DNA of 64,000 nucleotides from Brevundimonas sp. MF30-B (GCF_004683885.1 NZ_CP038440.1:1708001-1772000); one strand, 5' to 3'. Counted from the stretch's first letter, positions 1 to 64,000 are shown. Translations and numbers: made by a program. The notes: a model not told the origin generated them from the sequence alone.

Positions 1-95
1 AGGTCGCTGCGCAGCCGCCAGGGGAGGTCGCCCTCGCGTCCGATCACGCCGTTCGCGCCGCGCGCGACGACCAGGACCAGATCCGCACGCGCCAT
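1..95 (-). CDS. folA: Dihydrofolate reductase, N-terminal fragment
   Basis: Reduces dihydrofolate to tetrahydrofolate in the cytosol, restoring the cofactor consumed by thymidylate synthase. Only the first 31 residues are present because the gene runs off the left edge. The visible N-terminus has the DHFR pattern: a hydrophobic first strand (LVLVVARG), then NGVIGREGDLPW, matching the Met20-loop consensus NxxIGxxxxLPW, then RLRSDL. Its ATG overlaps the stop codon of the MazG-like gene by one base (TGATG), and thyA lies just upstream, so thyA-mazG-folA forms one minus-strand operon. The thyA-folA pairing is common in bacteria and supports the call. Confidence 0.9.
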   Translation of the reverse strand, partial: MARADLVLVVARGANGVIGREGDLPWRLRSD

Positions 96-391
96 CAGCG
101 CGCCTCCAGCCAGCGCAGCCACTTGTCGCGCATGGCCTGTTCCAGATCGACGCCGGCGCGGGCGCAATAGATCAGCAGCATGCCCATGACGTCGGCCGCT
201 TCGTCAGCCAGGGCGCGTTCGTCCGCCTGTCCCCGCGCACGACCCGACAGGCGCAGATGTTCGGCCGTCAACTCGCCCAGCTCCTCCTGCAGCTTCAGCA
301 GCGCCCAGTCGCGGTCGCGGTCGATCCCGTGCTCGGCGGCGTAGATGTCGGAGATGCGCAGGACGTCGGCCTGCAGGGCCTTCAACTCCAT
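95..391 (-). CDS. MazG-like nucleotide pyrophosphohydrolase
   Basis: A 98-residue all-helical protein of the MazG-like NTP pyrophosphohydrolase family, which hydrolyses (d)NTPs to (d)NMP and pyrophosphate. The metal-binding pattern is visible as KLQEELGELTAE around residues 33-44 (ExxE) and DEAADVMGML around residues 63-72 (ExxD). The length fits the compact single-domain members. It sits between thyA and folA, with its start overlapping the thyA stop and its stop overlapping the folA start, so translation is probably coupled. The context suggests nucleotide-pool housekeeping, but the substrate cannot be read from the sequence. Confidence 0.8.
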   Translation of the reverse strand: MELKALQADVLRISDIYAAEHGIDRDRDWALLKLQEELGELTAEHLRLSGRARGQADERALADEAADVMGMLLIYCARAGVDLEQAMRDKWLRWLEAR

Positions 392-1269
392 CAGACCGCG
401 ACCGCCGCCTTGATATGCGGCCAGGGGGCATAGTCGGACAGGACGAAATCGCCGGGTTCATAGGCGAACAGGTCGTCGCGCGCGGCGATGGTCATGGTGG
501 GCAGGGCCAGGGGCTCGCGCGTCAGCTGCAGCTCGGCCTGTTCGATATGGTTCAGATACAGGTGGGCGTCGCCGAAGGTGTGGACGAACTCGCCGGGCTC
601 CAGCCCCGTGGCCTGGGCCATCATCATCGTCAGCAGGGCGTAGGAGGCGATGTTGAATGGCACGCCCAGGAAGACGTCGGCCGAGCGTTGATACAGGTGG
701 CAGCTGAGCTTTCCGTCCGCCACGAAGAACTGGAACAGGCAGTGGCAGGGCGGCAGGGCCATGTCGTCCACGTCGGCCGGGTTCCAGGCGCTGACGATAT
801 GGCGGCGGCTGTTGGGATTGGTCTTCAGGCCGTGGACCAGCTTTTCGATCTGGTCGATGACGCGGCCGTCGGGCGCGGTCCAGCTGCGCCACTGCTTGCC
901 GTAGACGGGACCAAGCTCGCCCTCGGCGTCGGCCCACTCGTCCCAGATGCTGACGCCGTTGTCCTTGAGATAGCGGATGTTCGTCTCGCCGCGCAGGAAC
1001 CACAGCAGCTCGACAATGATCGAGCGCAGATGCAGCTTCTTGGTGGTCAGCAGCGGAAAGCCCTTGGCCAGATCGAAGCGCATCTGGCGGCCGAACACGC
1101 CCAGCGTGCCGGTGCCGGTGCGGTCGTCGCGCCGCGCTCCGTTGTCCAGGATGTCGCGCAGCAGGTTCAGATACTGGCGCTCGGGATGATCGGCCGGCGC
1201 GGAGTAACCGTTGTCGAGGCTAGCCGGTTTCGTCGGTGACTTGGGTGGGAAGTGCCCGCTGCCGTCCAT
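391..1269 (-). CDS. thyA: Thymidylate synthase
   Basis: Converts dUMP to dTMP using methylenetetrahydrofolate. The protein is 292 residues from the ATG chosen here, slightly longer than E. coli ThyA because of an N-terminal extension of about 30 residues before [10 protein letters not shown]. Family landmarks are present: DRTGTGT near the N-terminus, [16 protein letters not shown], the active-site region [10 protein letters not shown] with the nucleophilic cysteine, [14 protein letters not shown] and the DAHLYLNH block. A GTG at 1311 in the same frame has no ribosome-binding site, whereas the ATG at 1269 has a purine-rich stretch upstream. It is the first gene of the thyA-mazG-folA cluster. 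The island encodes a second, very divergent TS-like protein at 10365-11150. Confidence 0.95.
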
Positions 1270-1391
1270 CGCTCTTGCCTCAGACCTCGACCATAGGCCG
1301 CGCTGAGTCACTTAAGAATCTACTAAGCGCAGGGTCGCGTCTTGATTTTCCGCAGCACCTCTCACGGATCGAGATAGTTGTGGGCGAATCA

Positions 1392-1928
1392 TCAGCCGCC
1401 GAAGCCGCCCCCATCGAGAAAGGCCTGTTCCTCGGGCGTCGTCTCGCGGCCCAGGGCGGCGTTGCGGTGAGGGAAGCGGCCGAACCGCACGATGATGTCT
1501 CGGTGCAGTTCGCCCCACTTCCTCAGTTCGGCGTCGTCGCCGATCAGCGCTAGATAGCGATCCTGATCCTCAAGCCGCTCGGAATGCTCGAAAGGCAGCA
1601 GGATGAAGTTGGCCAGCTGAGGCTCGAACGCCCGGTGATGGCCCGCCTCGACCGCCTGGTTCGCAAGCGCCAAGGCCAGCGGGTCGGTGGCGAACTGGTG
1701 CGCCGAGCCGCGAAAGCTGTTTCTCGGGTACTGATCCAGCAGGATCATCAGGGCCAAGGCGCCGTCGGGGGTAGCGAGCCAGCCGTCCAGTTCACGCCGC
1801 GCCGCACGGAAATGCGCCGCCTCGAACCGCGTCTTGAAGTCGGCGTCGAAGGCGTCGTTCTTGGCGAACCACTTGTCCGGGCCGGCCTCTTTCCAGAAGG
1901 TGACGACGTCTTCGGGAGTCACGGTCAT
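1392..1928 (-). CDS. DUF924 family protein
   Basis: A 178-residue soluble protein of the DUF924 family, whose members have an all-helical TPR-like fold and no firmly established function. The start at MTVTPEDVVTFWKEAGPDKW is typical, with the WF-x-KNDAFD segment following. The family hallmark LILLDQYPRNSFRG appears here as ALMILLDQYPRNSFRG, and HSERLEDQDRYL and HRDIIVRFGRFPHRN follow in the usual order. It starts 64 bp from the divergent ilvC-like gene. Length and motif order are as expected for an intact core gene. Confidence 0.88.
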   Translation of the reverse strand: MTVTPEDVVTFWKEAGPDKWFAKNDAFDADFKTRFEAAHFRAARRELDGWLATPDGALALMILLDQYPRNSFRGSAHQFATDPLALALANQAVEAGHHRAFEPQLANFILLPFEHSERLEDQDRYLALIGDDAELRKWGELHRDIIVRFGRFPHRNAALGRETTPEEQAFLDGGGFGG

Positions 1929-1991
1929 GTTCAGCGTCCTCGCAATCCAGCCTGTCGGGGCCAAACGCCCGCGCGGCGTCTGGCGTTTCGC

Positions 1992-2996
1992 ATGAGCGCC
2001 CCGCTGCCGGTCTATCATGACCGCGACTGCGACCTGTCGATCATCCGCGCTCAGCGCGTGGCGGTCATCGGTTATGGCAGCCAGGGGCGCACCCATGCGC
2101 TGAACCTGCGCGATTCGGGCGTCGCGGACATCGTCGTGGGCCTGAAGCCCGGCTCGGCCACGCGGGCCAGGGCCGAGGCCGATGGATTTCAGGTTCGGTC
2201 GGCGGGCGAGGCGACGGCCGGCGCCGACGTGGTCGCGGTCATGGTGTCGGACGAGGCGCACCGCGACCTGTGGACCCAGGAAATCGAACCTAACATCAAG
2301 CCCGGCGCCGCCCTGGTGTTCGCCCACGGGCTGTCGGTGCGGTTCGGCCTGGTCCAACCGCGCGCGGACCTGGACGTGATCCTGGCCTCGCCCAAGGGCA
2401 TCGGGCCGCGCATCCGCGAACTGTATGAGGCGGGAGAGGGCGTGTTCTGCCTGTTCGGCGTTCAGCAGGACGCCTCGGGCCGGGCCCATGCCCTGGGCCT
2501 GTCCTACGCGGCCGCCCTGGGCTGCGGGCGCAAGGGCATCCTGGAGACGACCTTCCGGGACGAGTGCGAAAGCGACCTGTTCGGCGAGCAGGTGGTGCTG
2601 TGTGGCGGCGTGGCGGAACTGGTGGACGGAGCCTTCACCACCCTGACCGACGCCGGCTATCCGGCCGAGGTCGCTTGGTTCGAATGTTTCTACGAGCTGA
2701 AGCTGGTGGTGGATTTGATGCACCGCATGGGCGTGGCTGGCGCCTTTGGGCGAATCTCCAACACCGCCGAGTACGGAGCCTATCTGACCGGGCCGCGCAT
2801 CATCGGAGCCGAATCCCACGCCGCCATGGACGCCGTTCTGGCCGAGGTGCGCGACGGCTCTTTCGTGCGCCGGCTGATGGCTGACTACGACGCCGGTTCG
2901 CCCGAACTGCTGGCGCGCCGCACAGCGCTGAGCCAACGCCCGATCGAACAGACGACGGCGCATCTGACGGCGGTGGCCGCCGAGGCGGAAGACTAG
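1992..2996 (+). CDS. ilvC: Ketol-acid reductoisomerase, divergent class I
   Basis: Catalyses the isomeroreduction of acetolactate or acetohydroxybutyrate in valine/isoleucine synthesis using NADPH and Mg2+. The 334-residue length is that of class I enzymes. The Rossmann motif VAVIGYGSQGRTHALNLRDS is near the N-terminus, FAHGLSVRF supplies the conserved His, ETTFRDECESDLFGEQ carries the metal-binding Asp and Glu, and FECFYELKLVVDL and SNTAEYG follow. Several blocks differ from the norm: the usual APKGPGH reads SPKGIGPRI, and the loop after GLKPGSA is altered. It stands alone, with no ilvBN neighbours. It may be a second, specialised copy, since the window cannot show whether a canonical ilvC exists elsewhere. 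Confidence 0.85.
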   Translation: MSAPLPVYHDRDCDLSIIRAQRVAVIGYGSQGRTHALNLRDSGVADIVVGLKPGSATRARAEADGFQVRSAGEATAGADVVAVMVSDEAHRDLWTQEIEPNIKPGAALVFAHGLSVRFGLVQPRADLDVILASPKGIGPRIRELYEAGEGVFCLFGVQQDASGRAHALGLSYAAALGCGRKGILETTFRDECESDLFGEQVVLCGGVAELVDGAFTTLTDAGYPAEVAWFECFYELKLVVDLMHRMGVAGAFGRISNTAEYGAYLTGPRIIGAESHAAMDAVLAEVRDGSFVRRLMADYDAGSPELLARRTALSQRPIEQTTAHLTAVAAEAED

Positions 2997-3015
2997 ATTT
3001 TCAGGGGAGGAAAGA

Positions 3016-3092
3016 TGGTCGGAGTGGCAGGATTCGAACCTGCGACCCCCGCGTCCCGAACGCGGTGCTCTACCAGACTGAGCCACACTCCG
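3016..3092 (-). tRNA. tRNA-Pro (anticodon CGG)
   Basis: A 77-nt cloverleaf on the minus strand. The acceptor arms CGGAGTG and CACTCCG pair, the T-arm contains GGTTCGAATCC, and the anticodon stem CCGCG/CGCGG encloses the loop TTCGGGA, giving anticodon CGG. The terminal CCA is encoded. Confidence 0.96.
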
Positions 3093-3249
3093 ACTTGAGG
3101 ACGCGGCTTATAACGAGGGGGTTTGGCCCCCGCAAGCGCCTATTCTCGACCCGCGAAAATAGTCTCGAAACGGGGTGTTGCATCGCCCGCGGCCTTGGCG
3201 TATTCGACCGCCCTCCCGCCGCCGAGGCGAGCGGGAACGCCGGACCTGC

Positions 3250-3323
3250 TGGGGAATGGTGTAATGGTAACACTACGGTTTTTGGTACCGTCATTCTAGG
3301 TTCGAGTCCTAGTTCCCCAGCCA
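3250..3323 (+). tRNA. tRNA-Gln (anticodon TTG)
   Basis: A 74-nt cloverleaf on the plus strand with acceptor TGGGGAA/TTCCCCA, T-arm GGTTCGAGTCC and anticodon loop TTTTGGT, giving TTG. The CCA end is encoded. It is the last clearly core gene before the left island boundary at 3624. Confidence 0.96.
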
Positions 3324-3890
3324 CCGCCCTCCCTGCTTTTGAGCGCCGTGGGCCCCCTCCGCCAGGGGTGCGTTTTACAGCGGGTTTGACAGTTGGTTTT
3401 CGGCTTCGGGTGTCGTGGAGCCGTGCGAGTCCGATGGCTTCTGCGGTGACGTAGCGGCGCGCCGCCTCTTCGCCCATCCATCGGTCAGCCGCCCCCTCTT
3501 CGCGCGCAGCCCCGCCAGCACGCTACAAGCACTGTTGAGCGCTCGCGAAAGGCCGCAACGTAGACAAATAGGAGGGGGAGGATCGCTGGAAGCGTTGCTT
3601 CCGATCGAGGGTCTTCCAGCGAGAGTGGCTCCGCGGGTATTCGCCGGGGGGCGTTTCACCGCTCTTCAGTCTTGTTCTGAATCGCCGCTATTCGCCGTGA
3701 TGCCGGCGGTTTGAGCCGGGAGGCTCATTCAGCGATGTTCACGGCCTTTCACATAGTTTCCATCTGCTGGGGGGGAAGGCGGAGGGGAAGGGGACCGCGT
3801 CTCGCCTTGGGCGATTACGCTCCAAACTGAACCCGCCGAACCCGAGACATCCCGATCATAGCACCGTTGGCTGTGAATCACGGAAGGCCT
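3324..3890. other. Gene-poor stretch at the left island boundary
   Basis: I see no convincing gene in these 567 bases. Open frames run through it, and some read straight into the tRNA genes, but they have no ribosome-binding sites or family-like blocks. The one notable element is the 16-bp copy of the tRNA-Asn 3' end at 3624-3639. Left of that, the DNA probably belonged to the spacer between tRNA-Gln and the ancestral tRNA-Asn. Right of it, the DNA is probably the outer edge of the island. Confidence 0.6.
3624..3639. repeat. Attachment-site repeat, distal copy
   Basis: The 16-mer AGTGGCTCCGCGGGTA is identical to 59647-59662, where it forms the 3' end of tRNA-Asn (its acceptor strand and encoded CCA) plus two flanking bases. 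A lone tRNA 3' fragment at one end and the intact tRNA at the other is the classic footprint of tyrosine-recombinase integration into a tRNA gene. The two copies bracket about 56 kb of accessory genes. Confidence 0.8.
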
Positions 3891-4376
3891 TTACTCGGTC
3901 CAGCGAGCATAGCGCTCTTCGGCATTCTCGATCTTCGAAAGCGAGGGTTTGGTCGTCAGGGCCCAGACCCGCTTCGACAGAGTCTCCAGATCTTTGGCGT
4001 AGTCGGCTTTCCAACCATTCCGGATAGCCCAGGACTGAATCTGGTTCGAGGGGTCTGCATGTCCCTTGGCGCGCAGAATGCGCAGGGTTTCGTCAGCCTT
4101 CTTTTTATCGCTCGCGTTGAGAAGGCCGGTCGATAGATTTATCGTCCGCGTCAGGCGCTCAAGGGCCCGAACCACAACCGTATCGCTAATAAGCGACGCG
4201 GCGGGCTGCGAGGCTTGGCCGTGGATGATCGGGCCCCAGCGCTGAATCCAGCCATCAGCGCTCTTGGGGATCCACGGAACGGCGACCACGCCTTCCACCG
4301 GACGCAGACCATCGGCGATGTCCAGGAGGCCGTCATCGGCGTAGTAGGCGAGAATGACCGAGGGTCGGGTCAGCAT
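3891..4376 (-). CDS. Companion protein of the retron RT, unknown function
   Basis: A protein of 161 residues from the ATG at 4376; a TTG at 4412 would add 12 residues and overlap the RT gene. I do not recognise the family. The N-terminus (SVILAYYADDGLLDIAD, then VVAVPW) alternates hydrophobic strands and acidic turns, as in an alpha/beta domain. The C-terminal half is helical and charged (LERLTRTINLS, DKKKADETLRILRAKGH). It starts 12 bp after the RT stop, so the two are probably co-transcribed, and its place matches that of retron accessory genes. The frame also stays open upstream to 4524, so it may instead be the tail of the RT fusion cut off by a frameshift. Confidence 0.6.
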   Translation of the reverse strand: MLTRPSVILAYYADDGLLDIADGLRPVEGVVAVPWIPKSADGWIQRWGPIIHGQASQPAASLISDTVVVRALERLTRTINLSTGLLNASDKKKADETLRILRAKGHADPSNQIQSWAIRNGWKADYAKDLETLSKRVWALTTKPSLSKIENAEERYARWTE

Positions 4377-4387
4377 CGGGCGTTTGG

Positions 4388-5980
4388 TCAGGATCTCGAG
4401 GCTGAGGCGCAATCCACCCCCGAGAGCGACGGGCCCCGCTCCGAGCGCTTTGACGGTCGCCTTGCCGAGAAACCCGCCGAGGTTGAGCGCACCGTCAGCG
4501 AGCTGACCTCGCCAGGCCGAATGTTAAGGCCTTCGCCAAGTCCCCACAGAGGATATCCGAGGGCCACGACGGCGTCGCCGACCGCGGCGGGCTTTGTGGC
4601 GGGCTCAAGCTCATAAAATTCGGTAGCGGGAATGGTGCCATGGTCGAGCACCGCCACGTCCCGATGCTTGTCGTAGTGGCGGACCTTCACCGTGAAGGTG
4701 GTCGTATGTCTCGAGGGGTGAAGGACTTCGACTTCGCTGAGACCTTCGACGCAGTGTGCGGCAGTCACCAAGCCGACACCCGCGAGAAAAAATGCCGTGC
4801 CATTGTGTTTCAAGGGAACTTCGATGACCCAGACTGCGCGGTCGCGCCGCTCTTCGACCGTCGGCGTCAGCCTGATTGGTTTGGCCGGAAGGCTCTTATT
4901 GTAGCGCTGGGCGAGGGAGCGCACGACAGGGTCCGTCTGGCCCTTGAGGTGCGCGACATATGCGATTTTCCCTCGCAGGTGGGCCGCCAGGCTGCCCTTG
5001 CCGCCGCCGGAAGCGTATTTGGCCTGTGCTTCGGCGAGGCCGACCCTCTCGAAGGAGTGCATCATTGCGCGGATGCGGCGGATGTAGCGACGGTCGACGT
5101 TGAGGCCGGCGTTGATCTTGACGCCGGTGACCATCCGCCGCGAGTTGCGGTCGGCGTAGTGTGCCTTGTCAGGATTGATCAGGAAGCCATTGCTCGCTAT
5201 CGCCCCACGCAGCTGGGGCGCAAGTACTTCGGGCGAGAAACGACCGGCACCTGCCACTGCGGTTTCAAACAGCGTCGTCGGCGGTTGGTAGCTGGAGAAG
5301 GTGATATCGTCGGCATAACGCGTGTAGATCGCGCGTGCCGACTTGGCGACCTGCTGTAGGTCGGTATCGAGCCGATAGCAGATCATGTTTGACAGGACCG
5401 GGCTAGTGGGTGCGCCCTGCGGAAGTTGGCCCATGTGGCAGCAGAGACGGGCGACGATCTCTGCCACGCCTTTTTCGACGCCGAGTGCTCGAAGCAGGCC
5501 GACGACCCGTTTCTCGGTGATAGTGGGGAAGAAGTCCTTCAGATCCAAGTTGACGACGAAGCGCCGGCGACCATGCGCCTCAGCGTTGGTCTTTACAGAG
5601 CGGTTGGGCACGAAGCCGTGGACGGGGTGGCGCGGGCGGTAAAGCTGATCGAGTAGTGGTGCGAGCTTGCTTTGAATAATCTTCAGCCGCCGGTCAGGCG
5701 CAGTGATGGTCCGTACCTTGCCCGAACGCTTTGCGATGTTGAATTCGGAGTACATGCGCCCCCGGAACCACCAAATCTTTTTCAACTCGGCCGGGCTCAC
5801 CTCGAGGTAGGCAAGAAGCGCATCCGGATTAGCGAGTTCAGGCGGGAGAGGAATCCGGATTTGCTTACCGAACATGCGGCGGGCAGATGTCACGAGGTCC
5901 CCCTTCCAATCCGCGAGGTTGCCATGAAGCACGCGCGGGCACGATGTGTGGAGACGTTCGCTCTTAGGCCGCAGTTGCAC
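4388..5980 (-). CDS. Retron-type reverse transcriptase fused to a truncated trypsin-like domain
   Basis: Residues about 60-345 form a reverse transcriptase. NAEAH (132-136, the retron NAxxH motif), LDLKDFF (motif A), LPQGAPTSP (motif B), RYADD (catalytic YxDD at 222-225) and VTG (284-286, the retron VTG motif) are all visible. Retron RTs copy part of a structured RNA into msDNA and act with an effector in phage defence. From about residue 383 a trypsin-like fold begins: GLVTAAHC holds the catalytic His (409), RDVAVLD the Asp (441), then VVALGYPLWG. The expected GxSGG serine motif is missing, and residues 499-530 are Ser/Arg-rich, as in a wrong frame. The likely start is uncertain; ATG 5875 is an alternative. 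The protease half therefore looks inactivated or shortened. Confidence 0.87.
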   Translation of the reverse strand: MQLRPKSERLHTSCPRVLHGNLADWKGDLVTSARRMFGKQIRIPLPPELANPDALLAYLEVSPAELKKIWWFRGRMYSEFNIAKRSGKVRTITAPDRRLKIIQSKLAPLLDQLYRPRHPVHGFVPNRSVKTNAEAHGRRRFVVNLDLKDFFPTITEKRVVGLLRALGVEKGVAEIVARLCCHMGQLPQGAPTSPVLSNMICYRLDTDLQQVAKSARAIYTRYADDITFSSYQPPTTLFETAVAGAGRFSPEVLAPQLRGAIASNGFLINPDKAHYADRNSRRMVTGVKINAGLNVDRRYIRRIRAMMHSFERVGLAEAQAKYASGGGKGSLAAHLRGKIAYVAHLKGQTDPVVRSLAQRYNKSLPAKPIRLTPTVEERRDRAVWVIEVPLKHNGTAFFLAGVGLVTAAHCVEGLSEVEVLHPSRHTTTFTVKVRHYDKHRDVAVLDHGTIPATEFYELEPATKPAAVGDAVVALGYPLWGLGEGLNIRPGEVSSLTVRSTSAGFSARRPSKRSERGPSLSGVDCASASRS

Positions 5981-6015
5981 AGCCCGTATGCGAAGGGAGA
6001 CCCCGCCCGGCTGTG
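5978..6015 (-). ncRNA. Hairpin upstream of the RT; possible part of a retron ncRNA
   Basis: CACAGCC (5978-5984) and GGCTGTG (6009-6015) form a perfect 7-bp stem around a G/C-rich loop. It lies immediately 5' of the RT gene, where retron msr-msd RNAs are normally encoded. The longer a1/a2 flanking repeat and the priming guanosine of a full msr-msd could not be identified by eye, so this is only a position-based candidate. Confidence 0.3.
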
Positions 6016-6341
6016 TTTATCAGGCGTCGTTCGATCGATCCAGTGAGCTACAGGCAATGATCGGCACCGCTCGCGCGCCCGGCTACGCGAACGTCCGGAA
6101 GTAGGAGCCCAGCCAACTTCTGGTTCTGGCGCGGTGAGGACCGTCCGTCTCCGATGTGCGCTAGTGTCTGCGGGACGTGGTCAGCAGTCATATGTCTAAA
6201 AAACCAACCACGGCGTCCGCCAACTCACGCCTAAGCCGTCGCTCGAACTATCCCTTGCTGTGGATTCGTCAAAAGCAAGCTTGCGCGTGTTCTCGTTTTG
6301 ATCTCATCAAGGCGGATGGGCGCGGCCGCATACAAGGGTGA
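6016..6341. other. Intergenic region upstream of the RT gene
   Basis: About 330 bases with no supported gene. It separates the minus-strand RT operon from the plus-strand LytTR gene, so it should hold both promoters and any retron RNA. A run of A residues near 6198-6203 within an A/T-richer patch is the only clear departure from the local base composition. Confidence 0.5.
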
Positions 6342-6497
6342 CGAGACGACGGGCTTCCAGAGCCCGGCGCAGGATCATGTCGAGGCCGTTCCCGACCTCG
6401 CCGACCTATTGTCCTGCTCACCGTTACGATCACGGGACCGCTCAGCGTCGCGGTTTGGGCGCTCACTGGTGTCGTTTTCGAGGGCGGGCCGCCGGCT

Positions 6498-6935
6498 TTG
6501 CAAACCTTGCCAGTCTTCCTCGGACCCGTCTCTCTGGTGACCGCGACGGCGCTCGCCCTTACCGTATTCCTGGGACGTGAGACGCCGATCCAAACTCAGG
6601 GCGCCACGACGCCTTCGCCCAAACACCCGGCGATCCACGCGCGTTTGTCCGGCAAGCTCAGGGGCGCGGTGATCTACGCCGTGCAGGCCGAGGATCATTA
6701 CCTGCGTCTGCACACCGAGCAGGGCTCGGACCTCATCCTGATGCGGTTTTCGCAGGCGCTGAAAGAGCTGGACGGTCTCGAAGGCGCACAGACGCACCGT
6801 AGCTGGTGGGTCTCTCGCCAGGCGGTCCGGTCGGTCGAGCGCGGAAACGGGCGCGCGTCTCTGACGCTGGTGAATGGTCTGAAGGCGCCCGTCAGCCGTC
6901 GCTACGCCCGAGCGTTGCGGGGCGACTGGTGGTGA
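6498..6935 (+). CDS. Membrane-anchored LytTR-domain regulator
   Basis: The C-terminal ~95 residues are a LytTR DNA-binding domain: the block GAVIYAVQAEDHYLRLHTEQ is the typical strand-turn, followed by ILMRFSQAL, THRSWWVS and VNGLKAPVSRRY. N-terminal to it is at least one hydrophobic helix (VSLVTATALALTVFLG). The frame stays open back to 6342 and encodes a further hydrophobic stretch (IVLLTVTITGPLSVAVW), so the real protein probably has several membrane helices. No ATG exists in that extension. The TTG at 6498 is a minimal start, and the 5' end may be damaged. The target genes are unknown. Confidence 0.72.
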   Translation: MQTLPVFLGPVSLVTATALALTVFLGRETPIQTQGATTPSPKHPAIHARLSGKLRGAVIYAVQAEDHYLRLHTEQGSDLILMRFSQALKELDGLEGAQTHRSWWVSRQAVRSVERGNGRASLTLVNGLKAPVSRRYARALRGDWW

Positions 6936-7003
6936 CCGGGGTGATCCTCACGACCTGTTCGATGGCGAGCGCCGCATTAGCGCAGGCTCCATTCTTCGGC
7001 TGA
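6932..7003 (+). CDS. Very short hydrophobic peptide ORF
   Basis: A 23-residue ORF starting with GTG, overlapping the LytTR stop. It reads like a bare export signal ending in ALAQAPFFG. It could be a translationally coupled small peptide, or simply the surviving signal peptide of a lost secreted protein. There is no independent support. Confidence 0.2.
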   Translation: MTGVILTTCSMASAALAQAPFFG

Positions 7004-7068
7004 CCCTGCAGACGGCGGCGGAGCCTGTGCGTTCGCGTCACGCTGCGTAGAGGTTGGAAGGATTCCTC

Positions 7069-8373
7069 TCAACTCGGCGCGATCGGGATGTTGGAGATAT
7101 CCGGTGCGGGGAGGGGCGCGCCGATGGCGTCTGCGTAGGCCTGGTCGGACACGGAAGCCAGAAAGGGGGCGGCGTCTTCGGGCGTCGCCTGAAAGCGGGG
7201 CGCCGGGTTGGGAACCGTGAAGGCGGGCGTGCCGATGCGGCCGTCTCGCATGACGACGGCGCCGAAGCCGCTCACATAGACGCCGTTGACGTGCGTCGCG
7301 CCGTAGTGGTGGAAGAGGTGGTAGGCGAGCAGACCGGCTTGGCGTCTGAGGTGGGGCAACATGAGGTCTGCGGCTTCGATGCCGTGCTCCTGCAACGCTA
7401 TGAACCAGGGACGGTCGCCCGAGAACTGACGCGCCGCCTGACGCATCGCCTCGAGCATCGGTTTGCTCGCATCGTCCTGCCGATGGCTGCGCATGGCCAA
7501 AACCACGCCTCCGTCGTCACCCATGGCCCCCGCCGCATGGATGTTCGCTCCGAAGGCCGTTTGGCAGGCCTCGTGGAAGCGCTTGGGATCGCTCATCGGG
7601 GTGTCGCCGAGATGCTCTTGGTAGTCGAGCCGCTCGATCTTGAACCCCGGTCGCTTCAGCGATGCCGGCCCGTTTTCCGCCAGAACGGCGCGCACGGATT
7701 TCAGGAGGGCGGTCCGGCTCGCGTCATTGGGCGAGAGACGGGCGTCGAGCGTAACGAGCACGATCTCGCGACAGCCGCTGCCGAGCCGGGCGTCGAGCGC
7801 CGGCTCAAGTGCCGCCATGACGCGGTAGAAGTCGCGGCGATGGATCTGGCGGCCAGCGTCGGCCGACAGACTCTTGCACTCCACCTCGCCAGAGAACGCG
7901 CCGCTGTGGAACAGGAGGTCGTAGCGAGCCTGTCCTTCGAGATCAGGAAAATCAACATCATAGCCCGCGTCCATCAGACGCTGGGCGAGATCCAGTTCGA
8001 GATAGAGCGGCGCGAAGCCGACGTCGGATTTGATCGCGTCGCGGAGCCGACCTTCCAGAGCCAGACGACCGGCAGGCGTGAGCTGTCGATGGATTTCAAC
8101 GCAGGTTCCGGCGAAGTTCAACGCCGCCAGGATCGAGGCGTCGGCATATTGGGCGCTGAGCCGGCCTTCCTTCTCCAGAACCTCCGCCTGGAAGGCGATC
8201 CCCATCTCCAGCCAGTGGTAATCGGAGACGATCTTCCAGCGATAGCGCGACCGGTCGACCTCGCTCGAGAAATGCTCGGCGCGACGAAACCAGCGGTCCG
8301 CGCCGACCAGATCGAGCATCGGGCGAATGTAGGTTGAAAGGTCGTTGAGATCGTCTGGCAGGGCGATCCGCAT
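7069..8373 (-). CDS. Uncharacterised protein with PD-(D/E)XK-like nuclease core
   Basis: A 434-residue soluble protein starting at MRIALPDDLNDL. I do not recognise a named family. In the middle, RYDLLFHSG followed about ten residues later by GEVECKSLSADAGR has the spacing of a PD-(D/E)XK nuclease core (Asp, then ExK-like ECK). Downstream come LVTLDARLSPND and, near the C-terminus, NGVYVSGFGAVVMRDGRIG. It is transcribed divergently from the MazG/UDG pair across 171 bp. The context suggests a defence or DNA-processing role. The nuclease reading is an inference from one motif pair. Confidence 0.6.
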   Translation of the reverse strand: MRIALPDDLNDLSTYIRPMLDLVGADRWFRRAEHFSSEVDRSRYRWKIVSDYHWLEMGIAFQAEVLEKEGRLSAQYADASILAALNFAGTCVEIHRQLTPAGRLALEGRLRDAIKSDVGFAPLYLELDLAQRLMDAGYDVDFPDLEGQARYDLLFHSGAFSGEVECKSLSADAGRQIHRRDFYRVMAALEPALDARLGSGCREIVLVTLDARLSPNDASRTALLKSVRAVLAENGPASLKRPGFKIERLDYQEHLGDTPMSDPKRFHEACQTAFGANIHAAGAMGDDGGVVLAMRSHRQDDASKPMLEAMRQAARQFSGDRPWFIALQEHGIEAADLMLPHLRRQAGLLAYHLFHHYGATHVNGVYVSGFGAVVMRDGRIGTPAFTVPNPAPRFQATPEDAAPFLASVSDQAYADAIGAPLPAPDISNIPIAPS

Positions 8374-8544
8374 CGTGGTTCTCCGGAGCATCCAGGTCAG
8401 TGGCCCGCAGGTTGACGGAAAAGGTGTGGTTGACCGGCAGGTCAGAGCGTCCGCCATGCCCGACAGGCGCGCGTAACGGGGGTCGCCGAGAAAAGAGAAT
8501 CAATCAACTGAAGGATGTGTCGCGATCGTTGGGAGGGCAGGGGA

Positions 8545-9723
8545 ATGGCCGGCGAGTTCACTGAGTTGACCGTGGCGGCCTACTCTGATGAGGCCGCCAC
8601 GACCGATCGGGGCGTCGAGGGGCAGTCGCTGGCCTTTCCTTTGCTAGGCCTGTTCGGTGAAACCGGTAGCCTTCTCAGCGAGCTGAAAAAGAAGCAACGC
8701 GACAGCGCGTCGTACCGGGGATATTCGGCGGCGGTCACGGAGGAGCTCGGGGATGTCCTCTGGTATCTGGCGACGATCGCGCGACGGGGGAAGGTGCCGC
8801 TGAGCGCTGTGGCTGCGCACCTGTACCGGAAGGATCGGACGTGGACGGGGGTCGAGGATGACGCCCTGACCTTCCGGGCGCTGCAGCCGCATCCCATTCC
8901 ATATTCGGACGCGCCCACCCCCGCCTTCGAGAAGACCCTGCTGACCCTCGCCGCCGACGTCGGCGCCATGATTTCGGACTTTCAGGCCGGGGTGCTGATC
9001 CAGGGCGGCGACGCTCTGGCGCTTCGGCTGGTCGCGATCCTCAAGCGATTGCTGACCGCCTCACGCGAGGCCGGCCTCACCCTCGAGGCGGCGGCGGTGA
9101 AGAACCGGCACAAGATCCTGGATCGCTGGCCCGTCGAAAAACGCTACCCGGCGGCCTTCGACGCCGAGGCCGATCCGGATGAACGGTTGCCCCGGCGGCT
9201 GGTCATCGACCTGTTCGAAAAGTCCGTCGGCGGGCGCGACTTCGTGTTCCAGCGATGCAACGCCCTGTTCATCGGCGATCGCCTGACGGACAACGCCCAC
9301 GAACCGGACGACTACCGGTTTCACGATGTCTTCCACTTCGCCTTCGTGGCCGTGCTGGGCTGGTCGCCGGTGACCCGATCCCTGTTGCGGCTGAAGCGGA
9401 AGAGCGATCCGCAGCTCGACGAAACGGAGGACGGCGCCCGGGCGATCCTGATCGAGGAGGGGGTGTCCACCTGGGTGTTCGGCCAGGCCGCCAGGCTGCG
9501 CTACTTCGAGGGCATGAAGGCCGGCGAACTGCCGCTCGACCTGCTCAAGCAGATCCGTGAGTTCGTCAGCGGCTACGAACCGGAGCATCTTCCCCTCTGG
9601 CTCTGGGAAGAGGCGATCCTGGAAGGCTACGCCGCCTTCCGCTTTCTGCGAGAGCATCGACGCGGGCGCATCACGCTCGATTTCGAGACGCGGCAATTGC
9701 GTGTAGAGCCGCTCGCGCCATGA
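8545..9723 (+). CDS. MazG-like pyrophosphohydrolase with large C-terminal domain
   Basis: A 392-residue protein starting at an ATG preceded by a strong GGGAGGGCAGGGG site. Residues about 20-90 carry a MazG-type core: LFGETGSLLSELKKK (ExxxxxxE) and, after a gap, VTEELGDVLWYLATIARR (ExxD). MazG enzymes hydrolyse nucleoside triphosphates to monophosphates. The rest is a separate domain whose most conserved-looking part is EPDDYRFHDVFHFAF, a cluster of Asp and His that could bind metal, followed by ILIEEGVSTWVFGQ and LPLWLWEEAILEGY. Its stop overlaps the start of the UDG-like gene by 4 bp (ATGA), so the two are translationally coupled and probably work on the same nucleotide pathway. Confidence 0.75.
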   Translation: MAGEFTELTVAAYSDEAATTDRGVEGQSLAFPLLGLFGETGSLLSELKKKQRDSASYRGYSAAVTEELGDVLWYLATIARRGKVPLSAVAAHLYRKDRTWTGVEDDALTFRALQPHPIPYSDAPTPAFEKTLLTLAADVGAMISDFQAGVLIQGGDALALRLVAILKRLLTASREAGLTLEAAAVKNRHKILDRWPVEKRYPAAFDAEADPDERLPRRLVIDLFEKSVGGRDFVFQRCNALFIGDRLTDNAHEPDDYRFHDVFHFAFVAVLGWSPVTRSLLRLKRKSDPQLDETEDGARAILIEEGVSTWVFGQAARLRYFEGMKAGELPLDLLKQIREFVSGYEPEHLPLWLWEEAILEGYAAFRFLREHRRGRITLDFETRQLRVEPLAP

Positions 9724-10403
9724 CCCCTTCAGAGTTCGTCTGCGCCCTTCAGGCCGCCACCCTGCCCAGCGTCTTCAATCCCTGGCGCGACCAGTGCGCC
9801 GCCTGCGACCTCGAGGATGCGCCGGCCCTGCGCCGGGAGAATCTGCGGCTCTTCCTGGAGCGCGCGCTCGAAACGCGGGTGACGACGATGTGGATCGCCC
9901 GGGACCTCGGCTATCGCGGCGGCCGGCGCACCGGCGTGCCCCTGACCGACGAGGTCCATCTGTCGGAGGCCTCGGCTCTGCTGGGCGATATCGGCCTGGT
10001 GCGCGCCACCGACGGCCCCATCGTCGCCGAACGGACGGCGGCGGTGATCTGGCGGGTGCTGGCGCAGGTGCGGCAGCCGGTGGTGTTGTGGAACGTCTTC
10101 CCCTTCCACCCCCATCTGGCGGACGACCCCATGTCCAACCGCTGCCATACGCGCGCCGAACGCGACGAGACCTGGCCGCTGCTGGAAGCGCTGATCGCCA
10201 TGGTCAGACCCGAAAAGATCGTCGCGATCGGGCGGGACGCCAGCGCGGCGCTGGCGGAGCTTGGCGTGCCGGCCTCGGCCGTGCGCCATCCGAGCTACGG
10301 CGGACAGGCCGAGTTCATGGCCGGCATGTACGACCTATATGAGGTGACGCGCGACGAGCCGCCCCTATTCGGCCGACTGGAGCCCGTCGCCGTCCGCCAC
10401 TAA
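9720..10403 (+). CDS. Uracil-DNA glycosylase superfamily protein
   Basis: A 227-residue protein resembling the UDG superfamily. TLPSVFNPW near the N-terminus occupies the place of the water-activating motif. IARDLGYRGGRRTGVPLTDE (59-78) and VLWNVFPFHPH follow, then KIVAIGRDA and VRHPSYGG (188-195), which matches the HPS leucine-loop motif of UDGs. The usual motif-1 residues differ, so the base specificity cannot be predicted and a modified base is as likely as uracil. It is coupled to the MazG-domain gene by a 4-bp overlap. Its 3' end overlaps the convergent TS-like gene by 39 bp. Confidence 0.75.
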   Translation: MTPSEFVCALQAATLPSVFNPWRDQCAACDLEDAPALRRENLRLFLERALETRVTTMWIARDLGYRGGRRTGVPLTDEVHLSEASALLGDIGLVRATDGPIVAERTAAVIWRVLAQVRQPVVLWNVFPFHPHLADDPMSNRCHTRAERDETWPLLEALIAMVRPEKIVAIGRDASAALAELGVPASAVRHPSYGGQAEFMAGMYDLYEVTRDEPPLFGRLEPVAVRH

Positions 10404-11150
10404 GGCGTCGCAGGCCTGCAGAAGGGCCTTGATCTCCGCCCGGCTGGCCCTGGGCTGGTCGATGACCGCATGGGTGGAGACGATGGTCAGAGACCCGACG
10501 CCGATCTTGGTCTCCTCGGCGACGAAGGCCATCAAACGGCCCAGGCCGATCAGGTTTCCGAGCAGTTTCTCGACGTAGTAGTGGTTCCGATACATGACCG
10601 TGAGATCGAGCCGGTCGCCGTCGGGCGTCTTTCTGACTTTGAAGCTCCCGTGACTGAGGCATTGTCCGCCGTACGGCGAACGGCTGACATCGCGGGCCGG
10701 ATCGAAGAGGGTCAGTTCGAACTTGTTGCGCGCCTTGACGGCCGGATCGGAAATCCGGTCGATGATGTCGGCCAGCTGGTTGATCACCGTGCCGCCGGGC
10801 GTGGGCATGTTGATCATCCGCTCGAAATAGTAGCCGGACCAGCGATCGTCGCGGCCGGCGGCGGGCAGGACTCGCGTCATGAACCGGTCGTAGAAAGCCG
10901 GCGCCCCGTAACGACGGTGCAGGGCCGCAGGAAAGAGGGTGTTGGCCACCGTTTCGATGGGTTTGACTCCCTTGGCTTGGAGAAAGGCGTCCACCGTCGC
11001 CACGACGGGATCGGCGAGGGTCGCGCCGCCGACGGGATCGGCGATGTCGAGGATCACATTGTGCGCCTCGTTTCCATGACGGATCACCGCGCGCATGGCC
11101 TCGCGCCAGGCGGTCGCGCAATCAGGCTGCGTCGGAACGGGAAGGTACAT
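10365..11150 (-). CDS. Thymidylate-synthase-like protein
   Basis: A 261-residue protein whose second half follows the thymidylate synthase / dCMP hydroxymethylase pattern. GGQCLSHGSF places a cysteine (164) where the nucleophile sits, LTVMYRNHYY (Arg188) matches the YQRS phosphate-binding segment, LLGNLIGLGRLMAF contains the conserved Asn (199), and GSLTIVSTHAVID has the late His (227) but lacks the Tyr of HxY. The first half is unlike ThyA, so the folate site may be missing. It is the last gene of a minus-strand operon with the papain-like protease (29-bp overlap). Possible roles are base modification, nucleotide sensing or a catalytically altered TS. It is not redundant with core thyA. Confidence 0.68.
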   Translation of the reverse strand: MYLPVPTQPDCATAWREAMRAVIRHGNEAHNVILDIADPVGGATLADPVVATVDAFLQAKGVKPIETVANTLFPAALHRRYGAPAFYDRFMTRVLPAAGRDDRWSGYYFERMINMPTPGGTVINQLADIIDRISDPAVKARNKFELTLFDPARDVSRSPYGGQCLSHGSFKVRKTPDGDRLDLTVMYRNHYYVEKLLGNLIGLGRLMAFVAEETKIGVGSLTIVSTHAVIDQPRASRAEIKALLQACDALVADGDGLQSAE

Positions 11151-11811
11151 CGTCGTCCTCGTCTAGGAGAGCCATGCCGAACAGCCGGGGGCCGAGGAAG
11201 CCGGCCGTCAGCCAGGCGTGACCGTCATGGCCCCAAGCCCCGCCCCAGCTGTTGCGGACCAGAACGGCGGGCTCGTCACCCACGGCGCCGTGGGCGACGG
11301 CGAGCACCGCATGCCTCAGCGCGGGGTCTGGAGACTCGGTTTGGGCCGGTCTCACCACCCCCTCCGGATCCGGGGCGTAGAAGCTGCGCGAGAGGGTGAT
11401 GAGAAGGATGACGGGTCTTCCCTCGTCGAGCCGGGCGATCAGGCGCGTCCAGTCCGGTGTGGCCGGCTCGCCAGCACGGCGGTGGACGTCGCCCGTCTGG
11501 GCGGGCGGCGACCAGGCGGCGTCATTGGCGGGCGCGGCCGGACGATAGGGCCAGTCCGTCTCGGGGGGCTGTCCGTCGAGCCGCAAGGCCTCCAGCAGGG
11601 CGGGCAGGGTGGTCCCGACCGACGCCGGGCGACCCGCGCGACGTTGGGCCCGAAAAAAGATCGCCTCGCAGGAGAGCGGCGTCCAGCCCGCGCGCACCGC
11701 GGCGTGAAGATCGCTGGCGGCGAAGGCCAGACAGGTCGGCCGCGGCCCCTGGTCGCGGACGGGTCCGAGGCGCGGGCGCAGGTCCCGATCGAGCCGGACG
11801 GCCGCCTTCAT
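11122..11811 (-). CDS. Papain-like (C1-type) cysteine peptidase
   Basis: A 229-residue protein with the complete papain signature. VRDQGPRPTCLAFAASD gives the oxyanion Gln21 and nucleophile Cys27, RHAVLAVAHG gives His167, and LVRNSWGGAWGHDGHAW gives Asn187 in the NSWG motif. There is no signal peptide, so it should act in the cytoplasm, which is unusual for this class in bacteria. It begins with ATGA overlapping the stop of the ImmA/IrrE-chagasin gene. Because chagasin-type domains are inhibitors of exactly this peptidase class, the pair looks like a protease and its restraint encoded together. Confidence 0.82.
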   Translation of the reverse strand: MKAAVRLDRDLRPRLGPVRDQGPRPTCLAFAASDLHAAVRAGWTPLSCEAIFFRAQRRAGRPASVGTTLPALLEALRLDGQPPETDWPYRPAAPANDAAWSPPAQTGDVHRRAGEPATPDWTRLIARLDEGRPVILLITLSRSFYAPDPEGVVRPAQTESPDPALRHAVLAVAHGAVGDEPAVLVRNSWGGAWGHDGHAWLTAGFLGPRLFGMALLDEDDDVPSRSDAA

Positions 11812-12821
11812 GCGGCCGCCAGACGGTGGCGCCGTTCCGCGCGCGACAGGCCGCTGGCCTCCGGGCCGGTGAGATCGAACGGCAGGGTGAAGGCGGCGAT
11901 CGGCGCATCGGGGAGCCAGGGCCTGCGCTGTTCGAGATGCACCAGCCCCTGGGCGTCCTCGGGCGGGGCGGCGAGAACCTGCCGCAGATTGGGCCCGCCG
12001 ACGGCGTCGTCGTCCAGGTCGAGACGGGTGTCCCGCACCAGGCTGAACCCGCTCGCCGCAAGCGTGTCGAAATCCCACAGGTAGCCGGCCCCGCCCTGTT
12101 CGGGCAGTCGGATCACGAACAGATCGTTGCGGCTGCCGTCGATCCGGCCGCCCTCGTCCCTGTCGGTCAGCAGCCAGACATCGCCCCGGTAGGACGGCGG
12201 CGTATAATCCGCCAGCAGCGCCGCCTTCAGGGCGCGGGGCCGCACGGCGAGCAGCGACGCCCGGGTCGCCGCCTCGATCAGCGCATAGCGCTCGAGGGTG
12301 CGGATCGTCGCCTCATAGCTGGCCCCGAGCCGCAGGGAGAGCTGGTAGACCACCTCGGGACGTTTCAGCTCGGCGAGACGCCATGCTTGGCGGGCGCAAT
12401 GGGCGAGCACGAGCCACTTCGGCATGAGGAAGGCCACGGCGAAGGCGTCCGCCTCGGTCTCCTGAAATCCCGTTGCGGCGTCCCGCCCCTGCGGGGCGCG
12501 GCGAAGGATCTGATCTTCGTCGTCGAGACTGGGCTGGTGTCGAAGGAGGCAGTGACCGAGCTCGTGGGCCGCGGTGAAGCGCTGGATGCTCAGCGGTCTT
12601 TCCGTGGTGACGAGGATCCCGGGCGAGGGGAGGTTCAGGAACGCCCCGAGCAGGCCGGTCAGCGGCCGCATCATCAGCGGCACGCCGAGATCCGCGATCA
12701 CCGCGAACACATCGACCCCCGCGGGCCGGGCGTCCTGCTGCGCCCGCAGATCGATCTGGCGATGCAGCCTGCCTGCGGCCAGGGTCCCGTTGCGCACCGC
12801 CTCCTGATAGCTCCGGGCCAT
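11808..12821 (-). CDS. ImmA/IrrE metallopeptidase fused to a chagasin-like domain
   Basis: Residues about 30-200 are an ImmA/IrrE (M78) peptidase: HELGH at 86-90 is the zinc motif and ETEADAFAVAFLMP (121 on) supplies the third ligand. This family cleaves XRE-type repressors or related regulators. Residues about 210-337 resemble the chagasin (I42) cysteine-protease inhibitor fold: GAGYLWDFDTL corresponds to the GYxW loop and LEQRRPWLP to the RPW loop. The XRE gene lies 3 bp upstream and the papain-like protease overlaps downstream. The arrangement predicts that cleavage of the XRE protein, or of this protein itself, releases the protease. That mechanism is inference; the motifs are visible. 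Confidence 0.78.
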   Translation of the reverse strand: MARSYQEAVRNGTLAAGRLHRQIDLRAQQDARPAGVDVFAVIADLGVPLMMRPLTGLLGAFLNLPSPGILVTTERPLSIQRFTAAHELGHCLLRHQPSLDDEDQILRRAPQGRDAATGFQETEADAFAVAFLMPKWLVLAHCARQAWRLAELKRPEVVYQLSLRLGASYEATIRTLERYALIEAATRASLLAVRPRALKAALLADYTPPSYRGDVWLLTDRDEGGRIDGSRNDLFVIRLPEQGGAGYLWDFDTLAASGFSLVRDTRLDLDDDAVGGPNLRQVLAAPPEDAQGLVHLEQRRPWLPDAPIAAFTLPFDLTGPEASGLSRAERRHRLAAA

Positions 12822-12824
12822 CGT

Positions 12825-13181
12825 TCAGGCGTCGCCGGGCTTGGCGCGCGAGCGCAGATAGTCGGCGAACCGGGCCAGCTCTTCCCGGTCGCCCTGGGAC
12901 AGATCCGCGGCCTGTCGCGCCAGATGGGCGACGTCCGGCGGCAGGGCGGCCTGCTCCTCCTCTCCGGTCAGATAACCGACGGACTGGCGGTAGAGGCGGG
13001 CCAGGCGCGTCAGTTCGATCGCCTCGACCCGGCGCTGACCGGTCTCGATCCCGCTCAGCGCCGTCCGGTTCAGCTTGAGATAGGCGGCGACCTCTTCCTG
13101 TTTCAGGCCGAGGTATTCCCGCGCCTCGCGAAGGCGTCCGCCCAGGGTTCTGCGCGCCGTCTCGTCGTCGAGGTCGGTCAT
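12825..13181 (-). CDS. XRE-family helix-turn-helix repressor
   Basis: A 118-residue protein with a Cro/CI-type HTH at residues about 12-66: LREAREYLGLKQEEVAAYL, then LNRTALSGIETGQRRV, then ELTRLARLYRQSVGYLTG. The helical tail (SQGDREELARFADYL) is typical of repressors cleaved by ImmA-type peptidases. It begins with ATGA overlapping the preceding small gene and is followed after 3 bp by the ImmA/IrrE gene. It probably represses its own operon through the palindromes at 13602-13685. Confidence 0.88.
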   Translation of the reverse strand: MTDLDDETARRTLGGRLREAREYLGLKQEEVAAYLKLNRTALSGIETGQRRVEAIELTRLARLYRQSVGYLTGEEEQAALPPDVAHLARQAADLSQGDREELARFADYLRSRAKPGDA

Positions 13182-13510
13182 GCGGCCCCCGGATGCTTCT
13201 TGCGCCAGGCGGATTCGATGCGCGGCAGCATGTGGTCGAGGGCCGACTGGATCGAATCGTAGCCGCCGGTGCGGACGATGTCCTTCGGCTCGTAACCGAG
13301 GATCGGTTCGAGGGCGCAGGTCAGATCGACCACGGTGAGGGAGTCCAGCCTGATTTTCGTCGTCGCCAGACTGGCGGGCGGCACGGGGAGGGCCACGCCC
13401 TGCATAGGCGCCTCGGCCTCGGCCAGCCCCGTCAACTCCGCGAGCAGGCAGGCGCTGACGGCGGCGGCGGGATAGGCGACGACCTTGGGCTTTTCTTCGA
13501 CGTCCGGCAT
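13178..13510 (-). CDS. Small protein of unknown function, first gene of the protease operon
   Basis: A 110-residue protein starting MPDVEEKPKVVAYP. No family recognised. The N-terminal half is Ala/Pro-rich; the C-terminal half (LTVVDLTCALEPILGYEP, then YDSIQSALDHMLPRI) is helical. It overlaps the XRE start by 4 bp. In ImmA/XRE cassettes a small leading gene can encode a partner of the regulator, but nothing here proves that. Confidence 0.6.
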   Translation of the reverse strand: MPDVEEKPKVVAYPAAAVSACLLAELTGLAEAEAPMQGVALPVPPASLATTKIRLDSLTVVDLTCALEPILGYEPKDIVRTGGYDSIQSALDHMLPRIESAWRKKHPGAA

Positions 13511-13601
13511 GGCGATCTCCAAATCCGACACAATACCGATGTAATGTTGGATAATCGAACATGCAAGGCGCTGGCTCGCACAATGGTCGGATATGTCGAA
13601 A

Positions 13602-13630
13602 ACGATATCATTCTGACGCCGTGATATCGT
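13602..13630. promoter_or_regulatory. Inverted repeat ACGATATCA-N11-TGATATCGT, likely operator
   Basis: A perfect 9-bp inverted repeat with an 11-bp spacer in the 184-bp region between the divergent protease operon and hipBA. Size and symmetry suit a dimeric XRE or HipB regulator. Confidence 0.6.
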
Positions 13631-13663
13631 ACTATGCATTGAATCTGTTGCATCCGACGCGGA

Positions 13664-13685
13664 TTGATGTATTTATCGACATCAA
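13664..13685. promoter_or_regulatory. Inverted repeat TTGATGT-N8-ACATCAA, likely operator
   Basis: A perfect 7-bp inverted repeat with an 8-bp spacer ending 9 bp before the hipB start codon. Binding here would block hipBA transcription or translation initiation, so HipB autoregulation is the simplest reading. Confidence 0.6.
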
Positions 13686-13694
13686 AGGAAGGCG

Positions 13695-14288
13695 ATGATG
13701 GCGGATAGAGTATCAAGACGGGCTGGTCTGGGCGATCTGGCCGCGTCGCTCCGCGCCGCGCGGGCAGCCAAGGGTTGGAGCCAGCGCGAACTCGGCGGCC
13801 GGGCCGGATTGCCTCAGGCGCAGATCTCCAAGATCGAGACCGCGGAGGTGGATCCGCAGGTCTCCACCCTTCTGGAGCTCGCCCGCTCGCTCGACCTCGA
13901 TCTGCGGCTGGTTCCGCGCGTGGCCCTGACGGCCGTGGAGGCGACGGTGAAGGACGCGGTCCGCCGCGCCGGCGAGCGCGACATCATCGGGACGCTGAAC
14001 GCCTTGGGGCGGCTGGCTCCCCCATCGGTCGCGGGACCTCACGGCGACGACCTGAGGCTGACGATAGAGGCGCTCAGGACGATCGCACCCCATCTGGGAA
14101 CGGAGGTCGCCCGCTATGTCCTGACCCAGTCCCGGGATCAGCTGGCCGGGGCCGCAGAGGACGGCGACCCCGATGACGCCGAACGCGCGCGGGAGACCGT
14201 CATGCGAAACCTCAGATCGCTTTACGACACCCATTCTCAGGCCGCCGCCTCAGCCCGGCCGGCCTATTCCCTCGATGACGAGGACTGA
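13695..14288 (+). CDS. HipB-like XRE antitoxin
   Basis: A 197-residue protein with an N-terminal HTH (LRAARAAKGWSQRELGGRAG, then LPQAQISKIETAEVDPQVST) and a long helical C-terminal extension. It is about twice the length of E. coli HipB. An AAAGGAAGG site precedes the double ATG. It is followed after 2 bp by the HipA-type kinase, the normal order for hipBA. It should bind the palindromes upstream and neutralise HipA. The extension may give extra toxin contacts or oligomerisation. Confidence 0.85.
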   Translation: MMADRVSRRAGLGDLAASLRAARAAKGWSQRELGGRAGLPQAQISKIETAEVDPQVSTLLELARSLDLDLRLVPRVALTAVEATVKDAVRRAGERDIIGTLNALGRLAPPSVAGPHGDDLRLTIEALRTIAPHLGTEVARYVLTQSRDQLAGAAEDGDPDDAERARETVMRNLRSLYDTHSQAAASARPAYSLDDED

Positions 14289-14290
14289 CC

Positions 14291-15511
14291 GTGGTCGCCG
14301 ACGCGCTTGAAATTCAACTGGAAGGCCGGACGATCGGCGCCCTGACCGCCCTGGGCGGCGATCGATCCATTCTCACCTTCACCGACGCCTATGCCGAGGA
14401 TCCTGACCGGCCGCTCCTGAGCCTCGGCTTGAGAAACGCCCAGGGCGCGCTGCTGACCGACCACGCCGTGGTCCAGACCCGTGTCCACCCCTTCTTCTCC
14501 AACCTGCTGCCTGAGGGCGGACTCCGGGACTACCTGGCGCGCCGCGCCGGGGTGAAGGCCGTGCGCGAATACGCCCTTCTGCAGGTTCTGGGCTCGGATC
14601 TCCCGGGCGGCGTGACCCTGGTCCCCGTCGGCGAGCGACGCGCTGACAAAGAGGAGCCCGCGATCTCTGACCGCGCCGGTCAGGCGGGCGGACCGCTGCG
14701 CTTCTCCCTCGCCGGCGTACAGCTGAAATTCTCGGCCTCTTTGGAAGGCCGGGACCGCCTGACCATACCGGCGAGCGGGGCGGGGGGGGATTGGATCGTC
14801 AAACTGCCGTCGCCGCGTTGGGACGGCGTGGCCGAGAATGAGTTCTCGATGATGACCCTCGCCTCGGCGGTCGGCCTCGATGCGCCGGAGGTGCGGCTGA
14901 CGGGTCTCGACGCGATCGAAGGCCTGCCGGCTGACGTCGGCCGAGGCGCCGGCCAGGCCTTCGCGGTGCGTCGCTTCGATCGGGAGGCCGACGGGCGGCG
15001 CGTCCATATCGAGGACTTCGCCCAGGTCTTCGGCGTCTATCCCGAAGAGAAGTACGAGCGGGCGCGCTACCGGTCGATCCTGCGTGTCCTGTGGCACGAG
15101 ATCGGCGAGGCCGCCGCGCGGGAGTTCATCGGCAGGCTGGTGTTCAACACCCTGATCGGCAACGCCGACATGCATCTGAAGAACTGGTCGTTGATCTACC
15201 CCGATGGCCGCACGCCGTCCCTGGCGCCGGGCTACGACTTCCTGACTACGACGACCTATATCCCCGATGAGAACGCCGCTCTGCGTTATGAAACGACCCG
15301 AAGGATGGCCGGGTTCGGCGCAGAGGAACTCGTCCGGATGGCCGCCAGGGCGGGCGTGCCGGAGACGATGGCTCTGGATGCGGGGCGATGGATGGTCCAG
15401 CGGTTCCAGGACGTCTGGGCGGCGCAGAAAGCCAACCTGCCCCTGAGCGCGGCGATCCGGGAGGAGGTCGACAGCAGGCTGCGGGTCCTGCCGATCGCCG
15501 CGCTCCGCTAG
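14291..15511 (+). CDS. HipA-like serine/threonine kinase toxin
   Basis: A 406-residue protein starting with GTG. It has the HipA N-terminal domain (SLGLRNAQGALLTDHAVVQT, then FFSNLLPEGGLRDYL), the activation-type segment RFSLAGVQLKF, the nucleotide-binding lysine block DWIVKLPSPRW, and the catalytic kinase motifs LVFNTLIGNADMHLKNWSL (the N-D/N region of HipA) and LAPGYDFLTT. HipA proteins phosphorylate tRNA ligases such as GltX and arrest growth. It ends 3 bp from the convergent DUF2971 gene. All kinase motifs look intact. Confidence 0.87.
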   Translation: MVADALEIQLEGRTIGALTALGGDRSILTFTDAYAEDPDRPLLSLGLRNAQGALLTDHAVVQTRVHPFFSNLLPEGGLRDYLARRAGVKAVREYALLQVLGSDLPGGVTLVPVGERRADKEEPAISDRAGQAGGPLRFSLAGVQLKFSASLEGRDRLTIPASGAGGDWIVKLPSPRWDGVAENEFSMMTLASAVGLDAPEVRLTGLDAIEGLPADVGRGAGQAFAVRRFDREADGRRVHIEDFAQVFGVYPEEKYERARYRSILRVLWHEIGEAAAREFIGRLVFNTLIGNADMHLKNWSLIYPDGRTPSLAPGYDFLTTTTYIPDENAALRYETTRRMAGFGAEELVRMAARAGVPETMALDAGRWMVQRFQDVWAAQKANLPLSAAIREEVDSRLRVLPIAALR

Positions 15512-15514
15512 GCG

Positions 15515-16381
15515 TCAGTCGATCTCGACCGAGAAGGAGTTGGTCGACAGGCTCGCCTTTCGCACCGGGAGGTGAGGGACCCTGGAGCGGGCCAGCAGAT
15601 CCCGAAGTCTCGCCTCATTGTCCGACGACATCCTCGGGCCGAGGATCACGGAAAGCAGGCCGTCGGGCTGGAACGGCAGGCTGGTCTGCCGCGGCGCCGT
15701 GTAGACGATCCGGACCTCCCGCTCATACGCCCAGTCCGCGGCCTTGGTGTAGAACACCAGCTTGTCGCTCTCCGCCTGACGCAGATTGTCGTCCGAGTAG
15801 CCGGTGCGTTTCCGCGCCGAGAGCTCCAGGGCCAGGCTGAGCGGATAGGTCGGGCGATGGGTCGAGTAGGACACATAGCCGAAGTTCGAGAGGCGGCGCT
15901 CGAAAGCGCCGCCCGTGAAATGCAGGCAGGCTCCCTCGTAGCTGTTGGCGTAGTGCGACCAGAGCAGAGGCGAATCCGAGCGGTCGCAAAAGGCGATGAT
16001 CCGGGCGCCCTGCTGTATTTTCGCGAAAAGCTCGCGGGCCTCGGCTTCGTATCGGGCCACGTCCGCGAACAGGACGTTCGGATCCCAGGGCTCGCCCTTG
16101 AGGCGGGCGGCCAGGGGCGCGCGTTCGCCCAGGGCCCGGGCGATGGTGACCGGACGCAGGTCGTTGAACAGATGCGGCGACAGTTCGTACGGATCGTTCA
16201 GGGCGTTGTAGGTCGAGCCGACGAGTTCGCAGGCGTTCAGGGTCCGCTCCAGGAGATCCCATGACTTCTTGCCGTTGAGGCCGACGTATTTGAAGATCGA
16301 CTGATGCGGCGACGGCCGCTTGAGGGAGACGTCGAGCGCCAGGCGTTCGAGTTCGCCGCTGGTCCAGTCTTCGAACGACAT
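15515..16381 (-). CDS. DUF2971 family protein
   Basis: A 288-residue protein. The family-type blocks are SIFKYVGLN near the N-terminus, FCDRSDSPLLWSHYANSYEG in the middle (the conserved LWxHYAxxxxG), DKLVFYTKAADWAYEREVRI (KxxxWxYExExR) and LLSVILGPRMSS near the end. Function is unknown; members are frequent in defence islands, which fits this location. It is convergent with hipA. Confidence 0.8.
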   Translation of the reverse strand: MSFEDWTSGELERLALDVSLKRPSPHQSIFKYVGLNGKKSWDLLERTLNACELVGSTYNALNDPYELSPHLFNDLRPVTIARALGERAPLAARLKGEPWDPNVLFADVARYEAEARELFAKIQQGARIIAFCDRSDSPLLWSHYANSYEGACLHFTGGAFERRLSNFGYVSYSTHRPTYPLSLALELSARKRTGYSDDNLRQAESDKLVFYTKAADWAYEREVRIVYTAPRQTSLPFQPDGLLSVILGPRMSSDNEARLRDLLARSRVPHLPVRKASLSTNSFSVEID

Positions 16382-16540
16382 TCTGTGCTCCGTTTCGGCT
16401 TTTCATCCTGGAACAGACCGGAGGCGGCGCCCAGAACCGCCGCGCCCGCAAGCGCCGTCATTCAGCCTGACGACAGACCCTCGACGGGGCACGATGGCCG
16501 GCCCGCGCGGACTGACGACGCGAGACCAGACCCGAAGTCG

Positions 16541-17152
16541 TCAAGCCGGGACCTCGTCGCCGAACCCGTCCAACCAGTCGTCCTCGTCGATCTCGTCGTC
16601 GACGGGCCAGGTGGGGAAGACGTACGACCGGTTCGACAGACCTTCCAGGGCGAACCCCATCGTCAGGCCCGTGCAGGCGAGGTGCAGGTGTCCGTCCGCC
16701 AGGGTGCTGTCCACGATCCGGACGATGCTGCTGGCGCTTTTCCCGCCCTGCATCCAGCTGGCCCAGGCCGAGGCGGACACCGCTTCCCAACGGTCGACCG
16801 TGAAGCTGACCCGGACCCGGTTCGCCTGGCGACGGACCTCGGCGATCTGACCGGGGCCCGCGGTGAGGCGGGCGCGCTGCTTGAAAAGATGGCGGCCCTG
16901 GACGAGGATCAGGTCGCCCGGCTTGACCACATTGGCGAGGAGACCCCGATCGAGGTCGTCGCTGATATTGTAGACGGCGGCGCTGGCGAGCACGGTTTCC
17001 AGCACCTCGCGCACATAGGCGTAGAGCACATTGCCGTCGCCGCCCTGGTAGCGGTAGGGCGTGTGGTGGCCGGGGTTCTCAAGTTCGCCGTCGTCATCGA
17101 CCAGGCCTCGAAGCCGCGCGGCGCGGAAGCGGCTGAGCGCGGTCAGGCGCAC
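16541..17152 (-). CDS. Unknown protein, probably 5'-truncated
   Basis: 203 residues from a GTG at 17152, but the same frame remains open upstream with plausible coding sequence (GHHWWWFNHQRLFELAAALG) and no start codon before the transposase gene. The original N-terminus is therefore probably lost. Visible features are a strand-rich centre (VVKPGDLILVQGRHLFKQ), a Trp-rich segment (SASAWASWMQGGK) and a very acidic C-terminus (DDEIDEDDWLDGFGDE). No family recognised. Confidence 0.55.
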   Translation of the reverse strand: MRLTALSRFRAARLRGLVDDDGELENPGHHTPYRYQGGDGNVLYAYVREVLETVLASAAVYNISDDLDRGLLANVVKPGDLILVQGRHLFKQRARLTAGPGQIAEVRRQANRVRVSFTVDRWEAVSASAWASWMQGGKSASSIVRIVDSTLADGHLHLACTGLTMGFALEGLSNRSYVFPTWPVDDEIDEDDWLDGFGDEVPA

Positions 17153-17297
17153 GCCGAGCGCGGCGGCCAGCTCGAACAGGCGTTGGTGATTGAACCACCA
17201 CCAATGGTGGCCGGACAGTCGCGACGCCTCAAGGATCGCCCGGGCGTGGCAGTGGTCCCTTATGATTTTGAGGATTGACGATGAACGCGAGTTGGCC

Positions 17298-17318
17298 CCT
17301 CTGACCGCAGGTCAGAGG
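17298..17318. terminator. Hairpin at the transposase stop codon
   Basis: CCTCTGACC-GCA-GGTCAGAGG is a perfect 9-bp stem with a 3-base loop and overlaps the transposase stop. It lacks a following T-run. It may terminate transcription by structure alone or be part of an element end. Confidence 0.5.
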
Positions 17319-18535
17319 CGGCCGCGCCAGAAGTTCCGCTCGTGGAAACAGTCGCGGCACAGGGTGAAATTGCCGGGGGTGGCCTGCTCGCCGTAGACCC
17401 TGGCCTCATCAAGCGTCTTGAACGGCAGCCAGATTCCACTGGTGCCCATGTAGCCCTTCACCCCCGCCCCTTGGTTGCACCAGCGACAGTCGGGATGGTG
17501 CGCCTTGGACGCCTTCTGCTGGAGTGAATGATAGAGCCAGATCAGGTTGGGATCATCGATCTCGATCTCGGGGATGTCGAAGTCCAGAAGGACGGGATCA
17601 ATCTCGTCGAGAGCGTCAGGGAACTCTTCACGATAGATTTCCGCTGCCCGTATCAAGTCGGGCGCCTGCCAAAGCCGCTGATCGATACCGGCCGCCATCG
17701 CGGGGGTCTGTTTCCTGCGTTCCTGGACGAATGCGTAGTTGTAGCCCCACGCCCACAGTGAAAATTGGTCGCAGTGCTGAGCGAAGCGTTTCGATCCTGC
17801 CTTGGACTTCTTATGGACCCGCATGTTCCTGGCCCGCGCGGAACTGTTAACGGCCTCGTTCATCTGGGTGTTGAAACCGTCAGGGTCGCGAAGGGTGCCC
17901 TGGACAATTTCTCTACGGATACCCCCGAACATGCGCTTCTTCAGCGTGCGTCCGTCCTTAGTCTCGTAGGTCGATTCCTTGATGAATTTTCCGTAGTTGT
18001 AGGGGTAGCCGTCCTCCTTGATCACCGAGCCGTAGCTGCCGTGACCATCCGTGATCAGTTCCGGCACATGCACGTATGATCCGTCGGGCTTGCGGGCTAG
18101 GCGTGCATCGAAATCTTTGATGAATCGTCGTGTGTCCTCGACCCCATTGGAAGGCGCGACCATGTGCGAAACGATGAAACCGGTATCGCTTTCGACCGCC
18201 AGGAAGTGCAGAAACCGACCGGCAAGGACGACGGGACTTTTGATGTCGGCGGCGTTGTGCGCCTTGGCGAGGACGTAGCTGTAGAACTCGTCCATCTGGA
18301 AGTATCGCAAGGTGAGCGCGGTCTGCTGCATCAGCAGGTGGCGAGCGGTTCGACCGAGCCAACGGGCATGTCTAGCCACCGTCTTTCGGTCGATGTCTTC
18401 GTCTTCGGCGATCGTTCGTTGAGGTCGCCCGCGCATCAACGCGCGGGCGAGACGCTCTTGCCGATCCTTCGTAAGAAAGTTCGCCACTTCGGCGCTCCCT
18501 TGCACGGGGAGTCTCAGTAGCAACCAATCAGACAC
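17312..18535 (-). mobile_element. DDE transposase, IS1/IS1595-like
   Basis: A 407-residue protein from a GTG start. An N-terminal HTH (TIAEDEDIDRKTVARHARWL) precedes a DDE core with QMDEFYSYV (first Asp), ELITDGHGSYG (second Asp) and MNEAVNSSARARNMRVHKK (catalytic Glu and the basic stretch seen in IS1-type enzymes). The C-terminal tail has CRWCNQ and LCRDCFHERNFW, forming a probable zinc-binding end. I could not define terminal inverted repeats or a target duplication by eye. Its position suggests that it truncated the neighbouring gene at 16541. Confidence 0.75.
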
Positions 18536-18546
18536 ATTTCAACATA

Positions 18547-18682
18547 ATATCGGGATAAGCCGATACGTCATGAATGTTGACATAGATGGCATTCGATGTC
18601 AGGAATCTTGACGTAATGGCGTTTGACTTTTCTCGATAATTCGATAGAGTCCGCTTCTCATTATATCGGCGGAGTCCGACAT
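18547..18682. promoter_or_regulatory. Two similar palindromes upstream of arsR
   Basis: ATATCGG-GATAAG-CCGATA (about 18547-18566) and ATATCGG-CGGAGT-CCGACA (about 18664-18682, abutting the ATG) share the same half-sites and 6-bp spacing. They are probable operators for the ArsR regulator; the second would block its own start. Confidence 0.55.
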
Positions 18683-19000
18683 ATGGATCAAGATGCAGCC
18701 ATTACGGCGTTCGGTGCGTTGGCCACCCCTTCCCGCGTGGACATCCTTCGCCTCCTAGCCACACAAGCCCCGCCCGAGGGGCTCAAGTCGGGCGAGATCG
18801 CGCGTCGGCTGAATGTTCAGCAGAACACGCTTTCGACCCAACTGATGATGCTCTCCCATGCGCGGCTGGTGCTCCATCGTCGAGAAGGCCGCTCGATCTT
18901 CTACCGGCTTGATCGAGAAAACCTGCGCGCGCTGGCGGACTTCATCCTGGTGGATTGCGGTGGCGGAAGCGTCGAGGCCAAGCGGAGACGAGCCGCCTAG
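18683..19000 (+). CDS. ArsR-family transcriptional repressor
   Basis: A 105-residue winged-helix protein starting MDQDAAITAFGAL. TPSRVDILRLLATQ, SGEIARRLNVQQNTLSTQLM and RREGRSIFYRL are the typical ArsR helices and wing. The CxC metal-binding motif of classical ArsR/SmtB sensors in the recognition helix is absent. The only cysteine I see is in the C-terminal VDCGGG. It may sense through other residues or sense something other than As/Cd. It is convergent with the MFS exporter gene. Confidence 0.85.
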   Translation: MDQDAAITAFGALATPSRVDILRLLATQAPPEGLKSGEIARRLNVQQNTLSTQLMMLSHARLVLHRREGRSIFYRLDRENLRALADFILVDCGGGSVEAKRRRAA

Positions 19001-19077
19001 AAATCGAAATCATTTGCGACGCTACGCCCGCCGGAAAGCAGCTTGCCCCCAACTTAGCCTAACGCGGGAGCAATCGC

Positions 19078-20391
19078 TTATCCCGGCCAACGGGGATGGT
19101 GCTCGTCAATGACATAGGCGTGCGAATGACCCTCCCCGCCCAGGGCGTGCGCCTGAAGATGCGGATGGTCGGGCGACAGGTCGGGGTGCGTATGCGGCAA
19201 TTGCTGGGGGTCACGGCGGGGCCAGAGGAGCAATCCAAGGATCAGGCCGACGCCGCATAGGAGGCCCAGGACGATGAAGGCGGCCGGGAGCCCCGCCCCG
19301 GCGCTGGCGAACCCCGCGACCGGATAGGCGATGAGCCAGCAGGCATGGGAAACCGCGAAGTGGGCCGCGAACAGCGCCGGGCGGTCCTCGGACGAGGATG
19401 AGCGGCGCAAGGCGCGCCCGACAGGCACGAGGGTGAGGCCGTAGCCCGCCCCCATGACCACCCACAGACCGAGCAACATCTCGTAGCGGGTCGCCAGGAC
19501 CGCGCCTGCGAACAGCATCGTCATCATGAGCGCCGCCCCGGCCGCCATCGCCAGACGGTCGGCGATCCTCTCCAGCAGGCGAGGCAGGGCCAAGGCCGCG
19601 CCCATCGAGCCGGCGCCGAAGGCCGCCAGCGCCCAGGCCGTGGCCTGCTCCGAAAGGCCGAAGCGCGACTGGACCAGGACCACGGTATTGACGAACACCA
19701 TGGCCCCGCCCGCCGCCGTCGCCAGGCTGAAGGCCAGGACGCCTCTCAGCCGGGGCGTCAGGACGAACAGCCGGAGCCCGGCGGTCAGGCGATGAAGGAA
19801 CGGCCTTGGCGTCGCAGCCGCCCCCGTGGGCACGACCGCCGACAGGACCAACAATGACGACAGGCCGAACCCCAAGGCGGTGCCGCCGAACAGGCCGCTC
19901 CAAGTGACCACCGTCAGCAAGACGGCCGCCAGCACGGGGCTGGCGAGGCTTTCAAGGTCGGCGGCGAGACGGGAGAGGGAAAGGGCCTTGGTGTATTCCC
20001 GTTCATCAGGAAGCAGGTCGGGGATCATGGCCTGGAAGGCTGGCGTGAAGGCGGCGGCGGCGACGTAGAGAACCGTCATCAGGGCGTAGACCTGCCAGGC
20101 TTCACTCACGAACGGCAGGGCGGCGGCGACGCCCGCCCGCACCAGGTCGAGGCCGATCAACAGCGCCTTTCGAGGCACGCGGGCCGCGAGCGCGCTGGCG
20201 AACGGCGCGACGCCGACGTAGGCGACCATCTTGATCCCGAGAACCAGTCCCAGGATCTCGCCGGCGCCGGCGCCCGCCAGATCATGAGCGAGCAGACCGA
20301 GCGCCACAGTCGCCAACCCGGTCCCCAGCAAGGCGACGACCTGTGCGCCGAACAGACGGCGGTAGGCCGGGTTGCGAAGCGGAGAGAACAT
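19078..20391 (-). CDS. MFS exporter with histidine-rich tail, metal-resistance type
   Basis: A 437-residue, 12-helix major facilitator. The first loop has RNPAYRRLFGAQVV, and the charged cytoplasmic loop AARVPRKALL follows helix 2-3. The last ~35 residues are cytosolic and rich in His (HTHPDLSPDHPHL, then GGEGHSHAYVIDEHH), as in NreB/NrsD-type nickel exporters. A clear AGGAAAGG site precedes the ATG. It lies 21 bp downstream of the RND pump gene on the same strand and is likely the end of that metal-efflux operon. The ion is probably Ni, Co or Zn; this cannot be fixed from sequence. Confidence 0.8.
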   Translation of the reverse strand: MFSPLRNPAYRRLFGAQVVALLGTGLATVALGLLAHDLAGAGAGEILGLVLGIKMVAYVGVAPFASALAARVPRKALLIGLDLVRAGVAAALPFVSEAWQVYALMTVLYVAAAAFTPAFQAMIPDLLPDEREYTKALSLSRLAADLESLASPVLAAVLLTVVTWSGLFGGTALGFGLSSLLVLSAVVPTGAAATPRPFLHRLTAGLRLFVLTPRLRGVLAFSLATAAGGAMVFVNTVVLVQSRFGLSEQATAWALAAFGAGSMGAALALPRLLERIADRLAMAAGAALMMTMLFAGAVLATRYEMLLGLWVVMGAGYGLTLVPVGRALRRSSSSEDRPALFAAHFAVSHACWLIAYPVAGFASAGAGLPAAFIVLGLLCGVGLILGLLLWPRRDPQQLPHTHPDLSPDHPHLQAHALGGEGHSHAYVIDEHHPRWPG

Positions 20392-20412
20392 TCCGTCGGC
20401 CTTTCCTGGTCC

Positions 20413-23553
<3,141 letters not shown>

Positions 23554-23565
23554 CGGCCTGTTCCC

Positions 23566-25068
23566 TTAGTGCGCGTGGCCGTGCCCGAAGGCGTCCGGCG
23601 AGGCGGCTGCGGCGCGCACGGCGGCGGCTCCGACAGTGACGACGCGCTCGCCGCCACGCAGGTCGCCGGTGACGGCGATGCGGTCGCCGCTCTGCGCGTC
23701 GCGTTGAACCAGGCGTCGCTCGAAGGCCTCACCGGAGACCTGGACATAGACCACGTCCTGGCCGTTTTCGTTGATGATGGCCGACGCGGGCACGCTGAGG
23801 GTGCGCAGGGCTCCTCCGCTGACGATCCGGCCTTGCACCCGCTGCCCTGGTCGAAGAGCGGAGCCCCTGTAGGCGAAGATCACCTCGGCGGTGCGGGTGC
23901 GCTGGTCGATGAAGCCAGCGTCCGCCACGCGAACCAGACCTGGCAGGTCGAGCCGTTCGCCATCCACGATGATGTCCAGCCCCGTGGCCGAGCCCAGCCC
24001 TGCCGCCTGGGCCTCCGGGACGCGAGCGACGAGCCAGAGCGACGTCGGGTCGCCGATACGCATGAGTTCGACGCCCGCTTCCACAGGCGCGCCGCGAACG
24101 ATCGAGGACGTCAGCACGCGCCCGGAGATCGGCGCCACAAGCGGCACGCCCGCGCCGCCTCCGCCGAGGGCGGCCCGGCGTCTCTGAGCGGCGGACAGTT
24201 GCGCTTGCGCCAGCCGTTCTGCGGTTCGCGCTTCGTCCAGCCGCCTTTGGGGAGCGGCTTCGGCGGAGACCAGCCTTTCCATGCGCGCCACCTCGCGTTG
24301 CGCCGCGTCCAGAGCGATCCGCGCTTCCGACACGCCCAGGTCCAGGGAGGCGACATCCTCGCCTCCGCCCAACTGAGCGGCTACGGTCGCCAACTGCTGG
24401 CCCGCACGAACGGTCATGCCCGGCGCGGGAACCGACGCCCCGGTGCGGATCACGCCGGCCACGGGAGAGGCAATCACCGCTTCCGCGTTGGGCGCCAGCC
24501 GCACATCCACGGCGACCGGCGCTGTCTGGGCCAGCAGCCCATCCACGACCGGTTCGGCGCGGAAGGGAATGCGCCACTGCACCTCCTTCGGGAAGGCGAT
24601 GCGTTCGGGATTTTCTTCATGAGGCGGGGCGGCGCGAGCGCCCGCCTCGCTGGTCGCATGGACCGTCACCTGGCCCAGGTCGTGGATGCTCTCGCCCTGG
24701 GGGCCGACATGACGCAGCCTGAGCCGCGCCGTGCCGGAACGAGTCGCCGTCAACAAGGGGCGGAAGATGCCCGGCGTGTCCGACACCTCCGCCGAGGCGC
24801 TGTCGACATGCCCGTCGGGCCACGTCAGTTCGGCGATCAGCCGTCCATCGGTCACCGCGCGATAGTCGGAAATCCGGCTGAGATGCGCGTCGAAGCGGCG
24901 ACGGCGATCCAGGACCAGCGGCCGGTATTCGACGAACAACTCCGTCGCCGGGCTGTAGTGCGTAACGGTGACGCTCCCCGCCTCGGGCGCTTCGGCGGCC
25001 GGTTGGCCGCCATCCGAACAGGCGGAGATGAGAACAAGCGCCGCGAGGGCGGGAAGCATCGCCTTCAT
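23566..25068 (-). CDS. RND periplasmic adaptor (membrane fusion protein), lipoprotein
   Basis: A 500-residue CzcB-like adaptor. The lipobox LVLISAC sits after a short hydrophobic signal. An unusual N-terminal domain of about 150 residues (SVTVTHYSPATELFVEYRPL onward) precedes the barrel-sandwich core starting near ASPVAGVIRTG. A coiled hairpin (SLDLGVSEARIALDAAQREV) and the beta-barrel follow. The C-terminus ends in the metal-binding-like FGHGHAH. It connects the RND pump with the TolC-type channel encoded just upstream. Confidence 0.87.
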   Translation of the reverse strand: MKAMLPALAALVLISACSDGGQPAAEAPEAGSVTVTHYSPATELFVEYRPLVLDRRRRFDAHLSRISDYRAVTDGRLIAELTWPDGHVDSASAEVSDTPGIFRPLLTATRSGTARLRLRHVGPQGESIHDLGQVTVHATSEAGARAAPPHEENPERIAFPKEVQWRIPFRAEPVVDGLLAQTAPVAVDVRLAPNAEAVIASPVAGVIRTGASVPAPGMTVRAGQQLATVAAQLGGGEDVASLDLGVSEARIALDAAQREVARMERLVSAEAAPQRRLDEARTAERLAQAQLSAAQRRRAALGGGGAGVPLVAPISGRVLTSSIVRGAPVEAGVELMRIGDPTSLWLVARVPEAQAAGLGSATGLDIIVDGERLDLPGLVRVADAGFIDQRTRTAEVIFAYRGSALRPGQRVQGRIVSGGALRTLSVPASAIINENGQDVVYVQVSGEAFERRLVQRDAQSGDRIAVTGDLRGGERVVTVGAAAVRAAAASPDAFGHGHAH

Positions 25069-25083
25069 CGAAGGAATATCCTC

Positions 25084-25308
25084 TTAGTGAGCGTGGTCGG
25101 CGTCTTCGCCGTCATGGGGGTGGCCGTGGTCCTCGGCGGTCGGCTCGACCGCGTCGTCGTCGTCGTGCGCGGTCGTATCAGCCGGTGCTGGCGCCTCGGC
25201 CGTCGCTGCTGTCGTGGGAGTTTCGGTCTCGCCCTGCGGCTCGGCCGCCGGGGAACAAGCGGCGAGCAGGGCGGCGAAGGTGCCGGTCAGGATCAGTTGG
25301 GTCTTCAT
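25084..25308 (-). CDS. Small His/Asp-rich lipoprotein
   Basis: 74 residues: a signal with lipobox ALLAACSP, then Thr/Pro/Ala linker, then an acidic and His-rich tail (AHDDDDAVEPTAEDHGHPHD, ending HAH). It lies inside the RND operon; its start overlaps the end of the upstream TolC-type gene by 4 bp. It probably acts as a periplasmic metal buffer or delivery protein for the pump. No named family recognised. Confidence 0.75.
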   Translation of the reverse strand: MKTQLILTGTFAALLAACSPAAEPQGETETPTTAATAEAPAPADTTAHDDDDAVEPTAEDHGHPHDGEDADHAH

Positions 25309-26537
25309 GGGTTTGGTCCTCCTTGGGCCAATTCGAGTTCGATCGCGGCCAGGTTGGCGCGCCCCGTCATCTCGATGATGGAAAGTTCCGCCTCGTGGGC
25401 GGCGCGATAGGCGTCGACCAAGTCGGTCACGCCGGTTTCACCGGCCTGGTAGGCAGTCTCGGCGGTGACGCCCAAGCGCCCTGCGTCGTCACGGGCCGTC
25501 TCGGCGATGCGAACAGCTTCCACGGCGGCGACGGCGCGGGCTTCCGCCGCATCGACCTCGGCCAGCGCCTCGCGGCGCGCTAAAGCGAGGTCAGCGGCCT
25601 CGGCGTGTTCGAGGGCGCGGGCTTCCCTCACTCGGGCCGATCCCCTGTCGAACAGCGGGATGGTGACGCCGACCGACACTTGCGGGCCGTCGGCTTCGAA
25701 GCCCAGGGCTTCAACGCGGCGCCATCCCACGCCGAGTTGAACTTCGGGCCAGCGGGACCGCTCCGCCGCTCGTGTCGTGTAACCAGCGGCCTCGACACGC
25801 CGCTCTCGGGCGACGAGGTCAGGGCGCTCGGGCTCCCTGCTAGGGATCAGCATCGGCGACCGGAGCGGTTCCGCCGCGATGGCGCCGGGCGTTCCGGTCA
25901 GTCGTGCGAGCGTTGCGCATTCCGCAGTGATCTCGCCCTCGGCCAGGCGCACCTCGGCTTCGGCCGCGCGCGCCTCCACCCTGACGCGACGGAGATCATA
26001 GACGGCGGTGTCGCCGGCTGCGGATCGCTCCGTCACGATCCGCTCCGCGTCGATTAGGCGATCCCGGTATCCTGCCGTCGCGGCGGCGCGCTCGACGGCG
26101 ACCGCACAGCCGACATAGGCGCGGCGAGTCTGGGCTCTGCGTTCATGGGCGCGACGCTGGACGTCGGCGTCGGTCGCCTCGGCTTCCGCGACCGCCGCCC
26201 CTCGCAAGGCCGAGCGGCGGCCCGTCAGGTCGAGGGGCTGGACGAACCCGATCTCCCACTCCTCCTCGTCCTCCACCGGACCGGACAAGGTGTTGCGGCT
26301 TACGGACAAGGATGAGTTCTCGAAGCGGGTGATCGCCTCGGCTCCCGCTCGGGCTGCATCGCGGCGCGCCTGGGCGCCGCGCGCGAAATCTCCATCGCCC
26401 AAGGCGAGGGACACCGCTTCCGCCTCGGTCAGGCGCGTGGGAACGGCTTGGGCGTGGGAGGGAGCCGCCGCAAAAAGCGGCGCCGCCACGAGGACGAGCG
26501 ATCCGCAAAGGCGGACGCTCCGAAAATGGGAAGACAT
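25305..26537 (-). CDS. TolC-family outer membrane channel of the RND system (CzcC-like)
   Basis: A 410-residue protein with signal peptide ending SHAQA. Two repeats of the outer-membrane efflux protein family are visible, including the segments EIGFVQPLDLTGRR and VGVTIPLFDRGSARVREA, and the long helical stretches rich in Ala/Glu/Arg. It is the first gene of the operon and supplies the outer-membrane exit duct. Confidence 0.87.
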   Translation of the reverse strand: MSSHFRSVRLCGSLVLVAAPLFAAAPSHAQAVPTRLTEAEAVSLALGDGDFARGAQARRDAARAGAEAITRFENSSLSVSRNTLSGPVEDEEEWEIGFVQPLDLTGRRSALRGAAVAEAEATDADVQRRAHERRAQTRRAYVGCAVAVERAAATAGYRDRLIDAERIVTERSAAGDTAVYDLRRVRVEARAAEAEVRLAEGEITAECATLARLTGTPGAIAAEPLRSPMLIPSREPERPDLVARERRVEAAGYTTRAAERSRWPEVQLGVGWRRVEALGFEADGPQVSVGVTIPLFDRGSARVREARALEHAEAADLALARREALAEVDAAEARAVAAVEAVRIAETARDDAGRLGVTAETAYQAGETGVTDLVDAYRAAHEAELSIIEMTGRANLAAIELELAQGGPNP

Positions 26538-26599
26538 CTAGGGCTCCGATCGAACGACAGACGATCGCCGCGCCCAGCAGGGCGCGCCGACGGCGACGA

Positions 26600-27025
26600 T
26601 CAGATCGAGCGGGGAGGTCGGTTGTCGGGGTCCAGCGACAGGTCGGGCGGAGCCCTGTCCCGTGCGATGATCGACTTCAGTGGCGAGCCAAGAAAAGCAG
26701 TTGCCTCGAAGGCTGGCGCAACGGGCGCCTCGAAGGTGATGACGTGGACGGGCATGTGTTCATGCCCTCCGTCATCCCGGTCGCCAGGCGCTTCATCATC
26801 ATGATCGTGGTCAGCGACGATGCCGTCGTCTTCATCGTGGTGATGATGCTCCGTGGCGTCGATCGGCGACGCCATGTGCGAAATCGCGTGCGCGTCCATC
26901 GCCGCCGCCGGCATGGCCAGGGCGACGATCACCAGCATCGCGCCGATCAGGCGGGCCGCAAGGTGACGAAAGGGATTCACAGACTCAGCGTATCGCCAAG
27001 GTCGGCGGGGCACAACCGACAACAT
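26600..27025 (-). CDS. Secreted or membrane-anchored His-rich protein upstream of the RND operon
   Basis: 141 residues from the ATG at 27025, which has an AGAGGG site 7 bp upstream; an internal GTG at 26980 is possible. A hydrophobic segment (LIGAMLVIVALAMPAAAM) is followed by a His/Asp-rich stretch (IDATEHHHHDEDDGIVADHD, then HEHMPVHVITFEAP). It sits 62 bp upstream of the TolC-type gene. A comparable His-rich gene lies in the same place before the second RND operon (58853-59200), which suggests a shared role in metal sensing or buffering. Confidence 0.68.
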   Translation of the reverse strand: MLSVVPRRPWRYAESVNPFRHLAARLIGAMLVIVALAMPAAAMDAHAISHMASPIDATEHHHHDEDDGIVADHDHDDEAPGDRDDGGHEHMPVHVITFEAPVAPAFEATAFLGSPLKSIIARDRAPPDLSLDPDNRPPRSI

Positions 27026-27094
27026 TCGATGTCCCTCTTGGGGACCCAGCACGGCATTTAGGGGGGGTTCGGCATCGGTCGGATGCTCGACAGT

Positions 27095-27370
27095 TTAGGT
27101 TTGCGAGTCGTGCTTCTTACCCTTGATGGCCTGTCTGATCTCCTCGTCCGACGGGCGTGGAAACTGTGCCAAGACTTCGGGGTCAGTGACGAAGTCATCT
27201 GGTCCGCTCGCTCGACCGTCTATCAGTTCTCCGAACTCGTCGTTCAGTTCGAAGAACCGTTCGGTCAGCGGGTCCCGCTTGGGCGTTACGCGGGGGCGGG
27301 GTGGGCGCTGCTTCCGGCCTGCTGCTTTCGGCACATCGTTGCTCCCTGGGCTTGGAAAGGAAGTGGCCAT
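27095..27370 (-). CDS. Hypothetical protein
   Basis: A 91-residue soluble protein from MATSFPSPGS. The N-terminus is basic and Pro-rich (GRKQRPPRPRVTPKRDP); the rest is acidic and helical (LTERFFELNDEFGELIDGRA, then RPSDEEIRQAIKGKK). Not recognised. It lies in a run of small minus-strand genes next to an HNH nuclease and integrase, so it is probably mobile-element cargo. Confidence 0.5.
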   Translation of the reverse strand: MATSFPSPGSNDVPKAAGRKQRPPRPRVTPKRDPLTERFFELNDEFGELIDGRASGPDDFVTDPEVLAQFPRPSDEEIRQAIKGKKHDSQT

Positions 27371-27439
27371 AGCTGTTCCTCTGTCAACACTCTCAATCAT
27401 CAAGTTTGCGCCTGACCGCCGTTGCGGACTGGCTGCGGG

Positions 27440-27691
27440 CTACAGCCCGTGCCGGATGATCCTGGACACGACCTCGTTCAGCTTGGGTCCCTCACCCACG
27501 CATTGGCCATCACGATAGACCACGTAGGTGATCTGAAGATCGACGGCGCTACCCCTTGTCGCGGCGGAACCACGCCAAGGAGCGCGAATGGTGCGGATCG
27601 TTTCGCGCACCACGCGGTAGGAGTGTCGACCTCGCGTGAAGCGGATCACCTCCTTCGCCAGTCGGCGCTGGCGCATTCCGCGCGGGCTCAA
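27440..27691 (-). CDS. Small hypothetical protein
   Basis: 83 residues from a TTG that overlaps the stop of the next upstream gene; the ATG at 27676 (MRQRRLAKEV) is a good alternative. It is basic and has a strand-like middle (SYRVVRETIRTI, then DLQITYVVYRDG) and a helical end (KLNEVVSRIIRHGL). No family recognised. Probably co-translated with the 27688-27873 gene. Confidence 0.5.
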   Translation of the reverse strand: MSPRGMRQRRLAKEVIRFTRGRHSYRVVRETIRTIRAPWRGSAATRGSAVDLQITYVVYRDGQCVGEGPKLNEVVSRIIRHGL

Positions 27692-27873
27692 TGGATGGTC
27701 TCCAGGGCCAACCGACGGAGCAGCGTTTGCATCGCCGCTTCGCGGGTCGGCGCCACGGCGACGGCGCGGCCATCGACTTCAGCGATGAACGTCAGCTTTC
27801 CGTGACGGATGTCGTGGCGAATGAAGAGCGCCCGTTCCGGCAGGCGGTTGATGATGTCGGTGCGGTGGCGCAT
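27688..27873 (-). CDS. Small hypothetical protein
   Basis: 61 residues, with a strand-turn-strand pattern (FIRHDIRHGKLTFIAEVDGR) and a short C-terminal helix (TREAAMQTLLRRLAL). It overlaps the following small gene by 4 bp. Not recognised; likely belongs to the integrase-associated element. Confidence 0.5.
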   Translation of the reverse strand: MRHRTDIINRLPERALFIRHDIRHGKLTFIAEVDGRAVAVAPTREAAMQTLLRRLALETIH

Positions 27874-27951
27874 GGCCTACCCTCCTGTCCAAAAGAACAA
27901 GAGGGGTGCCGAGGTAGCGTCCGCTACTCAATGGCCGTAAACGTCCGCTTC

Positions 27952-28467
27952 TCAAAAGGGACCACTACCCCGGGCGTCGAGTTGACACACTTCCTGCTCC
28001 CAACGGTCTTTGCTGTCGCGCAGCCGTCGGGGCGTGAGATTCTGTTCGAGGTCGCCGCGGCTGTGCGCCCGGGCGTGATGCTCCAGACATAGAACCGCAA
28101 GGTTGGCGTCGCTGTGGTCGCGGCTCGTCGCCCAGGGGCTGATGTGATGGACGATGATCGCCTGTCCCGCTTTGCGGCAGACGCAGCAGGTCGACCGGTT
28201 TTTCCAGAGCACGCGCGCGAGGGTGGCGAAGGGGATGTCCGCTCGCCCGCCACGCCTCAGGCCGGCGATCTGTCGAGCTGACAAGCCCAGGCGTGTCAGT
28301 TCGTCATCGCCGGTCAGCTGCAGGCTCGAAAGTGTATGGCCGGCGCGATTCAGCTCGGCCGCCGTCTGATCGTCGAGGCCCCGCCGCATCATCGCCGCGA
28401 CCGACCGGTTCAGGCGGGCGGTCGCGCGTTTCCAGGTCTCGCTGTCACAACGGTGGTTCTCGGTCAT
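27952..28467 (-). CDS. HNH endonuclease
   Basis: A 171-residue protein. The HNH core is CCVCRKAGQAIIVHHISPW followed by SDANLAVLCLEHHARAHSRG: a CxxC zinc knuckle, the catalytic His pair, the central Asn and the final His. The N-terminal part (LGLSARQIAGLRRGGRADIP) is helical. Such stand-alone HNH proteins are often found in phages and integrated elements. It lies 297 bp from the divergent integrase. Confidence 0.85.
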   Translation of the reverse strand: MTENHRCDSETWKRATARLNRSVAAMMRRGLDDQTAAELNRAGHTLSSLQLTGDDELTRLGLSARQIAGLRRGGRADIPFATLARVLWKNRSTCCVCRKAGQAIIVHHISPWATSRDHSDANLAVLCLEHHARAHSRGDLEQNLTPRRLRDSKDRWEQEVCQLDARGSGPF

Positions 28468-28560
28468 GTCTAACCGTAGGGCCTTTTATCGTCGGGAGGG
28501 AACCGCCCACGGCCTCTCGGCCACCGCCGGGGCCCCGGCAGGGCGGCGGGTGGCACGGGC

Positions 28561-28614
28561 GCGGCCGGTCCGACGGCCGCGCATCGGTGATCCGCTTTCG
28601 CCATGGCGGATCAC
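28561..28614. repeat. Two inverted repeats upstream of the integrase
   Basis: GCGGCCG-GTCCGA-CGGCCGC (28561-28580) and GTGATCCGC-N10-GCGGATCAC (28587-28614) are perfect 7- and 9-bp inverted repeats in the 297-bp HNH/integrase spacer. They could be binding sites for the recombinase or its regulator. Apart from these I see nothing else in the spacer. Confidence 0.45.
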
Positions 28615-28764
28615 GGGATCGTGCGGCGTGTTCAGGACGGTGCAAGACTGGTCACCTCAGTGCGCGGGAGCGCCTGCGCTGCTCCATCGCGCGGAAACCG
28701 GTGAGGGGCGGGATCCTCAGTTGCTACACTCCATCGTCGATCCATTGATTTGCGCGAAGACCCC

Positions 28765-30087
28765 ATGCCCCGCACCCCCAAGAGGCTCACCGACCGCGCC
28801 GCGCGCGGCGCCTTGCCTGAAGGTTGGCACCTGGACGGCGACGGACTCTATCTTGTCGTGTCGCGGTCGGGCGCCCGCAGTTGGATCTACCGGTTCAGGC
28901 AGGACGGCCGGCGACGTGAAATCGGTTTGGGCTCGATCTCCACGACATCCCTCGCCGACGCGCGTCTGGCCCGCGACGCCGCCAAGGTTCTGGCGGCGCA
29001 GGGGGGCGACCCGGCCGCACGACGACGGGCCGAACCTTCGGAGGTCGGGCCCGACCGCGCGGAGGGCGACGCCCGTCCACCGACGCGGGGCCCGAGCCTG
29101 CGGGACTGCTGGATCGCCTATGTGGCCGCCCAGGAGGGTGGCTGGCGCGGTCGCAAGACCAAGGCCGGCTGGATGCGGTCCATCGATCGACACGCGGCGG
29201 CGATCAAACACAAGCCCGTCGATCAGATTGACCGTCAAGACGTGTTGAATGTCGTGGAGCCGCTGTGGCTGACCAAGGCCGAGTCCGCGGGCAAGCTGCG
29301 CGAAAGGCTGGAGCGCGTTCTGGACTACGCTCGCTTCAAGGGACTTCGAACCGGCGAAAACCCGGCGATGTGGAAGGGCAATCTGATCTACGCCCTGCCG
29401 CCGCGCCCGAAACTCCAGCGCGGTCACATGCCGGCCATACTCTATGAAAAGCTTCCGGCGCTCATGGTGAAACTCGCCGCCAGAACCGGCATGTCGGCGC
29501 GCGCCCTTGAGTTCACGATCCTGACGGTCGCTCGCGAGACCATGACGCTCGAGGCCACATGGGATGAGTTCGATGGGGACATCTGGGGGCTCGGCGCCGC
29601 GCGGATGAAGGAGCGGCCCTTCCGTCAGCCGCTCTCCAGCGGGGCGAAGGCGGTGCTCGAGGCCGTGCGGCCGGATCGCCCAACGCCGTCGGCGTTCGTC
29701 TTCCCCAGCCAGAGAGGGGGAGTGATGTCCAATATGGCGATGGATATGTTGCTGCGCGATCTCGCGCCGGGCTGCACGCCGCACGGCATGCGGTCCGCCT
29801 TCCGGGATTGGGCCGGCGACGAAACCGACTTCGCCAAGGAGGTGATCGAGGAGTGCATGGCTCACACCGTCGGGGACGAGACCGAACGGGCTTATCGGAG
29901 ACGAGACGCCCTGCGCAAACGGCAGGCGGTGCTGCAGGCCTGGTCCGATTTCTGTCTGCCGCACCATCCTGTGCCGCGGAGGGTCAGCGACAAGGCGGCC
30001 CGCCAGCCCCGAGCCTCGGCGCCGGCCCCCTCTCAGCACGCCGGCGGCGAGGGCGCGATCACAGGCGATCTGTTCGCCTTGATCTGA
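28765..30087 (+). CDS. Tyrosine-type site-specific integrase
   Basis: A 440-residue integrase of the P4-like class. The N-terminal DUF4102-type domain reads LDGDGLYLVVSRSGARSWIY then RREIGLGSISTTSLADARL; the middle SAM-like core-binding domain contains YARFKGLRTGENPA. Catalytic residues are visible: Arg in LTVARETMTLEATWDEFD, His-x-x-Arg in HGMRSAFRDWAGDE, His in CMAHTVGDE and Tyr in ERAYRRRD. This class typically recombines at tRNA 3' ends, so it is a candidate for the integration at tRNA-Asn, although it now sits in the middle of the island. Confidence 0.88.
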   Translation: MPRTPKRLTDRAARGALPEGWHLDGDGLYLVVSRSGARSWIYRFRQDGRRREIGLGSISTTSLADARLARDAAKVLAAQGGDPAARRRAEPSEVGPDRAEGDARPPTRGPSLRDCWIAYVAAQEGGWRGRKTKAGWMRSIDRHAAAIKHKPVDQIDRQDVLNVVEPLWLTKAESAGKLRERLERVLDYARFKGLRTGENPAMWKGNLIYALPPRPKLQRGHMPAILYEKLPALMVKLAARTGMSARALEFTILTVARETMTLEATWDEFDGDIWGLGAARMKERPFRQPLSSGAKAVLEAVRPDRPTPSAFVFPSQRGGVMSNMAMDMLLRDLAPGCTPHGMRSAFRDWAGDETDFAKEVIEECMAHTVGDETERAYRRRDALRKRQAVLQAWSDFCLPHHPVPRRVSDKAARQPRASAPAPSQHAGGEGAITGDLFALI

Positions 30088-30343
30088 GGGGGGAGGGTCA
30101 AGACCGATCGGCGCGGTGGGCGAAACAGCCAAGCGCGTACTGACCGCATTCGAGCGGACGTCTGCGGCCAGGGCGAGCCGCGGCCGCTCGCTGAAAGGCT
30201 GCGAAGGGCGCACCTCGCCCGCGCCACCCTTCGGTCGAGGCCGGGACCGTCCGGCGCATTCCGGTCGGGGTTCGCGAGGGAAGCGCCTGGACGGTGCGTA
30301 TCTCTCTGTTGGGACAGACGGCTTGCGGAGCGAGCGGGACGGC

Positions 30344-31501
30344 GTGCGGCTATTCGAACCCCATGCGCGCGAGACGCCGTTTCCGGACGTGCTCGCGCCG
30401 CTGACCAGCCTGAGGTTCGTCCTCGCGCTGGGCGTGGTGCTGTTCCACTTCCAGCTTCAGTGGACGCTGGGACCCGACGCCGCCGGCTTGCTGAACCGCG
30501 CGCGGCTGGGCGTGGACGCCTTCTTCATTCTCTCCGGATTCATCCTGACCCACGTCTATCTGCAGGGCGAGACGGCGCCGTCTTACTTCGCCTTTCTCGG
30601 GGCGCGCGTGGCGCGGGTCTTCCCCGTGCACTGGGCCATCCTCGGGGGGCTGCTTCTGCTGATCCTCGGCGCGCCGATGGTCGGCGTGGGGCTGGAGCCC
30701 GACCGCTTCAACGCGAGGGATTTCTTCACCACCCTGATCCTGGTGCAGGCCTGGTTCCCGACCGACGGCATGGCCCTCTGGAACGGGCCGGCCTGGTCGC
30801 TGTCGGCGGAATGGTTCGCCTATCTGATCTTCCCGGCCTTCGCCTGGATCGCCCTTCGACTCAAGCGTCGGCCGGGCTGGCTGCTGATCGCCGCCGCCGC
30901 CCTGTTCGTCGCCTTGGACGCCCTCTACCGGGCGGCCTTCGGGATCGTCCTGCCGCGCGCCGAAGACAATCTCGGCATCCTGCGCATCCTGCCGACCTTC
31001 CTCTACGGCGTGGGTCTCTACTATTGCGGGCGGCGCTTCGATCCGGGACCGCGTCTGTCCTGGCTCTTCGCGGCGGTCGCCGCCGGGGTCTTCGCCGGCT
31101 TGATGCAGGTGAACGCCGACGATCGCCTGATCGTGGCGGCGGCGGGGCCCCTGATCCTGGCGCTGGCCTTTGTCGCGCGCAACGAGACGGGCGGCGGATG
31201 GCTCGCCCACCCGGCCGCGGTCTTCGCCGGCGAGATATCCTACGCCCTGTATTTGGTGCACATCCCGGTCCTCATGGCCTGGCGCAACGCCGTCGAGCGT
31301 CTGTTCGGCCTGGGCCGCGACTATCTGATGGGGCCGCTCGAGCTGACCGCCCTGCTGTCCGTGATGCTGGTCGCCTCGATCGGCCTGCACCTGCTCGTCG
31401 AACGTCCCGGCCGACGTGGTCTGCGCCGACTGTTCCGCACCCGCGCCGCGGCGTCGAGCGAAGCGCGTCTCGTCCATTCCGATCAAGGAGAACCCCTATG
31501 A
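30344..31501 (+). CDS. Acyltransferase 3 family membrane protein
   Basis: An integral-membrane O-acyltransferase that modifies cell-surface sugars or lipids. The start chosen is a GTG (reading MRLFEPHARETPF); the frame is open from 30116. The first core helix LTSLRFVLALGVVLFHFQLQ carries the conserved Arg and His, LGVDAFFILSGFIL is the second family signature, and FAGEISYALYLVHIPVL occurs near the end. It overlaps the downstream NTF2-like gene by 4 bp. Its relation to the nearby copper genes is not obvious; a second acyltransferase of this family ends the other RND operon. Confidence 0.8.
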   Translation: MRLFEPHARETPFPDVLAPLTSLRFVLALGVVLFHFQLQWTLGPDAAGLLNRARLGVDAFFILSGFILTHVYLQGETAPSYFAFLGARVARVFPVHWAILGGLLLLILGAPMVGVGLEPDRFNARDFFTTLILVQAWFPTDGMALWNGPAWSLSAEWFAYLIFPAFAWIALRLKRRPGWLLIAAAALFVALDALYRAAFGIVLPRAEDNLGILRILPTFLYGVGLYYCGRRFDPGPRLSWLFAAVAAGVFAGLMQVNADDRLIVAAAGPLILALAFVARNETGGGWLAHPAAVFAGEISYALYLVHIPVLMAWRNAVERLFGLGRDYLMGPLELTALLSVMLVASIGLHLLVERPGRRGLRRLFRTRAAASSEARLVHSDQGEPL

Positions 31502-31965
31502 GCGTCACCCTCGCGGCCGTGCTGGCCGCCGGCCTGATCCAGACCAGTCCGCAACCCGCGGGTCCGGAGGCCGCCTTGTCGGCCTATCGGGCCGCCATCG
31601 AGTCGCTCGACGGCGCCGCCGCCGCCCAGGCCTTCTGGCCGGACGGCCGGGTCTTCGAGCAGGGCTCCGACGAAGGCGTGTTCGCCACCTATCTGAGCCA
31701 TCATCTCGGGCCGGAACTCGCCGCTTTCGAGAGTTTCGACTTCCAGGATGAAACGGTGACGTCCGAGGTGGAGGGCGACATCGCCTGGGCCGTCGAGCGC
31801 TATCGCTACGTCATCCGCTTCCGCGACGCGTCGCGGGCGCCCGTGGAGCGTCAGGGCGTGAGCACCAGCGTGCTGCAACGGCGGGACGGCGCCTGGCGCA
31901 TCCTGATGCATCATGGCTCGTCCCGCGCGCCAAGGACCCCGCCGGCCGCTGGAGCCGGTCGATGA
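31498..31965 (+). CDS. SnoaL/NTF2-like protein, possibly secreted
   Basis: A 155-residue protein. A short hydrophobic start (TLAAVLAAGLIQTSPQPAG) is followed by an NTF2-like pattern: ALSAYRAAIESLDGAAAAQA, FWPDGRVFEQG, and strands YVIRFRD and LQRRDGAWRILMHHGS, as in DUF4440/SnoaL proteins. It is coupled by 4-bp overlaps to genes on both sides. The exact role is unknown. In metal-resistance loci such proteins are periplasmic and often adjoin DUF411 genes. Confidence 0.7.
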   Translation: MSVTLAAVLAAGLIQTSPQPAGPEAALSAYRAAIESLDGAAAAQAFWPDGRVFEQGSDEGVFATYLSHHLGPELAAFESFDFQDETVTSEVEGDIAWAVERYRYVIRFRDASRAPVERQGVSTSVLQRRDGAWRILMHHGSSRAPRTPPAAGAGR

Positions 31966-32435
31966 AGCCGGCTGTCCTGACCCGTCGCCTCTGGCTCGCC
32001 GGCGCCGCGGCGCTCGTCCTGCCCGTCTCGGCTTGCGCCCAGAGCCGCGACACCCGGACCATGCAGGTGTTCAAGACGCCCACCTGCGGCTGTTGCGACG
32101 GCTGGGTCCGGCACATGCAGGCGGCCGGCTTCGTCGCCGAGATCACCGAACTGCCGGCCTTGCGCTCGGTGCGCAGCAGCCGCGGCGTGCCGGAGGCTTT
32201 GGCCTCCTGCCACACGGCGGTGATCGGCGGATATGCGATCGAAGGCCATGTGCCGGCGGCCGACGTCCAGCGCCTTCTGCGTGAGCGCCCCAGAGCCGTC
32301 GGCCTGGCGGTGCCGGCCATGCCGTTGGGATCGCCGGGCATGGAGACGCCCGACGGTCGGGTCGACCCCTACGAGACCCTGCTCATCCTGCCGTCGGGCC
32401 AGACCCGCGTGTTCGCCCGCCACGGCCAGGCTTGA
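31962..32435 (+). CDS. DUF411 periplasmic metal-binding protein
   Basis: 157 residues with a signal peptide ending VSACAQ. The DUF411 hallmarks are VFKTPTCGCCDGWVRHM (a CxCC metal site), CHTAVIGGYAIEGHVPAADV and AVGLAVPAMPLGSPGMETP. The family is associated with copper resistance. It overlaps the downstream PepSY-type gene. Confidence 0.88.
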   Translation: MKPAVLTRRLWLAGAAALVLPVSACAQSRDTRTMQVFKTPTCGCCDGWVRHMQAAGFVAEITELPALRSVRSSRGVPEALASCHTAVIGGYAIEGHVPAADVQRLLRERPRAVGLAVPAMPLGSPGMETPDGRVDPYETLLILPSGQTRVFARHGQA

Positions 32436-33189
32436 TCGTGCGGGTCCTTCGCCTCTCGACCCAGCTGCACAAATGGCTCGCCCTGATCGTCGGCCTGCAG
32501 GTCCTCTTCTGGGTCGGCGGCGGTCTGGTGATGACGGCGATCCCGATCGAGACGGTGAGGGGTGAACATCGCGTGCGGGCGACGACCCCTTCGCCCTTGC
32601 CGCCCGAGCTGCTCGCCACGCTGCGTGCTCCTCAGCTCCACCCGGCCTGTCCTGGAGCCGGGTGGAGCTGAGGAGCACGCCGCGCGGTCCGGCCTGGACG
32701 TTGACCCCGCTCCGGGGCGAGCCGCGGATTACGTCGGCGGTCACCGGTCGGCCCTTCGCGGACATGAGCCAGGCCGAGGCCAGGACGCTCGCGGCCGCCG
32801 CCTACGCGGGAGACAGCTCGATCTCCGCCGTTGAACGCCTGGCTGAGGCGCCGCCGGAGACCGGCCGGGACGGTCCGATATGGCGCGTCGACTTCGCCGA
32901 CCGGGAAGGGACCACCTTCTATCTCGCGCCGGAGACCGGCGAGGTTGTGACACGCCGCTCGGGGGTCTGGCGGTTCTATGATGTCTTCTGGCGACTGCAC
33001 GTCATGGACTGGACCCATGGGGAGAATTTCAACCACCCCCTGATCGTCGTCACGACGGTCCTGACCCTGATCGTCGTAATATCGGGTCTGGTGTTGCTAT
33101 GGATCCGCCTGTCCCGCGACCTGAACATGGCCCGAGCCGCCCGACGAAGCCGAGCGGCGCGGACAGGCTCGCCGTCTGATCCGGCCTAG
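32432..33189 (+). pseudogene. PepSY-type membrane protein interrupted by an inverted duplication
   Basis: The first 79 codons encode an N-terminal membrane anchor (LHKWLALIVGLQVLFWVGGG) and the beginning of a PepSY domain, then stop at 32669-32671. The second part resumes in another frame from about 32660 (VELRSTPRGPAWTLTPL) and continues through a PepSY domain (TTFYLAPETGEVVTRRSG) to a C-terminal helix (LTLIVVISGLVLLWIRL). The break coincides with a perfect 24-bp inverted repeat, so the reading frame was lost there. PepSY-TM proteins are commonly found beside copper or iron reductase genes. Confidence 0.75.
32623..32680. repeat. Perfect 24-bp inverted repeat inside the PepSY gene
   Basis: The left arm 32623-32646 and right arm 32657-32680 are exact reverse complements with a 10-base loop. 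The right arm is in natural coding sequence; the left arm looks like a copied, inverted version of it. This matches template-switch mutagenesis or a sequencing fold-back artefact. Confidence 0.85.
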
Positions 33190-33707
33190 CGGAGGCGCGC
33201 GCGGATCCGTTCCATCTGGTCGATCTCGGTCCTCTGCGCTTGGGTGATGTCCCCGCATAGCGCGCGCAGTTCGGCGTCGCGAAGGTCGGCCTCCCGGCAC
33301 ATCAGAATGGCGCCGGAGTGGTGAGGGATCATCGAGTCGATGAACTGCCGGTCATCGATCAAGGCCTGGGCGCGTGTGGCCCAGAACGAGGCGCAGGTCA
33401 GGATGACGAACAGCGCATAAAGCGCGAGGTTGAGCCGGCGGTCGGGATACATGCCGCGCATGGTCGCCAGCATGAAGACGCCCATCGGCGCCCACATGGT
33501 GACCGCCATATAGGCCATGTTCAGATTGTTCCGAAAATCCCGGGGCCCGTCGATCATCGTGAACATGACGACATACATGACGACGAAGCCCAGGATCATA
33601 TTGATCCAGAACATCAGGTACGGACGGGCGTGACTGACGCCGTGGCCGGACGGAGAGGCGGGGCCCGGCTGGCGCGAGTTCGGAGGGGTCGAGGCGTGGG
33701 TCATCAT
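33186..33707 (-). CDS. DUF305 membrane-anchored protein
   Basis: A 173-residue protein with three predicted membrane helices (INMILGFVVMYVVMFTM, then MWAPMGVFMLATM, then LALYALFVILTCASFW) and a short C-terminal DUF305 segment. The motif RQFIDSMIPHHSGAILMCREA has the conserved MIPHH metal-binding histidines. It ends at the PepSY gene end (4-bp convergent overlap) and lies 13 bp downstream of the glutaredoxin-MauE gene. It is likely in the CueR-controlled transcript. Confidence 0.82.
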   Translation of the reverse strand: MMTHASTPPNSRQPGPASPSGHGVSHARPYLMFWINMILGFVVMYVVMFTMIDGPRDFRNNLNMAYMAVTMWAPMGVFMLATMRGMYPDRRLNLALYALFVILTCASFWATRAQALIDDRQFIDSMIPHHSGAILMCREADLRDAELRALCGDITQAQRTEIDQMERIRARLR

Positions 33708-33720
33708 CAAACTCCGGGGC

Positions 33721-34482
33721 TCAGTGCCCAAGGCCGGCGGGCTTGAGCAGCATCCAGATCGCCATGGCGACCATCATCAGGTTCTCGCTGAGCGAGACGA
33801 AGCCGAGCGGGACCTTGCTGTCGCCGCCGACGCAGGCGCATTTGAGCTCGCGCTTGTCGATGTAGACCGCCTTGAACACCGACGCGGCGCCGACCGTGCC
33901 GATGAACAGGGCGACGGGGATCGACAGCCACATCAGGGTGCCGGCCAGCATGAGCAGTCCGGCCAGCCCTTCCGCGAAGGGGTAGACGGTCCCGTAAGGT
34001 ATCCACCGCTTGGCGAGCAGGTCGTAGTTGAGGAACATGGTCGCGAAGCTGTCGACGTCCTTCAGCTTTTGAAGCGCCAGAAGACACATGGCGATGGCGA
34101 CGAACCATTCCGCCGTCCGGACGGGCGCGACCTCGCCGTAAGCCGCCCAGCTCGCGGCGATCGCCATGAGCGCCGCCATGGCGAACAGCGCGATGACCGG
34201 CGTGTAGGTGACCGCGTTCTTGTCGCGCACCCTTTCGCCGAAATGCCGGCGCAGATCGTCGTAGCCCCCGATCCGCACGCCGTCGATGAAGGTCTGCGGC
34301 GTCGTCGCCACTCCATGCTGGGCCTTGAAGGCGTCCGTCTCCGCGCGGGTCGTCAAATGGTGATCCGAGACGGCGTAGCCCCGCCGGCGCAGCAAGGCGC
34401 GCGCCTTGAGGCCGTAGGGGCAGGTGTGGTCCGGCATCACCATGCGGTAGAGGTCGGCGTTCTTGGGCTCCGGGACGGCCAT
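33721..34482 (-). CDS. Glutaredoxin-MauE/DoxX-type fusion protein
   Basis: 253 residues. Residues about 1-80 are a glutaredoxin-like domain with DHTCPYGLKARALLRRRG (a single-Cys CPYG site) and VATTPQTFIDGVRIGGYDDL. The rest is a four-helix membrane unit of the MauE/DoxX type (ALFAMAALMAIAASWAAYG, LLMLAGTLMWLSIPVALFIG) with two Cys in LKCACVGGD. Fusions of this type are common in copper and mercury resistance clusters. Its promoter region carries a strong CueR-type operator (34577-34600), which predicts copper induction. Confidence 0.8.
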   Translation of the reverse strand: MAVPEPKNADLYRMVMPDHTCPYGLKARALLRRRGYAVSDHHLTTRAETDAFKAQHGVATTPQTFIDGVRIGGYDDLRRHFGERVRDKNAVTYTPVIALFAMAALMAIAASWAAYGEVAPVRTAEWFVAIAMCLLALQKLKDVDSFATMFLNYDLLAKRWIPYGTVYPFAEGLAGLLMLAGTLMWLSIPVALFIGTVGAASVFKAVYIDKRELKCACVGGDSKVPLGFVSLSENLMMVAMAIWMLLKPAGLGH

Positions 34483-34576
34483 CCTTAGGTCCTTTCGTGT
34501 TGCGGGTTCGGCGTCTCCGCTTGAGTCAGCCGGCCGCTTCTCGGGACGGGGGCTGTCGTCTTGACCGTCACCATGC

Positions 34577-34600
34577 ACCTTCCCATCGTAGGAAGGTCAA
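34577..34600 (-). promoter_or_regulatory. CueR-type operator/promoter
   Basis: The dyad ACCTTCC-CATCGTA-GGAAGGT (34577-34597) overlaps a minus-strand -35 box TTGACC (34600-34595). The -10 element then falls after a long spacer of about 19 bp, the arrangement that MerR-family activators remodel. It points toward the glutaredoxin-MauE/DUF305 genes. Confidence 0.8.
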
Positions 34601-34653
34601 GAGGCGGAAGCGCGGGGCAGGGGCCCGCATTCGTGTGGAGGCGGTTGAGGCGC

Positions 34654-35079
34654 GTGAACATCGGTCAAGCGGCCATTCGGTCGGGCATCTCCGCCAAGAT
34701 GATCCGGCATTACGAAGACACGGGCGTCATTCCCAGGGCGGAGCGCACGGCGTCCGGCTATCGCGCGTATCAAGCGGCGGATGTCGATCGGCTGCGCTTC
34801 ATCCGACGCGCGCGGGATCTGGGCTTCTCGATGGCGGAGACCCGCGATCTGCTGGCCCTGTGGAGCGACCGCGCGCGTCACAGCCATGACGTCAAGCAAC
34901 TGGCGGCCCGTCACCTCGAGGATCTGCAGGACCGGATCCGGAACCTGCAGTCAATGGCCGAAGTGTTGCGGACGCTGGTCAACTGTTGCGGCGGGGACGA
35001 CCGTCCGGAGTGCCCGATCCTGGATGATCTGGGAGATGTCGGTCGGGCGCGGCGAGGGACATCCGACCGTCCCGCGTAA
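34654..35079 (+). CDS. cueR: CueR-like MerR-family copper sensor
   Basis: 141 residues from a GTG reading VNIGQAAIRSGISAKMIRHY, the standard start of CueR proteins. The wing contains YRAYQAADVDRLRFIRRARD, and the dimer helix follows. Near the C-terminus CCGGDDRPECPILDDL places two cysteines eight residues apart, as in the Cu(I)/Ag(I)-binding loop of CueR. It starts 54 bp from its probable operator and is divergent from the genes it likely controls. copCD lie just downstream. Confidence 0.88.
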   Translation: MNIGQAAIRSGISAKMIRHYEDTGVIPRAERTASGYRAYQAADVDRLRFIRRARDLGFSMAETRDLLALWSDRARHSHDVKQLAARHLEDLQDRIRNLQSMAEVLRTLVNCCGGDDRPECPILDDLGDVGRARRGTSDRPA

Positions 35080-35111
35080 CACCCAGTGCGCAGTCTCAAG
35101 GAGAGAGCCCC

Positions 35112-35471
35112 ATGTCCCGCATCTTCATTCCCGCCCTCGCCGCCGCCGCCCTGGTGATGGCCGCGCCGCAGAGCGCCAGCGCCCACGCGCGTCTGGTCTC
35201 CTCGACCCCGGCGGCCGGGGCCAGCATCGCCGCGCCGCGGACGGTCAGCCTGACCTTCAGCGAGCGAACCGTGGCCGCGTTCTCCAAACTCGAGATCGAA
35301 GATGGGCGCGGCGACCGCACCACGCTGCGCACGACGGTCAGCCGTGACGGCCGAACCCTCACCGCGCCCGTCGGCCGGACCTTGGCGGCCGGCGCCTACA
35401 CCGTGCACTGGGGCATCGCGTCGGCTGACGGGCATCGCATGACCGGAAGCTACGCCTTCAGCGTCCGCTGA
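35112..35471 (+). CDS. copC: CopC periplasmic copper-binding protein
   Basis: 119 residues: signal peptide ending SASA, so the mature protein starts at HARLVSSTP with the N-terminal His copper ligand. The second site is the DGHRMTGSYAF segment near the end. Length is normal for CopC. A GGAGAG site precedes the ATG, and the stop codon overlaps the copD start. It delivers copper to, or buffers it for, CopD. Confidence 0.92.
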   Translation: MSRIFIPALAAAALVMAAPQSASAHARLVSSTPAAGASIAAPRTVSLTFSERTVAAFSKLEIEDGRGDRTTLRTTVSRDGRTLTAPVGRTLAAGAYTVHWGIASADGHRMTGSYAFSVR

Positions 35472-36370
35472 TGCTGGATCTCGCCGTCATCGTGCTGCGC
35501 GGCGTCCAATACGCCGCGCTCTCCATTCTCGTCGGCCTGCCGGTCTTCATGGTCTACAACCGGACGGCGCTGGAAGGCCTCGACCTGCCTTGGCCGAGGC
35601 CGCTGATGATCGCGGCGGCGGGCATCCTGACCCTCGCGGCGCCTGCGGCGCTGCTGGCGCAGACCGCGCTGATGGCGGGGTCGACGGCGGCCGCCCTCGA
35701 TCCCGAAGCTCTGCGCTTCGTGGCCGCCGGCACGCCCTTGGGCCTCGCCCTCGTCGCGCGCGCGGGCCTGGCCTTGGCGATCCTCGTCGCCTGTGTCGCC
35801 CTGCGGCCGGGACGCTGGGTTTGGATGGCTGCGCTCATCCTCGGCCTGGCGGCGGCCGCGACCTTCGGTTGGACCGGGCACGCCGGAGCCACCGAGGGGG
35901 CCATGGCCTGGCCGCACCGGGCCTCGACCGTCATTCACGCCGCCGCAGCCTCGGCTTGGCTGGGCGCCCTGGCCGTCTTCGTCATCCTCGCCGCCCGGCC
36001 GGTCCGGGATCAGGCCCGGGACGCGGCCCTGACGGCGACGCTGCGGCGGTTCTCCGGCCTGGGCGCGGTGATGGTGGCGCTGCTGGTGGCGACAGGCGTC
36101 GCCAACGGCCTGTTTATCGTCGGCTGGTCAAACGCGACGGCGGCCGCCGGAACCGCCTGGGGCCTGCTTCTGGCGTGCAAGCTCGGGCTGTTCGCCGCCA
36201 TGGTCGGCCTGGCTGCCTGGCATCGGTTCCGCGCGGTTCCGGCGCTCGACCGGAACGGGGCGTCGGAGTGGGCGCGGCTTCGGCTCAGCCTGGGTCTTGA
36301 GTTCTTCGCCGGCGGCCTCATTCTGGCGCTGGTCGCCATTCTGGGCGTCCAGCCGCCCCTCGGCGGCTGA
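35471..36370 (+). CDS. copD: CopD inner-membrane copper protein
   Basis: A 299-residue protein with about eight membrane helices. The conserved Tyr/His region LRGVQYAALSILVG lies in TM1, GWTGHAGATEGAM and VIHAAAASAWLGAL carry the conserved His residues of the CopD family, and CKLGLFAAMVGLAAWHRF follows. It overlaps copC by one base. It probably moves copper across the inner membrane. Confidence 0.9.
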   Translation: MLDLAVIVLRGVQYAALSILVGLPVFMVYNRTALEGLDLPWPRPLMIAAAGILTLAAPAALLAQTALMAGSTAAALDPEALRFVAAGTPLGLALVARAGLALAILVACVALRPGRWVWMAALILGLAAAATFGWTGHAGATEGAMAWPHRASTVIHAAAASAWLGALAVFVILAARPVRDQARDAALTATLRRFSGLGAVMVALLVATGVANGLFIVGWSNATAAAGTAWGLLLACKLGLFAAMVGLAAWHRFRAVPALDRNGASEWARLRLSLGLEFFAGGLILALVAILGVQPPLGG

Positions 36371-36421
36371 GGGGAAGGGCCCCGTGGCGCGTATGACAGT
36401 GTGGGGCGTGCGAGAAGAGAG

Positions 36422-36697
36422 ATGAAGGACCCTATCGACATCATGATCGCCGACCCGGCGTCGCGAGACCCGGATTTCTCGGGTCTGGAAGCCGGGGTTT
36501 GGGCCCGCGTCGAGGCGCGGGTCGAGCGCGCGCGGGCGCGCCAGCTGCGGTTCGCCATCGTCGCGGTCGCCTTGGTCGCCGGGGTCGCCAACGGCCAGTG
36601 GATCGCACCAGCGGCCCAGGCGCGGACGGCGGACGCCGGTCTCTTCCAGCCCGCCGTCGGCCTGGCCGCCCTGACGTCCGCGGAGATGGGCGGATGA
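36422..36697 (+). CDS. CnrY-like anti-sigma factor, putative
   Basis: 91 residues, preceded by a GAAGAGAG site. A cytoplasmic acidic N-terminal part (IDIMIADPASRDPDFSGLEA) and a basic helix (VEARVERARARQLR) precede a single membrane helix (FAIVAVALVAGVAN). Its position before a CnrX-type sensor and an ECF sigma factor, with a 4-bp overlap to the sensor gene, is that of CnrY in the cnrYXH cassette. Sequence similarity to CnrY itself cannot be judged by eye. Confidence 0.6.
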   Translation: MKDPIDIMIADPASRDPDFSGLEAGVWARVEARVERARARQLRFAIVAVALVAGVANGQWIAPAAQARTADAGLFQPAVGLAALTSAEMGG

Positions 36698-37134
36698 GTC
36701 CGCGCTGGAAGTCGGTCCTCATCACCGTCCTGCTGGCCGCCCTGGCCAGCGGCGCCGGCGCCTGGCTCGGCGCCAACTGGACCGCGAAACGGCACGCGCC
36801 AGCCAGTCTGCACGCCATCATTCATCGCGAGCTGGTGCTGACCGCGGACCAGGAGACCCGACTTGATCGGATCGAAACCGCCTTCGCCGCGCGTCGTGCG
36901 CCGCTGGAGAGCCGTTTGCGGGACGCCAACGCCGATCTGGCGCGCGCCATCGCCGCCAACGAAGGCGACAGCCCGGCGGTGCAGGCCTCCGTCGACCAGT
37001 ATCACGACGCGATGGGCGCTCTGCAGAAGGAGACGATCGCCCACGCTTTCGAAATGCGCGGGGTTCTGACGCCGGATCAGGCGCGCGCCTTCGACGCGGC
37101 GGTTGCGGACGCGTTGCTGCAGGACACCCGGTAA
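36694..37134 (+). CDS. CnrX-like periplasmic metal sensor (Metal_resist family)
   Basis: 146 residues: an N-terminal membrane helix (VLITVLLAALASGAGAWLGA) and a periplasmic helical hairpin (LHAIIHRELVLTADQETRLD, then DQYHDAMGALQKETIAHAF, then TPDQARAF). The His residues in the first helix are placed as in CnrX, which senses Ni or Co. It overlaps the anti-sigma gene by 4 bp and is followed 4 bp later by the sigma factor gene. Confidence 0.75.
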   Translation: MSPRWKSVLITVLLAALASGAGAWLGANWTAKRHAPASLHAIIHRELVLTADQETRLDRIETAFAARRAPLESRLRDANADLARAIAANEGDSPAVQASVDQYHDAMGALQKETIAHAFEMRGVLTPDQARAFDAAVADALLQDTR

Positions 37135-37138
37135 CCGA

Positions 37139-37687
37139 GTGGCCGCAGCGGATACGGTCGAAGCGCGCGCCGCGCGCGGCGACAGAGCGGCGTTTTCCGC
37201 CCTGATGGCCGAGACCCGCTCTGATCTCCATCGGTTCATCCGCCGCTACGTCGGCGAGGACGGGGAAGCGCACGATGTGCTGCAGGAGACCTATGTCGCC
37301 GCCTGGCTGGCGATCGGCCGCTATGACCCGTCACGGTCCTTCGCGACCTGGCTGCGCACCATCGCCGTCAACAAATGCCGCGACTGGGCCCGCAAGCGCA
37401 CCGTGCGCAGACTGATCCGCGGCGTCGCCGGTCTCGAGAGCCGGGAGGTGCAGGATCTGCCGGAGCCCGCGCCGAGCGCGGAGCATCGCCTCGATGACCG
37501 ACGTCGCCTGGCGGCGGTGAACCGGGCCATCGACGCCCTGCCGGATCATCTCAAGGCGCCGCTGCTTCTGTCGGTCTTGGAGGGCCGATCCCAGAGCGAG
37601 ATCGGCGCCATCCTGAATGTCTCGGCCAAGACGGTCGAGACCCGCATCGCCCGGGCGCGCCGGCGGTTGGCGGAGGCCGTTCCCTGA
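37139..37687 (+). CDS. ECF RNA polymerase sigma factor (CnrH-like)
   Basis: 182 residues from GTG. Sigma region 2 contains RYVGEDGEAHDVLQETYVAA and SFATWLRTIAVNKCRDWARK; region 4 contains ALPDHLKAPLLLSVLEGRSQ, then ILNVSAKTVETRIARARRRL. There is no region 3, as expected for ECF factors. It is the last gene of the anti-sigma/sensor/sigma cassette and probably transcribes the copA-copB-copC2 genes that begin 110 bp downstream, and its own operon. Confidence 0.87.
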   Translation: MAAADTVEARAARGDRAAFSALMAETRSDLHRFIRRYVGEDGEAHDVLQETYVAAWLAIGRYDPSRSFATWLRTIAVNKCRDWARKRTVRRLIRGVAGLESREVQDLPEPAPSAEHRLDDRRRLAAVNRAIDALPDHLKAPLLLSVLEGRSQSEIGAILNVSAKTVETRIARARRRLAEAVP

Positions 37688-37715
37688 GGGTAGGGTGCGA
37701 CACATTGAGCGCGAG

Positions 37716-37739
37716 GCGAGGGCAGGGGCGCGCCCTCGC
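37716..37739. terminator. Hairpin between the sigma factor and copA
   Basis: GCGAGGGC-N8-GCCCTCGC is a perfect 8-bp stem 29 bp after the sigma-factor stop. It has no T-run, so it is a weak terminator or a leader structure of copA. Confidence 0.4.
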
Positions 37740-37796
37740 GTATCCCAAACGACACCTGCGCGCATTGCGCCTTCGCTGCACGGAACCTCCCGTTAC

Positions 37797-39650
37797 ATGT
37801 CCACGCTTGCCCTCGACCGCCGCGCCTTGCTCAGGGGAGGCGTCCTGACCGGCGGCCTGCTCGCCGCCCAGGGACTTCTGCCCGCCTGGGCCCAGTCCGG
37901 ATCGCCGGGCATGGGGCCGACCCTCCCGACCCTCAACGGACCGAACGTGGCGCTGAGCGTGGGCCACTCTCCGTTCAGCGTCGGCGGCCGGACCGGCCAT
38001 GCGATCACGGTCAACGGCACGCTCCCGGCGCCCCTGATCCGGCTGCGTGAAGGACAGAACGTGCGGCTCTCGGTCACCAACACCCTGGACGAAGACACCT
38101 CGATCCATTGGCACGGCCTGCTGCTGCCGTTCCAGATGGACGGGGTGCCCGGCATCAGCTTCCCCGGCATCAAGCCGCGCGAAACCTTCCTGTACGAGTT
38201 CCCGGTCATTCAGTCCGGCACCTTCTGGTACCACTCGCACTCCGACCTTCAGGAGGCGATGGGCCACTACGGGCCGATCATCATCGATCCAGCGGGCGCG
38301 GACCCGGTGGCCTATGATCGGGAGCACGTGCTCGTGCTGTCGGACTGGAGCTTCATGCACCCGCATGAGATCCTCGAGAAGCTGAAGAAGAGCCCAGGCT
38401 ACTTCAACCGCCAACGCACCACCCTGTCCGGCCTGATCAACGGCGAGGACGGGATGAGCCTGGAGGAGCGTCGGATGTGGGGCGCCATGCGCATGGACCC
38501 GCGCGACATCGCCGACGTGAACGGGACGACCTACACCTATCTGGTCAACGGCCACGGTCCGCAGGAGAACTGGACCGGCCTGTTCCGGCCGGGCGAGCGT
38601 GTACGGCTGAGGATCATCAACGCCTCGGCCATGTCGATCTTCAACGTCCGCATCCCGGGTCTGGCGATGACCGTGGTCAACGCCGACGGCGAGAATGTGC
38701 GGCCCGTGGAGATCGACGAGTTCCAGATCTCGGTCGCCGAGACCTATGACGTCATCGTGCGACCGACTGAGGACCGCGCCTACACCATCGTCTCGGAATC
38801 GGTCGACCGCTCCGGCATGGGTCGCGCGACGCTGGCGCCGCGTCTGGGCATGACGGCGGAGGTGCCGCCCCTGCGGCGCGTGCCGACCTTGAGCATGCGG
38901 GACATGGGCATGGGGGGCATGGACCACTCCGGCATGGCGGGGATGGACCACTCAGGCATGGCCGGGATGGATCATTCCGCCATGGGCGCCGCGAGCGCCC
39001 CGGCGGCCGGCGGCATGGATCACGGCGCCATGGGACACGGCGCCGCCCAGACCGGCACTGCGACGGGGAGCATGGCGGGCATGAGCCACAACATGCGCGA
39101 CCCGAACAACGCCCCGCCCAACATGGCGGTCGGCGTCGGGGTCGACATGATCGCCCCCATGCCCGCCAACAGACTGGGAGACCGTCCCTTGGGGCTGGCG
39201 GACGAGCCGCATCGCGTGCTCGTCTACACCGATCTGGTCTCGCTCTCGCCGAACAAGGACCAAAGACCGCCCTCGCGCGCGTTGGAGATTCACCTGACCG
39301 GCAATATGGAGCGCTTCATGTGGGGCTTCGACGGCCGGAAGTTCTCCGAGATCGTCGAGCCCATCCGCTTCGAGCGGGACGAGCGCGTCCGGGTGACCCT
39401 GGTGAACGACACCATGATGGCCCACCCCATCCACCTGCACGGGCACTTCTTCGAGCTGGTGACGGGCGGACCCGCAGGGCACCAGCCGCTCAAGCACACC
39501 GTCAATGTGGCGCCGGGAGGGAAGGTCACCTTCGATCTGACCGCCGACGCCCCCGGCGACTGGGCCTTCCACTGTCACATGCTCATGCACATGCACGCCG
39601 GCATGTTCAACGTCGTCACCGTCCGCCCGCTCGATGGAGAGGCCCGATGA
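37797..39650 (+). CDS. copA: CopA multicopper oxidase
   Basis: A 617-residue periplasmic cuprous oxidase of the PcoA/CopA class. The N-terminus LDRRALLRGGVLTGGLLAAQ is a twin-arginine signal, so it is exported folded. Copper motifs are in order: HWHGLLLPF, FWYHSHSDLQ, HPIHLHGHFFEL and WAFHCHMLMHMHAGM, the last with the type 1/type 3 ligand cluster. Between the second and third cupredoxin domains lies a Met/His-rich insert of tandem MDHSGMAG units. The stop overlaps the copB start by 4 bp. Confidence 0.93.
   Translation: MSTLALDRRALLRGGVLTGGLLAAQGLLPAWAQSGSPGMGPTLPTLNGPNVALSVGHSPFSVGGRTGHAITVNGTLPAPLIRLREGQNVRLSVTNTLDEDTSIHWHGLLLPFQMDGVPGISFPGIKPRETFLYEFPVIQSGTFWYHSHSDLQEAMGHYGPIIIDPAGADPVAYDREHVLVLSDWSFMHPHEILEKLKKSPGYFNRQRTTLSGLINGEDGMSLEERRMWGAMRMDPRDIADVNGTTYTYLVNGHGPQENWTGLFRPGERVRLRIINASAMSIFNVRIPGLAMTVVNADGENVRPVEIDEFQISVAETYDVIVRPTEDRAYTIVSESVDRSGMGRATLAPRLGMTAEVPPLRRVPTLSMRDMGMGGMDHSGMAGMDHSGMAGMDHSAMGAASAPAAGGMDHGAMGHGAAQTGTATGSMAGMSHNMRDPNNAPPNMAVGVGVDMIAPMPANRLGDRPLGLADEPHRVLVYTDLVSLSPNKDQRPPSRALEIHLTGNMERFMWGFDGRKFSEIVEPIRFERDERVRVTLVNDTMMAHPIHLHGHFFELVTGGPAGHQPLKHTVNVAPGGKVTFDLTADAPGDWAFHCHMLMHMHAGMFNVVTVRPLDGEAR
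38919..38987 (+). repeat. Tandem MDHSGMAG-coding repeat in copA
   Basis: Three consecutive 24-base units encode MDHSGMAG, MDHSGMAG and a variant MDHSAMG. Met- and His-rich, they would bind Cu(I). Third positions vary between units, so selection is acting on the protein. Confidence 0.85.
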
Positions 39651-40936
39651 TCCGCCTCGCCGTTTCCGCTCTCGCTCTGATGGCCCTCTCGACGCCGGTC
39701 GCAGCCCAGGACCACGGCGCTCACGGCGCCCGTCCGCCCGCGGCTCGCCCGCCCGCGACACGGCCCGCGCCCGCCCGCCCGGCACAAGCCGCGCCCGCTC
39801 GTCCGGCTCAGGCCGCGCCGGCGCGTCCGCGACCGCCGGCCGCAGCGCCTGAGACGCAGGCCGATCCGCACGCCGGCCATGTCATGCCCGCGGCACCGGC
39901 TCCGGCCGGCGCGGCGTCTCCCGACCCGCACGCCGGTCATGAGATGAACGCACCGGCGGCGGCGCCGTCTTCAGACCCGCACGCCGGTCATGCGATGAAC
40001 GCCCCGGCGACGGTGCCGGCTTCCGCGCAATCGGCCGCCCAGGCCGCCGACCCCCACGCGGGCCATGACATGGCGCCGTCGGCAGGCGCGGCTGCAGCGC
40101 AGCCCGCCGATCCGCACGCCGGCCACGACATGTCGGGCATGACCATGGGGGCGCCGAACGTGCCGACCAGCGCCGACAATCCCGGGCGCCCGCCTCAGGC
40201 GGCGCCGCCTGCGGGGGCCTTTTCGGGGCCGGCGCACGCCGCCGACGGCGTGTTCGGGGAGACGGCCATGACCGACGCGCGTCGGCTGCTCCTGCGCGAA
40301 AACGGCGCGATGACCACCACGGCCGTGGTCATCGACCGGCTGGAGGTCCAGCGGGCCGACGGGCGGGAAAACCTGCTCTGGGACCTGAACGGCTGGACCG
40401 GCGGTGACATCAACCGCTTCTGGTGGAAGTCGGAGGGCGACGCGGACTTCGACGGCGAGGCCTCCGGCGAGGTGCAGGCGCTCTACAGCCGGGCGATCAG
40501 GCCGTTTTGGGACGTGCAGGCCGGGGTGCGACAGGATTTCGGCGACGATCGCGATGAGACCCATCTGGTGTTGGGGATCCAGGGTCTGGCGCCGCACTGG
40601 TGGGAAGTTGACGCCGCCGCCTTCCTCTCGACGCGCGGCGATCTCACCGCCCGGGTGGAGGCGGAGTATGACCAGAGGCTCACGCAGCGGCTGATCCTTC
40701 AGCCCCGGTTCGAGATCGAGGCCTCGGCCTCCAACATCCCCGAGCTCGGTGTCGGCTCGGGCTTCAGCCATGTCGAGGCCGGACTGCGTCTTCGCTACGA
40801 GTTCTACAAGGAGTTCGCGCCCTATATCGGCGTGGAATGGAGCCGCGACCTGGGGGGCGCCGCGGATTATACGCGCGCCGCCGGCGGCGACCCGGAAACC
40901 GTCCGGGCCGTCATCGGCGTACGCGCCTGGTTCTAA
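39647..40936 (+). CDS. copB: CopB outer-membrane copper protein
   Basis: 429 residues with signal peptide ending PVAAQ. A long Pro/Ala linker (residues about 25-70) and a metal-binding region with five DPHAGH units precede the C-terminal beta-barrel, whose strands are visible (LLWDLNGWTGGDINRFWWKS, VEAGLRLRYEFYKEFAPYIG) and which ends in an aromatic residue (RAWF), as for outer-membrane proteins. It works with CopA in copper sequestration or export. Confidence 0.9.
   Translation: MIRLAVSALALMALSTPVAAQDHGAHGARPPAARPPATRPAPARPAQAAPARPAQAAPARPRPPAAAPETQADPHAGHVMPAAPAPAGAASPDPHAGHEMNAPAAAPSSDPHAGHAMNAPATVPASAQSAAQAADPHAGHDMAPSAGAAAAQPADPHAGHDMSGMTMGAPNVPTSADNPGRPPQAAPPAGAFSGPAHAADGVFGETAMTDARRLLLRENGAMTTTAVVIDRLEVQRADGRENLLWDLNGWTGGDINRFWWKSEGDADFDGEASGEVQALYSRAIRPFWDVQAGVRQDFGDDRDETHLVLGIQGLAPHWWEVDAAAFLSTRGDLTARVEAEYDQRLTQRLILQPRFEIEASASNIPELGVGSGFSHVEAGLRLRYEFYKEFAPYIGVEWSRDLGGAADYTRAAGGDPETVRAVIGVRAWF
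39863..40132 (+). repeat. Five DPHAGH-coding repeats in copB
   Basis: Five copies of DPHAGHxM, each followed by a Pro/Ala spacer, lie in the periplasmic N-terminal part of CopB. Each unit offers two His, one Asp and one Met for copper. Confidence 0.88.
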
Positions 40937-40946
40937 GGAGTTGACC

Positions 40947-41354
40947 ATGAAGACCTATGCTCTCATCGCCGCCGGCGTCGCCCTGCTGGCCTCGCCCGTC
41001 GTCGCGCAACAGGCGGCTCAGCCGCACGGCGGCGCCCACGCCGGGCACGGCACGACCGCGACGGCCACGCCCGCCCAAGCGTCAGGCGTCGTCACCATCC
41101 CAGCGGACGGGGCTATGTTGCAGGGCGCGCCGCAGGCGTTCACCGCGACCTTCCCCCATCCCATGACGCTGAAGTCGGTCAGCATCGCTCCCGCGCGCGG
41201 GGAGGCCATCCGCGTCGCGACGCCCGCGGCCGAGGCGGCGACTCGCGTGAGCGTGCCGCTTCCGCCTCTCTCGGCGGGCTCCTACACCCTGACCTGGGTC
41301 GCGGACGGCTCCGGGCATGAGATGACAGGCACCGTCCGCTTCATGGTGCACTGA
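40947..41354 (+). CDS. CopC-like periplasmic protein
   Basis: 135 residues; a perfect AAGGAG site precedes the ATG. Signal peptide (YALIAAGVALLASPVVAQ) then a His-rich spacer (HGGAHAGHG) and a CopC-type Ig-like domain: ADGAMLQGAPQAFTATF, LPPLSAGSYTLTWVADG and GHEMTGTVRFMVH. It is divergent from the first copC and probably acts as a periplasmic copper carrier for CopB. Confidence 0.83.
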   Translation: MKTYALIAAGVALLASPVVAQQAAQPHGGAHAGHGTTATATPAQASGVVTIPADGAMLQGAPQAFTATFPHPMTLKSVSIAPARGEAIRVATPAAEAATRVSVPLPPLSAGSYTLTWVADGSGHEMTGTVRFMVH

Positions 41355-41373
41355 CCGCCCCTCTAAGGGGCCG

Positions 41374-41637
41374 TTAACGCAGGCTCGAGTCCGGATCGGC
41401 GGTCGTTTCGTCCGAAGTCAGGGCGGCGGAGGGGCCCAGGCGAAGCGCTTGGGGCTTTCCGGCGTCGTCGGCGTAGAGAATCTCGACGGGGCGGCCGTCA
41501 TCGACGGCCGCCTGCGCCAGCAGGATCGCGCGCTCAAAAGCTTGCCCGCGGTTGGCATACGGTCCCGCCGTTTCGCCAGCAGAAGCGACACGCCAGCCGA
41601 AGCCAGAAGGCAGTATCGCGAAACACACGCTGTTCAT
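41374..41637 (-). CDS. Small hypothetical protein
   Basis: 87 residues from ATG. The start NSVCFAILPSGFGWRVASAG, with ANRGQAFERAILLAQAA and GRPVEILYADDAG, resembles DUF2188-like small proteins that carry a strand-helix-strand unit. It is convergent with the copper operon; the GCCCC/GGGGC hairpin at 41357-41371 may terminate both. Confidence 0.5.
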   Translation of the reverse strand: MNSVCFAILPSGFGWRVASAGETAGPYANRGQAFERAILLAQAAVDDGRPVEILYADDAGKPQALRLGPSAALTSDETTADPDSSLR

Positions 41638-41963
41638 CACGGTCCGCCCCCGGCGGCTCGATCCATTGGACCACCAGAGTAGAACCGCTGGCTTAAGCTG
41701 GCGCGCATAAACAGGCTTAATGAGCACCTAGGGTTGAGAAGCTATCGTCGCCCGTTGATGGCGGGGCCTAGGCGTCGTGCTCAGGACGTCTTCCCTACGC
41801 ATCGGCGGGTTGCGACGTCTGCCTCGCGTTGCGGGCGGTAAAGCATGTCTTCAGGTGCGCGTTCACCCCTCCTGCTGACCCGACCCAATGCGTGGTTGGC
41901 GAGATGTCCGTGTGGCGGACTTCGAAGTGACGCGCCCGTGCTCGATCGGCCTCATGGGCATCG
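41638..41963. other. Intergenic stretch without recognised genes
   Basis: 326 bases between the small hypothetical gene and the LysR gene. I see no ORF with a start signal, no tRNA and no clear terminator. Confidence 0.55.
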
Positions 41964-42896
41964 TTATTCGTACGACGGAGAAGAGGATCGCAACACAGGC
42001 GCGATCTGGGTGCGCCAGACCGAGGGGAGCGAGATCGTCAGGAAGGCGAGGAATAGTCTGACACGCGCCGAGGTGAGGCGACCGGGAGGGAAGACGGCGT
42101 GGATCGGTTCGGACCGGAGCGGAAGGTGCGGCAGAACGAGCTCGAGCCGGCCGGCGCGAACGTCGTCCGCCACCTCCCAGATCGACTTCTGGATCACGCC
42201 CGCGCCCTGGAGGGCCCAAACGTGAGCGAGATCTCCGTCGTTGGTGGTCAGGGCGCCCGTCACCTGAAGCTGGGTGTTGTCGGCGAAGGTCCACACATCA
42301 CGCGCAGGCCGCCCGAACACGATCGCATCATGGTCGGCCAGGTCGGCGAGGGACGTGGGCCGTCCGCGACGATCGAGATACTCGGGCGAGGCGCACAGGA
42401 CGGGGAGGTTGTCCGCCAAACGGCGGGTGATGAGGCTTGAGTCAGCGAGCGCTCCAAATCTCACCGCCAGATCGAAGCCGTCCTCGACGAGGTCCACGAC
42501 GCGGTCGCTGGCGTCCAGGTGCACGCGCAGGCGGGGGTGGTCCTGCTGGAAGGCGTGAACGGTCTCGGCCAAGAACCGCCGACCGAAGGCGAAGGTCGTC
42601 GTCACTCTCAGTTGGCCCACGGCGGCGGATTGGCCCCTGGAAACTTCCGCTTCGGCGTCTTCGAGATCGGCGAGCACCCGCGCGGTCCGGGCCTGGAACG
42701 CGAGGCCTTCGTCGGTCAGCGATAGACGCCGCGTCGTTCGGTTGACGAGCCGAACGCCCAATCTCTCCTCGAGCCGCGCCAGACGGCGTGAGACAGCGGT
42801 CGGCGATTGGCCGAGGTCGCGCGCTGCGGCCGTCAGGCTGCCGCGCTCAGCGATCCGCAGGAAGGTGGCGATATCGGACAGGGACGCGGCGATCAT
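41964..42896 (-). CDS. LysR-family transcriptional regulator
   Basis: 310 residues. The N-terminal HTH is canonical: FLRIAERGSLTAAARDLGQS, PTAVSRRLARLEERLGVRLV and NRTTRRLSLTDEG. The effector domain begins with LRVTTTFAFGRRFLAETV and includes DLAVRFGALADSSLITRRL. It belongs to the CrgA-like group that usually controls a divergent oxidoreductase gene, here the PRISE-type reductase 99 bp away. Confidence 0.9.
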   Translation of the reverse strand: MIAASLSDIATFLRIAERGSLTAAARDLGQSPTAVSRRLARLEERLGVRLVNRTTRRLSLTDEGLAFQARTARVLADLEDAEAEVSRGQSAAVGQLRVTTTFAFGRRFLAETVHAFQQDHPRLRVHLDASDRVVDLVEDGFDLAVRFGALADSSLITRRLADNLPVLCASPEYLDRRGRPTSLADLADHDAIVFGRPARDVWTFADNTQLQVTGALTTNDGDLAHVWALQGAGVIQKSIWEVADDVRAGRLELVLPHLPLRSEPIHAVFPPGRLTSARVRLFLAFLTISLPSVWRTQIAPVLRSSSPSYE

Positions 42897-42995
42897 TGCG
42901 AAATCCGCACAGCTGATTGGCGCTTCCGCCTGATTATCACATTTCGCGCAAATGCTAGATGGGGGCCAGTCCCAACAGCAGATGAGAGAACCTCA

Positions 42996-44051
42996 ATGAG
43001 CGCGCAAACCGTCGTCCTGGTCGCGGGCGTCCACGGCGTATCCGGCAAGGCCGCAGCGACGGCCTGGGCTCGCAAGCCGGGCGTCAAGGTGTACGGCCTG
43101 TCCCGGCGCGAGGCCGAACTGCCGCCCGGCGTCGAAGGGATCACCGTCGATCTGCTGGACAGGTCGGACGTCGAGATCAAGCTCGGCGGCCTCAACGATG
43201 TGACCCACATCGTGTTCGCCGCCTATGTCGAGAAGGCGTCCGCGGCGGAACGGTCCGAGGTGAACGTCGCCCTGCTGGCCAATCTGGTGGAGGTTGTCGA
43301 GGCGGCGTCCCCCAACCTCCGCCACGTCGCCTTCTATCAGGGCGGTAAGGCGTACGGCTCGGATCTAGGACCTTTCAAAACGCCCGCGCGCGAGGATGAT
43401 CCCCGCTTGATGTCGCCGAACTTCTACTACGACCAAGAGGATTTTCTGCGGCGCCGACAAACCGGCAAGTCTTGGAGCTGGACGGCGCTGCGGCCCGAGG
43501 CGATCGTGGGATACGCCACCGGCAACCCCATGAATCTCGGGGTGGCGATCGCCGTCTATGCGACGATTTCGAAAGAGCTCGGCCTGCCGCTGCGCTTCCC
43601 GGGGTCGCCGGACGCCTACGACGCCCTGTATCAAGTCACCGACGCCGGTTTGCTGGCGGAGGCCACCGTATGGGCGGGCGACGAACCGAAGGCCGCCAAC
43701 GAGATCTTCAACCTCACCAACGGCGACCAGTTTCGCTGGCGGCACATGTGGCCCCGGATCGCGCGGATGTTCGACATGGAGGTGGCCGAGCCCGTGCCGA
43801 TGCCCCTGACGGCTTATATGACAGACAAGGCGGAGCTGTGGGCGCGGATCGTCGAGAAACACGATCTGCAGCCGACGGCCTATGACCGGCTGGCGACCTG
43901 GTCGTTCGCCGACTTCATCTTCTCGAGCGGCTACGACAACGTCTCAAGCACGATCAAGGCGCGGCTCGCCGGCTTCCACGGCTGTGTGGACAGTGAAGAC
44001 CTGTTCCGCACCTTCTTCGCGTCCTTGCGCGAGGACAGGGTGATCCCCTGA
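42996..44051 (+). CDS. PRISE-type NAD(P)-dependent reductase
   Basis: 351 residues, an atypical SDR with the Rossmann motif VLVAGVHGVSGKAAATAWAR and GLSRREAELPPGVEGITVDL. The segment SPNFYYDQEDFLRRRQTGKS contains the YYxxED block typical of progesterone 5-beta-reductase/iridoid synthase (PRISE) enzymes, where the Tyr and an upstream Lys (GGKAYG) act in enone reduction. WTALRPEAIVGYATGNPMN follows. The substrate is likely an enone; regulation by the divergent LysR is expected. Confidence 0.82.
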   Translation: MSAQTVVLVAGVHGVSGKAAATAWARKPGVKVYGLSRREAELPPGVEGITVDLLDRSDVEIKLGGLNDVTHIVFAAYVEKASAAERSEVNVALLANLVEVVEAASPNLRHVAFYQGGKAYGSDLGPFKTPAREDDPRLMSPNFYYDQEDFLRRRQTGKSWSWTALRPEAIVGYATGNPMNLGVAIAVYATISKELGLPLRFPGSPDAYDALYQVTDAGLLAEATVWAGDEPKAANEIFNLTNGDQFRWRHMWPRIARMFDMEVAEPVPMPLTAYMTDKAELWARIVEKHDLQPTAYDRLATWSFADFIFSSGYDNVSSTIKARLAGFHGCVDSEDLFRTFFASLREDRVIP

Positions 44052-44249
44052 CCGGCTCGCGGGCCGATCTGGCTTAGCCTGAGCGGCCCGCCGCTCACCC
44101 TGACGCCGTCTGGTGGCCCGCTCTGGTTCGACCGAGCCAGGACGGGACGGCGCCGGGGGAGGCCCCGGCGCTCGTGAGCATCCTGACCATGCGACCGATG
44201 GGGACGCCGTCTTCCGGCGCCGGCCTTGTGTCGGACGGCGGCGTTGGGA

Positions 44250-45056
44250 TCAGTGCGCGGCGCCGCGGCCGTGGGCCGATGCCTCGAAGGTCAGGGTTGC
44301 GTTGTTGGTGACGAACCGATCGCCGGGCCGTGACGGGGCGTCGATGGTGACGGCGACCAGCATGACCGGCCCGCTCAGATCGTCTTCAAGCTGTAGACGG
44401 CCCTCGGCGTCCGTCACGACGGAGCGGCGTTCGTCCGCACCGAACCGGACGACGACCGGGTGCGCCGCCAGCGGCTGGCCGTTTCTGACCAGTTGAACCG
44501 CGACCGGGCTTGCACGACCCGATTCGAACTGCGGCAGGAACTCCACCTCCAGTCCCGTCGGTCCCTGGGCCGATGGTGTGCAGGTCTCGAAGCATACGAG
44601 CGATTTCGCCAGCCGGCGCGATCGAATCTGCAGCGTCGCGCCGGCGGGCAACAGACGGTGCACCGTCGCAATGTCCTCGGCCGCGAACGGATGCTCCTCG
44701 AGATAGGTCTCGACCTGGTCCGGACGCCAGTTGGATTCTCCCCAAACCGTTTGCAGCGTCACGACGGCCATGCCTTCCTCGACGCTGGAGACCGTCAGCC
44801 GCAGCGACTGCCGCTGAGCGTCCACGGCGACGCGGGCGGGCTTCCCGTTCACGGTGGCCCGCGCCTCGCCGACCCGGGTCAGCGGCGAGCCGACGTTGAG
44901 CGCGGGGAAGTCCGACGACGAGGTCGCGTGAACGATGAGAGGTTGCCCCGCCGGTCCGATGAACCGCTCCGGAACGAGGAAGAAGTCATGGGCGCCGGCG
45001 GCGCCGGCGACGAGGCTGAGACTCGCCGCCAGGGTCAGCATCAGACGGGTGTTCAT
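44250..45056 (-). CDS. DUF4198 periplasmic protein
   Basis: 268 residues with a signal peptide ending AGAHDFFLVPERF. The AHDF start of the mature protein, the GQPLIVHATSSSDFP region and the Ig-like C-terminal domain (GQPLAAHPVVVRFGADERRS, VVTDAEGRLQLEDD) are DUF4198 features. Family members are associated with TonB-dependent metal (often nickel or cobalt) uptake, consistent with the receptor gene 57 bp upstream. The C-terminus is His-rich (EASAHGRGAAH). Confidence 0.8.
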   Translation of the reverse strand: MNTRLMLTLAASLSLVAGAAGAHDFFLVPERFIGPAGQPLIVHATSSSDFPALNVGSPLTRVGEARATVNGKPARVAVDAQRQSLRLTVSSVEEGMAVVTLQTVWGESNWRPDQVETYLEEHPFAAEDIATVHRLLPAGATLQIRSRRLAKSLVCFETCTPSAQGPTGLEVEFLPQFESGRASPVAVQLVRNGQPLAAHPVVVRFGADERRSVVTDAEGRLQLEDDLSGPVMLVAVTIDAPSRPGDRFVTNNATLTFEASAHGRGAAH

Positions 45057-45113
45057 TGCAGGAGAGGCCTTCTGTGATGGGATTTGCTTCTGGACGTGGC
45101 GTCTAAGGCGGGA

Positions 45114-48100
45114 TCAGAAACGCGCCGTCAGCCCGACGTAGTACCGGCGACCGATCACGTCGTAGGTGGACGGGTCGGTGTTGGCGGCGATCGCGGGCGC
45201 GTAGACCGGCGGCTGTTCGTCCGTCAGATTGTTCACGCCCGCGCGAAGGGAGACGGCCTGGTTGATCTGATATCCGGCGTTCAGATCGAAGTAGTGGATG
45301 GCGTCGATGACCTGGCTCCGATTGTTGAAGTTCTCGACCTCGCCCTGGTAGCGCCAGCGCATCCCGAGCGTCCAAGGCTCCAGCGTCCAGCTCAGGGTCG
45401 AAAGCGCCTTCCATTCCGGGAGGGTCAGGCCGAAGCTGTTGGAGACGGTGCCCTTGCGATCGGTGAAGGGGCCGCCGGGGATGTCCTGGCGCTCCCATTC
45501 CAGCAGCCGCGTGCCGGTGACGTTGAGGGCCAGCGCGCCCCAATCCGGCGCACCGATGTCGACCAGGTCCAAGCGCCAGTCGACCTGGAAATCGACGCCC
45601 TGGGTCTTGAGCGTGCCTAGGTTGGCGTTGGTCTCGAAGGTGCTGGTGATCTGGCCCGAGTTCGGATCTCGACTGAACAGGCGGCAGAAGAAGTTGTTCG
45701 GATCGTAGGTCGGGTTGGACGCGCCGTCCTGATTGTAGCAGCGGCGCAGCTGTTCGGTCGTCGACACCGTGCCGACCACCTGTTCGATGGTGATGTCGTA
45801 GTAGTCGATCGAGCCGGACAAGCCGCTCAGCCATGGGTTCGACAAAGGCGACTGCCAGATGGCGCCGATCGTGAAGGAGTCGGCGGTCTCCTCCTGCAGA
45901 TCGGGATTGCCGCCGGTGAGGCCGGAGACCTGCGAGTTCGAGAAGGTGTAGGAGTCGATCACCTGCGTCGGAACATTCTGAGCCAGACACAGGCTTCGCA
46001 CCGCGGCGGCGTTGGCGGCGCCCGGCGCGCGATAGGCGCCGCGGATGTCGCAGGGATCGCCCGAGAACTGGCGAACGCCGGTGGAGGATACGGGCACGCC
46101 GATCGATGGGAAGCTCAGGTTCTGAGCGGCGAAAAGCTCACCGATCGAGGGCGCCCGCACCGCGCGCTGCACGCCGCCGCGCAGGCGCAATCCGTCCACC
46201 GCCTCCCAACTGAAATCCGCCTTGTAGGACGCCACCTGACCGATGGTGTCGTAGTCGGAGACGCGATACCCCAGATTGGTCTCCAACCGGCGAATGAACG
46301 GCAGATCGGCGAGCAATGGGATCAACACCTCGCCGTAGAGTTCCGACACCGTGTCCGACCCCGACAGCGGCGTGCCGGAGTTGCCGGCGAGCTCCGGGCC
46401 GGTGACGCCGTTGAGCGTGAAGGTGCTGAGCAACAGGTTGTCGGGCGAGAAGTCGTAGTTCTGCTCGCGGTAGGTCGCGCCGACCGCCGCCCGCACCTCG
46501 CCGGCGGGAAGGGTGAAAAGCCCCCCCTGGAGGTTCGCCTCGACCACCCGCTGGTCGTTTGTGGTCTTGTTGCGCGGCACGCGGCTGACATAGGCGATGC
46601 AGCTGGCGCTGAGCGGATTGGCGCCGAAGGGGTTGAACCCGCCGGTGCAGAGCGAGGCGCCGCCGTCCGGCGCCTCTAGGAGCCGCTGGACGGCAGAGCG
46701 CGACAGATAGCCAGTGTATTCGGTGTCGTTGTCGACCCGGCCGTAGGACAGATAGACGTCGTAGGTCCAGTCCCGCAGGCCGGTCAGATCGCCGCGCAAG
46801 CCCGTCGTGATCTGATAGACGCTGTAGTCTTCGTTCTGTCGGCGCGGACCGAGCTCATTGAACCGCTTGTCCAGCCGGAAGCTTCCGCCCGGATTGGGCC
46901 GGGAGTTCAGGACGCTTCGCAACTCCGCCGGAATGAAGGGATTGGTCGACGGGATGCGGAAGCCGGTGGTGGGCCCGGTGCCGGGATTGGAAGCCAGCTG
47001 GTTGCCGGCCTCATACTGGGAGAACAGGACATCCGCGTAGAATTCGACCGACTCGGCGATGTCGTAGCTCGCCGCGGCGTACACATTGTAGCGGGTCTGG
47101 GGGATGATCAGGTAGTTGCGATCGACCGTGCTGTAGGTGAAGTCCGTCTGCTGCAGCGGACCCGGCGTGCGGAACCCTTCGTAGTCGATGCCGCCGGGGC
47201 TGACGTAGTCGCGCGCGCCCTGATAGGTGAACAGCGTGCCGTTGTTGTTGAAGCCGAAGGTGTCGCCCCGGGCGGCCCCGGGAACCGCGGCGTTGACGGC
47301 GGCGGCCGTCGGCAGATTGGTGGCGTCGAACACCGTCGACCCGAGCGGCGAGGTGCCGGCGAACCCTCCGATGAGCGAGAAGTCGCGACGGGCGTTGAGC
47401 ACCGACGCCCGGTTCGAGTAGCCCGCCGACAGAACGGCGCGCCCGCGCCCCTCGGCGAAGCCGCCGCCGAGGGTCAGGCTGACCGCTTCCGCTTCGGCGT
47501 CGCCTCGGTCGGAGACGCCGTACTGGGCGTCCAGTTTGAAGCCCTCGAAGCGGCGGTCGAGCAGGAAGTTGAGCACGCCGCCGACGGCGTCCGACCCGTA
47601 GGTCGAAGACGCTCCGCCGGTGATGGTCTCGATGCTGGAGATCAGCGGCGTAGGCAGCAGGTTGAGATCGACGACCGACGACGCGTTCGACGGGACGATC
47701 CGGCGACCCTCGAGCAGCACGAGCGTGCGGGTCGAGCCCAAGCCGCGGAGCTGGACATTGGCCTGTCCCGCCAGGTTCGGGCTGTTCGAGGCCGCATTGC
47801 CCAGGGCGGTGAACTGCGGCAGATCGTTGACCAGGCTCTCGATGTTGACGGATCCCGTGGCCTGGAAGTCTTCCTGGTTCACGGTCACGATGGGGCTGTT
47901 GGCGATGTAGTCCTGTCTGGCGATGCGGGAGCCCGTCACGATCACCGCATCGAGTTCCGTGGCCGATGGGGGGGATTGGGGTTCGGCCTGATCCTGAGCC
48001 GCCGCGGGCACGGCCGTCGCGGCCGCGGCGAGCGTGAGCCCAGTCAGGATCGAAGAGGCGACGAGACGGCGCTTGAAAGACGTGGTGGCCAAAGGCTTTC

Positions 48101-48155
48101 CCCCAGTGACATTATGGCCGGATCGCGGCCCCCTCTTGCGCTCTACGCGCCGCAT
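45114..48155 (-). CDS. TonB-dependent outer-membrane receptor
   Basis: 1013 residues from ATG 48155 (GGGGAG site); TTG 48092 with GGGGGAAAG is an alternative. Signal (GLTLAAAATAVPAAAQ), TonB box and plug domain (ELDAVIVTGSRIARQDYIAN, LRGLGSTRTLVLLEGRRIVP), then a 22-strand barrel with TonB-dependent receptor segments (NPDLQEETADSFTIGAIWQS) and terminal strand ending YVGLTARF. The RxLVLLEGRRIVPSN plug is typical of Caulobacterales receptors of large-substrate type. It is co-oriented with DUF4198; the ligand is unknown. Confidence 0.9.
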   Translation of the reverse strand: MRRVERKRGPRSGHNVTGGKPLATTSFKRRLVASSILTGLTLAAAATAVPAAAQDQAEPQSPPSATELDAVIVTGSRIARQDYIANSPIVTVNQEDFQATGSVNIESLVNDLPQFTALGNAASNSPNLAGQANVQLRGLGSTRTLVLLEGRRIVPSNASSVVDLNLLPTPLISSIETITGGASSTYGSDAVGGVLNFLLDRRFEGFKLDAQYGVSDRGDAEAEAVSLTLGGGFAEGRGRAVLSAGYSNRASVLNARRDFSLIGGFAGTSPLGSTVFDATNLPTAAAVNAAVPGAARGDTFGFNNNGTLFTYQGARDYVSPGGIDYEGFRTPGPLQQTDFTYSTVDRNYLIIPQTRYNVYAAASYDIAESVEFYADVLFSQYEAGNQLASNPGTGPTTGFRIPSTNPFIPAELRSVLNSRPNPGGSFRLDKRFNELGPRRQNEDYSVYQITTGLRGDLTGLRDWTYDVYLSYGRVDNDTEYTGYLSRSAVQRLLEAPDGGASLCTGGFNPFGANPLSASCIAYVSRVPRNKTTNDQRVVEANLQGGLFTLPAGEVRAAVGATYREQNYDFSPDNLLLSTFTLNGVTGPELAGNSGTPLSGSDTVSELYGEVLIPLLADLPFIRRLETNLGYRVSDYDTIGQVASYKADFSWEAVDGLRLRGGVQRAVRAPSIGELFAAQNLSFPSIGVPVSSTGVRQFSGDPCDIRGAYRAPGAANAAAVRSLCLAQNVPTQVIDSYTFSNSQVSGLTGGNPDLQEETADSFTIGAIWQSPLSNPWLSGLSGSIDYYDITIEQVVGTVSTTEQLRRCYNQDGASNPTYDPNNFFCRLFSRDPNSGQITSTFETNANLGTLKTQGVDFQVDWRLDLVDIGAPDWGALALNVTGTRLLEWERQDIPGGPFTDRKGTVSNSFGLTLPEWKALSTLSWTLEPWTLGMRWRYQGEVENFNNRSQVIDAIHYFDLNAGYQINQAVSLRAGVNNLTDEQPPVYAPAIAANTDPSTYDVIGRRYYVGLTARF

Positions 48156-48171
48156 CAGGGCTCCCCTCGTC

Positions 48172-48203
48172 CATCAGCAAAAATTTGCTACTCGATGCTG
48201 ATG
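48172..48203. promoter_or_regulatory. Inverted repeat upstream of the TonB receptor
   Basis: CATCAGCA (48172-48179) and TGCTGATG (48196-48203) are exact inverted repeats with a 16-bp A/T-rich spacer, 17 bp upstream of the receptor ATG. It may be an operator or leader hairpin. The rest of 48156-48523 shows no gene. Confidence 0.45.
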
Positions 48204-48523
48204 GAGTGTGCTGTTGAGGTTGAATCATCCCCTAGCGACGCAATCTAGGGTGCATAAGTGTTGGTCTTCCCGCCTACTTCACGCTGTGGCGCGGAGCGGG
48301 GCGATGGCGGCCGGCGTCGGACCCGTCGCTTCTGATCGATGAGGCGACCGGCTGGCGACATGGGCAGCGAGGGCAGGCTTGATCGGCCCCTTCTTAAAAG
48401 GCGGCCGGGACCTCGGGCTGTCGCGGCTACACTCACAGCCCGGCGTCGGCGCAGCGCGCCTTGAGGAAAAAGGAAGGGAGGCGGCGGGCGCTCCGGGTGG
48501 AGCCGCAGAAGGAGGAGGCCGCC

Positions 48524-49144
48524 ATGACACCCCAAGCCGATTTGGCCCCGATGACCGTTCCCCGTCATCGGCCGTCATCGACCGACCCGTTCGAGGGGCC
48601 GGACGACGAGACGCTGCTGGCGCACATGCTGGCGCGCACGGCGCCCTCGGGTCAGGCGGGCAGGATGGCCGCGCTTCTGTTCGAGCGCTTCGGCGGATTG
48701 GCGGAGATCACGGCGGCTGATGATCCAGAGCTGACGCGGATCGACGGGATCGACGCGGCGGTCTTGGCGGATCTCAAGACGCTTCGTCGGCTCTGTGAGC
48801 GCCTGGCGCGCACCCGGGCGTCCGCGCGACCGGCGCTGTCGTCCTGGACGGCGGTGCTGGCCTATGCCCGCGTCGCTCTGGGCGGAGCGCCACGCGAGCA
48901 GTTCCGGGCCCTGTATCTCGACAGGAAGAACCAGCTCCTGAAAGATGAGCTGGTGGGGTTCGGGACGGTGGACCACGCTCCGGTGTACAACGCTGGCCCC
49001 GGCCGCGTGGCGCGGCTCGGCCGAATCCCCGACATCGAGGAGACCCGAAACTACGTCGCCACTGTCGTCGACTGTTACCTGGCCCTGACCGCGGGACAGG
49101 CGCTGACCAGTTCCAACCAATGCCGTCCGCGAGCGACGCCATGA
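48524..49144 (+). pseudogene. RadC N-terminal part fused in frame to a lytic transglycosylase tail
   Basis: 206 residues with an AAGGAGGAGG site. Residues 1-~150 are RadC-like: LLERFGG-type helix-hairpin region (LLFERFGGLAEITAADDPEL) and REQFRALYLDRKNQLLKDEL, then GTVDHAPVY. At that point RadC should continue to its catalytic HxHxxxSxxxD site. Instead the sequence changes to YNAGPGRVARLGRIPDIEET, RNYVATVVDCYLAL, the conserved C-terminal part of soluble lytic transglycosylases. The fused ORF has lost both active sites and is most likely a deletion product of an integrative conjugative element. Confidence 0.78.
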
Positions 49145-49419
49145 CGCCCGCTGGTTCCGACCTGACCGATGTCGCCGCGCCGGAAGACCGTCTGCTGACC
49201 CGATCGGAAGCGTCGGCCGAACTCGCCGCGCTCGGCATCCGTTTGAAGCCATCCACCTTGGCGCGACTCTGGTCGACGGGCTCTAACGGACCGCCTTGCC
49301 GCCACGTGCGCTCCAAGCCGCTCTATCCCTTGGGTCTGCTGCGTGTCTGGGCTCAAGACCAGATGACGGAGGTGCGTTCCGGCGCGCCGGCGGCGGCGCG
49401 GGGTCGGCGTCATGGGTAG
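49141..49419 (+). CDS. Putative helix-turn-helix DNA-binding protein
   Basis: 92 residues from an ATG overlapping the preceding stop; an ATG at 49120 also exists. LLTRSEASAELAALGIRLKP and STLARLWSTGSNGPPCRHVR resemble the HTH of small regulators of integrative elements (MerR-like/excisionase fold). It overlaps the next ORF by 8 bp, suggesting one element-encoded operon. Confidence 0.6.
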   Translation: MTPAGSDLTDVAAPEDRLLTRSEASAELAALGIRLKPSTLARLWSTGSNGPPCRHVRSKPLYPLGLLRVWAQDQMTEVRSGAPAAARGRRHG

Positions 49420-49609
49420 CGAGGCGCCGCTGGCGGGAGCGGATCGCTCCATCCCAAACGTGCTCGCCGATCCGGCCGCAAGCTTCGCGCTCAAGACCGT
49501 TCTGATCGAATGGCGCGATCGGGACGTCGTCGATGCGGCGGCCGACGCCCGCACGTTGTGCGACCTGCTCGAGGCGCGGTGCGACCGCTGGCTGGCGGCG
49601 GGATCATGA
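49412..49609 (+). CDS. Small hypothetical protein of an integrated element
   Basis: 65 residues, mostly helical (ASFALKTVLIEWRDRDVVDA, then ARTLCDLLEARCDRWLAAG). It overlaps genes on both sides (ATGA with the AlpA gene). No family recognised. Confidence 0.5.
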   Translation: MGSEAPLAGADRSIPNVLADPAASFALKTVLIEWRDRDVVDAAADARTLCDLLEARCDRWLAAGS

Positions 49610-50004
49610 CTTTCCGCATAGACGGGGAGGCGGTGGCCTCGGGCGGACGCGACGACCGGCTCCTGGGCTGGGAGCGGGTCCAGGATCTGGTCGGCATCAG
49701 CCGGTCTACGGCCTGGCGTCTGCAACGGGCCGGTGATTTCCCCAAGCCCGTGCAGCTGTCCCCGGGACGGGTCGGCTGGTGGGAAAGCGAGCTGACGGCC
49801 TGGAAGACGTCGCGCGGCGGTGAGACCCCTGCGGTGCGCAAGCCGCCGCGAGCGCCCCGGCTGCCTGGTCTGGCGCGCCCCGTTCCGACGCCCCTCGCCA
49901 AGACCGCCCCGCCGCCAACCGAACTGGACCGGTCGCGCGTCCCATCGCGAAAACGGCGTCGAAAGACGCCGATCGCGTCTCAGCAGATCGACTTCGGCTT
50001 CTGA
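49606..50004 (+). CDS. AlpA-family phage-type transcriptional regulator
   Basis: 132 residues. The N-terminal ~65 residues form a MerR-like HTH: LLGWERVQDLVGISRSTAWR, LQRAGDFPKPVQLSPGRVGW, WESELTAWK. AlpA proteins control excision of integrated elements. A basic Pro-rich tail of unknown role follows. With the two genes before it, it marks the remnant of an integrative element. Confidence 0.82.
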   Translation: MTFRIDGEAVASGGRDDRLLGWERVQDLVGISRSTAWRLQRAGDFPKPVQLSPGRVGWWESELTAWKTSRGGETPAVRKPPRAPRLPGLARPVPTPLAKTAPPPTELDRSRVPSRKRRRKTPIASQQIDFGF

Positions 50005-50106
50005 TCCGACGGGACCGGTCCGCAGTTCGCGGCATCAGGATCCGCCCGCAGGGGGCGCGACAGACGCCTGGAGCCTTCAGGTGCGGCGATGGGGGCGACC
50101 GGACCT

Positions 50107-50607
50107 TCAGCCGAGTCGGACATTGACCGCCGCCGTCTTGCCGGTCCGACCGTCCTCCTCGAGATCGTAGGCGACGGTTTGTCCTTCGGAGAGCTCCTGC
50201 AGGCCGGTCCGGTTCAGCGATCGGGCGTGGACGAAGACGTCGTCGCCGCCCCCTTCGGGCTGAATGAAACCGAACCCCTTGGTCGGATCGAACCATTTGA
50301 CGACGCCCCGCCCGGAGCCTCGCTTCTCCCGGCGAGCCGCCGGAAAACGCGGCGGCGCAGGCGCCGGCCGCGCTGGACGCTCCGGACGCGAGGCCCGCGC
50401 CGTCACCGTCAGGTCGACGGCTGAAGATCGGCCGCTGCGGCGATCGGCTTCCAGTTCGAAGCCGACGGCGTCACCCTCGTTCAGGGCGATCAGCCCGGCG
50501 GCCTGGACGGCCGAGATGTGGACGAAGACATCCGGGCCGCCGCCCTCCGTGGCGATGAAGCCGAAGCCTTTCGCGGCGTTGAAGAATTTGACGACGCCCT
50601 GCGGCAT
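50107..50607 (-). CDS. Double cold-shock-domain protein
   Basis: 166 residues with two cold-shock domains. The first (residues 1-70) has GVVKFFNAAKGFGFI and DVFVHISAVQAAGL; the second (about 98-166) has GVVKWFDPTKGFGFIQPEGG and DVFVHARSLNRTGLQ. RNP1 (KGFGFI) and RNP2 (DVFVH) are intact in both. A basic Pro/Arg linker joins them. Double-CSD proteins occur widely in Caulobacterales; they bind single-stranded nucleic acid and act as RNA chaperones. Confidence 0.9.
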   Translation of the reverse strand: MPQGVVKFFNAAKGFGFIATEGGGPDVFVHISAVQAAGLIALNEGDAVGFELEADRRSGRSSAVDLTVTARASRPERPARPAPAPPRFPAARREKRGSGRGVVKWFDPTKGFGFIQPEGGGDDVFVHARSLNRTGLQELSEGQTVAYDLEEDGRTGKTAAVNVRLG

Positions 50608-50724
50608 ACAGCGGCCTCCCGATGAGTGGGTCGAAGATACTGGGTCGGCGGAGTCGGCGCCAGTCTGGCCGCCTGGCTTGCCGGCTTCGCCGAAGCGGCC
50701 GGCGCTGGCTGCGGCCAGCCCTTG

Positions 50725-51846
50725 CTAGGCCACAGGCCGGTCCGGGCTCGTCCCTGGAAACGGCGTGCGGGCCGCGGGCGGGTTGATCCAAGCCTGGACC
50801 GGGCGGTCGAACCCGTAACGGAACAGCGCCGCGCCGATGAAGGCGGCCGCCACGCCGGCTCCCCACACCGCCCACCGGATGGGCTCCGGCCACTCGGCCT
50901 GACCCAGGGCGTCGGCGGCGGCGAACCAGACGATGCGGGTCACCTCGTTGGTGAGGAAAAGGGCGAAGGCCATTAGGCCGAGCGCCTCGATCACTCGCGA
51001 GGGGCGAACCACAGGCAGGGCGCCGGCCGCCCAGATCATCACGGTCAGCAACGCCAGCGACACAAGCCCCGCCTCTCCGATCATCTGAACGATCACGAAG
51101 GCGGCGAAGGCGGCGAGGCCCAAGGCGCCCGCAACGCGGGGCGAGACATAATGGCGCGCGCCCAGCTGTGCGGCGGCGACGCCGAGCAGGAAGAGCGGCA
51201 GCGCCCGCAGGAAGCCGTGGCGCAGCGGCAGGCGGTAGAGCGGATCGCCGAGAAAGGCGCGGCTCGCGAGATCGGCGGCGAGGAAGAGCGTCACGGCCCC
51301 GGCAGCCGCCATCCAGGCGGGGCGCCGCCACAGCCCCCGACAGACCCAAGGCAGGAGCAGGTAGCAGCCGAGCAGGGCCGACAGAGTCCAGGTCGGAGCG
51401 TTCCATCCCTGGCCGCCGGGAACACCGTAGGCCTGAACGAGCATCACCTGGGCAGGGAGCTGGCCCCAGTCGAACCACAGCGGATTGCTGGGGCGAATCC
51501 CGAAGAGGGCGGCGGCGGCGACCAGGGTGGCGAGAGCGGCGATGACCACGAGATGGGCCGGCACGAGCCGCAGGAGGCGCTGGCGGACGTAGGCGGGGAA
51601 CGACGCGGTCCTCGCGGCGAAGCGATCGCCGTAGATCCGGGCGAGGATGTAGCCGGAATCGATGATGAAGAAGTTGGTCAGCAGGTAGCCGCGGTCGAAG
51701 GCGGGATGGACCTCGCCCAGTGGGACGGGCGCGGCCTGCCGGAAATGATAAAGGACGATGAGCGCGCCGGCCGTGAACCGAAGCACGTCCAGCCAGCCGC
51801 CTCGGGCGAGGCGCGGCGGCGCGGGGGCGGTCAGTGTTGTCGTCAT
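50725..51846 (-). CDS. Acyltransferase 3 family membrane protein
   Basis: 373 residues with about ten membrane helices. WLDVLRFTAGALIVLYHFRQ has the family Arg and His, and NFFIIDSGYILARIYGDRFA matches the second conserved region. NAPTWTLSALLGCYLLLPW follows. It is the last gene of the czc-CDF operon (4-bp overlap with the gene upstream). Its connection to metal resistance is not known; it may modify the envelope. Confidence 0.83.
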   Translation of the reverse strand: MTTTLTAPAPPRLARGGWLDVLRFTAGALIVLYHFRQAAPVPLGEVHPAFDRGYLLTNFFIIDSGYILARIYGDRFAARTASFPAYVRQRLLRLVPAHLVVIAALATLVAAAALFGIRPSNPLWFDWGQLPAQVMLVQAYGVPGGQGWNAPTWTLSALLGCYLLLPWVCRGLWRRPAWMAAAGAVTLFLAADLASRAFLGDPLYRLPLRHGFLRALPLFLLGVAAAQLGARHYVSPRVAGALGLAAFAAFVIVQMIGEAGLVSLALLTVMIWAAGALPVVRPSRVIEALGLMAFALFLTNEVTRIVWFAAADALGQAEWPEPIRWAVWGAGVAAAFIGAALFRYGFDRPVQAWINPPAARTPFPGTSPDRPVA

Positions 51847-52247
51847 CGGGCCGGGTCCAGATGGGCATGGGCTACGCGCGGTTCGACACGCAGGTCGTGA
51901 CGGACGGCGTAAAGCGCCGCCGTCCCGACGATCCCCGCCAAGGCAAAGGGCAGCAGGAGAAGGCGGGCGCGGCGATCCCGAGGTCCCAGGATCGCGGCGC
52001 CCCCGATCAAGACCACCATCAGCAGACCGTAGGCCATGGCCAGGGGGAGGTGGAAGGTCGCGGCGACGGAGACGGACAACAGAAGGACGAAGACGCCGAC
52101 GATCAGGGCGGCGGCTGCGGCTACGAGCGTGTCGAGGACAGGCCGTGGCGTGCGGCGCCGGACGACGACCTTCGGCCTTCGCCGACGGCGGTATCGCCCC
52201 GCCTTCCAGCGGGGCGCCTCGCTGCGAATGACGCCGCGCCTTCCCAA
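51843..52247 (-). CDS. Small membrane protein of unknown function
   Basis: 134 residues from a TTG located 1 bp after the preceding stop. A very basic N-terminus (RYRRRRRPKVVVRRR) precedes three hydrophobic segments (LVAAAAALIVGVFVLLL, LAMAYGLLMVVLIGGAAIL, LLLLPFALAGIVGTAALY). It overlaps the acyltransferase start. No family recognised. Confidence 0.55.
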   Translation of the reverse strand: MGRRGVIRSEAPRWKAGRYRRRRRPKVVVRRRTPRPVLDTLVAAAAALIVGVFVLLLSVSVAATFHLPLAMAYGLLMVVLIGGAAILGPRDRRARLLLLPFALAGIVGTAALYAVRHDLRVEPRVAHAHLDPAR

Positions 52248-52248
52248 C

Positions 52249-52518
52249 TCAGGGCGCCGCGGTCACCGGCGCGGCCGGCTGACGCGCCCGCCACACCCGC
52301 CTGCGCAGCATGTCCGCCTCCTGACGGCCGACGACCTCATCGGTCCAGCCCCGCACCTCCGTACCCTCGCCGTTCTGCAGGCCCATATGGGCCATGGCGA
52401 CCGCGCCGTCCTGATGGACGATCATGCCCGGCGTGAAGTCGACGTCGGTGTCGCCGCTATAGTCGATCGCGTTGGCGCGACCGGTCGAAAAGATCGGCAC
52501 GAGGCGTTTATGGGTCAT
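52249..52518 (-). CDS. Short DUF305-like protein
   Basis: 89 residues resembling a minimal DUF305 unit: DVDFTPGMIVHQDGAVAMAH and EVVGRQEADMLRRRVWRA. The usual MIxHH pair reads IVHQ, so one metal-binding His is replaced, and there is no signal peptide. It may be a degenerate copy of the 33186-33707 family. It overlaps the CDF gene by 4 bp. Confidence 0.6.
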   Translation of the reverse strand: MTHKRLVPIFSTGRANAIDYSGDTDVDFTPGMIVHQDGAVAMAHMGLQNGEGTEVRGWTDEVVGRQEADMLRRRVWRARQPAAPVTAAP

Positions 52519-53114
52519 TCGGCGGCTCCGGCCCGAGAGGCCGCTCGGGCGTCGCGGAGGATCCCCACGCCGCCCTTGGCCGCGATGGCGGCGACGATGA
52601 CCCCGACCAGCAAATCCGGCCAGGACTGGTCGAGCCACATCACCAGTCCGCCCGCGACGAGAATGCCGCCGTTGGACGCGAAGTCGTTGAGGCTGAAGGT
52701 CTCGGCCGCCTTCATGTTGACGTCGCCGCTGTGCTGCCGACGGATCAGCAGCAGGCAGACCAGATTGATCACGGCCGCGACAACGGCCAGCACCATCATG
52801 GTCGGCCCGACCGGCTCCGTCCCGGTCAGGGTTCGCCGCAGCGCGTCCAGCAAGACGAGCGCGGCGAAGATCAGCAGCATGACGCCCGAAACCTGGGCCG
52901 CCCGCGTCTTCCACACCAGCGCCCGGCCGACGGCGAGAAAGCTGATCAGATAAACCGCCGCGTCAGAGCCGTTGTCGATCGCGTTGGCGAGCAGGGCGCT
53001 GGAATCGGCGGCGAGACCGCCGATCCCGAGAACGACGAACAGGGCGGCGTTCAGGGCCAGCACCACGAGCAGGGTGCGACGCTGGACCTGTTCTGTGTCG
53101 TGCGCCCCGCTCAT
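52515..53114 (-). CDS. Cation diffusion facilitator (CDF) transporter
   Basis: 199 residues with the six-helix CDF arrangement: LGIGGLAADSSALLANAIDN contains the TM2 metal site, and SLNDFASNGGILVAGGLVMW the TM5 site. The C-terminal cytoplasmic domain is absent, so it is a short variant. It overlaps czcA by 4 bp and is probably a Zn/Cd/Co exporter working with the RND system. Confidence 0.82.
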   Translation of the reverse strand: MSGAHDTEQVQRRTLLVVLALNAALFVVLGIGGLAADSSALLANAIDNGSDAAVYLISFLAVGRALVWKTRAAQVSGVMLLIFAALVLLDALRRTLTGTEPVGPTMMVLAVVAAVINLVCLLLIRRQHSGDVNMKAAETFSLNDFASNGGILVAGGLVMWLDQSWPDLLVGVIVAAIAAKGGVGILRDARAASRAGAAE

Positions 53115-56100
53115 TCGTCGAGCCCTTCGGCCGACCGGTGCTTGACGGCCTTGGCCGCGAAAGTCGGCAGGACCAGCAGGGTCAGGGCCGTCGCCGTCAG
53201 CAGGCCGCCGATGACGACAGTGGCCAGAGGCTTCTGCACCTCGGCGCCCGCGCCGTGGGCGATGGCCATCGGGATGAAGCCGACAATGGCGACCAGGGCC
53301 GTCGTCAGCACCGCCCGCAGACGGCTGGTGGCGCCCTCGATGGCGGCGTCACGGGGATTGGCTCCCGCTGTCAATCGCTCCCGGATCGCCTGCATCAGGA
53401 CCAGGCCGTTCAGGGTGGCGACGCCGGAGACGGCGATGAAGCCGACCGCCGCCGAGACCGAGAACGGCATGCCTCTGAGCAGCAGGGCCAGCGCTCCGCC
53501 GACCAGGGCGAGAGGGACGCAGGCGAAGACCAGACCGGCCTCCGCGAACGACCCCAGGGCCATGAACAGGAGGATGCCGATGAGGACGAAGACGATAGGA
53601 ATGACCAGACCCAGACGCTGTTCGGCGCGTTTGAGGTTCTCGAACTGACCGCCCCAGTCGAGGCGAACTCCGGTCGGAAGCTGGATCTGATCGACCCGCT
53701 GCTGGGCGTCGGTGACGAAGCCGCCCAGATCGCGGCCGCGGACGTTGGCCTGCACCACCATCCGGCGGCTGCCGTCGTTGCGGCTGATCTGGTTGGGGCC
53801 CTCCGCGCTCTCGATTCGCGCCACCGAAGACAGCGGCGCCGTCACGCCCGTCGGCGACACGATCGGAAGAGCGGCCAGGGCCGCCGGATTGTTACGCGTC
53901 TCGTCGGGAAGACGGACCACGACGTCGAAGCGGCGATCACCCTCGAAGATGCGGCCGGCCTCGGCGCCGCCGATGGCGGCCGAGACCGCCTCGGAGACAT
54001 CGGCGGCCGACAGGCCGTAGTTGGCCGCGGCGAAGCGGTCGACGCTGATGGTCAGGGTCGGCAGGCCGGAGGCCTGTTCGACGCGGACGTCGGCCGAGCC
54101 CTCGGTGTCCCGGAGCGCCGTCGCCACCTGGTCGGCGATCCGCTGCAGGGTGTCGAAGTCGTCGCCATAGACCATGACGGCCAGGTCGGTCCGCACGCCC
54201 GAGATCAGTTCGTTGAACCGCAGTTCGATCGGCTGGCTGAACTCGAAATTATTGCCGATCTGCTGGTTGGCCAGGTCCTCGAACCGCTCGAGAAGGGCGT
54301 CCTTCCCGAGACCGCGATCGGGCCAGTCCCTGCGGTCCTTGAGGACGATGACGCTGTCGGAGATGTTCGGCGGCATCGGGTCCACGGCGGCCTCGGCCGT
54401 GCCGGTGCGCGAGAACATGGTCTCGACCTCCGGCTGGGCCGTGATCGCCCGCTCCAGCGCCATCTGCATGGCGAGGGACTGCTCCAGCGAGGCGGACGGC
54501 ACCCGCAGGGCCTGCATGGCGATGTCGCCCTCGTCCAGGGTCGGGATGAACTCCCGACCCAGGGTGGTGAAGGCGATGCCGCCGACCACGACGGCGGCGA
54601 GGGCCGAGGCCAGAACGAACTTCGGCCGGCCGACCGCCGCGCGGATGGCCGGCTCGATGAATCGCCGGGCCTTCCTGAGGATGAAGGTCTCGTGTTCGTG
54701 AGCGTGGCCGTGCTCGTCGACCTGGACCGTCTTGGGGTCCCGCACCAGCAGGGCCGTCATCGCCGGTACGAAGGTGAAGGAGAAGATGAAGGCGCCGACC
54801 AGGGCCAGCATCACCGTCGCCCCCATGGGGATGAAGGTCTTGCCCTCGACACCCTCGAGCATCAGCAGCGGGGTGAAGACAAGGAGGATGATCAGCTGGC
54901 CGAAGGCGGCCGGTTTGACCATCTGTCGGGCCGCTGCTGCGGCGACGCCGAGGCGTTCCCGCCGTGTCAGCATCCGCCCGGCCTCGGCCCGCTTCTGGCT
55001 GAGCCTGAGCAGGGTGTTCTCGACCACGACGACGGCGCCGTCGACCAGCAAGCCGAAGTCAAGGGCGCCGAGGCTCATCAGGTTTCCGCTGATGCCGAAC
55101 CGGTTCATGCCGATGACCGCGAACAGGAAGCTGACCGGGATCATCAGCGCCGTGATCGTGGCCGCCCGGATGTTGCCGAGCAGCAGGAACAGCACGACGA
55201 TGACCAGGAGCGCGCCCTCGGTCAGATTGCGGGCCACGGTGGCGATGGTGGAGTTCACCAGGGCCGAGCGGTCCAGGACCGTTACCGCCTCGATGCCCGG
55301 GGGCAGCGTGCTCTGAACGTCTTCAAGACGCTCGCCCGCCGCCTGGGCCACCGTGCGGCTGTTGCCGCCGGCGATCATCAGGGCGGTGCCGAGCACGGCC
55401 TCATGACCGTCGCGACTGGCGCCGCCCAGTCGCGGCGCCTGGCCGACCTCGACCGTGGCCACGTCAGCGACCCGCACGACCAGGCCGCCGCGATTGACGA
55501 CCGGGGCCTGGGCCAGGTCCTCGATCGTCAGAGCCAAGGCGTCGGTGCGCACCGTCAGGGCCTCGCCGGCGCGCTGGACATAGCCGGCGCCGGCCTGGGT
55601 GTTGGCCCGGTCCAACGCCCGCACCAGGTCGCCCAAGCCGAGGCCGTAGGCGGAAAGCCGTGCAGGGTCGGGCCGCACAGCGTATTCCTTGACATAGCCG
55701 CCGACGGTGTCGACCCCGGCCAGGCCGGATGTCGTCCGCATCTGCGGAACGATGATCCAGTCCTGAACGGTCCGCAGATAGGTGGCGCGCGCTTGGGGCG
55801 TGGTCAGCAGCTCGCCCTCGGGCGTGAGGTAGTGTCCGCCAGCCTGCCAGCCAGGCTGTCCCGGTCGGGCCAGATTGTCCGCGTTGAACGGCTTGTAGTC
55901 GACCGTCCACATCAGCACCTCGCCGAGCCCCGTGGTGATCGGCGCCATGGCCGGCTCCACCCCTTCGGGCATGGCTTCGCGCGCGCCGGCCAGCCGTTCG
56001 GCGACCTGCTGACGCGCGAAATAGATGTCGGTCTGGTCGGTGAAGATGACAGTGACCTGGCTGAAGCCGTTGCGGCTCAGCGACCGCGTGCTCTGCAATC

Positions 56101-56332
56101 CCGGGATCCCCGCCATGGCGGTCTCGATCGGGTAGGTGACCTGCCGCTCTATCTGTTCGGGTGCGAGGGCCGGCGCGACCGTGGTCACCTGCACCTGCCG
56201 GTTGGTGATGTCAGGAACCGCGTCGATGGGCAGTTTGGTGAGCTGGAACAGGCCCCAGGCCGCGACCAGGGCCGTGGCGAGGACGACGAACCAGCGGAAA
56301 CGGACGGAGGCCTCGATGATGAGCTTGAACAT
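53111..56332 (-). CDS. czcA: CzcA-type heavy-metal RND efflux pump
   Basis: 1073 residues. The N-terminus FKLIIEASVRFRWFVVLATA, then IDAVPDITNRQVQVTTVAPA, is CzcA-like. TM4 has SLGALDFGLLVDGAVVVVEN, matching the DFG...DGA...EN signature of HME1 (Zn/Co/Cd) pumps. The cytoplasmic insert contains the His-rich HGHAHEHE. Both repeats are complete. It differs clearly from the island's other RND pump (20413-23553), so the two probably export different metals. Confidence 0.92.
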   Translation of the reverse strand: MFKLIIEASVRFRWFVVLATALVAAWGLFQLTKLPIDAVPDITNRQVQVTTVAPALAPEQIERQVTYPIETAMAGIPGLQSTRSLSRNGFSQVTVIFTDQTDIYFARQQVAERLAGAREAMPEGVEPAMAPITTGLGEVLMWTVDYKPFNADNLARPGQPGWQAGGHYLTPEGELLTTPQARATYLRTVQDWIIVPQMRTTSGLAGVDTVGGYVKEYAVRPDPARLSAYGLGLGDLVRALDRANTQAGAGYVQRAGEALTVRTDALALTIEDLAQAPVVNRGGLVVRVADVATVEVGQAPRLGGASRDGHEAVLGTALMIAGGNSRTVAQAAGERLEDVQSTLPPGIEAVTVLDRSALVNSTIATVARNLTEGALLVIVVLFLLLGNIRAATITALMIPVSFLFAVIGMNRFGISGNLMSLGALDFGLLVDGAVVVVENTLLRLSQKRAEAGRMLTRRERLGVAAAAARQMVKPAAFGQLIILLVFTPLLMLEGVEGKTFIPMGATVMLALVGAFIFSFTFVPAMTALLVRDPKTVQVDEHGHAHEHETFILRKARRFIEPAIRAAVGRPKFVLASALAAVVVGGIAFTTLGREFIPTLDEGDIAMQALRVPSASLEQSLAMQMALERAITAQPEVETMFSRTGTAEAAVDPMPPNISDSVIVLKDRRDWPDRGLGKDALLERFEDLANQQIGNNFEFSQPIELRFNELISGVRTDLAVMVYGDDFDTLQRIADQVATALRDTEGSADVRVEQASGLPTLTISVDRFAAANYGLSAADVSEAVSAAIGGAEAGRIFEGDRRFDVVVRLPDETRNNPAALAALPIVSPTGVTAPLSSVARIESAEGPNQISRNDGSRRMVVQANVRGRDLGGFVTDAQQRVDQIQLPTGVRLDWGGQFENLKRAEQRLGLVIPIVFVLIGILLFMALGSFAEAGLVFACVPLALVGGALALLLRGMPFSVSAAVGFIAVSGVATLNGLVLMQAIRERLTAGANPRDAAIEGATSRLRAVLTTALVAIVGFIPMAIAHGAGAEVQKPLATVVIGGLLTATALTLLVLPTFAAKAVKHRSAEGLDE

Positions 56333-56342
56333 GCGCGCCTCC

Positions 56343-57545
56343 TTAGTGACCGTGCTCGGCCTCGCCCTTGGCCAACTCGGCCTTGAGCAGGAAGGCGTTT
56401 GCGGCGGCGATCCGCTCAGAGCCGGTCAGACCGCGCAGGACTTCGGTGCGCCCGCCGGCCTGGCGACCGGCCAGGATCGGGACGGCCTGGAAACCGCCGC
56501 CGACCTGGACGAAGACGACGGTGTTTCCCTCGACGGTCTGGACCGCCTCGGTCGGCACGGTCATTCCGCCGCTGGCCTGTCCGGTCACGACGGAGCCCAT
56601 GACAGCCGATCCGGCGGGGGGCAGGGTCGCGCCCGACGGGCGGGCGCGGATGACCGTGGCCCCGCTTTCGCCGGCGCCGGCGCCGGCCGCGACGCCGGTA
56701 ACCACGGCATCGAACTCTCCGTTCGGACCCGAGACGCGCAGAGGCGCGCCCGGTCGGACGCTCGCGGCCAAGGCCGGCGGGGCGTTGAACACCAGTTCGA
56801 CACGCGCCGGGTTGGTCACCTCCGCAACCACGCCGCCTTGGGCGACGAAGCCGCCGGGGCCGACCTGGACGCTGGTGACGACCCCAGTGATCGGCGTCGT
56901 GACGCTCAATCGACCTGATGCATTGGGGGACCCGGCCGCAGACGCGCGGGCGCGCGCCGCACGGGCCGTGGCCTGGGCGCTCAACGCCTCGGCGTGAGAC
57001 ACCTCGGCTTCGCGCCTCGAGACGACCCCCTGATCAGCCAGTTCCTCGTCGCGGCCATGAGCCTGCTCGGCTGCGACATAGGCCGCCTGGGCCGCGTCCG
57101 CCTCGGCCCGCAGGCTGGCGGCGTCGCCGCTGACGAGGCTGACGAGCGACTGGCCGACGCGGACCGACTGCCCCGGCGCCACAAGAACCCGCTCGACACG
57201 GCCGCCCACGGTCGCCGCCACAGCGGCGCGGGAATCGATCATCGGCTCGACGCGGCCGGCGAAACGGGTTTCGCCGCCGCCGCCGCCGCCGACGCTGACG
57301 ACGGCGATGCCCGCCGCCTGGATCTGGGCGGTGGTGAGCATGACGCGTCCTTCCGGCGCCTCGACCTCGCCGGCATGCTCGCCTTCGCTTTCACCCTCGG
57401 CGTGGCCCGCCTCGCCTTCGGCGGCCGGGGGTGTCGGGGCGTCACCAGGGCGGGAGGCGAGCCAGAGGCCGCCGCCCCCGAGACCGATAATGGCGGCGGC
57501 GCCGCCGATCAGAAGGCTCTTGTTGGATGGGCGCTTGCGCATCAT
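56343..57545 (-). CDS. czcB: CzcB-like periplasmic adaptor
   Basis: 400 residues. A single N-terminal helix (LLIGGAAAIIGLGGGGLWLA) anchors it. A charged stretch (EGEAGHAEGESEGEHAGEVE) follows, then ILTTAQIQAAGIAVVSVGGG-like adaptor start, the lipoyl half (VAATVGGRVERVLVAPGQSV) and barrel. It ends with the metal-binding-like EHGH. It starts at the stop codon of czcC (4-bp overlap) and precedes czcA by 10 bp. Confidence 0.9.
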   Translation of the reverse strand: MMRKRPSNKSLLIGGAAAIIGLGGGGLWLASRPGDAPTPPAAEGEAGHAEGESEGEHAGEVEAPEGRVMLTTAQIQAAGIAVVSVGGGGGGETRFAGRVEPMIDSRAAVAATVGGRVERVLVAPGQSVRVGQSLVSLVSGDAASLRAEADAAQAAYVAAEQAHGRDEELADQGVVSRREAEVSHAEALSAQATARAARARASAAGSPNASGRLSVTTPITGVVTSVQVGPGGFVAQGGVVAEVTNPARVELVFNAPPALAASVRPGAPLRVSGPNGEFDAVVTGVAAGAGAGESGATVIRARPSGATLPPAGSAVMGSVVTGQASGGMTVPTEAVQTVEGNTVVFVQVGGGFQAVPILAGRQAGGRTEVLRGLTGSERIAAANAFLLKAELAKGEAEHGH

Positions 57546-58795
57546 TCGGCTCCTTGGAACGGGGCGCGGCCGTCAAGGCGCGCGAGATCAATTTCGGCGC
57601 GGACGCGGGCGATGCGGGCGTCGACGGCGGCGGCGCGGGCGGAAACCAGGGCCGTACGGGTGGCGCGCAGCTCCAGCTGGGAGATGCGCCCCGCCTCGAA
57701 GCCGATGCGGGACAGGCGATAGGCTTCCTCAGCCGCGGTCACGCCGGCGTCCGCGGCGCTGACGCGGCTGACCGAGGCCGACAGCCGCGCCTGCGCGGCC
57801 GCCCGGTCGGCGCGAGCCTCCTGCCGTGCATTGAGCAGACGGGCGTCCGCGGCGCGGAACTCGGCCTGGGCGGCGTCGATGTTCCCCCGATTGCGGTCGA
57901 ACAGGGGCAGCGGCAGGCTGAGACCGACGGTGAGGGCGGTGGCGTCCTCGGCTTCGTATCGACGCACGCCGATGCTGGCGTTCACGTCCGGTCGCCCCTG
58001 GATCCGGGCGGCGGTGATCCGGCGTTCGGCCGCCTCCCGTTCGGCCTCGGCGACCCGCACCGGCAGAGCGTCGCCGGTGGCGAGAGGAACCGTGGCGGGC
58101 ACATCGTTCAGAAGGCTGTCGTCCACCCGGGTGACCGGTGTCGGAAGGAGCGCGACGGCGGTCAGGCGCGCATAGGCGGCCTCGCGTTCCGCCACCGCCT
58201 CATCAAGGGCTGCGCGCGCGGCGGCGGCCTCGCTCTCGCCCTGAATGCCCCGCAGCAGGGGCTCGCGTCCTTCCTCGACGAGGATCAACGCGGCCCGGGC
58301 GTCGGCGAGCGTCAGGGTGAGCGTTTCCTCGGCGAGTTCGGCGCGTCGCTGAGCGGCTTCGGCTTCGGCGTAGGTGAGCGCCAGCCGCCCGGCCGCGTCG
58401 ATCACCGCCAGATCGCGCTGAAGGGCGACGGTCCCGGCCTCGGCGCGGGCGAGGGCGACGCGGGCGGGCCGACGGCCCCAGAGCTCCAGGTCCTTGCTGA
58501 TCGCGAGCGTGGTCTCGGCGTTGTCAAAGCCGGAGAAAGGGCCCGATCCGAAGGCGTTCTCGATGTCCAGGCCCAGAACAGGGTTGGCTCGAACCCCGGC
58601 TTGACGAACCCGCGCTTCGGCGGCGTCGAGATTGGCGTCCGCCTCAAGGGTGGCGGGGGTTTGATCCAGCCGGGCGAGAAGATCGGCGTAGGACGGCGCG
58701 GGATCGGCCCACGCGGGGGCGGCGAGGGCGGTCGCCAGGGCGACGAGCGCGCAGCCGACCGCGAGACGCGGTGACCGGCGATATGAGGGAGACAT
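57542..58795 (-). CDS. czcC: CzcC-like outer-membrane channel
   Basis: 417 residues, signal peptide ending PAWA. The outer-membrane efflux protein repeats show NPVLGLDIENAFGSGPFSGF and LTVGLSLPLPLFDRNRGNI. It is the first gene of the czcCBA-CDF-DUF305-acyltransferase operon, in which every neighbouring pair overlaps or nearly so. Confidence 0.9.
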   Translation of the reverse strand: MSPSYRRSPRLAVGCALVALATALAAPAWADPAPSYADLLARLDQTPATLEADANLDAAEARVRQAGVRANPVLGLDIENAFGSGPFSGFDNAETTLAISKDLELWGRRPARVALARAEAGTVALQRDLAVIDAAGRLALTYAEAEAAQRRAELAEETLTLTLADARAALILVEEGREPLLRGIQGESEAAAARAALDEAVAEREAAYARLTAVALLPTPVTRVDDSLLNDVPATVPLATGDALPVRVAEAEREAAERRITAARIQGRPDVNASIGVRRYEAEDATALTVGLSLPLPLFDRNRGNIDAAQAEFRAADARLLNARQEARADRAAAQARLSASVSRVSAADAGVTAAEEAYRLSRIGFEAGRISQLELRATRTALVSARAAAVDARIARVRAEIDLARLDGRAPFQGAE

Positions 58796-58852
58796 GGTTC
58801 ATGGGTTCCAGAGTTTCTGACACGGAGGCGCGCGCGGGCGCGCGGAGTCCGG

Positions 58853-59200
58853 TCAGGCTCTGGGCGGTCGAATCAGACCTTCGGGTGCGAAGGAGGCCCG
58901 GCTGTCGGTTGACGGAAAGGTGTGGACGGGCCGGGCGTGGAGCTCCAGCGCCAGGTCGTTCGCGGCGTCAGTCCGCGCCGAGGCGGTGTGATGGCAGTGG
59001 CCGTGAGCGCAAAGCTCCTTGGAGCCGCCATGATCGCCTTGGGCGGGATCGTGATCGACCGCGGCGTGCGCCGCTGGCGGTTCAGGCGAGCAGGTGGCGG
59101 CGTCCGCGACAGGCGCGACGACGAAGGCCGCGACCAAAAGGGTCGCCGCCAGCATCAGTCTCACCCATGTCGCGCTCGACCAGGCCATCGCCCGCTGCAT
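58853..59200 (-). CDS. His/Cys-rich secreted protein upstream of czcC
   Basis: 115 residues from ATG 59200. Signal (LMLAATLLVAAFVVAPVADA) then a His- and Cys-containing stretch (AVDHDPAQGDHGGSKELCAH, GHCHH). It lies 57 bp before czcC, like the His-rich gene before the other RND operon. Likely a periplasmic metal-binding or signalling protein for CzcCBA. Confidence 0.65.
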   Translation of the reverse strand: MQRAMAWSSATWVRLMLAATLLVAAFVVAPVADAATCSPEPPAAHAAVDHDPAQGDHGGSKELCAHGHCHHTASARTDAANDLALELHARPVHTFPSTDSRASFAPEGLIRPPRA

Positions 59201-59646
59201 ACGTTCGATCGCCGGGTCCAGCAATCTGTTACAGAGTCCGCCTCCGACGTCCGAAGCCCCCGAGGCAGGGCGAATCAGCGACCGCGGCAGGCTCGTGCGG
59301 CGACCGGTCACAGCAGGGGCGGTCAACCAGCGCTCAATACCAGACAGTCGCCAGACATCGTCAGGCGCGTCTGTGGAAAATTGCGCTGGTCAGTTCGTCG
59401 CTGAAAATCGCGCGGGACACCCGATCGCCCATCCCGGACATGGCGAATCAGGTGGTCTGTTTCGGCGCGGGCAGGCCCTGATCGCAGCCCGCAGGCAAAC
59501 GATCGCGTTCCGCGGCTGACCAAAGCTGAAACGATGTGATGCGCCCTGCATGCGCTCACGCAGTTTCGTGCAGCCGGGGGGGATAGCGGGGGGTAAAGAG
59601 GTGTGGCTGAGAAAATCTCTAGCTTTAACAACACCTGACCGAGACG
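59201..59646. other. Right edge of the island, no recognised gene
   Basis: About 450 bases between the His-rich gene and tRNA-Asn. Open frames continue into the tRNA and have no start signals. A G-run with A/G-rich flank (59575-59605) precedes the tRNA 3' end. No integrase is adjacent to the tRNA, which is unusual for a tRNA-integrated island. Confidence 0.5.
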
Positions 59647-59662
59647 AGTGGCTCCGCGGGTA
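59647..59662. repeat. Attachment-site repeat, tRNA-Asn copy
   Basis: The 16-mer AGTGGCTCCGCGGGTA overlaps the 3' end of tRNA-Asn and is identical to 3624-3639. It marks the right junction of the island. Confidence 0.8.
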
Positions 59663-59723
59663 GGATTCGAACCTACGACCAGCCGATTAACAGTCGGCTG
59701 CTCTACCACTGAGCTACCGCGGA
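59649..59723 (-). tRNA. tRNA-Asn (anticodon GTT)
   Basis: A 75-nt cloverleaf on the minus strand with acceptor TCCGCGG/CCGCGGA, T-arm GGTTCGAATCC and anticodon loop CTGTTAA, giving GTT. CCA is encoded. Its 3' end is the inferred integration site of the island. Confidence 0.96.
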
Positions 59724-59781
59724 ACAGCTGCTCGGGAGGCGGGCCTATAGCAGCGGCCTTCCGGATCGTGCAACGGGAAAT

Positions 59782-60600
59782 ATGCCCGAATTGAACCTGA
59801 TTTCGATCCAAAACGCCGACGACCCCCGCATCGCCGCCTTCCGCGACATCCGCGAGCGCGATCTGACGGGCCGAGAGGGGCTGTTTGTCGCGGAAGGGGA
59901 GGTGGTGCTGCGCGTTCTGGCGTCGGCGGAGTCGCTGTGCCGCCCGCGCGCGGTGCTGATCGCCGAGCAGCGTCTGGAGAAGGTGAGGCCGATTCTGAAG
60001 AATCTGCCCGACGGCACGCCGATCCATCTGGCGCCGCAGGGCGTGCTGGACGCGATCGCCGGCTTTCATCTGCACCGCGGCATTCTGGCCATGGGCGAGA
60101 AGCCCCAGGCGCGGACGCTGGATTCGATTCTGGACGGCATGAGGCAGGGCGGGGTGCTGCTCGCCGCCTGCGGCATCGGCAATCACGACAACATGGGCGG
60201 CCTGTTCCGCAATGCGGCGGCGTTTGGCGCGGGCGGCCTGTTGCTGGACGACCGCTGCTGCGATCCGTTCTATCGCAAGGCCATTCGGGTTTCGGCCGGC
60301 GCCGTGCTGCGCACGCCAATGGCCGTCGCGGGGTCAGGTCCGGCGATGGTCGAGGCGCTGCTGGCGCGCGGCGTCGAGGTGTTGGCCTTCACGCCAGGCG
60401 CGGGTGATCGGCTGGCCGCGCTGTCGCGTTCGAGCACGCCCAGGGCGATTCTGATGGGGTCGGAGGGGCCGGGCCTGCCCGCCTCGATCATCGCGCGCTG
60501 CCGGGCGGTGCGAATCCCCATGGCGGGCGGATTCGATTCGCTGAACGTCGCCGCCACGAGCGCGGTGGCCCTGCATCAGCTGACGCAGGTCGGTCTGTAA
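59782..60600 (+). CDS. SpoU/TrmH-family RNA 2'-O-methyltransferase
   Basis: A 272-residue SPOUT-class enzyme. The N-terminal substrate domain has GREGLFVAEGEVVLRVLA. The knot motifs are GIGNHDNMGGLFRNAAAFGA (motif 1), AILMGSEGPGLPAS (motif 2) and DSLNVAATSAVALHQL (motif 3). These proteins methylate ribose in rRNA or tRNA using SAM. It is transcribed divergently from tRNA-Asn. Confidence 0.9.
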   Translation: MPELNLISIQNADDPRIAAFRDIRERDLTGREGLFVAEGEVVLRVLASAESLCRPRAVLIAEQRLEKVRPILKNLPDGTPIHLAPQGVLDAIAGFHLHRGILAMGEKPQARTLDSILDGMRQGGVLLAACGIGNHDNMGGLFRNAAAFGAGGLLLDDRCCDPFYRKAIRVSAGAVLRTPMAVAGSGPAMVEALLARGVEVLAFTPGAGDRLAALSRSSTPRAILMGSEGPGLPASIIARCRAVRIPMAGGFDSLNVAATSAVALHQLTQVGL

Positions 60601-60620
60601 ATCTAGAGGGAAACTCGCGA

Positions 60621-60694
60621 TGGAGGCCTGACCGGGAATCGAACCCGGGTGCAAGGATTTGCAGTCCTCTGCGTCACCACTCCGCCATCAGGCC
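60621..60694 (-). tRNA. tRNA-Cys (anticodon GCA)
   Basis: A 74-nt cloverleaf on the minus strand with acceptor GGCCTGA/TCAGGCC, T-arm GGTTCGATTCC and anticodon GCA within CTGCAAA. CCA is encoded. Confidence 0.96.
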
Positions 60695-60828
60695 GTCACC
60701 TCGAAAGGTGCCGCTCCATCGCGAGGCGGGTTCGCTATCAGATCGGATTGTCCCCTGCAACGCACGGACCTATAAGCGCCTTCGATTTCGCCCCTTTTTG
60801 TCGGGGCCTGCCCAAGGACTCTGGATCG

Positions 60829-61455
60829 ATGGATTTCGCCGCCGCGCGCAAGGTCATGGTGGACTCGCAAGTCCGCGTGAACGACGTCACCGATCGCGCC
60901 ATCCAGGGGGCCATGCTGGCCGTCGAGCGCGAACGCTATTGCGCCGCTGATCGCCAGGCTTCGGCCTATGCCGATGTGACGCCGCAGATCGTGGGCGAGC
61001 GCAAGCTGATGCTGCCGCGCGACCTGTCCAAGCTGCTGCAGGCGCTGGACGCACGCGAGGGCGAGCGGGCCCTGGCCGTCGCCGGCCCCTACGGAGCCGC
61101 CGTGCTGAGCCGCATGGGCCTGAAGGCCACCGCCCAGGATTCGGCCGAGGTGCTGGCCGTCACGTCCGCCGCCCTGGCCGATGACGGCGTCGAGACGGTC
61201 GAGGGCGACCTGAGCCAGCCGGTGGGCGAGGGCTGGGACGTGATGATCAGCGAGGGCGCGGTGACGCATCGTCCGCAGGCCTGGATCGACGCCTTGCGCG
61301 TCGGCGGGCGTCTGGCGGTGGTCGAGCGGACCGGGCCGGTGGGCAAGGCCGTGCTTTATGTGCGCGGGGAGCAGGGCGTGTCGCGTCGCGAACTGTTCGA
61401 CGCGGCGGCGCCGGTTTTGGACGTCTTCACCCCGGCCCCCGCCTTTGCGCTTTGA
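60829..61455 (+). CDS. Protein-L-isoaspartate O-methyltransferase family protein, divergent
   Basis: 208 residues. The N-terminus MDFAAARKVMVDSQVRVNDV is the form found upstream of tolC in Caulobacterales. The PCMT-like order LPRDLSKLLQAL, then LAVAGPYGAAVLSRMGLKAT (SAM-binding strand) and WDVMISEGAVTH is present, but the usual VLEVGTGSGY motif is degraded, so SAM binding may be lost. Placement next to tolC supports a core gene. Confidence 0.75.
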   Translation: MDFAAARKVMVDSQVRVNDVTDRAIQGAMLAVERERYCAADRQASAYADVTPQIVGERKLMLPRDLSKLLQALDAREGERALAVAGPYGAAVLSRMGLKATAQDSAEVLAVTSAALADDGVETVEGDLSQPVGEGWDVMISEGAVTHRPQAWIDALRVGGRLAVVERTGPVGKAVLYVRGEQGVSRRELFDAAAPVLDVFTPAPAFAL

Positions 61456-61580
61456 AAGCGACGGGTTCTTCTGGCGCTCGCGTGAAAAAAACTTAACTGG
61501 CGCCGAGCGAGCCTAGGCCGCAACAGACGCCGGAAGAATGGGCGCGCGCTATTCAAACCGCGCCAGGCTGAGGATTGGTC

Positions 61581-63113
61581 ATGTTCAAACGCTCCCGCGC
61601 GCTCGCCACTGCCGCCGTGGTCGCCCTGACGATGGGCGCCGCGCCGTCCACGGCCTGGGCCGATACGCTGCAGGAGGCCATCGCCCTGGCCTATCGCACC
61701 AATCCGACTCTGTTGGCGCAGCGCGCCAACCAGCGCGCGCTGGACGAAACGATCGTCCAGGCCCGATCGGGTCTGCGCCCCACGATCACAGGCTCGGCCG
61801 GCGTCACCTATACCCGCACGGACAGCCAGGGCGGACAGCCGATCGACCTGGACGGCGACGGCGTCCCGGACACGGTGTCGCCGGGCGGCGTTTCCGAGAG
61901 CGAGAGTGTCAACGCCGGCGTCAGCCTGGGCCAGAACATCTGGACCGGCGGCCGGACCAGCCTGGGCATCAGCGCCGCCGAGGCCAATGTCCGCGCCGGG
62001 CGCGAGAATTTGCGCGCGGTCGAGCAGCAGGTGATGGCCTCGGTCATCCAGGCCTATGCCGACGTCGTGCGTGACATGGAGATCCTGCGCATCCGCCAGG
62101 ACAACATCACCGTCTTGAACCGCCAACTCGACGAATCGAACGCGCGATTTGAAGTCGGCGAAATCACCCGCACGGACGTGGCCCAGTCCGAGGCGCGCCT
62201 GGCCCAGTCCCAGGCCGATCTGGCCAACGCTCAGGCCCAGCTGTCGACCTCGCGCGCCGCCTACGCAGCCGTTGTCGGTCAGGCGCCGGCAGACATGGAG
62301 GCGCTGCCGGTGCTGCCCGGCCTGCCCACCGACTTCGACGACGCGATGGCGGTCGGACTGGCCGAGAACCCGCAGGTTCTGGCCGCCCTCTACAGCCAGC
62401 AGGCGGCCGAAGCGCAGGTTGCCCTGGCCCGCGCCGAATATCTGCCGTCGGTTCGGGCGACGGCCTCGTACGGGGGGTCCAGCAGCGACTTCGGCAGCAT
62501 CGACCTGGCCGAGCGGACGCAGTTTCAGGCTGGTGCGACCCTCTCTGTCCCGCTGTTCACTGGCGGCCTGAACCGGTCACGCGTGGCTCAGGCGCTCGAA
62601 CAGGCTAACGCCGCTCAAATCGGTGTCGAAGGCCAGAAACGCACCCTGCTGCAGACGATCTCCAGCGCCTTCGCTCAGACGGTGTCAGCGCGCGCGACCT
62701 TGCAGGCCGGCAACGAAGCCGTGCGGGCCGCCTCGGTCGCCGCCGAAGGCGTGCGTCAGGAGGCCCAGGTGGGCCTGCGTACGACGCTGGACGTGCTGAA
62801 CCAAGAGCTCGAACTGCGGGCCGCCCAGGTGACCCTGGCCTCTGCACGCCGCAACGAATATGTCGCTCAGGCCCAACTGTTGGCCGCTATGGGCCGGCTG
62901 GGCGGGCCGAACCTGGATCCGACGATCGAAGCCTATGACGCGGAAGCGAACCTGCGCCGCGTGCGCAACCGCGGCGCTCTTCCTTGGGACGGTGTGATCG
63001 AGGCGATTGACCGCATCGCGGCCCCGCCGGTGCTGCCGGCCAACGATGCGGAAGACGCGCCGATCGATCGGCAACTGAAGGGCGACGTAGTTCGGACCGC
63101 GCCGCAAAACTGA
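61581..63113 (+). CDS. tolC: TolC-family outer-membrane channel
   Basis: 510 residues. Signal peptide ending STAWA, then TLQEAIALAYRTNPTLLAQR opens the first TolC repeat. SVNAGVSLGQNIWTGGRTSL and SRAAYAAVVGQAP with FQAGATLSVPLFTGGLNRSR mark the two halves; LRTTLDVLNQELELRAAQVT is the conserved C-terminal hairpin. It forms the outer-membrane duct for type I secretion and drug efflux. It is followed by popZ, as in Caulobacter. Confidence 0.9.
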   Translation: MFKRSRALATAAVVALTMGAAPSTAWADTLQEAIALAYRTNPTLLAQRANQRALDETIVQARSGLRPTITGSAGVTYTRTDSQGGQPIDLDGDGVPDTVSPGGVSESESVNAGVSLGQNIWTGGRTSLGISAAEANVRAGRENLRAVEQQVMASVIQAYADVVRDMEILRIRQDNITVLNRQLDESNARFEVGEITRTDVAQSEARLAQSQADLANAQAQLSTSRAAYAAVVGQAPADMEALPVLPGLPTDFDDAMAVGLAENPQVLAALYSQQAAEAQVALARAEYLPSVRATASYGGSSSDFGSIDLAERTQFQAGATLSVPLFTGGLNRSRVAQALEQANAAQIGVEGQKRTLLQTISSAFAQTVSARATLQAGNEAVRAASVAAEGVRQEAQVGLRTTLDVLNQELELRAAQVTLASARRNEYVAQAQLLAAMGRLGGPNLDPTIEAYDAEANLRRVRNRGALPWDGVIEAIDRIAAPPVLPANDAEDAPIDRQLKGDVVRTAPQN

Positions 63114-63240
63114 TCGTCAGTCGCCTGTCAGGCGAAAAAGTCCCGTTGATTCCGGCGGGCGTTGATGCGACGACAGGACGACCGGGGGCGGGCGGCAGCG
63201 ACGTTCGACGACCCGTCAGGATTCGCTGAGGATGTCCGTC

Positions 63241-63828
63241 ATGACCGATCAGTCCGCTCAGGAACCGACGATGGAGGAAATCCTCGCGTCGATCCGCCGG
63301 ATCATCTCCGAAGACGACGCCCCGGCCGAGGCGCCGGCCGGCGAGGAGCCCGCGCCTGCCGCCGAGCTCGAACCTGAACCCGAACCCGCGCCTTCGCCGG
63401 CGCTGATGGACGAGACGCCTTCGGTCCAGCCCGAGGAAGAGGTGCTTGAGCTGACCGAGCGCGCCGAGCCCGAGCAGATCGGCGACCTCGATGTGGCCGA
63501 GGCCCAGCCGTTCCCGGCCGCCGAAGCCGAGCCGGAGCCCGCGCCCCAGCCCGCGGCGGCCGCCAGCCCCTATGATTCCCTGGTCGGCGACAGCGCCGCC
63601 GCCAGCGCCGCCTCGGCCTTCGCCGGCCTAGCCGCCACCTTCCAGAAGCCCGAGGCCCCTGCGGCGCGCGGCCCCGACCTCAACTTCGCCAGCGGCTCGA
63701 CCGTCGAGGCCATGGTCGCCGAAATGCTGCGTCCGATGCTGAAGGACTGGCTGGACGCCAATCTGCCCGGCATCGTCGAGGCCCAGGTACGCAAGGAAGT
63801 CGAACGCATCGCCCGCAACGCCGGCTGA
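63241..63828 (+). CDS. popZ: PopZ polar organising protein
   Basis: 195 residues starting MTDQSAQEPTMEEILASIRR. The N-terminal helix EEILASIRRIISEDD is nearly identical to Caulobacter PopZ and binds client proteins. A Pro/Glu/Asp-rich disordered linker follows (residues about 25-115). The C-terminal helices (VEAMVAEMLRPMLKDWLDAN, then EAQVRKEVERIARNAG) form the oligomerisation domain. PopZ makes a polar microdomain that anchors ParB/parS and cell-cycle kinases. The in-frame ATG at 63232 is an alternative start. Confidence 0.94.
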   Translation: MTDQSAQEPTMEEILASIRRIISEDDAPAEAPAGEEPAPAAELEPEPEPAPSPALMDETPSVQPEEEVLELTERAEPEQIGDLDVAEAQPFPAAEAEPEPAPQPAAAASPYDSLVGDSAAASAASAFAGLAATFQKPEAPAARGPDLNFASGSTVEAMVAEMLRPMLKDWLDANLPGIVEAQVRKEVERIARNAG

Positions 63829-63852
63829 CCCTTCCTGATTGACGACGTCATG

Positions 63853-63888
63853 GGGCGGCTCCGCGAGGCGGGGCCGCCCTTTTCTTTT
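63853..63888 (+). terminator. Intrinsic terminator after popZ
   Basis: GGGCGGC (63853-63859) pairs with GCCGCCC (63873-63879) and is followed by TTTTCTTTT. It ends the popZ transcript 25 bp after the stop and separates it from valS. Confidence 0.85.
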
Positions 63889-63930
63889 GCGGCGCTGGAC
63901 AGCGGCGCCCTCATCCCCGAAACGACACCC

Positions 63931-64000
63931 ATGCTCGACAAGACCTTTGACCCCCAGGCCGCCGAACCCCGTCTTTATGCACAGTGGGAAGCTTCGGGCC
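63931..64000 (+). CDS. valS: Valyl-tRNA synthetase, N-terminal fragment
   Basis: The first 23 codons (LDKTFDPQAAEPRLYAQWEA) match the N-terminus of bacterial ValRS, which usually reads KTYDP...E..LYxxWE. The gene continues beyond the right edge. valS follows popZ in Caulobacter as well. Confidence 0.88.
   Translation, partial: MLDKTFDPQAAEPRLYAQWEASG

Follow-up and report, generated by a model that had tools for sequence, protein, structure and literature searches.

Five intact genes on the minus strand of Brevundimonas sp. MF30-B form a cluster that looks like an undescribed stress-triggered defense system, in which the C-terminal domain of an ImmA/IrrE-type metalloprotease is predicted to inhibit the papain-like protease encoded directly next to it. 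The cluster lies in a stretch of 64,000 nucleotides (GCF_004683885.1, NZ_CP038440.1:1708001-1772000), referred to below as the window, meaning the whole stretch of DNA that was analyzed.

Operon layout and distribution

Using domain calls from Pfam, NCBIfam, and PADLOC, we found that the five genes encode, in order, an acyl carrier protein (ACP)-like protein (110 aa; 13178-13510), an XRE-type, CapH-like repressor (12825-13181; Pfam HTH_31 1.9e-10), an ImmA/IrrE metalloprotease (M78, CapP-like) fused to an I42 chagasin domain (11808-12821), a papain-like C1A cysteine protease (C1 in the following; 229 aa; 11122-11811; Pfam C1 5.6e-9), and a thymidylate synthase (TS)-like protein (10365-11150; NCBIfam TIGR03283 7.8e-11). 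Adjacent reading frames share 4 or 29 bases or are separated by gaps of 3 bases. This is the order read by the initial annotation (small protein, XRE, ImmA fusion, papain-like protease, and TS-like protein), with all five genes intact and on the minus strand; the small protein is present as described there, but its identity as an ACP-like carrier had been missed. The TS-like gene lies outside the interval assigned to the operon in that annotation, which also overlooked two genes located downstream of the operon on the plus strand and convergent to it. These encode a UDG-superfamily protein with the unusual motif RDLGYRGGRRTG (9720-10403; Pfam UDG 7e-6) and a MazG pyrophosphohydrolase with a MazG_C domain (8515-9723; Pfam MazG_C 1.5e-77, MazG 1.4e-5).

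The gene order recurs in 69 non-redundant loci, which goes far beyond chance. The 69 systems comprise those from the genome scan (80 loci) and from plasmid, IMG/VR, and whole-genome matches, and their bacterial hosts belong to the Alpha-, Beta-, and Gammaproteobacteria, Acidobacteria, Planctomycetes, Myxococcota, Cyanobacteria, and Streptomyces; one archaeal host (Haloarcula) was found as well. The system is rare, with full-length matches to the ImmA family in 5 out of 249 genomes of the order to which the window itself belongs.

The I42 domain and the papain-like protease

The fusion protein consists of an M78 part (approximately residues 1-203) and a chagasin domain (approximately residues 211-318). 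Pfam detected both M78 (1.2e-10) and I42 (9e-6; 26.3 bits, slightly below the cut-off of 27.2) in the protein and, independently, in its relatives (M78: 58/58; I42: 46/58). An AlphaFold2 model, based on an alignment of 47 sequences from which those of the plasmid collection were left out, reached a pLDDT of 92 and a pTM of 0.90. The modeled I42 domain aligned with the solved I42 inhibitors EhICP2 (Z 14.2) and chagasin (Z 12.8; Z 12.4 for chagasin from the cathepsin L complex), superposing on EhICP2 and chagasin with an rmsd of 2.2-2.3 over 104-107 residues, and the M78 part aligned with IrrE (residues 3-199; Z 11.8) and CapP (Z 12.5 over residues 10-185). Sequence profile matches of the fusion comprised Amoebiasin-2 (4e-9), IrrE (1e-8), and CapP (4e-8), and the zinc site is conserved (HExxH, here HELGH at residues 86-90, with the distal Glu121). 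According to the model, the C-terminal part adopts a genuine chagasin (I42) fold. The initial annotation had described the protein as an ImmA/IrrE peptidase with a C-terminal chagasin-like domain and had proposed structure prediction as a check; both the family matches and the predicted fold bear this description out. The inhibitor loops named there correspond to residues 246-249 (GYLW) and 299-302 (RRPW), and the I42 binding-loop motifs (G-Y/F, G-G, and R-P-W) are found in the fusion family. Among relatives from loci with C1, Gly246 and Trp249 are invariant (58/58 each), Trp302 is present in 57 out of 58, and residue 247 is Tyr or Phe in 55 out of 58.

The C1 protein contains Cys27, His167, and Asn187, as had been claimed for the papain-like protease, and these residues, along with Gln21, are invariant in all 51 related sequences compared. 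A profile search against PDB sequences retrieved Blo t 1 (2.3e-20) and cathepsin H (1.5e-18), the latter as the mature enzyme with the alignment starting at residue 14, and Cys27 falls at the position of Cys25 in mature papain. C1 starts at the N-terminus of mature papain, with no propeptide and no signal peptide. As read from its sequence, it has the C1A fold but lacks zymogen control. This makes a cytoplasmic location probable, along with a need for some other form of control. Its start codon overlaps the stop codon of the fusion gene, and an overlap between immA and C1 is found in many loci.

To be credible, the earlier reading needed the fusion and the protease to occur together elsewhere, and they do so throughout: I42 is present in all 59 loci with C1, among them one with a split ImmA frame (L048), and a working I42 is absent from all 10 loci without C1 (Fisher test: 3e-12, kinship ignored). 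Similarly, plasmid records with an ImmA-I42 match covering at least 80% of the query contain a C1 gene in 15 out of 15 cases. When presence of C1 was mapped on the TS-like tree, its label changed twice, providing two independent events in agreement. The first is a deep split that sets apart nine systems without C1; the second is a single locus (L031) nested within C1-containing Hyphomonadaceae (95/81 within 100/99). In L031, nothing is left of C1, there is a direct overlap between the ImmA and TS genes, and substitutions disrupt the I42 loops (Gly246Gln, Tyr247Ser, and Trp302Glu). A search for family C1 elsewhere in four genomes with C1-less systems, including that of L031, found none. The perfect association between I42 and C1 rests on these two transitions.

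An operon that is inherited as a whole makes co-occurrence weak when taken alone, and the I42-like domain might then be a neutral, Ig-like appendix of ImmA, with its proximity to C1 a coincidence of operon history. This is very improbable, given that the loop residues are conserved in loci with C1 and disappeared in L031, which has kept the operon except for C1, and that I42 tracks C1 and not TS: the correlation of I42 and C1 distances, after removing TS and M78, has a partial r of 0.49 (permutation p 0.0005), whereas the value for I42 and TS is 0.03. Inhibition of the neighboring C1 protease by I42 is well supported by these comparisons. Residue covariation between ImmA-I42 and C1 was also tried and dropped, as kinship dominated the signal and M78 columns scored as often as those of I42.

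Repressor, ACP-like protein, and probable nucleotide-modification genes

The XRE gene adjoins the M78 gene in 68 out of 69 loci, the exception being one short stretch, and the best PADLOC matches are capH for the repressor (5.8e-11) and capP for the metallopeptidase (2.3e-15). Upstream of the operon, approximately 33 bp from the ACP-like gene, is the dyad CATGTTCGATTATCCAACATT (13543-13563, minus strand), which is likely the XRE operator. Dyads with a consensus of about CATGTCGGAWWWTCCGACATT precede the ACP gene by some 30-60 bases in loci of Sphingomonadales, Caulobacterales, Rhizobiales, and Rhodobacterales; perfect inverted repeats occupy the same site in relatives, and a C1-less Streptomyces plasmid has a weaker dyad in the upstream region. 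A weight matrix derived from 16 operators, all taken from loci other than the window, was applied with a threshold of 12. Thirty-four loci, the window (23.5) among them, scored at least 12; in a few, the match lay at another position. The matrix had no match in control genomic sequence (256 kb) and revealed no second operator close to mazG-UDG in the window. The dyad of many relatives is flanked by TTGCAT/TTGAAT on one side and a TATA-like hexamer on the other, an arrangement that fits an autorepressor, and a scan of window positions 13480-13720 for a consensus sigma-70 promoter found none. CapP and PprI cleave their repressors upon binding ssDNA, and CapH together with CapP provides DNA-damage control (PMC10904395, PMC13373217). 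By analogy, a CapH/CapP-type switch is likely in this operon, and the fusion may cleave its repressor in an ssDNA-stimulated manner, as do CapP and PprI.

The product of the first gene is probably an ACP-like carrier protein, as indicated by an invariant serine, its PDB sequence profile, and the presence of PPTase genes. Ser57, in a DSL motif, is invariant in 41 out of 41 relatives (with the preceding Asp56 in >90%), and acyl carrier proteins were the sole PDB matches of the profile at E-values up to 0.01 (best: 6.7e-5). AcpS or PPTase-like genes occur near the operon in 15 out of 69 loci. RefSeq names the Streptomyces and Allocoleopsis orthologues acyl carrier protein, and the former also scores above the Pfam cut-off for PP-binding, the family as a whole being matched by Pfam in 1 out of 41 members. 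Structural alignments of the predicted model are headed mainly by carrier proteins with Z of only about 6, and a Foldseek search with the model gave no significant match (E >0.7); we use the term ACP-like because the structural match is modest.

The TS-like protein has the catalytic Cys and the nucleotide-binding Asn of the thymidylate synthase superfamily (Cys164 and Asn199, both invariant), with the Cys in register with that of solved TS. The UDG motif is invariant in 42 relatives, and a search of PDB sequences with the UDG profile gave no match. UDG is found in 43 out of 69 loci and HMUDK_hel in 22; four loci, some of them incomplete, contain neither. Because the two never co-occur, they probably perform the same step on a base. 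Some loci add a dCTP deaminase and a second TS, which, together with MazG and the TS-like protein, would make a completed nucleotide-modification kit. When 50,697 phage records were searched with the TS-like protein at an E-value of 1e-5, no relative was found.

The initial annotation had interpreted the operon as a damage- or infection-triggered protease switch. This interpretation was supported in part and is incomplete, since the C1-I42 pair, as the comparison of loci indicates, is an add-on to a conserved carrier-protein/TS-like/UDG-or-HMUDK_hel/MazG system that other lineages have without the pair. The presence of a carrier protein with an invariant Ser, and of PPTase genes, in the same loci also suggests a different function for C1, namely a papain-fold acyltransferase or amidase that accepts an acyl group carried by the ACP and transfers it to a nucleotide or protein, with I42 merely docking the enzyme to the sensor. 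Carrier-bound thioesters are possible substrates of papain-fold enzymes, and BtrH takes an acyl group from the carrier protein BtrI. This function has only a small probability in our judgment: the closest solved relatives of C1 are true C1A proteases with the full Gln-Cys-His-Asn set, the ACP, TS-like, and HMUDK_hel genes are retained where C1 is absent, making C1 dispensable for that chemistry, and a biosynthetic enzyme would hardly be expected to have a competitive inhibitor domain as its partner.

TS-like, UDG or HMUDK_hel, and MazG genes, with a dCTP deaminase in some loci, are what a pathway to altered bases would be expected to need, and many copies of the system are carried by conjugative plasmids. 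Both points would also agree with a locus that is DNA-modification or anti-restriction cargo of plasmids and integrated elements instead of defense, where I42 and C1 perform protease housekeeping by limiting or timing, as feedback, the turnover of XRE or ImmA itself without killing. We regard this as rather unlikely, because CapH/CapP-type control is characteristic of immune operons (PMC13373217), and because the copy in the window is chromosomal, with a retron RT-protease (PADLOC RT-Protease_XI 4e-162) located nearby. When the genes flanking the loci were scanned with PADLOC, counts at 1e-10 were similar to those of control genomic stretches, whereas matches below 1e-40, representing about four kinds of gene, occurred in the case set only, which is no more than suggestive. 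The window copy also has a HipBA pair in its vicinity. A defense role of the system is likely, and it may be directed against phages.

Proposed mechanism and comparison with known systems

We consider it slightly more probable than its contrary that the whole operon is a stress-inducible, defense-type module in which C1 is held by I42, with this pair as an add-on to a probable nucleotide-modification system. XRE would bind the dyad in the promoter region and hold expression of the operon low until the M78 part, as suggested by its family, senses DNA damage or infection and cuts XRE, leading to derepression. Each C1 molecule, lacking a propeptide, would be made beside its inhibitor, because its start codon overlaps the stop codon of the fusion, and I42 would plug the C1 active site through three loops. 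Since I42 inhibitors bind tightly, some release step for C1 must exist, and it is reasonable to infer that this release is the effector step: activation, cleavage, or depletion of the fusion would free C1 as a toxic or signaling arm. The ACP, TS-like protein, UDG (or HMUDK_hel), and MazG may make or handle modified pyrimidine nucleotides or DNA bases, a chemistry that is probably directed against phage or plasmid DNA, and systems without C1 keep these remaining genes while lacking, or having lost, the inhibitor loops. More tentatively, with somewhat less than even confidence, we propose that the C-terminal domain of the sensor metalloprotease itself inhibits a co-translated, zymogen-free, cytoplasmic papain protease, so that one trigger both derepresses the operon and unleashes the protease, atop a carrier-protein-dependent nucleotide-modification defense of bacteria and an archaeon.

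A search of the accessible literature for the XRE/ImmA-I42/C1 architecture found no description, and a partial earlier description is possible. If true, the proposal would extend the CapH/CapP class of immune regulators by a protease-inhibitor switch, give bacterial chagasin-type inhibitors an intracellular role, and place a carrier protein among the parts of a nucleotide-modification defense system. Because C1 and the I42 loops are cleanly gained or lost together in evolution, with neither occurring alone, the central claim lends itself to easy testing using paired and unpaired variants.

Several known systems resemble parts of the operon. Deinococcus PprI/IrrE-DdrO shares the logic of an M78 protease and a repressor, with ssDNA sensing (PMC10904395), but is without such an inhibitor domain, a C1 protease, and a nucleotide-modification operon. 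Anti-phage systems with TS and 5-hmdU kinase domains, which correspond to the TS-family and HMUDK-type proteins found here, were validated with DefensePredictor, and MazG and MazG-C were only predicted as defensive (PMC13092281); the text of that study makes no mention of ACP, ImmA, or a papain-type protease, all of which have counterparts in this operon. Phage thymidine hypermodification uses a similar kit (TS-like protein, HMUDK_hel, and nucleotide pyrophosphatase), whereas the system described here is located on plasmids and chromosomes and includes a carrier protein and a protease. CapH-CapP pairs an HTH repressor with an M78 protease and controls CBASS as well as other immune operons. As in CapH-CapP, an XRE gene is followed by an M78 metallopeptidase and preceded by an upstream operator; here, however, the metallopeptidase carries an I42 domain, a C1 protease comes next, and an ACP gene precedes the repressor. 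No match to a CBASS CD-NTase cyclase was found by PADLOC among the operon genes and scanned neighbors. Lastly, chagasin/ICP inhibitors (MEROPS I42) have the same fold, G-Y and R-P-W loops, and papain-type partners. The usual I42 inhibitors stand alone, and their usual C1A targets are secreted or lysosomal enzymes with propeptides, whereas in this operon a sensor of the DNA-damage type carries the inhibitor as a fused domain, and the fusion and the protease are both seemingly cytoplasmic.

Distribution of the UDG-like and HMUDK_hel genes

Among the 69 non-redundant system loci, the UDG-like gene was found in 43 and a 5-hmdU-kinase-type domain (HMUDK_hel) in 22, with both together in 0, showing that the two are mutually exclusive. 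AcpS/PPTase genes in this set occurred mostly in company of HMUDK_hel, and two planctomycete loci (L061 and L100) encode a MazG-HMUDK_hel fusion. The ACP-XRE-ImmA-I42-C1-TS operon is also present on a Haloarcula marina plasmid (L025), where it is accompanied by genes for a PPTase, a dTMP kinase and a nucleotide kinase domain (HMUDK_hel). The UDG-superfamily protein of the window (9720-10403) and its relatives, for which a search for a PDB sequence match found none, share an invariant RDLGYRGGRRTG motif and may constitute a new UDG branch.

In loci L022 and L114 the system has a second thymidylate synthase gene next to it, and in L114, L117 and L023 it is accompanied by a dCTP deaminase gene.

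Neighboring genes in the window

Divergent from mazG is the gene of a 462-aa protein (7069-8457, minus strand) without clear family (weak PD-(D/E)XK hint), whose relatives adjoin the same system in loci L032 (1.6e-79) and L041 (1.4e-24). A fused reverse transcriptase and trypsin-like domain (4388-5980, minus strand; PADLOC RT-Protease_XI, 3.9e-162) is a retron-type XI gene; tRNA-Gln and tRNA-Pro genes (3016-3323) lie nearby. A HipB-HipA pair (13695-15511, plus strand) is divergent from the ACP/XRE/ImmA-I42/C1/TS operon, with the inverted repeat TTGATGTcgataaatACATCAA (minus-strand reading) directly upstream of the pair, and a DUF2971 protein (15515-16381, minus strand) matches the PADLOC candidate PDC-S31 (6.8e-27).

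An unfused I42 and C1 pair

Another genome of the window's own order (L015) carries a stand-alone I42 gene with a C1 peptidase gene directly downstream; the first-look match at this locus contains one internal stop. This unfused pair offers a comparison for the window, in which I42 is fused to ImmA.
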